37,908 nt of DNA from Synechococcus sp. SB0662_bin_14 (lineage in GTDB: Bacteria > Cyanobacteriota > Cyanobacteriia > PCC-6307 > Cyanobiaceae). Every line of letters begins with the position of its first letter. Within the stretch, counting starts at the first letter, position 1. Positions 1 to 37,908 of the stretch are shown piece by piece. The stretch lies in contig VXNS01000017.1 in assembly GCA_009840445.1 (NCBI GenBank), positions 1 through 37,908 of the forward strand, given 5' to 3'. A model generated the notes under the pieces. The model was not told where the DNA came from, did not search any database, and saw nothing but the letters and a program-made list of their open reading frames with translations. Both the position numbers and the translations under genes were made by a program.

Positions 1-1417
1 GCACGTCCTCCGGGTGGGGGGCGCAGAAGGGGTGATGGAGGGCCTCCAGCCGCTGCTCCTCCTTGTTCCAGGCCAAGAGGGGAAAATCCACCACCCAGAC
101 AAAGTTCCAGGTGTTGACGGGAACGAGTTGCAAGTCACGGGCCAGGAATTGCCGCACCCGATCCAGCGCCTTATTCACCGTGGCCGCCTCACCGGCGCCA
201 AACAACAGCAAGGTGCCGGGTTCGGCGCCACAGCGCGCCAGCAGCGCCTGGGCCTGCTCGGGGCCGAGACTGTCCTTGATGGCGCCGATGGTGTCCAACA
301 CCCCCTGCTCCCGCACCCGGATGTAGGCCAGGCCACCGGCGCCGGCAGCGGTGGCCTCGGCAAACACGTCACCACCGGGCTTGATGCGTACGTTGCTGAG
401 CCGTTCGTTGCCCTGGGGCACCGCCAGGCACTTCACCACGCCGCCCCGTGCCACCGCCTGGCTGAACACCTTGAAGCCGAGGTTCCCCACCAGATCACTC
501 ACGTCCGTCAACTCCAGCCCGTAGCGGGTGTCCGGGCAATCGGTGCCGTAGCGGGCCATGGCATCGCTCCAACCGAGGCGCGGGAAGGGGATGGGCACCT
601 CCACCCCCAACGCCGCCTTCCAGATGCGGGCCACCAGGTGCTCGTTGATGGTGAGAATCTGCTCCTGGCTCAGAAAGCTCATCTCCAGATCAAGCTGGGT
701 GAACTCCGGCTGCCGATCCGCCCGTAGATCTTCGTCCCGAAAACAACGGGCCAGTTGGTAATAGCGCTCCACTCCCCCCACCATCAGCAGTTGCTTGAAC
801 AACTGGGGGGATTGGGGCAAGGCGAACCACTCCCCGCCACACACCCGGGACGGCACCAGGTAGTCCCGTGCCCCCTCCGGTGTGGAGCGGGTCAGCATGG
901 GGGTTTCCACCTCCAGAAAGCCCTGCTCGTCCAGGAAGCAGCGGGCGGTCTGCATCACCCGGTGGCGCAGGGCCAGGTTGCGTTGCATCCGCTGACGACG
1001 CAGGTCCAGGTAGCGGTGCCGCAGCCGCACCTCTTCCCGCACGGGCTCCTCATCGTGGACGGACACCGCAAAGGGCAAGTTACCCTTGATGTCGTTGAGC
1101 ACCGTCAGCCCGGTGGCCACCACCTCCACCGCGCCGGTGGCCAGCCTGGGATTCACGGATTCCTCGGGCCGCAGTCGTACACGACCGCCGATGCGCAGCA
1201 CCGTCTCGTTGCGCAGTTGCTCCGCCTGGTGAAACACCTCTGTATTGCCTTCCGGAGCCACCGTCACCTGCACCGTCCCTGTGCGGTCCCGCAGGTCGAT
1301 GAAGATCACGCCACCGTGGTCACGGCAACGGTCCACCCAGCCACAGAGGACCACCTCCTGGTGGCCGTGGGTGGATCGCAACTCGCCGCAGTAGTGGGTG
1401 CGCATGGGGCCGGACAT
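1..1417 (-). CDS. aspS: Aspartyl-tRNA synthetase, 3' end outside window
   Basis: Charges tRNA-Asp (or tRNA-Asp and tRNA-Asn) with aspartate in the cytoplasm. Reading leftward from an ATG at 1417 gives about 472 residues before the window ends. The N-terminus has the OB-fold anticodon-binding pattern ([11 protein letters not shown], then [20 protein letters not shown]). The class II catalytic core follows, with motif 2 [20 protein letters not shown]. The bacterial GAD insertion and the C-terminal motif 3 region are partly or wholly beyond the edge. An alternative ATG lies four codons downstream at 1405; neither start has a strong Shine-Dalgarno sequence. Bacterial AspRS is usually about 590-600 residues, so roughly the last 120 are missing here. 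The family call is secure; discriminating versus non-discriminating type cannot be settled. Confidence 0.96.
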
Positions 1418-1546
1418 GGAGGGAGAGCGGTCAGGATCTTCCCATATGGCCGCACCACCACCGGATAGGGACCGCGCCATCAGCGTGGGGGCAGGGGGTG
1501 GGCATGGTTCCCCAGGACCCATGGGAGGTTAGCGATGTCGTGCTTG

Positions 1547-1566
1547 AAGGCCCTGATCAGGGCCTT
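1547..1566. repeat. Perfect 20-bp palindrome between aspS and the split secreted-protein gene
   Basis: AAGGCCCTGATCAGGGCCTT equals its own reverse complement and can fold as an 8-bp stem with a GATC loop. It lies in the roughly 200-bp gap upstream of aspS. No clear T-run follows on either strand, so it is a weak candidate for an intrinsic terminator. It could be a protein-binding site or part of a transcript leader. Nothing else recognisable is seen in 1418-1616. Confidence 0.6.
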
Positions 1567-1616
1567 GTAACTCTTCTCCTTTGGGATAGAGTGTCCATGA
1601 TTCTCTTTCCGTAACC

Positions 1617-2221
1617 GTGTTTGCTGACCGCTTTCTGTCTTCTGCTGTGGTGTTATTCTCGGTAAGCTTATTTTCCCTCAAACCAGGATACACTGAAAAT
1701 AAGACAATAAATGACCATCTTACAGATTTAGGGCACCACGAAAAATTGCCGTTTCCTCGCATGGGAGGACCCTGCCAGGCTACGAGAAATCCCTCCACAA
1801 CTGACTTTCTCACGGTGAGACGGCAGCCCACTGGAAGGCCTTGCTCGATTTTTCGTGGTGCCCTTTAATATATGATGAGTGTATAGCTTCTGCACCAGCT
1901 CAAGAATTAGAATCCTGTTACGATAAAGCCTTGGGCTATGCGCAAGGAAGAATCATTGAGGGTTGTACAGGATTCAACGAGGGTGTGATATGGGCACTCA
2001 GCAAAGGAAATCTACAACCTTTTATGCCTCCTATATTAAGGCGTATGTGTATAAATCACTCAGATGAAGTTCTTCAAGAGGAATTATTAATAGATGATCT
2101 AAATTTAGTACAAAGAATCGTTAGATATATCATAGATAACATAAGATATGAAGCTCTTGAGGATTACATGGAATCTACACGCCAAGGACACAAGGACGCC
2201 ACGAAAAATGAAGAAGCTTAG
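1617..2221 (+). pseudogene. Small secreted protein of unknown function, split by a MITE
   Basis: A GTG at 1617 opens an export-signal-like N-terminus (MFADRFLSSAVVLFSVSLFS) and reads to 1730, where a 133-bp MITE begins. The frame resumes at 1868 and ends at a TAG at 2219-2221. Deleting the MITE and one copy of the TTTA duplication joins residue 38 (LTDL) directly to IYDECIASAP and gives one open frame of 155 codons. The mature part contains Cys at DECIAS, ESCYDK, EGCTGF and RMCIN, so a disulphide-bonded periplasmic or secreted protein is likely. I do not recognise the family. The 137-bp net insertion is not a multiple of three, so the present gene should give only a truncated product. The sequence is visibly richer in A/T than aspS and the neighbouring mutase, which suggests recent acquisition or relaxed selection. 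It is convergent with the phosphohexomutase gene. Confidence 0.8.
1731..1863 (+). mobile_element. 133-bp MITE, copy 1
   Basis: The element begins GGGCACCACGAAAAAT and ends with the exact reverse complement, giving 16-bp terminal inverted repeats. It is flanked by a direct TTTA duplication at 1727-1730 and 1864-1867. It encodes no transposase, so it is non-autonomous and would need a transposase from elsewhere. It is identical over all 133 bp to copy 2 (25483-25615) and differs by one base from copy 3 (26566-26698, inverted). An internal imperfect hairpin TCTCACGGTGAGA is present. The parent IS family is not identified. Confidence 0.92.
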
Positions 2222-2226
2222 GGAAA

Positions 2227-2248
2227 GCCTGGAAAATTCGCTCCAGGC
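2227..2248 (+). terminator. Possible weak terminator hairpin after the split gene
   Basis: GCCTGGA and TCCAGGC form a perfect 7-bp stem around an 8-base loop, starting six bases after the stop codon at 2221. The following bases are only moderately T-rich (CGTCTGATCTTATT), so efficiency is uncertain. It could also act on the convergent mutase transcript. Confidence 0.4.
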
Positions 2249-2316
2249 CGTCTGATCTTATTAAATTGGGGTCCCTACACCCCACAGGAAGCGGGTAAGA
2301 AACTGGCATCAGCCCA

Positions 2317-3777
2317 TCACAGACCCTGCACAAACGCCTCCGCCCAGGCCAGGGTGGTGCGCACCTGCTCCATGCTGGGGGCCTCGCAATAGAGGCGCAG
2401 CAGCGGTTCCGTTCCCGAGAAACGGAGCATGAGCCAGTGGCCCAGGCCCTTCCCCAGCCGCAGCTTGATCCCGTCCCGTTGGTTCACGTCCGTCACGGGT
2501 TCACCGGCAACGGTTTGGGGTGGCTGCTGCTCCAGCACCGCCAGCAGACGGTTGCGGGTGGCCAGATCGCCGAGGTGCAGATCCAGGCGATCGTAGTGGA
2601 GTTGCAGGCCGGAGCGCTGCTGCAGCGCTGCCAGGCGCTCACCGAGGGGCTGCTCCGCCGTCACCAGGGCCTCCAGCACCAGCAGCGCCGCCAGGAGGCC
2701 GTCCCGTTCCGGCATGTGGCATCCAAAGCCCACCCCACCGGATTCTTCTCCCCCCAGCAGCACCGCCTCCCGGCGCATGACGGCGGCAATGTGCTTGAAG
2801 CCAACGGGAGTCTCCACCACCCGCCGGCCCCGATCTTCCGCCACAACGGTCATTAGATCCGAGCCGCTGACGGTCTTCACCACCACACCGGGCCGGGTGG
2901 CGTCACGGCCCAGGTGGTCGATGAGCAGGGGAATCAACTGTTGGGTGCTGCAGAAGGCGCCCGTTTCGTCCACGGCGGCCAGGCGGTCCCCATCCCCGTC
3001 AAAGGCCAGGCCCACCACGGCCTTTTCAAGTATCCTGAGGGCCTTGATCCGACGGGTCAGGTCCGACAGATTGGGGGCCAGAGGCTCCGGCGCATGGCCG
3101 CCAAACAACGGATCCCGGTAACTGCGGATTTCCCCTGTTGAAGGCCCCAGCAGCCGGCGCAGTCCCCCTGCCGCCGCCCCGTGCATGGAATCCACCAGCA
3201 CCCGCAAATCCATGTCCTTCAGGCGCTGCGCCAGCATCCGGCAATCCACCAGTTGGGATAAGCCGGCCAAGTAGGGCGTCCAGGCATCAAAGCGGCTGAT
3301 GGGATCGCGGCCAGGGGGAACCACGGAACCGGCCCGCAAGCGGCGCTCTACCCGTTTTGTAAAGGCGGAGTCCACAGAGCCGCCAAAGGGACCCTTGATC
3401 TTGATGCCCAGCCATTCGGGGGGATTGTGGCTGGCGGTGACCACCAACGCCCCCAGGGCCTGCCGATGCCGTACGCACCAACTCATGGTGGGGGTGGGGG
3501 TGGGATCGGCGGCCAGCAGTGGCAGCAAGTTGCACCCCTGCACAGCGGCAGCGGCCAACTCCGCCAGTTCCGGGGCCAGGAAGCGGCGGTCAAAGCCAAT
3601 GAGCACCTCCCGGCTGTTGAGGCCTTCCGGGGCGGCAGCGGCCAACTCCTGGGCTGCGGCAGTGGCCACCTGCAGCACCGTTGCCGCCGTCACGTCCACA
3701 CCCAGCACGCCACGCCAGCCGTCGGTGCCAAAACGGATGGATCCGGTAGACTGCATCGGAGGGAGTAGGGACATCAC
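2317..3777 (-). CDS. Phosphoglucomutase/phosphomannomutase family protein
   Basis: An alpha-D-phosphohexomutase that moves phosphate between C1 and C6 of a hexose phosphate in the cytoplasm, probably for cell-envelope or storage sugars. The 486-residue product shows all four hallmark sites. These are the phosphoserine loop TASHNP (114-119, Ser116), the metal loop DGDGDR (260-265), the sugar-specificity loop GGEESGG (342-348) and the phosphate-binding loop RFSGTEPLLR (452-461). The N-terminal FGTDGWRG (17-23) is typical of the PGM/PMM-like branch and differs from GlmM. A start at the internal Met8 (MQSTGSIRFGTDG) is equally plausible. The gene starts only 7 bp after the MBL-fold gene, so they are probably cotranscribed. 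It is distinct from the true pgm at 29075. Exact substrate cannot be read from sequence. Confidence 0.93.
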   Translation of the reverse strand: MMSLLPPMQSTGSIRFGTDGWRGVLGVDVTAATVLQVATAAAQELAAAAPEGLNSREVLIGFDRRFLAPELAELAAAAVQGCNLLPLLAADPTPTPTMSWCVRHRQALGALVVTASHNPPEWLGIKIKGPFGGSVDSAFTKRVERRLRAGSVVPPGRDPISRFDAWTPYLAGLSQLVDCRMLAQRLKDMDLRVLVDSMHGAAAGGLRRLLGPSTGEIRSYRDPLFGGHAPEPLAPNLSDLTRRIKALRILEKAVVGLAFDGDGDRLAAVDETGAFCSTQQLIPLLIDHLGRDATRPGVVVKTVSGSDLMTVVAEDRGRRVVETPVGFKHIAAVMRREAVLLGGEESGGVGFGCHMPERDGLLAALLVLEALVTAEQPLGERLAALQQRSGLQLHYDRLDLHLGDLATRNRLLAVLEQQPPQTVAGEPVTDVNQRDGIKLRLGKGLGHWLMLRFSGTEPLLRLYCEAPSMEQVRTTLAWAEAFVQGL

Positions 3778-3784
3778 GGCAGCC

Positions 3785-4543
3785 TCAGGAAGGGATCAGT
3801 GGGTAGCAGCGGCCTGGTTCCGGATCCAGCAGTTGGGTCTGGGGGGAACAACTGTTGAGGAGGGCCGCGGCCATGGCCATGGTGCCGCGACTCCAGAGCA
3901 GCTTGGGCAACAACCCGGAGTCTTGCGTCTCTCCCCCAGCCGTGCTGGCCAGCACCCAGCGGGGCTGAAACCGCTCCAGCAACCGGGGCAACACGGTTTG
4001 CCCCCGCACAAAGGCGCCCACCAGGGGTAGGCCAAGATCCACCACGGGCGTGATCACCGCATCCAGCTTCCGGGGCGGCAGGGTCGGATCCAGAAAGCCG
4101 TGGGGCTCGGCGTAGAGACGACCATCAGGGTGCTGGAGCAGAAAACCGTTTTCCTGCCCCGGCACGGCTGCCCCTGCCGTGGCCGTGATGGTGAGGGGGC
4201 CGCCAGCGCCACTGGTGTGTTGATGGCTCTGGCCAGGGGCCAGGGCCGTGACCTGGGTAAAGCCCAACGTCCTGACCACTTGTGCTGCTGCGACCGATCC
4301 CACAACAGGAGTGGAGCGCTCCAGTTTCTTGAGGGTGGGGGGATGGGCGTGGTCCGGCAGGCCCTGGGTGAGCAGCACCAGATCAACAGCCGGTGGGATG
4401 GGCCAGTCTTGCAGGAAGCGGGACTCAAAAAACCAGGGACTGTTGCCAAAGGAAAGCGGCCCCGCCAACCAGGGATCCAGCAGCACGTTCAGATTCGAGA
4501 AACCCAACTGCCAGCCGTTGGCGCCAAAGTAGGTGGCCCGCAT
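3785..4543 (-). CDS. MBL-fold hydrolase-like protein with degenerate metal motif
   Basis: This 252-residue protein has the layout of UlaG/RomA-like metallo-beta-lactamase-fold proteins: an N-terminal strand pair MRATYFGANGWQL, then LLDPWL, then the active-site loop. In that loop the usual THxHxDH reads TQGLPDHAH (59-67). The first two histidines are replaced by Gln60 and Leu62, while Asp64 and His65 remain. From family knowledge, cyanobacterial and plant-plastid relatives also carry an altered loop, so this may be a stable subfamily and not decay. Metal binding and activity are therefore uncertain. It sits between the substrate-binding protein gene (39 bp upstream) and the phosphohexomutase (7 bp downstream) in one leftward cluster. 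The ATG at 4543 is the only convincing start. Confidence 0.8.
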   Translation of the reverse strand: MRATYFGANGWQLGFSNLNVLLDPWLAGPLSFGNSPWFFESRFLQDWPIPPAVDLVLLTQGLPDHAHPPTLKKLERSTPVVGSVAAAQVVRTLGFTQVTALAPGQSHQHTSGAGGPLTITATAGAAVPGQENGFLLQHPDGRLYAEPHGFLDPTLPPRKLDAVITPVVDLGLPLVGAFVRGQTVLPRLLERFQPRWVLASTAGGETQDSGLLPKLLWSRGTMAMAAALLNSCSPQTQLLDPEPGRCYPLIPS

Positions 4544-4582
4544 GTGATGGTCTTGGAATGCAATGCAGCCTAGAGACCGGCT

Positions 4583-5647
4583 TCAGTCGGTTGCGGGAAC
4601 GACGCCCATGGCGCGCTTCATAAACACCTGGGGATCAGTACGCCACTCGCTATAGCCAATGCGCCGGCGGTCCGTCAGCCAGTCCAGCTTCTCGCTGAGA
4701 CAAGCAGCCAAAACAGTGTTGTCACGGTCCAAGGCAAAACCTCCCAACTCCTTGGCAGAATCAAGGACACTGATGGCCAAGCGCCCGCCAGAGTCGTAGC
4801 TGGCGTCCCTGTTGCCGATTTCACCACGGGCAACCGCATCAAGGGCGCCGTCAGAGACCATGGCCAGCAACTGTCGCTCATCTGTCCTGTAGATAATCTG
4901 CGGCTTGTTATCTGATGGGTTGTATAACTTTGTGCGACCAGCGAGAGCCGGACTACTTTGGGATGCCGTGATCATCCAATCGTCACTGCCGTCTGCCACA
5001 ACCAGCCCGCGGGGGGTTTCCACGTGGACGCCTTTGGCCAGCCGACCGTTGGACCGGACCAATCCCGTGAGCGCCAGCAGGCGGTACTCGCCTGTGGTTC
5101 CCGCCAGGGCCCCAATCCGAACCGTGGCATCCAACCGGTCGTAGCTGGAGAACCGCTCCACCTCAGCAGCCCGCACCAGCAGGGATTGGCGGAAGGTGAT
5201 ATGGCCTGACGTGAAGGTGACCACGGTGTCCCCAGCAGCACTGCGGGTGCGGGAATCGAGAATCGTGATGCCGCCACCGACAAGATCGAATTCCGGCTCG
5301 GCAGCCCGTAGCCAAAGACCAGGCCAGCGTGCAATAGCCCGGCGCGAAAATTGCAGTCCTGCCCCATCCATGGCCTCCAGAGCATCCAGCAGGTCCGCTT
5401 CATAGCCCCGATGCTGATGAAATCCTGGTGAGCCCGGCGTGGGATCAGCGCTATAGCTCACCGGCCGAAAGTCGGCAAAGAAGCCCATATTCAGCACAGT
5501 GCCTGGAGGCGTGCAGGGTCGATGGTCTGCAAACACAGGCTGCCACCAGCCCGTGTTGATGATCCCTGCCAAGCCCAGGGCAAGTAATTCAGGCAGAGTA
5601 CGGTGTTGGAAGCGATGGGTAGCCTGCTGTAGCCGCGTGGGAGCCAT
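4583..5647 (-). CDS. Amino-acid-type ABC transporter substrate-binding protein
   Basis: A predicted exported solute-binding protein (SBP_bac_3-like, family 3), which would bind an amino acid or similar ligand outside the membrane and deliver it to a permease. The ATG at 5647 starts MAPTRLQQATHRFQHRT, followed by a hydrophobic stretch (LPELLALGLAGIINTGWW) and an Ala-rich end at PVFA, consistent with a signal peptide. Mature features include MGFFADFRPVSY, the acidic lobe GYEADLLDAL, FDLVGGGITILDSR and TFTSGHITFRQSLLVR, which follow the order seen in GlnH/HisJ-like proteins. No permease or ATPase genes are nearby, so it is an orphan component or a sensor-like protein. The frame also extends upstream to 5704, but that would run into CRISPR repeat 1, so 5647 is preferred. 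About 354 residues. Confidence 0.75.
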   Translation of the reverse strand: MAPTRLQQATHRFQHRTLPELLALGLAGIINTGWWQPVFADHRPCTPPGTVLNMGFFADFRPVSYSADPTPGSPGFHQHRGYEADLLDALEAMDGAGLQFSRRAIARWPGLWLRAAEPEFDLVGGGITILDSRTRSAAGDTVVTFTSGHITFRQSLLVRAAEVERFSSYDRLDATVRIGALAGTTGEYRLLALTGLVRSNGRLAKGVHVETPRGLVVADGSDDWMITASQSSPALAGRTKLYNPSDNKPQIIYRTDERQLLAMVSDGALDAVARGEIGNRDASYDSGGRLAISVLDSAKELGGFALDRDNTVLAACLSEKLDWLTDRRRIGYSEWRTDPQVFMKRAMGVVPATD

Positions 5648-5696
5648 GGGATTCCTGGAGCGCCAGATCATTGAAGCAAAGTAGAGGTAACGCCTG

Positions 5697-6161
5697 TGGT
5701 CCATCCCGCGGGTGTGGGGAACAGGGGCAACGCCCGTATCTGCATGACGCGTCTACTCGGTCCATCCCCGCGTGTGCGGGGAACAGGCTAGCACCGATTG
5801 ACTACGGTTCACCATGACCCGGTCCATCCCCGCGTGTGCGGGGAACAGCCAAACCCAGACGCCAATCTCCCCGGCCAGAAAACGGTCCATCCCCGCGTGT
5901 GCGGGGAACAGCCCTGGGCATGAACCGTGGCAGCCTCCGGCCTCGGTCCATCCCCGCGTGTGCGGGGAACAGTGTCATGCGTGACACAGGCGAGAGTTTG
6001 TCTGACGGTCCATCCCCGCGTATGCGGGGAACAGTCACGTAGTCTCTATCGGGAAGTTCGATATCAACCGGTCCATCCCCGCGTCTGCGGGGAGCAAGAG
6101 GTTGCGGTCAAAACAGCGACGGCAGTGCATCACGGCTCATCCCCGCGTGTGGGGGGAAACG
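5697..6161 (-). CRISPR. Type I-E CRISPR array, eight repeats, decayed at both ends
   Basis: Eight repeats of about 29 bp start at 5697, 5758, 5820, 5883, 5944, 6006, 6069 and 6133. They are separated by seven spacers of 33, 33, 34, 32, 33, 34 and 35 bp. The core CCCCGCGTGTGCGGGG forms a 6-bp stem. On the minus strand the repeat begins CTGTTCCCCGC and ends GGGGATGGACCG, the usual type I-E orientation, so the array reads leftward, the same way as cas3. Repeats 2-5 are identical and repeat 6 has one change (TGT to TAT). Repeat 1 lacks a base and is altered. Repeat 7 ends GGAGCAA and repeat 8 carries several changes. The cas3 stop is only about 15 bp from repeat 8, so there is no room for a leader on the expected side. 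Confidence 0.96.
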
Positions 6162-6176
6162 GACACCAATCTCACC

Positions 6177-8717
6177 TTAGCCAATGACCAGTCCCAATTC
6201 GCGATCCAGGCACACCTTCAACTCCCCATCCTGAAACACGCCGTCAGAGTCCAATAGCAGAGCATGGTGATGGGTCAGGCCAGGACAGGCAGACCATCCC
6301 GACGGCGACTGAGAGTCGCGGATCGCACGGATTAACCCTGGATGGCTGATGCGCAGCCAACGTTCCGCCAGTTCAGGGGCACGTTTAGCCAGGGACTCGC
6401 AATCCCTGGGAAACACAGGGACCACTGTCAAACTGGGCCGGCCAAGCCGTGTGCCGAACCGAAAGGCTCCGGACTCCGCCTTGTCATCGTCAATCTGTGA
6501 AGCTTCCTGATAGGTTCTCCAGTCACGGGGGGCTGGTAGCGCCATTTTGCGGGCTTCGTTGTTCATGTGATCCCGTTCACTTCTGTACTTCTGCAGGGCG
6601 TTAGCCAAAGCCTTGTTCAGGCCCTCAGAGGTAAGAGGTTCCCAGTTGCCATACACCTGCTGAACCGCCAAGTCGATGTCGTCCGGTAGATCCAGCAGCG
6701 GATGGTCCTTCAGCCAAGCGTGAGACCTGAGCACGAGCCAACGGTCATAAACGAAGCTGGTGAGGTCAGCGGGGGAGACCTCCTGACCCAGTCCCGCCAC
6801 CAACACAAGAGGTTCCTTGAAATTGTCAGGGCGCTGACGGTCATGGCGGTGGATGCGTCCAGCACGTTGCAACACCAAATCAACGGGTGCTGGATCCGTG
6901 ATGAGCACGTCCATGTCAATGTCGAGAGACTGCTCCGCCACCTGCGTGGCCACCAGCACATGTCCCGTTTGTGCTGTTCCGCCCGGACCAAACAACATCA
7001 ACACCTGCTTCTCGATATCGGTCCGTTGATCCATCGGGAACCGCGCATGGAATAGAGTGCGTTCAACTCCGGTGATTGAGCGGTAGATGTCCTGAGCCCT
7101 GGCAACTTTGTTCACCACAATCAGCACCCGAGCCCCGTCTTTGGCCATCGCAACCGCACGGGCGGTCACGGCATCCGGGTCAATCCCTTGGACCGACAAG
7201 CTTTGACGACGGTTAGCCCGGAAGGACAAGGATTTGATGAAGCCGGGGGCAGCCCAACTGATTCTGGGGTACTGACCGGACGACACAGGAACATCCTTGC
7301 CCGCCCAGGCTTGCAGAATTGCGTCCCGTCGTGTGTGTGGCAGAGTTGCAGACATCAGCACCACGCGACAGCCCAACTGCTGGAGCCAGTTCACAAGCCG
7401 CTCAATCAGTCCGCCGGTGTAGGCGTCGTAGGCATGAACTTCATCAAGAATCACAGTGCGGCCCGCTAGTCCGAATAAACGGACAAAGCTATGGCGGGCA
7501 TTGAGTATACCTACGAGTGCCTGGTCCACTGTGCCGATTCCCTGTGGGCAAAGAAGGCAGCGCTTTGAGCCACGGAACCACCACCCTGCCGTTACTCCGC
7601 TGTCATCAGTCCCCAGTCCCACTTCCTGCAAGCGAAGGTTTGCAGTGTCCGGGTTACTGCCGCTGTGTGCCAGGGCCAGCTTGACACTTCCACCAACAGC
7701 GCGTTTAAGAAATTGCCCCATCCTTCCCATCAATGCATTGCTGGTGGCCTGCGTAGGCATCGCCATATACATACCGCGCCGCCCAAATCCGCAACCGAAG
7801 CCCGCCTCTGTCTTGCCCTCCCCCATGGGCGCCTCGATGACTATCAAACCAGGCTCCTGCCCCAATTGGTCAAGTATCTCGGCCATGGTTTGTTGTAACG
7901 GACGGGGCTCCATGCCATCCAGAGCCAGTCTGATGGCATCACCACCGGAATCAACTGGCGGCAGTGCAGCAGCGGCAAGACCCACGTCGGAGAGTGCTTT
8001 GTCCGCGAGTTGCCGACTCTCGGCAAACCATTGAGCAGGATCAGGATCCTTTTCCCAACGTTCAAGGCGATCCCATCGGCACAGGGCCTCACTGGAGCCG
8101 ATCCAGTCGGACACGGTGGTAAGCCCCATCAACCACTGCAGGAATGCTGCTTGCTGAGCGCCCTTAGGCGGCAGAGTTGGGATAACGTTAGCACCAACTC
8201 CTTCCAATAACTGGCTAAATAGCTGCTTGTGGGCCTCATGCCATACTGCATCCAAATGCTCCGCTGAGCGGCCAGCGTCTTGACAAACGACCGAGTTGAT
8301 CAGGTGACCATGGTGCGCACCCACTGCTAAGGCAAAGAGCCGGGCATCACTGTTGGAAACTCCCCACTGGACCAATTGGTCTCTCAAAAGCGGGACGGTA
8401 CTGGCATCGTGACGGTCGAAGGCAGCAGGAGGAAAGGCAGGGCAACCTGGAACCCATTTCCTGCCCAGCTTCTTCTGAAAACCTGGGGTGGCTTTACCCA
8501 GATCGTGAAACCCCACCAACGCTGTCACCCATGAGGGCGAACAGGGCATTGGTATAGGGCAGGGAATTACCTTCTGGAGTACGCAAGCAACTGCGGACAC
8601 ATCCAGAAGGTGGGGCAGCAAGGGATAGCCATGACTCTGGCCCTCAGCCGGTGATTTGGCCCAGAGGCCCAGAGGATTAGCCATGGTGTAAAAGGCGAGG
8701 CTGATACGCATAAGCAT
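6177..8717 (-). CDS. cas3: CRISPR-associated helicase/nuclease Cas3
   Basis: Cas3 is the HD nuclease and 3'-5' ssDNA helicase recruited by Cascade to degrade targeted DNA in type I systems. The 846-residue product has an N-terminal HD domain: LPHLLD with His36, GFHDLGK with His71-Asp72, GAHHGH around 133-138 and SDWIGS around 203-208. A superfamily 2 helicase follows: Walker A APMGEGKT (296-303), DEVH (425-428), SAT (456-458), QVAEQSLDID (592-601) and QRAGRIHRH (617-625). The C-terminal accessory domain ends at ELGLVIG, a usual family ending. No stop or frameshift is visible, so the gene appears intact. Possible starts are ATG at 8717, 8711 or 8684. None of cas8e, cse2, cas7, cas5, cas6e, cas1 or cas2 lies in the window. 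The CRISPR array follows immediately in the same orientation. It is either part of a dispersed system or a surviving remnant. Confidence 0.95.
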   Translation of the reverse strand: MLMRISLAFYTMANPLGLWAKSPAEGQSHGYPLLPHLLDVSAVACVLQKVIPCPIPMPCSPSWVTALVGFHDLGKATPGFQKKLGRKWVPGCPAFPPAAFDRHDASTVPLLRDQLVQWGVSNSDARLFALAVGAHHGHLINSVVCQDAGRSAEHLDAVWHEAHKQLFSQLLEGVGANVIPTLPPKGAQQAAFLQWLMGLTTVSDWIGSSEALCRWDRLERWEKDPDPAQWFAESRQLADKALSDVGLAAAALPPVDSGGDAIRLALDGMEPRPLQQTMAEILDQLGQEPGLIVIEAPMGEGKTEAGFGCGFGRRGMYMAMPTQATSNALMGRMGQFLKRAVGGSVKLALAHSGSNPDTANLRLQEVGLGTDDSGVTAGWWFRGSKRCLLCPQGIGTVDQALVGILNARHSFVRLFGLAGRTVILDEVHAYDAYTGGLIERLVNWLQQLGCRVVLMSATLPHTRRDAILQAWAGKDVPVSSGQYPRISWAAPGFIKSLSFRANRRQSLSVQGIDPDAVTARAVAMAKDGARVLIVVNKVARAQDIYRSITGVERTLFHARFPMDQRTDIEKQVLMLFGPGGTAQTGHVLVATQVAEQSLDIDMDVLITDPAPVDLVLQRAGRIHRHDRQRPDNFKEPLVLVAGLGQEVSPADLTSFVYDRWLVLRSHAWLKDHPLLDLPDDIDLAVQQVYGNWEPLTSEGLNKALANALQKYRSERDHMNNEARKMALPAPRDWRTYQEASQIDDDKAESGAFRFGTRLGRPSLTVVPVFPRDCESLAKRAPELAERWLRISHPGLIRAIRDSQSPSGWSACPGLTHHHALLLDSDGVFQDGELKVCLDRELGLVIG

Positions 8718-8875
8718 TATCTCAGGCAGAGGTCAGCCGTCTGCACCTTGCCTGGCTAAGCCCAGAACTTCTGCTCACCCATCCATCGGCGATCTAGTTT
8801 GATCTCTCACGTTGCAAGCTGCCTTTCCACGCAGACCCACCAGATCTACATTGGCGCCAATTCAGCAGAAGAACC

Positions 8876-9085
8876 ATGCCAGACAACAGCAAGTGGACGC
8901 AAATGATCCAGCACTGGCGCAGCCTGCCGCTGGAGGAGCGTCGGAGCCGTCACCTGAAAGTAATCCCCCGTCATCCAGCCAACTCCATGGCCATGGAAGG
9001 TGAGCCGGTGGATGAGGTCTGGCTTCGGGCGCGGCTTGCCCCCAAGATTCGGAAACGGCTGATCCGCCTCACCGCCGGGTCCTGA
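8876..9085 (+). CDS. Small hypothetical protein
   Basis: A 69-residue frame from the ATG at 8876, preceded by a weak purine-rich AGAAGAA stretch. The peptide is charged and Trp-containing, with LPLEERRSRHLKVIPRHP followed by EGEPVDEVWLRARLAP, and has a basic C-terminus. It looks more protein-like than the overlapping frames, but I do not recognise a family. It is divergent from cas3 and separated from it by about 160 bp in which I see no other feature. Size and charge would suit a small antitoxin-like or DNA-binding protein, but this is only a guess. Confidence 0.45.
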   Translation: MPDNSKWTQMIQHWRSLPLEERRSRHLKVIPRHPANSMAMEGEPVDEVWLRARLAPKIRKRLIRLTAGS

Positions 9086-9183
9086 CCGCCATCCCAACCT
9101 GCCCCGAAACCAGACTGAGTCACTTGCGGGACGCCAACTCAGGAGAGCGAGGGAGCGCTAGACTAACCCCACAACCCCTGCCC

Positions 9184-9513
9184 ATGGCCTCCAGCCCCTC
9201 AGCCACAGCCAAGCCAGCAGATCACAAGTCCGCAGAGCAGGCGAGAGCCGTGCCGCGCCTTGGCGGCACGGTGCATGAGTGGCAGCAATGGTTGGCCCCG
9301 GGTGTGGTGGTGGCTGTCGTTCTGGCCATGGGCTCCCTCCAACGGGCTGATCTTCAGGAGTTCAGGGTTGAAGTTCAGTCTGACATTCGAGCGATCAACG
9401 ACCGCCTTGATCGGGTTGATACCCGCTTTGACCAGGTGAACGACCGTATTGATCAGGGTGACGCCCGCATCAACAGTCGTATTGATCAAATCTATCGGCT
9501 TCTGTTGCCCTGA
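9184..9513 (+). CDS. Small single-TM coiled-coil protein
   Basis: A 109-residue protein starting at ATG 9184 (an in-frame ATG at 9124 gives a longer, less plausible N-terminus). The first 45 residues are polar. One hydrophobic helix follows (WLAPGVVVAVVLAMGSL), then a C-terminal heptad-like coiled coil built from repeats of the pattern R-I/L-D-x-V/I-D (RLDRVDTRFDQVNDRIDQ and on). It would be an inner-membrane protein with an oligomerising tail. The layout resembles the small protein at 28331-28609. It ends 17 bp from the 3' end of the convergent parA-like gene. Function unknown. Confidence 0.6.
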   Translation: MASSPSATAKPADHKSAEQARAVPRLGGTVHEWQQWLAPGVVVAVVLAMGSLQRADLQEFRVEVQSDIRAINDRLDRVDTRFDQVNDRIDQGDARINSRIDQIYRLLLP

Positions 9514-9530
9514 GCCGATGGCTCCCATGG

Positions 9531-10526
9531 TTAACGAATGCCACAATGCTCAAGGAGCGCCTCTGCCAAGGCGGAGAAATCCTTGTGGCAGGCCCGGGCC
9601 GCCTTGTAATGGCCCCCAATGGCCCCATCGGCGGGGGTGAGCAGGAACATGGGCTTGCGGGCCGTCCGGGCCAGGGGCATCAAGCTGCGGTAGTGCTTGA
9701 GTTCCGCCAGGCAGTGGGGATCCTCCTTGGGTGAGCTTGGCGGTTGCTGTGCTGTTTCGCCCAACACCCATTTGCTGTACACCGATGGGACGCGGTCCAG
9801 CCAACGCTGATAGGCCTTCACCGGCCGATCCCGTCGCACGGCATGTTGCAGCACCACGTAACCCACTGGATCCATTCGGCCTTCAGGAAGTTCGGTTGTC
9901 TTGCCGAGAGATGCTGGCGCACGATTCAGACGTTCTGTCCACTCCTCACGCCAGCGGTGGAGCGTAGGCCCCAGGTTCTTCAGCCCTTGCACAGAATAGA
10001 GGTCCGGTCCCAGGGGGATCACCACGTGGCTGGCTGCGATCAGCGCCGCCCGGTTCAGCGCCCCCAGGCTTGGTCCCACGTCGATCAACACCACGTCCGC
10101 CTGGCGTTGCTCAGCGGCCTTGGCCAACATTCGCCAAAACACACTGATCACCCGGAATGCTCGTTGCTTTTGATCCAGACAGCTCGGCCATTGTGTAGAC
10201 AATTCATCTTCCACCGTGGACAGGCTCAGATCACCAACCACCAGGCCAATCCCTTTTGCAATCTCGTTGACATAGGGATCCACCACGTCGCCGGTTCCCT
10301 CCAGCAGGGGCGCCAGAGCAGCAACCACAGTGCGGGACGGCTCTGCATCCGTCCAAAACTCTTCCAACTTGTCGTCCTCCAGGAACATGCTGGTGAGATT
10401 CATTTGGGGATCCAGGTCCGCCGCCACAACGGATAGATCCATCTCAGCAAACATCCAGGCAAGATGATAGACAAGTGTGGTCTTCCCCACCCCACCTTTA
10501 TTGTTGAAAAATGCCAGAGTTTTCAT
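9531..10526 (-). CDS. ParA/Soj-family ATPase
   Basis: A deviant Walker-type ATPase of about 331 residues that, in this family, forms ATP-dependent dimers on DNA or membranes and positions cargo or segregates DNA. The ATG at 10526 gives MKTLAFFNNKGGVGKTT, with the signature Lys10 and P-loop Lys15. Walker A' is VVAADLDPQMNLT and Walker B is DVVLIDVGPSLG. A Pro-rich insertion and a C-terminal extension of about 100 residues go beyond a minimal Soj. The start codon overlaps the stop of the upstream ATP-binding protein gene by ATGA, so translation is probably coupled. No parB is adjacent; the ribbon-helix-helix gene at the head of the operon is the only candidate DNA-binding partner. Not part of the canonical chromosomal parAB as seen here. 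Confidence 0.9.
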   Translation of the reverse strand: MKTLAFFNNKGGVGKTTLVYHLAWMFAEMDLSVVAADLDPQMNLTSMFLEDDKLEEFWTDAEPSRTVVAALAPLLEGTGDVVDPYVNEIAKGIGLVVGDLSLSTVEDELSTQWPSCLDQKQRAFRVISVFWRMLAKAAEQRQADVVLIDVGPSLGALNRAALIAASHVVIPLGPDLYSVQGLKNLGPTLHRWREEWTERLNRAPASLGKTTELPEGRMDPVGYVVLQHAVRRDRPVKAYQRWLDRVPSVYSKWVLGETAQQPPSSPKEDPHCLAELKHYRSLMPLARTARKPMFLLTPADGAIGGHYKAARACHKDFSALAEALLEHCGIR

Positions 10527-11338
10527 GCTCCAGTCTCCCTGGTGGTTGCTGGTTTCAGGGTAGCGCAAATCACCTTGTCCTGGGCATCAAATTCCGGTGG
10601 GGGATTGCCGTTGCGTTCGCACTCCCTTCGGGCAATAGCGATGCCGGCGCCAAAGCGTTGAGCAAAGCCCACTTCCTTCAAGAAGCCCGCCAGGTTGGGG
10701 TTGCGATATCCTGTGAAGCCAGGTTGACCGAAGCTTTCCCGCGTCACCATGCCGACGGGTCCGCCAGGGCTGATGATCTCCATGCGATCCGAATACCAGG
10801 TGACGCGCACGGGCGTATGGTCGTGCTCGTAGGTGCGGTGCATGACGGCGTTACGAAACAATTGCTGAATGGCCGCCTGGGGGTAGAGTTGCGTGCGACG
10901 CTCCGTTGCCCGGCTACGAAACTCCACCATCGTGCGATTGTGGGAGTTTAGTTTGTCTTCCACACCACGAATCACATCCACCATACGCCCCGTGAAACCT
11001 GCTTCGTCCAGAACATCGTCCGCCAGGGTGGGGCCGTCCAGCTTCAGGAATTGCACGTAGGCGCCGGGGAGAAAGTCCGTGGGCTGGTTGGCGAGGGCCA
11101 GCACCCCCAGGTGGGTGGGCGTGGGGTCATCGGGGCTGAGGATCATCCGGGTGCTGGCCAGTTGCTCCTCCAGCGTGCGCCCATTGTCGTCCAATACCTC
11201 GGCTGCCACAGCGGCAGGTAAGTAATTCTCCTTGTACCAGGACAAGTCCAGATCGGCTACGGTGGCACCATGGCAAGGTTGAGCATCAAACGGCTGATCC
11301 CGGAAGCGACGCTTTTCATTGAGAACCGGAGAACACAC
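10523..11338 (-). CDS. ATP-binding (HATPase_c_4-type) protein lacking its AlbA_2/Schlafen N-terminus
   Basis: About 271 residues matching, by memory of the family, the C-terminal two thirds of AlbA_2-domain putative transcriptional regulators. Recognisable pieces are [14 protein letters not shown] near the start, EYLPAAV-like ENYLPAAVAAEVL, DDPTPTHLGVLAL, then the ATP-lid-like LFRNAVMHRTYE and RMEIISPGGPVGMV, and RFGAGIAIARRECERNGNPPPEF. Family members normally carry about 120 further residues upstream (the AlbA_2 nucleic-acid-binding part). Here the in-frame codon before the GTG at 11338 is a TGA stop, so that part is absent. The start overlaps the end of the upstream TM-protein frame by 23 bp, and the stop overlaps the parA start by 4 bp. 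It could be a functional shortened form or a truncated remnant. Confidence 0.75.
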   Translation of the reverse strand: MCSPVLNEKRRFRDQPFDAQPCHGATVADLDLSWYKENYLPAAVAAEVLDDNGRTLEEQLASTRMILSPDDPTPTHLGVLALANQPTDFLPGAYVQFLKLDGPTLADDVLDEAGFTGRMVDVIRGVEDKLNSHNRTMVEFRSRATERRTQLYPQAAIQQLFRNAVMHRTYEHDHTPVRVTWYSDRMEIISPGGPVGMVTRESFGQPGFTGYRNPNLAGFLKEVGFAQRFGAGIAIARRECERNGNPPPEFDAQDKVICATLKPATTRETGA

Positions 11339-11579
11339 TCATGCCACCGGTGCGCAGAATGGGATACTCGTTCGTGACGGCAACAAGAATTCCTCCCCCA
11401 GCCAGGGAGACCAGGAGACACGTCCCTGTCCAGAACTCGGCCCAGAACCGGTTGTGGCCATGGGACTGGTCACGGTCTATACGAGCTTCTTGCAGTATTG
11501 CTCTCCAGTCTCCCGCTTGCGAGGAGACAGGAATTTTTGTGTCCAGGTCAAGCGGCGAATTCTCTGCCTTTGGTGTCAT
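11316..11579 (-). CDS. Small single-TM protein in the RHH-ParA operon
   Basis: An 87-residue frame from ATG 11579. A TTG at 11600 would overlap the RHH stop as TTGA and add seven residues. The first 45 residues are polar. One transmembrane segment follows ([18 protein letters not shown]) and a short tail. Family not recognised. Its position between two overlapping genes on the same strand supports expression. Alternatively it could be sequence that replaced the missing N-terminal part of the downstream ATP-binding protein gene. Confidence 0.5.
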
Positions 11580-11596
11580 GGTTCCGGTGCTGGATG

Positions 11597-11830
11597 TCAA
11601 AGACCGGTGACCTCAGTCTTGCTGTGGGCATCTTCCAGGAAGACCCTGAGAGGGGATTCAGGATCTCTGCCCTCTTGATCCAGTTGCCGGTTTTTTACCG
11701 CGATGTAGAGGCGCATGGCGCGGTGGAACACTTCAGCACGGTGCTTGCCAAGGCGCTCTGCCAGTTTGCCCATGTCCTCGTCCAGTTTCGGGTCCATGCG
11801 GACCTGGTACCACTGCTCTTTTGTAGCCAT
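11597..11830 (-). CDS. Ribbon-helix-helix DNA-binding protein
   Basis: A 77-residue protein from ATG 11830 ([19 protein letters not shown]). The pattern fits an Arc/CopG-type RHH domain. A beta strand (QWYQVRMD) precedes helix 1 ([15 protein letters not shown]) and helix 2 ([20 protein letters not shown]). Such proteins bind DNA as dimers, often as autorepressors, antitoxins or plasmid centromere-binding proteins. It is the first gene of a leftward run with 4-bp to 23-bp overlaps leading to the ATP-binding protein and ParA. An inverted repeat lies 10 bp upstream of the start and could be its operator. An in-frame start at 11899 is possible but would cover that repeat. Confidence 0.75.
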
Positions 11831-11839
11831 GGGGGCAAC

Positions 11840-11855
11840 AGCCACAAGCTTGGCT
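11840..11855. promoter_or_regulatory. Candidate operator for the RHH operon
   Basis: AGCCA and TGGCT arms surround a six-base spacer, AGCCACAAGCTTGGCT. A further AGCCA copy lies at 11825-11829, overlapping the RHH start codon. Spaced half-sites upstream of an RHH gene are the usual arrangement for autorepression. The assignment is by position and symmetry only. Confidence 0.35.
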
Positions 11856-11941
11856 ACTATGGTATCCCAAAAGGGACTGGGAGTGTCAGCCCGCCCCACG
11901 GCTTGCTACGCTGGGACCTGTTTGCCAGCGGATGCGAGTCC

Positions 11942-12664
11942 ATGCCCTACAGGCGCGTCCTGCTGAAACTCAGTGGCGAGGCTCTCATGGGAGAGCAGAG
12001 TTACGGCATCGACCCCTCCGTGATCCAGCGCATTGCGGCGGAGATCGCCGGGGTGGTGGCCCAGGGTACGGAGATGGCCGTTGTGGTGGGGGGCGGCAAT
12101 ATCTTCCGGGGTCTGAAGGGGGCCTCGGCGGGCATGGATCGGGCCACGGCGGACTATGTGGGCATGTTGGCCACGGTGATGAACGCCATGACCCTGCAGG
12201 ACGCCCTGGAGCGCCAGCAGGTGCCCTGTCGGGTGCAAACAGCCATTGCCATGCAGGAGGTGGCGGAGCCTTATATCCGCCGTCGGGCCATGCGTCACCT
12301 GGAAAACGGCCGGGTGGTGATCTTTGGCGGCGGCTGTGGCAACCCCTTCTTCACCACGGACACCACCGCAGCGCTACGGGCAGCGGAGATTGGCGCCCAG
12401 GTGGTGTTCAAGGCCACCAAGGTGGACGGGGTCTACAACAAGGATCCCGCCTGCTTCAGTGATGCGGTTCGCTACGAGACGCTAAGCTTTCAAGAGGTGT
12501 TGCGGGGGGAGTTGGCGGTGATGGACAGCACCGCCATCGCCCTGTGCAAGGACAACCGCATCCCCATCGTGGTCTTCAACTTGTTCGAGGCGGGCAACAT
12601 CGCCCGCGCCGTTGCCGGTGAGCCGGTGGGTACCGCCGTTCACCCGGATCTGGCACCCCGCTGA
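11942..12664 (+). CDS. pyrH: UMP kinase
   Basis: Phosphorylates UMP to UDP with ATP in pyrimidine nucleotide synthesis, as a cytoplasmic hexamer. The 240-residue product begins [17 protein letters not shown] and contains [31 protein letters not shown] and [13 protein letters not shown], the classic amino-acid-kinase fold signatures. The ATG at 11942 gives the usual family length; the open frame upstream is not coding. frr follows 19 bp downstream in the same direction, the pyrH-frr pair conserved in many bacteria. Confidence 0.97.
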
Positions 12665-12683
12665 GCGGATCTATGGTTCACCA

Positions 12684-13247
12684 ATGCCTGATCCCATCAA
12701 CGTCATGGACCTGGAATCCCACATGGAAAAGTCGCTGGAGGCCACCCAGCGCAACCTGAACACCATCCGCACAGGCCGGGCCAATCCCAACCTGTTGGAC
12801 AAGGTGATGGTGGAGTACTACGGCTGTGACACGCCCCTGCGCTCCCTGGCGGGCATCACCACCCCCGATTCCCAGACCATTCAGATTCAGCCCTTTGACG
12901 TGAGCGCCATCCGCGCCATCGAGAAGGCCGTCCTCAGTTCGGGCCTCGGCCTGACCCCCAACAGCGAAGACGGCAAGCTGATCCGCATCGGCATCCCTCC
13001 CCTCACGGAAGAGCGCCGCAAGGAGTTGGTGAAGCTGGCGGCCGGCTACGTCGAAGAAGGCAAGGTGGCCCTCCGTAACCTGCGGCGGGAGGGGATTGAC
13101 CGCATCAAGAAGCAGGAGAAAGCCGGCGACTTGTCCGAGGACCAATCCCACGACGCACAAGAGGACGTTCAAAAGCTGACGGACCGTTTCATTCAGCGCC
13201 TCAACACCATGCAGAAGGACAAGGAAAAGGACATCCTCGCGGTTTGA
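12684..13247 (+). CDS. frr: Ribosome recycling factor
   Basis: Splits post-termination ribosomes together with EF-G. The 187-residue product starts at ATG 12684 ([19 protein letters not shown]). It shows the three-helix-bundle landmarks [36 protein letters not shown] and [16 protein letters not shown]. Length is normal for the family. It lies 19 bp after pyrH and is convergent with the transaldolase gene, with only 6 bp between stop codons. Confidence 0.97.
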
Positions 13248-13253
13248 TGCCTC

Positions 13254-14429
13254 TCAACCGGCTGAGAGGGCCAGGGGGGCGCCGAGGGCGGAACGGATTT
13301 CCTCCGGCTTGAGACAACCGTCATGGTCCGTATCCAGGGCATCAAACACCGCGTCGGTGCCCAGCCACTCCTCACGGGTGATGGTGCCGTCCCCATCCAG
13401 ATCGTTGAGCAGGAAAATCTCCTGCGCCGCATGGGCAAAGGCCGCTTCCCCCTCCAACACCGCCAGGCGGTGACCCAACTGGGCCTCCAGGGCTTCAATG
13501 GCCTTGCTGAACCCGCGGATCCCTTCATCAAGCTTCTCGGAAGCCATGGCATCCTCGGCCATCAGGCCCGGGAAGCTGTGTTCGTTCACCTGGAGCCTGG
13601 CGCCGGGTGCATCCGTCAGATTGGCCGGATCCAGTTTGCGCACCAGTCGCCCTTCGGTGCGACCCAACTGATCCAGGAATTTGGGCGCAATGGTGAGCAG
13701 GTCACAACCAGCCAACTCGATGATTTCCTCTACGTTGCGGAAGCTGGCTCCCATCACCTGGGTTGGGTGGCCGAAGGTTTTGAAGTAGGCGAAGATCCGG
13801 GTGACGGAGAGCACGCCAGGATCTTCCGGACCGGCATAGCTCTGGCGACCGGTGTGCTTTTTGTACCAATCCAGGATGCGGCCCACAAAGGGGGAGATGA
13901 GGGTCACGCCGGATTCGGCACAGGCCACGGCCTGCACCAGACTGAACAGCAAGGTGAGGTTGCAGTGAATGCCTTCCTTCTCCAGCACCTCCGCCGCCTT
14001 GATCCCCTCCCACGTGGAGGCGATTTTGATCAGGACCCGCTCCCGGCCGAGACCGGCTGCTTCATAACGCCCAATAAGCTGGCGGGCCTTGCCGATGGTG
14101 GCATCCGTGTCAAAGCTGAGGCGGGCATCCACCTCGGTGGACACCCGGCCGGGCACCACCTTGAGGATCTCCTCGCCGAAACGAACGCTGAGCTCGTCAA
14201 TGGCTTCGCTGATCACCTCCTCTGCAGGGGCCGCTGCGCCAACCACCTGGCGGGATTGCCGCAGGGTGGCGTCAATCAACTCCTGGTAGTCCGGAAGCTG
14301 GGCAGCGGCCAGGATGAGGGAAGGGTTGGTGGTGGCTTCTTGGGGGGTGAGGCGACGAATTGCCTCCAGGTCGCCAGTGTCGGCCACCACGGTGGTCATG
14401 GCGGACAACTGGTCCAGCAGAGAGGCCAT
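13254..14429 (-). CDS. tal: Transaldolase with C-terminal EF-hand pair
   Basis: Transfers a dihydroxyacetone unit between sugar phosphates in the pentose phosphate pathway. The ATG at 14429 gives [20 protein letters not shown] and 391 residues. The barrel includes ATTNPSLIL (32-40), the Schiff-base lysine in [12 protein letters not shown] (Lys135) and [10 protein letters not shown]. After the usual TalB length, a tail of about 60 residues carries two calcium-type loops: [12 protein letters not shown] (343-354) and [12 protein letters not shown] (366-377). Acidic residues sit at positions 1, 3, 5 and 12. As I recall, this fusion occurs in marine picocyanobacteria. Calcium control of carbon flow is an inference only. 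ftsI lies upstream on the same strand after an 89-bp gap. Confidence 0.95.
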
Positions 14430-14518
14430 GGGGAAGAGAGAAGTGAGGGACCGGTTCCAGGCTAGCCATGATGCGGACCATGGCCAGAAGCCGCCGGAAT
14501 CCCTAAAGGGTTTGCCGA

Positions 14519-16315
14519 TCAACCAGCGGCACCATGGGCAGGAAGCAGGTTGCCCAACGCCACCATGCCGTCAATGATCCGGTAAGCCACGGGCAAGGCC
14601 ACGGTGGAGCCGTAGGTCTCCTCGCCGCGGGGTTCGTCCACCACCACCAACACCACAAAACGGGGATCATCCGTGGGCAGGTACGTCACGAAGCTGGTGA
14701 TGACCGCCTTCGGGTCATAGCGATCCTGGCGCGCTTTCTGGGACGTTCCCGTTTTACCGGCCGCGGGATAGGAGTGGATCCGGGCCACGGGAACCGGCGC
14801 CAGCGTGGTGGCCGTCTCCATCCAGCTTCGCACGGTGGCGGTGGATGCCTCCTGGAAGATGCGTTTGCGCCGGGGGGGACGGGTGGTGGTCTTCATGGTG
14901 TCCATGTTGCGCAGACCCTGAACAACATGGGGCTGTACCAGCCAGCCGCCGTTGGCCAACGCCGCATGGAGTTGGAGCAGCTTGAGGGGACTGAGGGCAA
15001 TTCCCTGGCCAAAGGATGCCGTGGCGGCATAAACGGGGTTTGAACGGAAAATCTGGGGGGACGTCAACTGGCCTGCCGTGGCGCCCGGCAGGTCCGTATC
15101 GGGCACCTGCTCAATCCCCAGATTGTGGAGCCGTTGCCAGTAGCGGTCCGGGGACAGCCGCAGCATGGTCTTGACCATGCCCACGTTGCTGGAAACCTGC
15201 AACAACCGCGGCATGGTGATCACGCCATGAACCTTGTCCTGGTTGTTGCGAATCTTCCAGGACCCCACGTCCACGCTGCCCGTATCCTGCACAGTGCTGT
15301 TCCCGTCAATCAGGCCCTCCTCAAGGGCAATCACCAGGTTGATGGGCTTGAAGGTGGAGCCGGGCTCGTAGAGGTCTTCCACGGACCATTCACGGAACTG
15401 CCGGGGTTGGGCCTGCCAGAAACGGCTGGGGTCGTAGCTGGGCTGTGAGGCCAGGGCAAGGAGTTCCCCGTTGTGTACGTCCATCACCATCACCGCGCCC
15501 CGGGCGGCCTTCCATTCCTCCATGGCTGCCGACAGGGCGGTATGGGCGGCCCGCTGCAGACGGGTGTCCAGACTCAGTTGCAGTTGCATGGCGTCGTCCT
15601 GGATGGCGCCCATGGACAAATGGATGGGTAACACTGCGTTATCCCCACTGCGCAGCAGCCATGGGCTGCGTTCCCCTTGCAGCAGTTGGGTGTTGCGGCT
15701 CAACTCCAGACCGGCCTGGGGTTGACGCTCCAGATTCAGGAAGCCCACCACGTTGGCGAAGAGTTCACCTTGGGGATAACGGCGCTGGGGATAGATCTCC
15801 ACGTCAATGCCACTGATGTCCAGGGCCTTCACCGCCTCCCCTTTCTCCAGGCTCAGGCGTTCCAGCAGGCGAATGCCGCTCTCTTGCCCCAGGAGACGCT
15901 GCTCCAACTCGGCGGACGACAAGCCCAGGACCGGAGCGAGCCGCTGGCTCACCTCTGCCGCGGAGCGCTGTTGGCCGTCCCGGTCCCCGGGGAACTGAAA
16001 GTACACGGGGTGGGCCCAGATTCGCGCCCGCATCTCGTCCCAGGCCAGGGTCTCCCCTTGACGATCAACAATGGGCCGGCGCGTAGCGAGGGACCGGGCC
16101 GAGGGCATCTGCCGGGAAGGGGCCTGTTGGGCCAGCACGTCCCCTTGAACCAACTGGAGCCAGAACAACCGACCCGCAAGACCCAGGACGGGGAGCAGCA
16201 GCAGCAGGAATATCAACACAAGCCGCATCTGGGTGGAGATCATCGGCCTGGAGCGCTGCGGGCGTGGACGTGAACGACCCAAAGATTCAATAGCCCCGTA
16301 AAACAGTGCCGCCAT
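14519..16315 (-). CDS. ftsI: Septal peptidoglycan transpeptidase FtsI (PBP3-like)
   Basis: Cross-links septal peptidoglycan during division. The 598-residue product has a cytoplasmic N-terminus, one signal anchor at about 32-53 ([21 protein letters not shown]) and a pedestal domain. The class B penicillin-binding transpeptidase domain follows, with EPGSTFKP (Ser320 nucleophile, Lys323), SSN (375-377) and KTG (521-523), so all three catalytic motifs are present. Its start overlaps the end of the upstream ftsL-like gene by 29 bp. An internal Met25 start (MISTQMRL) is possible and would avoid the overlap. Confidence 0.95.
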
Positions 16316-16778
16316 TGAGCCAGCGACCCGGGCTTGCCAACAGCGGGCGGCGCTTCAACAGTCGTCTCGGGGGGGGCGGCAGCACCAGCGGTTCAAGGTC
16401 TTGACCGGCGAGAGCGTCACCCTGTTCCGTGGTCCCGGGGCCGTCCACCGTACCCGGGGCGGCCACAAGCTGGGAGCGGGAGTCCAGGTACAGTTGCTGC
16501 ATGGTGCGGGCCTCCTGGAGGGCCGCATAGGTGCGGCTCATGTTGAGGCGCACCTGTAACTCCAGAACACAGAGGGCGGTGGAGAGCAGCAAGGAGGCCA
16601 TGAGTACACGGTTGGTCAGCCGGTGGATGCCGTGCAACCCTGATGGGCCGGGGTTGGCCCTTGGCGCAGGAACAGTCCGTTTGGCGCCGTGAGACCAGCG
16701 CTGGGGGCGGCCGCGTCTGGAGACCGATGACACGGTCATGGGGCCGTCGGGGGATTTGCGAGGGACGGACTTTCCCAT
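16287..16778 (-). CDS. FtsL-like division protein
   Basis: A 163-residue protein directly upstream of ftsI. A basic cytoplasmic N-terminus precedes one transmembrane helix at about 57-76 (RVLMASLLLSTALCVLELQV). A short helical stretch (YAALQEARTMQQLYLDSRSQL) follows, then a Pro-rich tail. FtsL-type bitopic proteins with this layout commonly precede ftsI, and family sequence conservation is poor, so context carries most of the call. It starts just after the CPBP protease gene ends (16780), which suggests cotranscription. Confidence 0.65.
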   Translation of the reverse strand: MGKSVPRKSPDGPMTVSSVSRRGRPQRWSHGAKRTVPAPRANPGPSGLHGIHRLTNRVLMASLLLSTALCVLELQVRLNMSRTYAALQEARTMQQLYLDSRSQLVAAPGTVDGPGTTEQGDALAGQDLEPLVLPPPPRRLLKRRPLLASPGRWLNGGTVLRGY

Positions 16779-16779
16779 C

Positions 16780-18267
16780 TCACAGACTCAGGAGCGCCAG
16801 GTTGGCAAGGGTATAGCCGTTCCATGTGGCATGCATCAGGACACAGGCACTCAGACGTCCGCCCCGCAGCCGCAGCCAGCCCAGGCCCAGGCCCAGGATC
16901 AGGAGAGGTAAAAACTCCACCAGGCTCAGATGGGCCGCGGCAAACAGCAGGCTACTCAACAGAACACCGACCACGGCCCCGTAGGACCTGGCCATGGTGG
17001 GCAGCACCGTGGCGCGGAACACGAGTTCCTCGTAAAGGGGCGCCAGAACACAGGCCGTCAGAGCAAAAAAGATCAGCGCCGTCAGGTCCCGACTGTTGAG
17101 CACCAGATCCAGCAGCGGGTTGCTGCCTCCCGCATGGGGAAACAGGCGGGACACCCCCCAACTGGTCAGCAGCACCAGCGGCAGGGTGAGCAGGAGCGTC
17201 CCCAGGGCCATGGGCAACGCTCTCCAGCCCAGGCCCCATTGCAGCCATTGCCAGCCGGATTGGTCTTCACTGCGCCGCAACCAATGGAGAACCGCCAGTC
17301 CTGGCAGAGCCTGTGACCCATAAACCAGCACGGTGGCCATGGCCTGCCCCGTGCTGCCAGCCTGCTGAATCCAGGGCCGCAGTGCAGACAGCGCCAGGAT
17401 GCCGCCCCCGTTGCCCAACACCACCACACCGCCAAAGAAAAACAACATCAGCGCCGGGAGGGTCAGGGGCGCCGCCATGGGTTGGGGGGACGGCGGTTGG
17501 GGGCGGTTCCGAGACCACAGCCAGCGGGCCAACTGCACCAACCAGAGCAGGATGCCCACCAGAGCTGCCAGCGGCCCCACCAGGCCCACCAGAACAAGGC
17601 GCGTGATGGCGCCGACATGGGACCCACGGCAGAAGGGGTGGTCCAACTCCAGGACGGAGCAGGCCAGGGACGGGTAGAGGGGATGGCGGGGAAGCGCGTC
17701 CTCAAGGGCCTCCGGCGCCAGGTTCGCCAACGGGGCCGTCGTCGTTGGCGTTCCGGCCGCCCGCTGCAGGAGGGCCTGTTGCAGGACGACCGCCGCTGAC
17801 TGCTCCCCTTGCCCCGTTACGGGGGGCAGGCTTTCCAGTAGAAGACGGGCCTGTTCCGGCTGATTCATAGCCAACAGCACCAGCACCTGGCGCAACCGCA
17901 GGTCCCGGTCCGGGGTGGCTGGGTTGTCCTGACGTTCCTGGAGGACAGCCGCCAGTTGTCGGAGGGCGTCAGCGCCAAAGAGTTGGCGGCTCAGCAGGGG
18001 GGCGTTTTCACCTGGGGACAGGGTGACGGTTCCCCTGCCCACCGCCCGGCTGGCCAGTGCCTGTAGCTCCAACTGCCGTTGCTCCAACACCCCCTGCACG
18101 GAAGGCCTCTCCAAACTGCCCAGCAACGATGGTCCCCAAAACACAAAGACGGTCAGCACCAGGCTGAGGGCAAGGAGCAGCTTCTGCGCGTCCTCTGTCC
18201 ATTTCAACCGGCGGGGGTGGGGCGTCTGGTTCACGGGGCTGGTTCGTTCAAGCCATTCTCGCCACAC
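16780..18267 (-). CDS. CPBP-family intramembrane glutamic protease (CAAX/Abi-like)
   Basis: A 495-residue polytopic membrane protein. The N-terminal third is a TM helix plus a soluble helical region (LRQLAAVLQERQD, LRLRQVLVLLAMNQPEQA) reminiscent of helical repeats. The C-terminal half has about eight hydrophobic segments and the ABI/CPBP motifs: EELVFRATVLP (EExxxR), FAAAHLSL and LMHATWNG. These supply the Glu and His residues of the active site. Substrates of cyanobacterial members are mostly unknown. The ATG at 18267 lies 21 bp after cobA, on the same strand. Confidence 0.88.
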   Translation of the reverse strand: MWREWLERTSPVNQTPHPRRLKWTEDAQKLLLALSLVLTVFVFWGPSLLGSLERPSVQGVLEQRQLELQALASRAVGRGTVTLSPGENAPLLSRQLFGADALRQLAAVLQERQDNPATPDRDLRLRQVLVLLAMNQPEQARLLLESLPPVTGQGEQSAAVVLQQALLQRAAGTPTTTAPLANLAPEALEDALPRHPLYPSLACSVLELDHPFCRGSHVGAITRLVLVGLVGPLAALVGILLWLVQLARWLWSRNRPQPPSPQPMAAPLTLPALMLFFFGGVVVLGNGGGILALSALRPWIQQAGSTGQAMATVLVYGSQALPGLAVLHWLRRSEDQSGWQWLQWGLGWRALPMALGTLLLTLPLVLLTSWGVSRLFPHAGGSNPLLDLVLNSRDLTALIFFALTACVLAPLYEELVFRATVLPTMARSYGAVVGVLLSSLLFAAAHLSLVEFLPLLILGLGLGWLRLRGGRLSACVLMHATWNGYTLANLALLSL

Positions 18268-18288
18268 CGTTGATGTGGGGGCGCCTGT

Positions 18289-19107
18289 TCAGGATCTGCG
18301 GGTGGCCGTGGTGGGGCCGGGGAGGGGGATGGGCATGTCCACGTTCGGCAACGGCGGGGCGCAGGCAGGGATCCGCTGATCCACCACTCGACCCACCACC
18401 ACAATGGCGGGGGCCTGCAGACCGGACTCCCGCACCAGCCTTGGCAAGGCGGCAATGGGGCCGATGACGTGTTTCTGCAACGCGGTGGTGCCCTGTTGAA
18501 TGGCCGCGGCGGGGGTGGCGGCATCCAGACCACCAGCCAGAAGTTGAGCCACGATGGCCGCCAGGCTGTGGATGCCCATGTAGATCACCATGGTGTCCGT
18601 GGCGGTGGCCAAGGCTTGCCAGTTCACCCTTTGGCGGTCCTTGTCCACCAGTTCATGGCCAGTGACAAAGGTGATGGAGGATCCCGCCTCGCGATGGGTG
18701 ACCGGCAGACCAATGTAGGCGGGGACAGCGATGCCGGCCGTGATGCCCGGGGTCACCTGCACGGGAATACCCAGGCCGTGCAGGTATGCAGCCTCTTCCG
18801 CGCCCCGACCGAACACAAAGGGATCCCCCCCCTTCAACCGGACGATGGTCTTGTGGGTATGGGCCAACCGGGCCAGCACCTTGTTGGTGGACTGCTGGGG
18901 AACGGAGTGGTGACCCCGGCGTTTGCCCACAAACACCTTGTGGCAGTCCGGTGAGGGGAGAGCCAGCAACTGGGTGGGCACCAGGGCGTCGTAGACCAGA
19001 GCATCGCACGTGCAGAGCAGACGGTGGGCCTGCACGGTGAGCAGGTCCGGATCCCCCGGACCGGCGCCCACCAGGTAGACCGTTCCCAGAGATGCTTGGG
19101 CAACCAT
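18289..19107 (-). CDS. cobA: Uroporphyrinogen-III C-methyltransferase
   Basis: Adds two SAM-derived methyls to uroporphyrinogen III, giving precorrin-2, the precursor of siroheme and cobalamin. The ATG at 19107 gives MVAQASLGTVYLVGAGPGDPDLLT and 272 residues. SUMT signatures are present: VRLKGGDPFVFGRGAEE and VTPGITAGIAVPAYIGLPVTHR. No CysG-type dehydrogenase/chelatase fusion is seen. It is divergent from nirA, whose product needs siroheme, and the shared intergenic region contains an NtcA box, so coordinated nitrogen control is likely. Confidence 0.95.
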   Translation of the reverse strand: MVAQASLGTVYLVGAGPGDPDLLTVQAHRLLCTCDALVYDALVPTQLLALPSPDCHKVFVGKRRGHHSVPQQSTNKVLARLAHTHKTIVRLKGGDPFVFGRGAEEAAYLHGLGIPVQVTPGITAGIAVPAYIGLPVTHREAGSSITFVTGHELVDKDRQRVNWQALATATDTMVIYMGIHSLAAIVAQLLAGGLDAATPAAAIQQGTTALQKHVIGPIAALPRLVRESGLQAPAIVVVGRVVDQRIPACAPPLPNVDMPIPLPGPTTATRRS

Positions 19108-19162
19108 CAAGATGCCTCGTCCGCGATGATCCAATTCATGCCCAATAGCAAGTTGAGAATAT

Positions 19163-19176
19163 GTAGCAGAAGGTAC
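19163..19176 (+). promoter_or_regulatory. NtcA-binding box between cobA and nirA
   Basis: GTAGCAGAAGGTAC is a perfect GTA-N8-TAC site for NtcA, the cyanobacterial CRP-family nitrogen regulator. A loose -10-like TTAATC lies about 24 bases after it toward nirA, near the spacing expected for class II activation. The nirA start is about 120 bp downstream. The symmetrical site could also serve cobA. Confidence 0.75.
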
Positions 19177-19294
19177 AGATGCCGACGGCCACGATTGGGC
19201 TTAATCCTCCTAACACAGCGACGCCCTCTTTTTGAAGCGCTGTGACCGCCCGCAACGGCATTCGTTGCCTTCTGCATCTTGTACCCGCAACGCC

Positions 19295-20848
19295 ATGGTC
19301 ACAACGCCTTTGCCGTCCTATCTGGAAGGCAAAACTCTCAACAAAATTGAGCAGAACAAGGCCGCAAAAGACGGCCTGCTGGTTGGCTCCGAACTGGAGA
19401 CCTTTGCCCGGTTGGGCTGGGAGAACGTTGACGCCACAGACATTCAGTTGCGGCTGAAGTGGTACGGCATGTTCTGGCGGCCCAAAACCCCGGGCAAGTT
19501 CATGCTGCGCCTGCGGGTGCCCAACGGGATTGCCACGGCAGACCAACTGAACGTGTTCGCGTCCATCGTGGCCCGCTACGGGGACGACGGCGTGGGGGAC
19601 ATCACCACGCGCCAGAACATCCAGCTTCGCGGGGTGCTGCTGGAGGACCTGCCCGAGATTCTCGAACGCCTCAAGGCCGTGGACATCACCACCCTGCAAT
19701 CGGGCTTTGACAATCCCCGCAACGTGACCGGCAATCCCCTGGCCGGCATCGACCCCCATGAAATCCTCGACACACGCCCCTACACCCAGGCGCTTCAGGA
19801 CTACCTGACCAATCACGGTCAAGGCAATCGGGAGTTCTCCAATCTGCCCCGCAAGTGGAACACTGCCGTGGCGGGATCCAGGGATAACTTCCTGCTGCAC
19901 AACGATATTGTTTTTCACCCTGTGGAGAAGGACGGGGTGTTGGGGTTTGGCGTCTGGGTGGGCGGCGTACTCTCCTCCGTGCTGAACGCCTATGCCGTCC
20001 CTCTCAACGCCTGGATTCCACTGGACCAGGCTTGCCGCATGACCGGGGTGGTCTGTGGCCTGTGGCGCGACAACGGCGAGCGCAGCAAACGTCCCAAGGG
20101 GCGCTTCCGGTTCTATCTGGATGCCGTGGGTGTTGAGGCGTTCCGGGCCATGGTGGAGGAGCGTTTTGGCCCCCTGGCGCCTGATCCCGGATCAGTGTTT
20201 AACCAGCAACCCCGCAACCTGTACGGCATCCAGCCCCAAAAACAACCCGGTTTGAAGGTGGCGGGTCTCCATGTGCCCGTGGGTCGCCTCAGTTGTGGGG
20301 CCATGCAGGAGTTGGCCCGCTTGTCCCGGGTCTACGGCTGCGGGGAGGTGCGCTTCACCGAAGATCAGAACGCACTCATTCCCGGCATCCCGGACCACAA
20401 GCTGGAGGGCTTCCGTGGGGAGCCCTTCCTGCAGTGCTACCCCCTCCATCCCCAGGGCGTTGCCGCGGGAACGGTGTCCTGCACGGGCTCCAATTATTGT
20501 GGTTTTGCCCTTACCAACACCAAGGACCAGGCCATGGCCGCGGCCACGGCCCTGGACGAGGCCCTGGACCTGCCCCAGGAGGTGAAAATCCACTGGACCG
20601 GTTGCCCCAATTCCTGCGGTCAGGCCTACATGGGCGCCATTGGCCTCACTGGAACCAAGGCCAAAACCGCCGAGGGCATGGTGGAGGCCTACGACATCAC
20701 CCTTGGTGGCAGCCAGGGGGACCAGCCCAGCCTGGGTGAACTGGTGCGCAAACGGGTCCCCAAGACCGAAGTGAATGCCGCCTTGAAAGATCTGTTGATG
20801 GAGCACTACGGCGCCACGCCAAAAGCCGCTGCCGCTGCTCCAATTTGA
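19295..20848 (+). CDS. nirA: Ferredoxin-nitrite reductase
   Basis: Reduces nitrite to ammonium with six electrons from ferredoxin, using siroheme and a [4Fe-4S] cluster. The ATG at 19295 gives MVTTPLPSYLEGKTLNKIEQ and 517 residues. The cofactor cysteines are CTGSNYC (396 and 402) and CPNSC (437 and 441). The nitrite/sulfite reductase half-domain motifs DITTRQNIQLRG and GRFRFYLD are also visible. NirA is preferred over sulfite reductase because the gene sits with an NtcA box, cobA and an FNT nitrite channel. The downstream transporter starts 69 bp after the stop. Confidence 0.96.
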   Translation: MVTTPLPSYLEGKTLNKIEQNKAAKDGLLVGSELETFARLGWENVDATDIQLRLKWYGMFWRPKTPGKFMLRLRVPNGIATADQLNVFASIVARYGDDGVGDITTRQNIQLRGVLLEDLPEILERLKAVDITTLQSGFDNPRNVTGNPLAGIDPHEILDTRPYTQALQDYLTNHGQGNREFSNLPRKWNTAVAGSRDNFLLHNDIVFHPVEKDGVLGFGVWVGGVLSSVLNAYAVPLNAWIPLDQACRMTGVVCGLWRDNGERSKRPKGRFRFYLDAVGVEAFRAMVEERFGPLAPDPGSVFNQQPRNLYGIQPQKQPGLKVAGLHVPVGRLSCGAMQELARLSRVYGCGEVRFTEDQNALIPGIPDHKLEGFRGEPFLQCYPLHPQGVAAGTVSCTGSNYCGFALTNTKDQAMAAATALDEALDLPQEVKIHWTGCPNSCGQAYMGAIGLTGTKAKTAEGMVEAYDITLGGSQGDQPSLGELVRKRVPKTEVNAALKDLLMEHYGATPKAAAAAPI

Positions 20849-20917
20849 ACACCACAGGATGGGTTTCCATAACATCGGACAACCCTGAACACTGATTCAA
20901 CTTTTTTCCAAACCACG

Positions 20918-21817
20918 ATGGCCAACTCTGCAAGTGAGATGGACTATGTCCTCCCCAATGAATTGGTGGACGGCATGATTGCTGCTGGCGGCAAAAAATC
21001 TTCTGTCAGCGCCAAAAATTTATTGTTACGGGGATTTTATTCCGGCTCTATTTTGGGCCTGGCCACCGCTCTGGCCCTGACGGTGGCCAAACAAAGCGGC
21101 CTCCCCTTTCTGGGTTCCGTGCTGTTCCCCTTTGGCTTCGTCAGCATTATTCTGTTTGGCATGGAGTTGGTGACCGGCAATTTTGCCCTTCTCCCCATGG
21201 CCACCTGGGCCGGCAAAAGCACTTGGCCCAAAACGTTCCGCAACTGGATTTGGGTGTGGATCGGCAATTTTCTGGGTTGTGCATTGGTGGCCAGCATGAT
21301 GGCCATCAGTCTCACCAGTGCCGGCAACCTGGAGCCCACCGCGGATGGGGGCGTCTGGCAGGGCGTGGCTCAAACAATCATCAATCTGAACCGTAATAAC
21401 GTCATTGTTAAATATAAAGATTTGGGAGCTGTTGGATTTTTACTGGCCATTTTGCGGGGCGTCATTGCTAACTGGTTGGTGTGTCTGGGGGTCACCATGG
21501 CTCTGGTGAGCAAGAGTGTGCCCGGTAAACTCCTGGCCTGCTGGCTGCCCATCACCGCGTTCCAGACGTTAGGGATGGAGCACATTGTGGTGAACATGTT
21601 CCTGCACACCACAGGTCCCCTGTTGGGGTCCGGGGTCAGCTTTACCGACGTGATCTTCTGGAACTTTTTCCCCGTCACCGTGGGCAACGTGTTTGGCGGC
21701 ATGGTGTTTATCGGTATGGTGTTTTACAGCACCCATCGCTCCCCTCTGGCCAGTCTGCCCGACATCAAAGACACCAAGCTGGCCCGGGAGCTGGCCGCAG
21801 AGTTGGGGGCCCGTTGA
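20918..21817 (+). CDS. Formate/nitrite transporter family protein (nitrite uptake)
   Basis: A 299-residue FNT-family membrane channel with six predicted helices. Family landmarks are LFPFGFVSIILFGMELVTGN, GNFLGCALVA, ANWLVCLG, EHIVVNMF and NFFPVTVGNVFGG. It probably takes up nitrite, judging by its place directly after nirA. The ATG at 20918 gives MANSASEMDYVLPNELVDGM, a usual FNT beginning. Confidence 0.92.
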   Translation: MANSASEMDYVLPNELVDGMIAAGGKKSSVSAKNLLLRGFYSGSILGLATALALTVAKQSGLPFLGSVLFPFGFVSIILFGMELVTGNFALLPMATWAGKSTWPKTFRNWIWVWIGNFLGCALVASMMAISLTSAGNLEPTADGGVWQGVAQTIINLNRNNVIVKYKDLGAVGFLLAILRGVIANWLVCLGVTMALVSKSVPGKLLACWLPITAFQTLGMEHIVVNMFLHTTGPLLGSGVSFTDVIFWNFFPVTVGNVFGGMVFIGMVFYSTHRSPLASLPDIKDTKLARELAAELGAR

Positions 21818-21838
21818 TCGCAGTATGTTGGTATCAAC

Positions 21839-22750
21839 GTGCCCCGCTCCTTCACCATGGTTGCCGCCGAGCCTGTGCCATGCGCTGCCGACGCTTTGGT
21901 GTGGCAGCGCCTGGGCCAGCGCCCCTGTGTCCTCACAGCCCAGGAGTTGGCCCGGTTCTTTCACCCTGGACGCCCGCAGGAGCTACGCTCGGCCCTGGCG
22001 GAACGCCTGGGGATGCAGAACGAGCGGGGTCTACAACCCTGCCTGGCGCTGATTGAGCGGTACGGTCCCCAGCCGGAGTTGCTCATGGCGCTGGCCATGA
22101 CCCATCAGCCGGCCGCCCGTGACGCCCTCTTCCGTTACCTGGACGATCCTGGCGTAGACCGCTTGGCGCTGCTCCGCGCCCTGGCCGGCTGGGGACGACA
22201 GGTGCCCCTGGCGGTGATTGAAGAGGCCCTGCAACACCCCGGCCAGGCCATGCGGTTAGCCGGGGTGGAGTTGCTGCAGTTCCATGCCCGCCTGCTTACG
22301 GCACAACAGCTTCTGACGCTCGCCGAACCCCTGCTGGGGGACGTGCGCCCCCCTGTGGCCATGGCCGCCATCCACCTGCTGCAGCGCCGCAACGAACCCC
22401 TGTTGGCTGGACGCTTGGCCCAACTGCTGCAAGCGGATCCCCCGGAGCCGGTGTGGGAGGCGGCCCTGCACGCCCTGGGATCGATTGGCACGGAAGCCAG
22501 CATCACTCTCCTGCTGGACTGCTGGCTTGCCTACCGTGGAACGCCCAGGGCCATGGAACTACTCCACCAACTCGGCGCCCAGTTCCGTCACCAGGAGCTG
22601 CTGCGCCAGCGTCTGGAGGAGTTGCTGCAGGAGGGCAAGATCATGGCGGCGGAGGCGGCGCCCCTCCTGGTGAGCTTAGACAGCACCCCGGCAGCAAATC
22701 AGGCCGCCCTTCCTGATCCTGGCGACAGCGGACCAGGGTCGTTTGGATGA
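21839..22750 (+). CDS. HEAT-like helical-repeat protein linked to nitrite genes
   Basis: A protein of about 300 residues made of leucine/alanine-rich helical pairs (LLRALAGWGRQVPLAVIEEAL, RLAGVELLQFHARLL, VAMAAIHLLQRRNEPLLAGRLAQLL, VWEAALHALGSIGTEASITLL). This is typical of HEAT/armadillo scaffolds. It starts 21 bp after the transporter stop, either at GTG 21839 or ATG 21857. In other cyanobacteria a non-catalytic gene (NirB/NirX type) lies in nitrite operons and supports full nitrite reductase activity. Correspondence here is suggested by position, not shown. Confidence 0.7.
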   Translation: MPRSFTMVAAEPVPCAADALVWQRLGQRPCVLTAQELARFFHPGRPQELRSALAERLGMQNERGLQPCLALIERYGPQPELLMALAMTHQPAARDALFRYLDDPGVDRLALLRALAGWGRQVPLAVIEEALQHPGQAMRLAGVELLQFHARLLTAQQLLTLAEPLLGDVRPPVAMAAIHLLQRRNEPLLAGRLAQLLQADPPEPVWEAALHALGSIGTEASITLLLDCWLAYRGTPRAMELLHQLGAQFRHQELLRQRLEELLQEGKIMAAEAAPLLVSLDSTPAANQAALPDPGDSGPGSFG

Positions 22751-22777
22751 GTGGCAGCGCTGACATGATTGCTTGCA

Positions 22778-24589
22778 TCAGGCCGTGCTCCCTGACTGGG
22801 CCGCCTCAGCCACTGCGGCAATGGCATCCAGCTTGTTGCTCACCTCCGGTTCAATGGCTGCCACTGAGGGAATGTGATCCACCAGCTTGTAGAGGTCTTT
22901 CTTGCCCATTGCATTGTAGATGCCCAATCTGCGGGAATAGGCCTTGAAAATGGGCACAAGCACATCGTCACTCGCCTCGATCCCGGCATCCCAAGGGGAA
23001 CCCTTGCCCAGGGACTGGAGTGCATTGGTGATCTCCCCAATGGCGTCGTCCATGGCAGCCTGTTGACTCACTGTCTGAATGGTGAGCTGTTGGGGCTCGG
23101 TTTGGTCCTTGACGGTTGGATTTGCATAGGCTCGCAGCGTTTCTCGCCTGCAGAAATAATTCTCAATTTCATTTCTTTGCCACATGAGCACCTGCAACGT
23201 TGCCTGGGAAGAATCGCCAGCTTCATTGGGCAGAATGTCGTTGTCCTCTTCAAGGCGATCAAAGAGGGCTATGCCTCTGAGGGAAGGGCTGGCCTCTCGT
23301 AGTCCGTAGTAATGACGCCGCGCTTCCTTCAGGGTGTTGCCAACATACTTGACAAAGGGCCTTGCCAGGGCTTGTTTTGCATCAGTGTGACCTAGCCGCT
23401 TGGCAAAGGCCTGCAGGATGCGCAGATCCGTTGAACCTTCCAGATACAACACCCAGCCGGTTTGCTCGGCTTGGTAGTAGTCCTCAAAACCCAAAAACGC
23501 CAGCGCCTTGAGGACTTCGTTTCTTTTTCCCTGGGCCAAGACGTGGGGATGGCCAACACAGGCAATAATCTGGTCTTGCCCCGTAGCTGCTTCATTCAGT
23601 AGCACCTCTGAATGGCTGGCAATCATAATCTGGCTATCGCTTTTCTCAGCCAGCTCTTTGATGCAAGTGTAGATCTGCCGCTGGCGAAGAATTTCCAAAT
23701 GGGCATCCGGCTCATCCAACAGCACAACCGCTCCGGGATTGGCATACATGTAGACGAGAATCAGCAATGTTTGTTGTAGGCCCCGTCCGCTGGAGGAAAG
23801 ATCCAATTCCAAGGCTTTCCCTTTTCTGGCTTTCCCTTCTCTGCGGGAATGCTCTTGTTGATATTTCATGGTAATTTCACCCCTTTCTTCCAAATAGTGT
23901 GGCTCTCTTAGCTGCACACCAAAAAGCTTGTCAATCTGGCTGGTCAGTTCCTTCCACTGCTCAGATTGTTTTTGACACACAATATAACAAAGATTCCGCA
24001 ACACCTCGGCAGTGCGGCCTTCACCGATGCGCACGTTGAGGGCGCCCGGATCCAGCCGCGTCTCAATGGCAGCCAGGCCGGACATGGGCGGCAAGAACGC
24101 CACGTGTACCCAGGCGGCCTGCTCTGGAACGGGCATCCGCTTCTGACCGTCTTGATCCAACCGCAGAGGACGGCAATAAAAGGACTCCGGGTTGGCATAA
24201 TCGAATTCCAAGCCACACTCCCAGGCGCCCCCGTTGTCCACGCCACTGACAATCAACTCAATGCGAATGTTTTGGGTCTCCTGCTTGTCGTCGCTGCTGC
24301 GACTGGTGAAACGGGTTTGCAGGTCTCGCCAGAGGAGATTGGCTTGGGGGTGGGGAATGGTGAGCAGGTCCTGGCGGTTGATGGTGACCCCGGGCCGTTT
24401 GCGGGCCTGGCTCTGGCGCTCCGAGCGCTTCTCCTGCCAGCGTTGCAGACCGATGGTCCACAGGGCCAACGCCTGCAGGACAGTGGTTTTGCCGGAGTTG
24501 TTGGGGCCAATGAGCACCACGGGGTTCCCCAAGGCAATCTCCAGGTCCTCGAAGCATTTGAAGTTGCGGGCTTTCAGCTTGGTGAGCAT
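22778..24589 (-). CDS. OLD-like ATPase with C-terminal Toprim-type nuclease region
   Basis: A 603-residue ABC/SMC-like ATPase. Walker A GPNNSGKTT is at 28-36, the signature-like LSSSGRGLQQT at 264-274, Walker B VVLLDEPDAHLE from 288 and the H-loop ASHSE at about 324-328. The C-terminal third has YLEGSTDLRIL (Glu384), IALFDRLEEDND (around 440-450) and WQRNEIENYF (470-479). These acidic clusters are arranged as in OLD-family or DUF4435-like Toprim nucleases. The start at 24589 is decided by GGGGAG at 24600-24605, ten bases upstream. No UvrD partner (Gabija) or separate second subunit is adjacent. A single-gene antiphage or DNA-repair role is possible; the substrate is unknown. Confidence 0.82.
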   Translation of the reverse strand: MLTKLKARNFKCFEDLEIALGNPVVLIGPNNSGKTTVLQALALWTIGLQRWQEKRSERQSQARKRPGVTINRQDLLTIPHPQANLLWRDLQTRFTSRSSDDKQETQNIRIELIVSGVDNGGAWECGLEFDYANPESFYCRPLRLDQDGQKRMPVPEQAAWVHVAFLPPMSGLAAIETRLDPGALNVRIGEGRTAEVLRNLCYIVCQKQSEQWKELTSQIDKLFGVQLREPHYLEERGEITMKYQQEHSRREGKARKGKALELDLSSSGRGLQQTLLILVYMYANPGAVVLLDEPDAHLEILRQRQIYTCIKELAEKSDSQIMIASHSEVLLNEAATGQDQIIACVGHPHVLAQGKRNEVLKALAFLGFEDYYQAEQTGWVLYLEGSTDLRILQAFAKRLGHTDAKQALARPFVKYVGNTLKEARRHYYGLREASPSLRGIALFDRLEEDNDILPNEAGDSSQATLQVLMWQRNEIENYFCRRETLRAYANPTVKDQTEPQQLTIQTVSQQAAMDDAIGEITNALQSLGKGSPWDAGIEASDDVLVPIFKAYSRRLGIYNAMGKKDLYKLVDHIPSVAAIEPEVSNKLDAIAAVAEAAQSGSTA

Positions 24590-24767
24590 GGTGGCGGATC
24601 TCCCCTTTGGCCTGGAGCCTAAGCTACTGTAGGGCTGTGCAGCGCCGCTAAGCCCCTGACACAACCGACGCTCCAACCCATACTTAGTCGGAATCAAGTT
24701 GGTCCTGCAAGACCAGTCGCTGCGTTTCCAGATCCGTCAGCCGTTTCATCAACATCTTCCTCGTCAG

Positions 24768-26501
24768 CTAAAGTCCAAATCCTTTGAAATCTTCAATGCG
24801 ATGCTCCCAAAACCAATCAATACCTTCTGCTACCTCGTAGCCGAGATAAGCACTGGCTAAGTATTCGCGTGATTGGCCACATTTCCACAAGGCGTCAGAG
24901 TAGCTTCGTTGACTGGTGGCCTCTGAACTGCTAATCTCTCAAGAACATCAATAATAGAAATTGCAAATCCTATGTCTTCTCCGAAGCTATATTTATAGGT
25001 TATAATTCCTAGAACTTCGCCGCTATCGTTCACCATTGGCCCACCACTATTGCCAGCATTAATTGCCGCATCTGTTTGTATCAACGAAACACCTTCAGTA
25101 ACATTGGAGAACTCTTGAGAAGATGCACGTACTGCACTAACAATTCCTCGTGTTACTGTATTTGCTAAACTTAAAGGACTTCCTAGAACTGTAATGCTTT
25201 CACCAGGACTAGGATATTGATTATAACACAAAGGCAAGGAATTGATTTTAGGCGGATTATCAACCTGTATTACAGCAAAATCAGCTTGATAGCCCTTATA
25301 GACCACATTTCCCTGACGTGTTGCTCCATCAAAGTAAGTGACATCAACCTTATTGGTAGATCCCACTACATGTCTATTAGTAAAAATGACTCCGTCGTTT
25401 CCTGCAATGAAACCGGTCCCTTGGCTACTACGTCCTTTGATCTTCACAACACTCGGCAACATATCACCAATCAATGACTGGAGGGCACCACGAAAAATTG
25501 CCGTTTCCTCGCATGGGAGGACCCTGCCAGGCTACGAGAAATCCCTCCACAACTGACTTTCTCACGGTGAGACGGCAGCCCACTGGAAGGCCTTGCTCGA
25601 TTTTTCGTGGTGCCCTGGAAGTTGTCTGCTTTTGATATATTTTTAGCTGCAAGAATAAAGCTGTGTGGTTGCTGGTCCTTCCAGAGATAACGATATAAAG
25701 TACTCAGTGAACTGATTGTTTCTGGATTTATTGAGAGAACACGTTTACCTTGACTAACTTGCGATAGACTCTCTGCTGGATGATTAAAGTCAAGACTTAG
25801 ACGGAGATAGGTTGTGCCTATAGATATATCTTCCACTAAATTTGACGGCAAAACAAATATCCCATTTTCACCATATAATTTATATTTTTTCCTCCAGATT
25901 CAATCTCTAAAGGGCTTGAAAATGGATAATATCTGTTTTCCCGACTACAACTATCGTCAGTGGCAAACATTATCTGCAATAGATTGGTACACCATCTCCA
26001 GACAATACGACCTTCTAGCTGATTCACTGTCCACTTAGTTTCCAAAGATAGCTGACCCATACCAATTGTCTGAGCATCCTTATCTAGAACAATATACTCT
26101 GAGGAGTTCTCATTGTAATTTACCTTGATGATTTTAGAATATGGCAATTCATATTCCTTGCCATAATTTTTCCAATCGGGATCTTCTGTGATCTCTACAT
26201 GGAACGGGATATTCTCACCATCGGTAGATCCAGCAAGAACACAGTTTTTAATTCCCTGTCGTTGTATATTACGACATTCCAGATCTTTAGCTCTGCGCTG
26301 AGAAGCCTCGATCCTCTTTTCAATATCACTGAGCTCAAGCCTCTCTTGAGGCTGTAAGGGCTGGGAATAGGCAGATGGATGGAACACCCCCGGAAGAGAC
26401 TCCACCATCACCAGAGCGTAGAAGAATGCAGGGATTAGATGTGATTTACACTTACCAGCACGATGTTTCTGGCGCTGATGAGAGACTGAAGATTGTGCCA
26501 T
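24768..26501 (-). pseudogene. Secreted trypsin-like (HtrA/S1C-type) serine protease, disrupted
   Basis: Read leftward from ATG 26501, a basic N-terminus and hydrophobic stretch (LIPAFFYALVMVESLPGVF) look like an export signal. An unrecognised beta-rich domain follows to about 25870. At a run of six A (minus strand), one extra base would continue the frame as LYGENGIFVLPSNLVED. The frame then runs to 25616, where MITE copy 2 interrupts it. Removing the MITE and one TCCA duplication rejoins KADNFQ to SLIGDMLPSVVKIKG. The protease domain contains His in FTNRHVVGS, Asp in QADFAVIQV and Ser in INAGNSGGPM, so the catalytic triad is intact. Near 24940 a GAGAGA run appears to shift the frame again. 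The alternative frame continues as SDALWKCGQSREYLASAYLG and ends at 24768, whereas the present frame stops at 24857. Base composition is clearly A/T-rich. Confidence 0.8.
25483..25615 (+). mobile_element. 133-bp MITE, copy 2
   Basis: Identical over its whole length to copy 1, with the same 16-bp terminal inverted repeats. It is flanked by TGGA duplications at 25479-25482 and 25616-25619. It lies inside the serine protease coding region, just before the protease domain, and shifts its reading frame. Confidence 0.93.
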
Positions 26502-26565
26502 TGGGAATGACGTGCTGAATGAAACAAAGATTTTACCCAAACTTTTCTGGCTATGCAACTCTGAT

Positions 26566-26698
26566 GGGCACCACGAAAAATCGAGCAAGGCCTTCCAGTG
26601 GGCTGCCGTCTCACCGTGAGAAAGTCAGTTGTGGAGGGATTTCTCGTAGCCTGGCAGGGTCCTCCCATGCGGGGAAACGGCAATTTTTCGTGGTGCCC
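26566..26698 (-). mobile_element. 133-bp MITE, copy 3 (inverted)
   Basis: Reverse orientation to copies 1 and 2 and one mismatch from them (GCGGGGAAAC instead of GCGAGGAAAC, read on the plus strand). The flanks are TGAT and TAAT, a 4-bp target duplication with one difference. It sits 64 bp upstream of the probable protease start, where it may separate the gene from its promoter. Confidence 0.9.
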
Positions 26699-26866
26699 TA
26701 ATTGGTGATTGGTCTTAAGGGAAACTGGATCACTGGTGACGCTCTCAAACCCCAGTCACCCGTCGAGCATGGCGCCCAGTGTTGTCGTGCCAATCGCTTC
26801 ACACAGCGCAAGAATTAGGTAGCTTAAATCACTTTATCTTCAGTACCGCCATGCAAGCTCTTGCTA

Positions 26867-26890
26867 AAAGCCTCTGCTGGAGAGGTTTTT
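26867..26890 (-). terminator. Intrinsic terminator downstream of trpB
   Basis: CCTCT and AGAGG form a 5-bp stem (GC closing pairs) around GCTGG. The flanks are AAAAG on the left and a T5 run on the right, so the hairpin can work on both strands. On the minus strand the stem is followed by CTTTT, and it lies about 45 bp after the trpB stop. The rest of 26699-26933 shows no gene. Confidence 0.6.
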
Positions 26891-26933
26891 GAGTTCTTTG
26901 GCACTACCCTATGTAAGCCCCATGCAGGCCCCC

Positions 26934-28187
26934 TCACCCCACCTTCTGCCCCAACCGCTCCGCCACGCTGTTCACGTCTTTATCGCCCCGCCCGGAGCAG
27001 TTGATCACCACCTCCGTCCCTGACGGCAGGGTGGGGCAGAGGGTGTCCAGCCAGGCCAGGGCGTGGGCTGTTTCCAGGGCCGGAATGATCCCCTCAAGCT
27101 GACTGAGCCGCTGCAACGCCGCCAGGGCCTCCTCGTCGGAAACCGCCACGTACTCGGCTCGGCCAATGTCTTGCAAGTAGCTGTGCTCCGGCCCCACCCC
27201 TGGATAATCCAGGCCGGCGCTGATGGAATGGGCTTCCAACACCTGCCCTTCCCCGTCCTGCAGCAGCAGGCTCATGGCCCCATGGAGCACACCCGGCCGG
27301 CCGGCCGTCAAGGTAGCGGCATGGTGGCCGGTGGCCACCCCCTCACCGGCAGCTTCCACGCCGATGAGCCGCACCCGTTGATCTTCCACAAAGGGGTGGA
27401 ACAGCCCCATGGCGTTGGAGCCGCCCCCCACACAGGCCATGAGCACGTCGGGATGGTGACCAAAGGCCTCCTGGCACTGGTCCCTGGTTTCCTCCCCAAT
27501 CACCCGGTGAAAATCCCGCACCAACTGGGGATAGGGATGGGGGCCGGCCACGGAGCCCAGAATGTAATGGCTGGATTCCACGTTCGTGACCCAGTCGCGG
27601 ATGGCTTCGCTGGTGGCTTCTTTGAGGGTGGCCGTGCCTGCCGTGACAGGACGCACCTCAGCCCCCAACAGGCCCATGCGGAACACGTTCAACGCCTGAC
27701 GGCGCATGTCTTCGGCGCCCATATAGATCACGCACTCCAGGCCAAAACGGGCACAGACCGTGGCGGTGGCCACCCCGTGCTGGCCGGCGCCGGTCTCCGC
27801 CAGAATCCGTCTCTTGCCCATGCGACGGGCCAGGAGTACCTGGCCCAGGGCGTTGTTGATCTTGTGGGCGCCGGTGTGGTTGAGATCCTCCCGCTTGAGC
27901 CAGAGGCGCGGACCACCGTCGGGGCGGCGGTAATGCTCCGTGAGCCGGGTGGCCTCGTAGAGGGGGGTGGGCCGCCCCACATAGGTGCGCAGCAGGTGGT
28001 TGAGTTCGGCTGTGAACGCCGGATCCCGCCAGGCCTGGGCAGCGGCCTTCTCCAACTCCTGCAGGGCGGGAATCAGGGTTTCCGGCACGTACTGCCCCCC
28101 GAAGCGCCCGAAGCGGCCCCGGCTGTTGGGGCGCGTGGCGGGAGACAGGGCGTCTCCGCTGATGAGACCAGGCTGGGACAGGGTCAC
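26934..28187 (-). CDS. trpB: Tryptophan synthase beta subunit
   Basis: Condenses indole with serine to tryptophan, using PLP, in complex with TrpA. The 417-residue product has [17 protein letters not shown] near the start and the PLP lysine in [11 protein letters not shown] (Lys109). It also has [12 protein letters not shown], the phosphate loop GGGSNAMG and the C-terminal [11 protein letters not shown]. It is complete, with no visible lesion. trpA is not adjacent; as I recall, scattered trp genes are usual in cyanobacteria. Confidence 0.97.
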
Positions 28188-28330
28188 GGGGGTGGGCAGA
28201 AGAATGGAGCCAGGCTAGCCGTGGCACGGCCTCCTTAAAGATGGCGCCATGACAGAAGCCAATCCCCATTAAGACGGCTCCGGCTCCATCACCAGCAGCC
28301 CAGCAATCTCTTACGCCTCTACACAGGGAC

Positions 28331-28609
28331 ATGGAGTCCCTTTCAACAGCCATGGTCAACGACTGGCTAAGGCCTGCGGTGGTCCTGGGGGCACTGGCCT
28401 TGCCGCTGGCTGCCTTTCATGGCGTACGGCAAGACATCAGGACCACCGAAGCCACCCTCAGAAGTGACTTCAAGGCTGACCTCCAGGCCGTAGAAGGGAG
28501 ACTGGGGGCAGACAACAGAGAACTGGCGGAGAAGCTGGACAGAGTGCTTGAAACATCCAGCGTCCCTGACGGGATTATGACCATCAATCACAAAGTGACC
28601 CCAATCTAG
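28331..28609 (+). CDS. Small single-TM coiled-coil protein
   Basis: A 92-residue frame from ATG 28331. A short N-terminus is followed by one hydrophobic segment (PAVVLGALALPLAAFHGV) and a charged helical region with heptad spacing (LRSDFKADLQAVEGRLGADNRELAEKLDRVLE, described here in outline). The order TM then coiled coil repeats that of the protein at 9184-9513. It is divergent from trpB and convergent with the next membrane protein, 6 bp apart. Function unknown. Confidence 0.55.
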   Translation: MESLSTAMVNDWLRPAVVLGALALPLAAFHGVRQDIRTTEATLRSDFKADLQAVEGRLGADNRELAEKLDRVLETSSVPDGIMTINHKVTPI

Positions 28610-28615
28610 CGTCCG

Positions 28616-28876
28616 TCATCGCCCCTTCAGCCTTGGGGTGGCCACCATCACCCCCACGAGAAGGGGAAGATGCAGGCCAATGAGCACGTTACGGGCCAAG
28701 TCCGGCTGTTCGGCAGCGTTGATGACGGTGCTGATGATGCCCACGTAGGCCGTGGTGAAGAGGGCCAACCCCATGAAGGAGAAGCGATGATGGGTGGCGA
28801 AACGCAAGGTGCGCAGGGTGAGCAGGGAGACGACAACAGCAAAGGGCACCAGAAGGGCGATAATGGCCAGTTCCAT
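28616..28876 (-). CDS. Small multi-span membrane protein
   Basis: An 86-residue protein from ATG 28876 (MELAIIALLVPFAVVVSLLT; four more residues if started at 28888). It is almost wholly hydrophobic, with about three membrane spans: the N-terminal one, FSFMGLALFTTAYVGIIS and VLIGLHLPLLVGVMVA. It has a short basic C-terminus. This looks like a conserved small cyanobacterial membrane protein, but I cannot name it. Confidence 0.65.
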   Translation of the reverse strand: MELAIIALLVPFAVVVSLLTLRTLRFATHHRFSFMGLALFTTAYVGIISTVINAAEQPDLARNVLIGLHLPLLVGVMVATPRLKGR

Positions 28877-29074
28877 TGACGACTCCAAAATTCTATGGGG
28901 AGAACTTAATGGATTCTTCCAGCGCTGTGGGGGCCGCTCCCTTTCCTTCGCAAGCGTTCGTTACGACCAGCGACTTCCCCTTGGCAGCCCCGTTCTTGCC
29001 GGTCGTGGGATTTCCCCGCCACCACCGAGGGGACCCGTCCACAGCTACCTTGGGCCGCGCAGCAGGCTTGTCCC

Positions 29075-30733
29075 ATGACCGCTAGCGCCACGAGTCCCCA
29101 GGTGCGTCACGTTCCCCTGGCCGCCCCTTTCCAGGACCAGAAGCCCGGCACGTCCGGTCTGCGCCGACCCACGACCGTCTTTCAGCAGCCCCACTACCTG
29201 GAAAGCTTCCTTGAGGCTGTCCTGCAGACCCTGCCGGGGGTGCAGGGGGGAACGCTGGTGGTGGGGGGAGACGGTCGCTACGGCAACCGCCGGGCCATTG
29301 ACGTGATCCTGCGCATGGCCTGCGCCCATGGGGTGGGCCGGGTCGTCACCACCACGGACGGCATTCTCTCTACACCGGCCGCCTCCCACCTGATTCGCAC
29401 CAGCCCCGGCTGCGTTGGCGGCATTATCCTCTCCGCCAGCCACAATCCCGGCGGGCCGGAGGAGGACTTCGGGGTCAAGGTCAACGGCGCCAACGGTGGC
29501 CCGGCTACAGAGCAGTTGAGCAACGCCATCCACCAGGCCACGTTGACCCTGCAGGGCTACGCCATTGCGGAGGCGGCCGCCGTTCCCCTGGATCGGCCCG
29601 GCCACCACCAACTGGGAACCACAGCCGTGGAGGTGGTGGACGGCGTGGTGGACTTCGTGGGGCTGATGCAGGAGTTGTTCGACTTTGATCAACTGCGGGA
29701 CTTTCTCGGCAGCGGGTTCCCCATCACCTTTGACGCCCTTCATGCGGTGACGGGACCCTACGCTCGGCGGATTTTCGAAGACCTGTTGGGATTGCCCGCC
29801 GGCACGGTGCGCCATGGCCTGCCCCTGGAAGACTTCGGTGGTGGTCACCCGGATCCCAACCTCACCTACGCCAAACCCCTGGCGGATGCCTTGTTGCAAG
29901 GGGACGAGTTCTCCTTTGGGGCCGCCTGTGACGGGGACGGGGATCGCAACATGATCCTGGGCCGCAGGTGTTTCGTGAATCCCAGCGACAGCCTGGCGGT
30001 GATCACCGCCCATGCCAGCCGGGTGAAGGGCTATCGCCATGGTCTGGCTGGTGTGGCCCGGTCCATGCCCACCAGCGCCGCTGTGGACGTGGTGGCCAAG
30101 CGGCTCGCCATCCCCTGCTATGAAACCCCCACCGGCTGGAAGTTCTTCGGCAACCTGCTGGATGCCGGCAGGATCACCGTCTGTGGGGAGGAAAGCTTCG
30201 GCACCGGCTCGGACCACGTGCGGGAAAAGGACGGCCTCTGGGCGGTGCTGTTCTGGTTGTCCATCCTGGCGGCGGAGCGGTGCTCCGTGGCCATCCTGAT
30301 GGAACGCCACTGGGCCGTCTACGGACGCCATTACTACTCCCGCCACGACTACGAGGGGGTGGAGCAGACGGCAGCGGCGGAGTTGTACGGGGCGCTGCAG
30401 GACCGGTTGCCCACCCTGGCGGGCCAGCCCCTGGCGGGGGACAGGATTGGCCAGGCGGACGAGTTTTCCTACACCGACCCGGTGGACGGCTCCACCAGCA
30501 GCCGCCAGGGGCTACGCATCCTGCTGGAGAGCGGCAGCCGCATGATCTTCCGCCTCTCCGGCACCGGCACCCGTGGGGCCACCCTGCGGCTCTATCTGGA
30601 GCGTTACGAGCCCAGCAGTGGGGCGCTGAACCTGGACCCCCAGACGGCACTGGCGCCGCTGATCCGTGGGGCCGACCAGTTGGCGGGCATCCGCCAGCGC
30701 ACGGGCATGGGCGCGCCTACCGTGATTACTTGA
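29075..30733 (+). CDS. pgm: Alpha-D-glucose phosphate-specific phosphoglucomutase
   Basis: Interconverts glucose 1-phosphate and glucose 6-phosphate, linking glycogen metabolism to glycolysis. The 552-residue product shows the phosphoserine loop LSASHNPGG (Ser122), the metal loop DGDGDR (286-291), CGEESFG and the phosphate-binding FRLSGTGTRGATLRLY. Length and motifs match the glucose-specific class, unlike the shorter mutase at 2317-3777. The ATG at 29075 is accepted because the sequence resembles the family from about residue 20 on. Confidence 0.96.
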   Translation: MTASATSPQVRHVPLAAPFQDQKPGTSGLRRPTTVFQQPHYLESFLEAVLQTLPGVQGGTLVVGGDGRYGNRRAIDVILRMACAHGVGRVVTTTDGILSTPAASHLIRTSPGCVGGIILSASHNPGGPEEDFGVKVNGANGGPATEQLSNAIHQATLTLQGYAIAEAAAVPLDRPGHHQLGTTAVEVVDGVVDFVGLMQELFDFDQLRDFLGSGFPITFDALHAVTGPYARRIFEDLLGLPAGTVRHGLPLEDFGGGHPDPNLTYAKPLADALLQGDEFSFGAACDGDGDRNMILGRRCFVNPSDSLAVITAHASRVKGYRHGLAGVARSMPTSAAVDVVAKRLAIPCYETPTGWKFFGNLLDAGRITVCGEESFGTGSDHVREKDGLWAVLFWLSILAAERCSVAILMERHWAVYGRHYYSRHDYEGVEQTAAAELYGALQDRLPTLAGQPLAGDRIGQADEFSYTDPVDGSTSSRQGLRILLESGSRMIFRLSGTGTRGATLRLYLERYEPSSGALNLDPQTALAPLIRGADQLAGIRQRTGMGAPTVIT

Positions 30734-30771
30734 GGGTGGTGATGGGTGAGTTCCGGTGCTGGGGAAGAGAA

Positions 30772-30845
30772 TCGGGGCGACAGGATTTGAACCTGCGACA
30801 TCTTGCTCCCAAAGCAAGCGCGCTACCAAACTGCGCTACGCCCCG
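30772..30845 (-). tRNA. tRNA-Pro (anticodon UGG)
   Basis: A 74-nt cloverleaf on the minus strand. The acceptor arm CGGGGCG pairs with CGCCCCG, and the discriminator is A. The D arm is GCGC with AGTTTGGTA. The anticodon stem CTTGC/GCAAG holds TTTGGGA with anticodon TGG. The T arm is GCAGG-TTCAAAT-CCTGT. CCA is not encoded. It lies between pgm and mnmA. Confidence 0.97.
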
Positions 30846-30868
30846 ATACATCCACCACGGAATCCACC

Positions 30869-32032
30869 TTAGTCCATTTCCCGCTGGATGAGCCCGCCCC
30901 CCAGCAGCACGTCTTCCGCATAAAACACCGCCGCCTGGCCAGGGGTGATGGAGAACTGGGGCGTCTCGAACACCAGCCTGGCCCGGGTGGCGCCGCTGGG
31001 AACGAGTTGGGCAGCGACGGGTTCGCTGCGGTAGCGCACCTGCACCTGCACCTCCATGGGCGCCACCGCCGGCGGGATGGACACCCAGTTGATGGCGGCA
31101 ACGGCGCAATCCCTGTCCATGGCCTCACTACGGGGCGCCACCACCACGTGATTCATGGCTCCGTCCAGCCGCACCACGTGGAGGGGCTCATGCCAGGCCA
31201 CCCCCAGGCCACGACGCTGGCCAATGGTGAAGTGTTGCACACCGCTGTGGGATCCCACCACCGTGCCGTCCCTCAGCAGGATCTTCCCGGGCCGGGGGGG
31301 CAAGTGGGTCTCCAGAAAAGCCGCCATGGAGCCGTGGCGCTCCACCAGGCAGAGGTCCTGGCTTTCCGGCTTGGCGGCGGTGCGCAGGCCATGGCGCTGG
31401 GCTTCAGCGCGGGTTTCCGCCTTCCTCAGCTCCCCCAGGGGAAACACCAGGCGCTCCAACTGGTGCTGGAGCAGGTCATAGAGGAAATAGCTTTGATCCT
31501 TCCGGCGGTCCCGCCCCCGCAGCAACTCCATGCGGCCACTACCAGGGTGACGGCGCAAGCGGGCATAGTGACCGGTGGCCAGACGGGTGATGCCCATCTC
31601 CCGCTCGGCCCACTGCAGCAGCAGGGCCATCTTCACGTGGCGGTTGCAGCGGGAGCAGGGGAGGGGGGTGATGCCCTGGCCATAGCCCTCCACCAGAGGA
31701 TCCACCACTTCCTGTTGAAAGGTCTGGCGGGCATCCAGGATGTGATGGGGCGCCCCCAGTTGTTCACAGACCCCGGCCGCATCCACCAACCCGTCGGAGC
31801 AGCAGGCCCCCCGCCCCTTCATCAGCCAAAGGGTCACGCCGGTGACGGCCCACCGGGCCTCGTGCAGCAGGGCAGCGGCGAGGGAGCTGTCCACCCCACC
31901 GGATAACCCCACGGCAACACGGCGCTCCCCCGGCCATTGCCGCAACAACTCCAGGGTGCGGCGCCCCCCTTCCGTGCCGGGAGCGTCTGTGGTGGATGGG
32001 GTGGGGGGGGTGAACCCCATGGTCCGGGTCAT
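30869..32032 (-). CDS. mnmA: tRNA-specific 2-thiouridylase MnmA
   Basis: Thiolates U34 of tRNA-Glu, -Gln and -Lys. The 387-residue product has the PP-loop GLSGGVDSS (about 42-50), the nucleophile cysteine in PCSRCNRHVK, ATGHYARL, DQSYFLYDL, the second cysteine in SQDLCLV and FTIGQRRGLGV. All the expected catalytic pieces are present. The start could be Met1 at 32032 or Met5 (MGFTPP). It is divergent from the nnrD/E gene. Confidence 0.96.
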   Translation of the reverse strand: MTRTMGFTPPTPSTTDAPGTEGGRRTLELLRQWPGERRVAVGLSGGVDSSLAAALLHEARWAVTGVTLWLMKGRGACCSDGLVDAAGVCEQLGAPHHILDARQTFQQEVVDPLVEGYGQGITPLPCSRCNRHVKMALLLQWAEREMGITRLATGHYARLRRHPGSGRMELLRGRDRRKDQSYFLYDLLQHQLERLVFPLGELRKAETRAEAQRHGLRTAAKPESQDLCLVERHGSMAAFLETHLPPRPGKILLRDGTVVGSHSGVQHFTIGQRRGLGVAWHEPLHVVRLDGAMNHVVVAPRSEAMDRDCAVAAINWVSIPPAVAPMEVQVQVRYRSEPVAAQLVPSGATRARLVFETPQFSITPGQAAVFYAEDVLLGGGLIQREMD

Positions 32033-32087
32033 GGCTGGGGCTGGGGGAACTCATCCCATGATGGTCTGATTCTGGCGTTGATCGCCC

Positions 32088-33695
32088 ATGGATCACTGGC
32101 CTGCCCATCATCGGCCTGCCCAATGGCCTGCTGCGGATGCCGCCCACCTGTTGGTGTACCCCCAGCAGATGCAGGTCGTTGAGCAGGCCATGTTCAGCGG
32201 GGGAATGCCCCCGGCCGCCCTGATGGAAAAGGCGGCGCTGGCCGTCAGCCGCCGGGTGCGGGAGTTGTTGGGCACTGCTGATGCGGGCTGGGGGCGCAGC
32301 CAGCCCGTGGTGGTCTTGATCGGGCCTGGCCACAACGGCGGAGACGGAGCCGTTGTGGCCAGGGAACTTCACGTGGCGGGCTGGGAGGTGACGGTTTGGA
32401 GCCCGTTTGCCCGCCACAAGCCCCTCACTGCCGACCATCTCGAGTACCTGGAGAGGTTGGGTGTGCCCCGCCTGCAGGAAGCTCCCACACCGGGCCGGGG
32501 ACAGTTGTGGATTGATGCCCTGTTCGGCCTGGGTCAGTCCCGACCTTTGCCTGGGCCACTGGCGGCCTTGGCCCGCGAAGCCCGGTTGGCGGGGCAGTGC
32601 ATCTGGGCCGTGGACGTGCCCAGCGGCCTGGATGATTGCCATGGCCAACCGCTGGGGGCTTGTTTTCACAGCCGGCGCACCTTTTGTTTGGGCCTTTACA
32701 AGCGGGGCCTGGTGCAGGCCACAGCCTTGGCCTCGGTAGGCCAACTGGAGCGAGTGGACTTTGGTGTGCCCAACTGGGCGCTGGACCTGGTTCGGGAGCA
32801 GGTTCCCCTCCCCTGCGGCGTGACCACAGCGGATCGCGCCACGGCGCCATGGCCTGAGCCCCCCTCTGCTGCGGACAAATACGGCCGGGGCAGGCTTTTG
32901 CTACTGGCCGGCAGCCAACGCTATCCGGGGGCCGCCGTGCTGGCCGCAGCGGGGGCTGATGCCAGTGGGGCCGGCGCCATCGCCATCATCATGGAACCGG
33001 ACGTGGCGCGCCGGGTGAGTGACGGCTATCCCCACGTGCTGAACGCCGCGGCGGATCTGTCCCCGCCCCTGGAGCCTGGGCCGCTGGTGTGGCGTCAACT
33101 CCCCGACCTGGACCGGTATGACGCCGTTCTGCTGGGGCCGGGCATGGATTTTGCCCCCTTTACAGCCCATGCCTGGGAGCCCCTGCAGAGGTTTGCCGGA
33201 TTGCTGGTGCTGGATGCCGATGGGCTGAACCGGCTGGCCGCTACGCCGGAGGGGGAAGCGGTGGCATGGCTGCGGGGGCGCCGTGGCCCCACCTGGATTA
33301 CCCCCCATGTCCGGGAATTTGACCGTCTCTTCCCCGCCTGCAGCCATGGGGATCACCCGGAGCGGGCCGCTGCTGCCGCCCGGGCTGCCGGAATCACGGT
33401 GTTGCTCAAGGGTCCACGCACGGCCGTTGCCGCAGCGGACGGGCGCTGCTGGCAGTTGCTGGAGGGGGCTCCCACCGCCGCCCGGGCCGGCGTGGGGGAC
33501 GTGCTGGCGGGCTTTGCCGCGGGCCGGGGCGCCATGGCCGCTGCTACCGGACAACTGAATCATGGTCAATTGGCGAGGGCAGCCCTGGACCATGTACACG
33601 CTGCCCGGCAACTGGTGCGAGAGGGTTGGACCCATCCGTCTCCCCCAATGGTGGCTGAGCGCCTTCGCCGCCAGGACCAGCAGCAGGAGGGGTAA
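32088..33695 (+). CDS. Bifunctional NAD(P)H-hydrate repair enzyme (epimerase and dehydratase)
   Basis: Repairs damaged NADH/NADPH hydrates. The N-terminal half is a YjeF_N epimerase (VVVLIGPGHNGGDGAVVAREL, DALFGLG, AVDVPSGLD). The C-terminal half is an ATP/ADP-dependent dehydratase (DKYGRGRLLLLAGS, LLGPGMD, LDADGLN, WITPHVREFDRL). The catalytic glycine-rich loop is ARAGVGDVLAG; GTGDVLAG is more usual, but the catalytic Asp is kept. 535 residues. The first 20 are His/Pro/Ala-rich, and the real start may be later. Confidence 0.93.
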   Translation: MDHWPAHHRPAQWPAADAAHLLVYPQQMQVVEQAMFSGGMPPAALMEKAALAVSRRVRELLGTADAGWGRSQPVVVLIGPGHNGGDGAVVARELHVAGWEVTVWSPFARHKPLTADHLEYLERLGVPRLQEAPTPGRGQLWIDALFGLGQSRPLPGPLAALAREARLAGQCIWAVDVPSGLDDCHGQPLGACFHSRRTFCLGLYKRGLVQATALASVGQLERVDFGVPNWALDLVREQVPLPCGVTTADRATAPWPEPPSAADKYGRGRLLLLAGSQRYPGAAVLAAAGADASGAGAIAIIMEPDVARRVSDGYPHVLNAAADLSPPLEPGPLVWRQLPDLDRYDAVLLGPGMDFAPFTAHAWEPLQRFAGLLVLDADGLNRLAATPEGEAVAWLRGRRGPTWITPHVREFDRLFPACSHGDHPERAAAAARAAGITVLLKGPRTAVAAADGRCWQLLEGAPTAARAGVGDVLAGFAAGRGAMAAATGQLNHGQLARAALDHVHAARQLVREGWTHPSPPMVAERLRRQDQQQEG

Positions 33696-33822
33696 ATTAA
33701 GGCTTACCCTGATCCAGCAACATAATGTGTGTGTTTCCACGCATTACCCTGGAGTATTAATGAAAGTGCGATAAAAATTGTGATTAATCAAGGAAGATTC
33801 CTGTCAGTAATTCCGTGTGTCC

Positions 33823-34770
33823 ATGGTGTCCTCTTCCATGGTGTCGTCCGCCTCAACCGAGAATCGGCCCAAGCGACAGACTGGTTCCGATTCCATCAGT
33901 TGGTATCTTTCTTCCATTGGACGCATCCCCCTGCTGAGCCCAGCCGAAGAAATTGAGTTGGGCAATCGGGTGCAGAAGATGGTGACGCTGCAGGCACTGC
34001 GCCAGGAGCGGGAATTGAGCTGCCAGGAGCAGCGGTATCTCCGCATTGGCCAGCGGGCCAAGCAGCGGATGATGAAGGCCAATTTGCGCTTGGTGGTGAG
34101 CATCGCCAAGAAGTATCAGGGCAAGGGCATGGACCTGCTCGACCTGATCCAGGAAGGCTCCCTGGGGCTGGAACGAGCCGTGGAGAAATTTGACCCCACC
34201 CGTGGCTACAAGTTTTCCACCTACGCCTTCTGGTGGATTCGCCAGAGCATGACCCGGTCCATCGCCTGCCAGTCCCGCACCATTCGTTTGCCTCTCTACT
34301 TGGGAGAACGACTCTCCACCATCAGTAAGGTCACCACGGATCTGGCGCAGAAGCAGGGCGCCATGCCCAGTCGGTCCGAGGTGGCGCTTGCTCTGAAAAT
34401 GCCGGTGGAGGAGCTGGACAGCCTCATGCGCCAGGCCCTCACCACCTCCAGCCTGGATACCCCCGTGGGCAGTGAAGAGGACCGGAGCCTGCTCACGGAG
34501 TTGGTGGCTGATCTCACCACGGCACAGCCTCTGGACCTGGTGGAGCAACGTCTCCACTACGAGGAACTGGGCCGCTGCCTGGAAACGTTGAGCGAGCAGG
34601 AGCGCACGGTGCTCAAGTTGCGGTTTGGCCTGGATGGCGAGCGGCGGTACACGTTGGCTGACACCGGGCGCATGCTGGAGGTCTCCCGTGAGCGGGTGCG
34701 GCAGGTGGAGATCAAAGCTCTGCGCAAGCTTCGCTGCCTCACCCGCGGCAAGATTCCCGCCAAGAGTTGA
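33823..34770 (+). CDS. Group 2 sigma-70 family RNA polymerase sigma factor
   Basis: Directs RNA polymerase to a subset of promoters. About 315 residues, with region 1.2 ISWYLSSIGRIPLLSPAEE and region 2 NLRLVVSIAKKYQGKGMDLLDLIQEG, then KFDPTRGYKFSTYAFWWIRQ. Region 3 follows, then region 4 LKLRFGLDGERRYTLAD and EVSRERVRQVEIKALRKLR. The long N-terminal part of the primary factor is missing, as in cyanobacterial non-essential SigB/C/D-type factors. Starts at 33817 (GTG), 33823 or 33838 are all possible, and no good Shine-Dalgarno sequence decides between them. The A/T-rich 121 bp upstream probably contain its promoter. Confidence 0.93.
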   Translation: MVSSSMVSSASTENRPKRQTGSDSISWYLSSIGRIPLLSPAEEIELGNRVQKMVTLQALRQERELSCQEQRYLRIGQRAKQRMMKANLRLVVSIAKKYQGKGMDLLDLIQEGSLGLERAVEKFDPTRGYKFSTYAFWWIRQSMTRSIACQSRTIRLPLYLGERLSTISKVTTDLAQKQGAMPSRSEVALALKMPVEELDSLMRQALTTSSLDTPVGSEEDRSLLTELVADLTTAQPLDLVEQRLHYEELGRCLETLSEQERTVLKLRFGLDGERRYTLADTGRMLEVSRERVRQVEIKALRKLRCLTRGKIPAKS

Positions 34771-34841
34771 AAGATAGTCAAGAGTCAAGTCAGTGGGCGC
34801 TGACCCGGCTATCCTGATGGTTCTGGTTACAGCCCGTCACC

Positions 34842-35921
34842 ATGCGGTTCCCGGAAGGTTTGGAGTTGAAGACCTACGGCCAGCAGTTGTTGGCTGGCCG
34901 TCAGGCGAAGGGATGGTCCCAAAAGCAACTGTCTAAAAAGTTGTTTCTACCCATCCACTTCATCCGTGCGCTTGAGGCCGGCGAGAACGGCATGCTCCCG
35001 GAGATCCCCTACGTGATCAGCATGTACCGCAAGGTGGCCATGGCGGTAGACGTGGACCCCGAGCCCATGATCCAGGCCTGCAAGGCCTTTCAGGAGCAAG
35101 AAGGGCAGCCGCGAATCCACCAGTCGGAACCCCGGGCCAGGGACCTTGTCCAGGGGCACGATTCCTCCTCTCCGGAATCTCGAAGGCAGAGCCGTGAGCC
35201 ATCCAGACGTCGTGAGCCGCCTAAACCTGGGGCGATGGCAGCTTCACAACAAAAGAGACGCGCTGATCGAGGTAAAGGCGCAGGCAAAAGCGACAGAGTC
35301 ATTATTCTGGTGGGTTGTGGTGTAGGCTTGGCCCTTGTTGGTGCGGTGCAGCTTGCCAATGAGCTTGGGCCCGCCATACGCTCAAGACTGGTCACCTCGG
35401 ATACCGCGGTAGAAGAGGTAGAGACAGGAACAGAGGCGAAGGACCAGGCTTCGGATGTCCCTGCAATCCAGCAGCAGCCCATCCCTGACATCGCTGATAC
35501 GCCGTTGGTGTCTCCAGATGGACCACTTGAGGAGTTGGAGTCGGGGGAACCGGAGCCGGGGACTGTACGGTTCATCTTCATAGCCGACGTGAACGATGAC
35601 CGCTCCAGTTGGATTCGTATCGAAGACGCCCGTGGGGTGACTCTGTTCGAGAGCGTTCCGGAGCCCTTCACCAGTGTGGATTTGCCCGTCACGGCTGGTG
35701 TGCGTGTTCGTGTAGGCCGCCCCGGCCTGGTGCGCTGGCAGCAACCGGGACAACCTCCCCAACCCTTGCCCCAGAATCAGGAAAACGACTGGATCGAGTT
35801 GATACCCGGCCCCGTTGCCGGCCAAGCGGCCCCTACCCCGCTGGAAACGGTCCCTATCCCGTTGGAAGCATCTCCTCCGGAGGATGATAATCCTGCCGCC
35901 CCTGCGCCAGAAGCGCCCTAG
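34842..35921 (+). CDS. RodZ-like membrane protein with N-terminal helix-turn-helix
   Basis: A 359-residue bitopic protein. Residues 8-65 form a Cro/CI-type HTH (GQQLLAGRQAKGWSQKQLSKK, then HFIRALEAGE). This is followed by a basic, Ser/Arg-rich linker. One TM helix lies at 152-170 (RVIILVGCGVGLALVGAVQ). An acidic linker leads to a beta-rich outer domain (TVRFIFIADVNDDRSSWIRIED, VRVRVGRPGLVRW) and a Pro-rich tail. This matches RodZ, which ties MreB to cell-wall synthesis, although mre genes are not in view. Confidence 0.8.
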   Translation: MRFPEGLELKTYGQQLLAGRQAKGWSQKQLSKKLFLPIHFIRALEAGENGMLPEIPYVISMYRKVAMAVDVDPEPMIQACKAFQEQEGQPRIHQSEPRARDLVQGHDSSSPESRRQSREPSRRREPPKPGAMAASQQKRRADRGKGAGKSDRVIILVGCGVGLALVGAVQLANELGPAIRSRLVTSDTAVEEVETGTEAKDQASDVPAIQQQPIPDIADTPLVSPDGPLEELESGEPEPGTVRFIFIADVNDDRSSWIRIEDARGVTLFESVPEPFTSVDLPVTAGVRVRVGRPGLVRWQQPGQPPQPLPQNQENDWIELIPGPVAGQAAPTPLETVPIPLEASPPEDDNPAAPAPEAP

Positions 35922-35932
35922 CCGTCGCTGGA

Positions 35933-37567
35933 TCAGCCTGACGCAGCCGTGGCCAGGGCCTCCACCACCTCCACAGAGAGGGTGCGGCCAAGACCGGGTT
36001 CAATCTCGGCGCGGCAGTTGTCCAGGCTCCAGCATTCCAAACTGACGTTGGCGCCGGGGAAGGGTGTGAGTTGAACGGTCATGGTCCTGGCGGTGAGCAC
36101 CACGTCCAGATTTTTAATGACTGCCTGGGGACGGCAATCCAGGGCCACTGCAATGCGCAACAGTGGACTCAACTGCTGGACGCAGCGCTGCTGGCCGGCA
36201 TCCTGCAGCGAAAGCCACGCCTCGTGCCGTTTCTTGGGCGGACTGCGACGGTGATAACGGGCCAGGGCCGCCAGGACCAGGTGTTCCGCCTCGGAATATC
36301 CCAAGAGGGTGCAATGGCGCACCAGATACCAACTGTGCTTGTGGTAGCCCCCCACACTGCTGATGTGCCTGCCACAGGCATGGAGCATGGCGGCGCCCCA
36401 CAGTAATTCGCGGGCCTCGATGGCCACGGGCTCCAGCTCAGGGCGGCAGGCGTCAAAAAGGGTGAGGGCATGGCGGGCCACCCGCTCGGCCCGCCCACTG
36501 TCCACGCCATACTTGCGGGCCTGGTGCAGGATGGTGCGCTGGCGAATGTTGCTCTGGTAGCTGAAGCGGTCCACAATCAGGTTGTGGCGCAGCATCCAGT
36601 TCACGATCAGCCCTTCCCGCAGTGCCCGCTTGCAGAGCACCATTTCCCGGGCGTTCAGCCGTTCCATGGCGGTTTCCAGGATCAGCCCGCCCGTCACGAT
36701 GATGTCGGCACGCCGTTCACTCAGACCGGGCAATTGGCGACGCTGCTCCACTTCCAACGTCACCAGTTCCCTCATCAACTCCTGCACCTGCCCCAGGCCA
36801 AAGCGCAGGCCGTTGAGGCTCTGGGGAGTTGTCCCCAGGCGCAGGGCCAACAGGCTGCCAACGGCCATGGCGGTGCCGCTGGTGCCCACCAGCACGGGGG
36901 ACTCGTCCATGGCGAGGCGTTGCTGCACCTTGCCCACGGCGGGCTCCAACATGCCCTGGATGAAGGTCTTGAGGAACTGAACCCGTTCGGCTGTTAACGG
37001 GCCGTGGACACCGAAATCCCGGACCAGCCGCACAGCCCCCACCCGCAAGCTGCTGAGGGATCGGGTGTCATGGCTATCGGCAAGAATCAACTCCGTGGAC
37101 CCTCCGCCGATGTCCAAAATCAGGTGGGGCGCCCCGGCAAAGTCCATGGCCGAGAGCACACCCAGGTAGATGAGTCGGGCTTCTTCCCGCCCATTCACCA
37201 GATCCACCTGCAAGCCCAGCTTCCCCTCGATCAGGGCCAGAAATTCCCGCCCGTTGCCGGCCTCCCGCACCGCACTGGTGGCCACACCCACCACAGCCTG
37301 GGCTCCATGACTCTCCGCCAGTTGCCGGTAACGGCGCAAGGCCTCCATGGCCCGCTCCATGGCCTGGCTGGTGAGGTCCCCTGTCTCCGGGTCCCGTTCC
37401 CCCAGGCGAACGGAGGTCTTCTCCGTGAGCAGCACGGAAAAGCTGCGAAGCTGCTGGTCCACCGCGGCCAGAACCATGTGGATGGAGTTGGTGCCAATGT
37501 CAATGGCGGCGACCCGCACCTCCTGAGGCACCGTTGGCACTGCTTTCAATGTTCCGTCACTGGCCAT
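35933..37567 (-). CDS. ppx: Exopolyphosphatase / guanosine pentaphosphatase
   Basis: Hydrolyses inorganic polyphosphate, and in some family members pppGpp. The ATG at 37567 gives MASDGTLKAVPTVPQEVRVA and 544 residues. The ASKHA-fold motifs are AAIDIGTNSIHMV, VGVATSAVREAGN and LDIGGGSTELIL. The C-terminal part is an HD-like helical domain (LLWGAAMLHACGRHISSVGGY, HHRRSPP-like YHRRSPPKK). The open frame continues upstream into the divergent ubiA gene but is not coding there. The stop is 11 bp from the convergent rodZ-like gene. Confidence 0.95.
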   Translation of the reverse strand: MASDGTLKAVPTVPQEVRVAAIDIGTNSIHMVLAAVDQQLRSFSVLLTEKTSVRLGERDPETGDLTSQAMERAMEALRRYRQLAESHGAQAVVGVATSAVREAGNGREFLALIEGKLGLQVDLVNGREEARLIYLGVLSAMDFAGAPHLILDIGGGSTELILADSHDTRSLSSLRVGAVRLVRDFGVHGPLTAERVQFLKTFIQGMLEPAVGKVQQRLAMDESPVLVGTSGTAMAVGSLLALRLGTTPQSLNGLRFGLGQVQELMRELVTLEVEQRRQLPGLSERRADIIVTGGLILETAMERLNAREMVLCKRALREGLIVNWMLRHNLIVDRFSYQSNIRQRTILHQARKYGVDSGRAERVARHALTLFDACRPELEPVAIEARELLWGAAMLHACGRHISSVGGYHKHSWYLVRHCTLLGYSEAEHLVLAALARYHRRSPPKKRHEAWLSLQDAGQQRCVQQLSPLLRIAVALDCRPQAVIKNLDVVLTARTMTVQLTPFPGANVSLECWSLDNCRAEIEPGLGRTLSVEVVEALATAASG

Positions 37568-37694
37568 GGTCTGTGTTGGGGGTACCCCCTGGACTTGGCT
37601 GAGATTTTGATTCTCGCACCCTCGGCACGACGCGGATCCATAGAGTGAGTCCAGAGTTCCGCGTCTACGGTTTCGCAGCGGTGGTTGGTCTGCC

Positions 37695-37908
37695 ATGAAG
37701 CCTGCTCCCACCATGGCCAATCCCATGACAAGTGTCATGGCCCTGCTGCGCTGGGACAAGCCCAGTGGTCGCTTGATTCTCCTCGTTCCCGCCGGCTGGG
37801 CCATGTGGCTGGCCACACCCCAACCGCCGCCGCTGCTGGTGCTGCAGATTCTGGTGGGGGGCCTGGGGGTCAGTGGGGCGGGCTGCATTGCCAACGATCT
37901 CTGGGATC
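37695..37908 (+). CDS. UbiA-family prenyltransferase, partial at window end
   Basis: The first 71 codons of a 4-hydroxybenzoate polyprenyltransferase-like membrane protein. MRWDK-type start is represented by ALLRWDKPSGRLILLVPAGWA, then a TM segment and GAGCIANDLWD, which contains the first Asp-rich prenyl-diphosphate site. The likely role is plastoquinone head-group prenylation. ATG at 37695 or internal Met7 or Met11 are possible starts. The gene is divergent from ppx across 127 bp. Confidence 0.9.
   Translation, partial: MKPAPTMANPMTSVMALLRWDKPSGRLILLVPAGWAMWLATPQPPPLLVLQILVGGLGVSGAGCIANDLWD

Follow-up and report, generated by a model that had tools for sequence, protein, structure and literature searches.

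The window analysed here, 37,908 nucleotides of Synechococcus sp. SB0662_bin_14 DNA, is one complete contig (C2) from a draft genome of 2.16 Mb. With strains SP3 and SH4 of Candidatus Synechococcus spongiarum among the congeners recovered, the organism is very probably a picocyanobacterial sponge symbiont. A preliminary description of this DNA had reported four overlapping leftward genes at 9531–11830, and an ORF check of the window confirmed their coordinates and their location on the minus strand. From right to left, they encode an RHH (CopG-like) DNA-binding protein (11597–11830; 77 aa, ATG start; Pfam RHH_1 sub-threshold at E = 0.049), a small membrane protein that has lost its C-terminus (11316–11600; 94 aa from a TTG, or 87 aa from an ATG at 11579), a 271-aa product that starts with GTG and matches HATPase_c_4 (10523–11338; PF13749, 2.8e-17), and an intact ParA of 331 aa with an ATG start (9531–10526; Pfam AAA_31, 6.7e-29). 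The membrane protein has one strong hydrophobic stretch and no Pfam match. The parA product is a ParA-family ATPase with the deviant Walker A motif NNKGGVGKTT, and no second copy of its gene was found in the genome at E ≤ 0.001.

The locus is followed by a 129-aa ORF on the plus strand (9124–9513), predicted to have one transmembrane segment and a coiled coil, and by a type I-E-like cas3 on the minus strand (6177–8717), a neighbouring defence gene. Strain SH4 shows the same order as the window (cas3, small ORF, parA, effector gene), with homologous sequence at the position of the 129-aa ORF. Cascade-like genes are retained beside cas3 in SH4; neither a homologue of the SH4 Cse1-like protein nor Cas1 was found in the draft genome, and the cas3 of the window appears orphaned. 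Small one-TM proteins whose coiled-coil tails are repetitive turn up repeatedly in the genus (window 9124–9513; L037, 7950–8177; L033, 2425–3015), where they often sit between defence or variable genes.

The overlaps between the four genes had been read as a sign of coupled translation. This reading holds for the "HATPase" ORF and parA, whose stop and start codons share an ATGA (10523–10526, minus strand); the coupling is real, and relatives have the same or a similar arrangement. The overlap of the RHH and membrane genes depends on the TTG start of the latter, and the 23-bp overlap of the membrane and "HATPase" ORFs has another origin. Open frames of close homologues of the "HATPase" ORF span 412–450 aa compared to 271 aa in the window, and the effector of the sister genome G063 (locus L033) has 409 aa with SLFN_AlbA_2 (4.4e-15) and HATPase_c_4 (1.2e-17) domains by Pfam. 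The window effector retains 266 C-terminal residues, about two thirds of the protein, and lacks some 143 N-terminal residues including the whole Schlafen domain; SLFN_AlbA_2 was not found in it by Pfam and is present in the orthologues at L033, L095, and L114. Roughly the first 5 codons of the 271-aa ORF are membrane-gene sequence. DNA alignment revealed that the window tracks L033 into the 3′ part of the membrane gene, that 589 bp are then absent (L033, 11843–12431), and that the match resumes within the effector gene; the same gap removes the final residues of the window membrane protein. The "HATPase" ORF is therefore truncated at its N-terminus and the membrane ORF at its C-terminus. Because a deletion of about 590 bp joined the two genes, fusing the 3′ end of one to the middle of the other (11316–11330, minus strand, with edges uncertain by a few bases), their overlap is a scar and not native coupling, unless the junction reflects what may be an assembly error. 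The preliminary description had rightly called the "HATPase" ORF a fragment, here recognised as the C-terminal remnant of a SLFN_AlbA_2 + HATPase_c_4 protein of about 409 aa, and had envisaged that both middle genes might be decayed, as they are in the window.

Decay is also evident in the sister genomes. In strain SP3, the effector gene carries an internal stop and a further truncation, ParA is absent at that locus, and the membrane ORF is complete with 110 aa; the membrane and Schlafen genes are separated by extra DNA that carries a phospholipid methyltransferase-like gene (L037, 9154–9615). The SH4 effector has an internal deletion next to an intact ParA, and the G063 membrane gene carries a stop codon. 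Lineage-specific changes in the window effector fragment amount to 16 synonymous and 9 nonsynonymous substitutions, counts that are uninformative for dating the decay. Since the fragment has no nonsynonymous excess, the deletion may be of recent origin. Pairwise dN/dS was 0.13–0.19 for ParA and 0.12 for the effector fragment against G063. These ratios, and the lack of a relaxed pattern on the window branch, would fit a residual module in which the truncated HATPase protein and ParA still cooperate even though the Schlafen domain is gone, serving for instance as an antidote or a decoy. We regard such cooperation as improbable given that no plausible start signal was seen for the fragment, that ParA was lost from the SP3 locus, and that a recent deletion would itself leave this pattern. 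The window module is most likely non-functional, with the Schlafen domain of its effector deleted and ParA left behind. The same genome encodes a second, distant HATPase homologue (L039, G000:C62, 8622–9368; 29% identity, within a 687-aa open frame), with no close relative of the window ParA alongside.

The other two genes have a distribution of their own. In a sample of 300 genomes of the family, this genus alone had close homologues of the RHH and membrane proteins. Weaker RHH homologues occur in other picocyanobacterial genera (L048–L053), and immediately after each comes a small protein that has one strong hydrophobic stretch and, towards its C-terminus, a stretch rich in Gly/Ala (the partner at L053 is short), and a paralogous RHH and membrane pair is present in the window's own genome (L064, G000:C41). 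At nearly all loci inspected the RHH gene was accompanied by a membrane gene. The two genes touch or overlap at L052 (1453–1943), L064 (about 1250–1743), and L048–L051. Judged by its neighbourhoods, the RHH and membrane combination is a conserved picocyanobacterial pair independent of ParA.

A profile scan of loci placed the RHH and membrane genes beside a Schlafen-ParA locus only in the window, L033, SP3 (L037/L084), and L046, whose contig stops within the Schlafen gene; neither gene was found at the other Schlafen-ParA loci scanned. The order RHH, membrane, Schlafen-HATPase adjoining pyrH is kept in three sister genomes (L033, L037, and L046). Because the combination is confined to these genomes and the window, the juxtaposition near pyrH is, as far as gene order tells, ancestral within the sponge-symbiont Synechococcus clade only. 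The conserved order would be compatible with a bona fide operon of that clade in which the RHH protein, a membrane anchor, the Schlafen-HATPase protein, and ParA cooperate. This is very unlikely, since the arrangement is limited to one genus, breakage differs between the window, SP3, and G063, SH4 has the effector and parA without the RHH or membrane gene, and either pair occurs alone elsewhere. A four-gene module across bacteria was ruled out on the same distribution. All four ORFs of the set that the preliminary description had grouped together do exist, but they belong to two unrelated pairs and not to one system, and the conserved co-occurrence of the four families that it had proposed to look for was seen within a single symbiont clade.

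We searched the genome collection with the full effector and recovered 21 loci, from Cyanobacteria, Planctomycetes, Proteobacteria, and Hydrogenedentota. In 18 of the 20 testable loci, the parA gene lies immediately after the effector gene, and the two usually overlap by a few bases (the sequence of L094 ends inside the effector gene, and this locus was left out); both exceptions, L084 (SP3) and L093, have broken effector genes. From the ParA side, a search across the cyanobacterial phylum showed a full or near-full effector upstream of 16 of 18 close homologues, a fragment upstream of 1, and none upstream of the other. No third gene was common to many Schlafen-ParA loci. Outside the symbiont clade, gene order thus indicates that Schlafen-HATPase and ParA are a strict two-gene pair, found in at least 4 phyla.

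Defence genes accompany some copies of the pair. Type III restriction and modification genes are located nearby at L077, L080, and L090, and in the last of these a type III-like restriction gene, the effector, parA, and a methylase gene all run in one direction (3215–10531). PD-Lambda-4 is near the pair at L079, DUF499 and HNH at L078, and cas3 in the window and SH4, while a D12 methylase gene overlaps the effector gene on the viral contig L095. At many Schlafen-ParA loci (e.g., L075, L081, L083, L087, and L089) no recognised defence gene was present among the neighbours examined within 6 kb. The linkage, found at some loci and not all, is suggestive of a role in defence. PADLOC v2 returned no full-length system match, only partial matches to Argonaute-associated and PDC-M28B models, which rules out a known PADLOC system; NCBIfam and PHROGs gave only generic ParA or helicase labels. 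The idea of an unrecognised defence system put forward in the preliminary description survives in a reduced form, limited to the strictly paired Schlafen-HATPase and ParA genes, several copies of which lie by defence genes, with the RHH and membrane genes excluded.

To characterise the two proteins of this pair, we compared AF2 models with known structures. The model of an effector orthologue (pLDDT 83.5, pTM 0.62) was most similar to Corynebacterium diphtheriae DIP2311 (3lmm; E = 7e-19), followed by the SAMD9 tRNase, the N-domains of SLFN11, SLFN14, SLFN5, and SLFN13, and the CA domains of histidine kinases; all are domain-level matches with modest TM-scores. For ParA (pLDDT 92, pTM 0.91), the nearest structure was DIP2308 (3pg5), ahead of Soj and ParF, and a profile search also placed DIP2308 nearest to the window protein. 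The tags DIP2311 and DIP2308 are three apart in one genome, and, as far as tag numbers alone can tell, this would lend independent support to the pairing of effector and ParA. Within the Schlafen domain, E18 and E23 are invariant in 28 intact homologues and the third acidic position usually has D or N; these residues may correspond to the SLFN13 triad and its active-site spacing. Nuclease activity of the domain is uncertain because of the D or N at the third position.

ParA proteins related to that of the window are found with other partners. Its plasmid and viral homologues share 25–32% identity with it. In Vibrio, Photobacterium, Neorhizobium, Salmonella, Spirosoma, the picocyanobacterium at L071, and viral contigs, ParA is followed by a SIR2_2 gene, with the domain confirmed by Pfam in 8 loci (L071, L096, L098, L103, L105, L106, L145, and L146). 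A HEPN_RiboL-PSP gene takes this place in Burkholderia glumae and in other cyanobacterial families (Pfam-confirmed in 4 loci: L109, L132, L133, and L138), and most of the loci L134–L141 have an ORF that matches the HEPN gene in size and place alone. The distant ParA genes overlap their SIR2_2 or HEPN successors by short stretches. Overlapping ParA and SIR2_2 genes were seen on plasmids of Vibrio, Salmonella, Spirosoma, Photobacterium, and Neorhizobium at L103 (5001–6856), L105 (4004–5922), L106 (4001–5889), L145, and L146, and the plasmid SIR2-ParA combination is a possible defence pair. In the damaged locus L111 (4079–5769), a RelA/SpoT-domain gene (PF04607, 4.9e-16) is the immediate successor of a ParA-like ORF that has its Walker A in a different frame. 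On a Hyphomicrobiales plasmid (L153, 4992–5699), ParA overlaps a following 236-aa ORF without a Pfam match, possibly another effector type. Orphan relatives of ParA are carried by P22-like phages, close to the c2 repressor gene as in Salmonella phage ST160 (L142, 3995–5068), by the inovirus Pf1 (L143, 4073–5026), and by Pantoea and E. coli plasmids. Some ParAs of the clade have an altered Walker A (L035, L125, and L128), a point against the reading favoured below.

In a maximum-likelihood tree of the ParAs, the SIR2-paired proteins form one clade (100/99), those with HEPN partners group with the phage orphans, and those with Schlafen partners make up a separate clade that includes two ParAs with decayed or absent partners. 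Since the pairings follow the ParA tree, effector type tracks ParA ancestry, as expected for co-evolving partners. ParB-linked ParAs fall far from the Schlafen-paired clade, a placement given by only two partition proteins, used as the outgroup and on long branches.

The tree bears on the similarity to type Ib partition that the preliminary description had seen in the RHH and ParA genes. The ParA fold, the deviant Walker A, a nearby RHH gene in the same direction, and the frequency of ParA-family proteins on plasmids are what a partition or stabilisation cassette of plasmid origin, with the RHH protein as ParB, would bring together. The RHH gene is, however, two genes away from parA and pairs with the membrane gene, meeting this ParA only inside the symbiont clade; parA is instead coupled to the Schlafen gene, no ParB-type partner was seen beside Schlafen-ParA pairs, and the ParB-neighboured ParAs lie outside the clade. 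We consider partition to be highly improbable.

Another explanation is a regulator pair without toxic activity, with the Schlafen/AlbA_2-HATPase protein regulating transcription by binding DNA and ParA as its ATPase partner. It draws on the labels of AlbA_2/HATPase_c_4 proteins, which are often called DNA-binding or helicase-related, and on the ParA-like proteins that adjoin the repressor region of P22-like phages, the Pf1 one being called a regulatory protein. The invariance of E18 and E23 in 28 proteins argues against it, and the occurrence of this ParA family beside SIR2 and HEPN enzymes fits control of effectors better than transcription, which makes a purely regulatory pair unlikely, if less so than partition. 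A broader proposal, which we advance only tentatively and hold to be somewhat less than probable, is that members of this distinct ParA family are hub regulators in abortive-infection modules whose effectors can be exchanged (a Schlafen-HATPase, a SIR2 NADase, a HEPN RNase, or perhaps a RelA/SpoT-type enzyme), ParA acting as sensor or antitoxin and not as a DNA-partition motor, and that the prophage orphans of P22-like phages and Pf1 serve counter-defence or immunity.

For the locus itself we favour, with a probability of roughly 0.6, two unrelated gene pairs lying side by side, of which the Schlafen-ParA unit would be an effector-controlling toxin-antitoxin or abortive-infection module that is most likely dead or dying here. 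One unit would comprise the RHH regulator and the small membrane protein, and the other the Schlafen-HATPase effector gene followed by the coupled parA. For the second unit, domain content, strict pairing, translational overlap, E18/E23 invariance, and a ParA family shared with SIR2, HEPN, and Schlafen effectors are observed in the sequences, from which we infer all activities, the direction of control, and the defence purpose. The N-terminal Schlafen/AlbA_2 domain would be an RNase whose target is probably tRNA or another RNA; a helical region lies in the middle of the protein, and the histidine-kinase-like ATPase domain at the C-terminus is a putative nucleotide-gated switch. ParA, presumably an ATP-dependent dimer, would hold the effector off in uninfected cells, and interference by an invader with ParA, with the nucleotide of ParA, or with its binding to DNA would release or activate the effector, with growth arrest of the cell as the outcome, following abortive-infection or toxin-antitoxin logic. 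The window locus is probably a leftover antiviral or toxin-antitoxin module and no plasmid partition operon.

Partition is the routine annotation of ParA genes, and their presence is taken to signal a plasmid. Should one whole ParA family control toxic effectors instead, many such "partition" assignments, whether chromosomal, prophage, or plasmid, would be wrong, and the Schlafen-ParA, SIR2-ParA, and HEPN-ParA pairs would be two-gene candidates testable as one mechanism. Some of the striking four-gene overlap in the window is the scar that a deletion left in a symbiont locus undergoing decay, and the part worth pursuing is the wider ParA family with its exchanged effectors.

No description of Schlafen-ParA or SIR2-ParA pairs was found in the open literature, a search whose coverage excludes most subscription journals and preprints, and the main text of the DefensePredictor paper mentions none of ParA, Schlafen, and SIR2. 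No paper found there brought ParA, SIR2, HEPN, and Schlafen together, and the HEPN study of 2013 was the one of direct relevance. The Schlafen-ParA pair is apparently widespread and undescribed, and its novelty is provisional. The closest precedent is the dyad of HEPN (MAE_18760 family) and ParA/Soj predicted in 2013 as a toxin-antitoxin system with ParA as the antitoxin (PMC3710099). Both have two overlapping genes, an ATPase of the same wider ParA family, and a predicted RNase partner; in contrast to the dyad, the partner here is a Schlafen/AlbA_2 + HATPase protein encoded 5′ rather than 3′ of parA, and the ParAs are just about 25% identical. By these comparisons, the Schlafen-ParA pair would be at most a variant of the HEPN-ParA dyad. 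Fusions of a Schlafen-family RNase with a minimal histidine kinase (and a wHTH) are reported to be widespread auxiliary effectors of BREX loci (PMC12839542), and the intact orthologue of the window effector has the same domain combination, but it is strictly paired with ParA and has no tie to BREX, and the window copy lacks the Schlafen domain. DIP2311 and DIP2308 of C. diphtheriae, solved structures without an assigned function, have the folds closest to those of the effector and ParA, respectively, although identity is about 20–24%. Type Ib partition (ParA with an RHH ParB) resembles the locus in the ParA fold and the neighbouring RHH gene and differs from it in that the RHH gene is uncoupled from ParA, the ParA belongs to another clade, and the two have no conserved association. 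NetFlax domain D29, described as the ATPase of AriA, GajA, and PtuA, represents hub AAA-ATPase antitoxins of the PARIS, Septu, and AbiL type (PMC10440598); its ATPase type differs from ParA, which rules it out as the same thing, and what the two have in common is the principle of a single ATPase family that neutralises different toxins.
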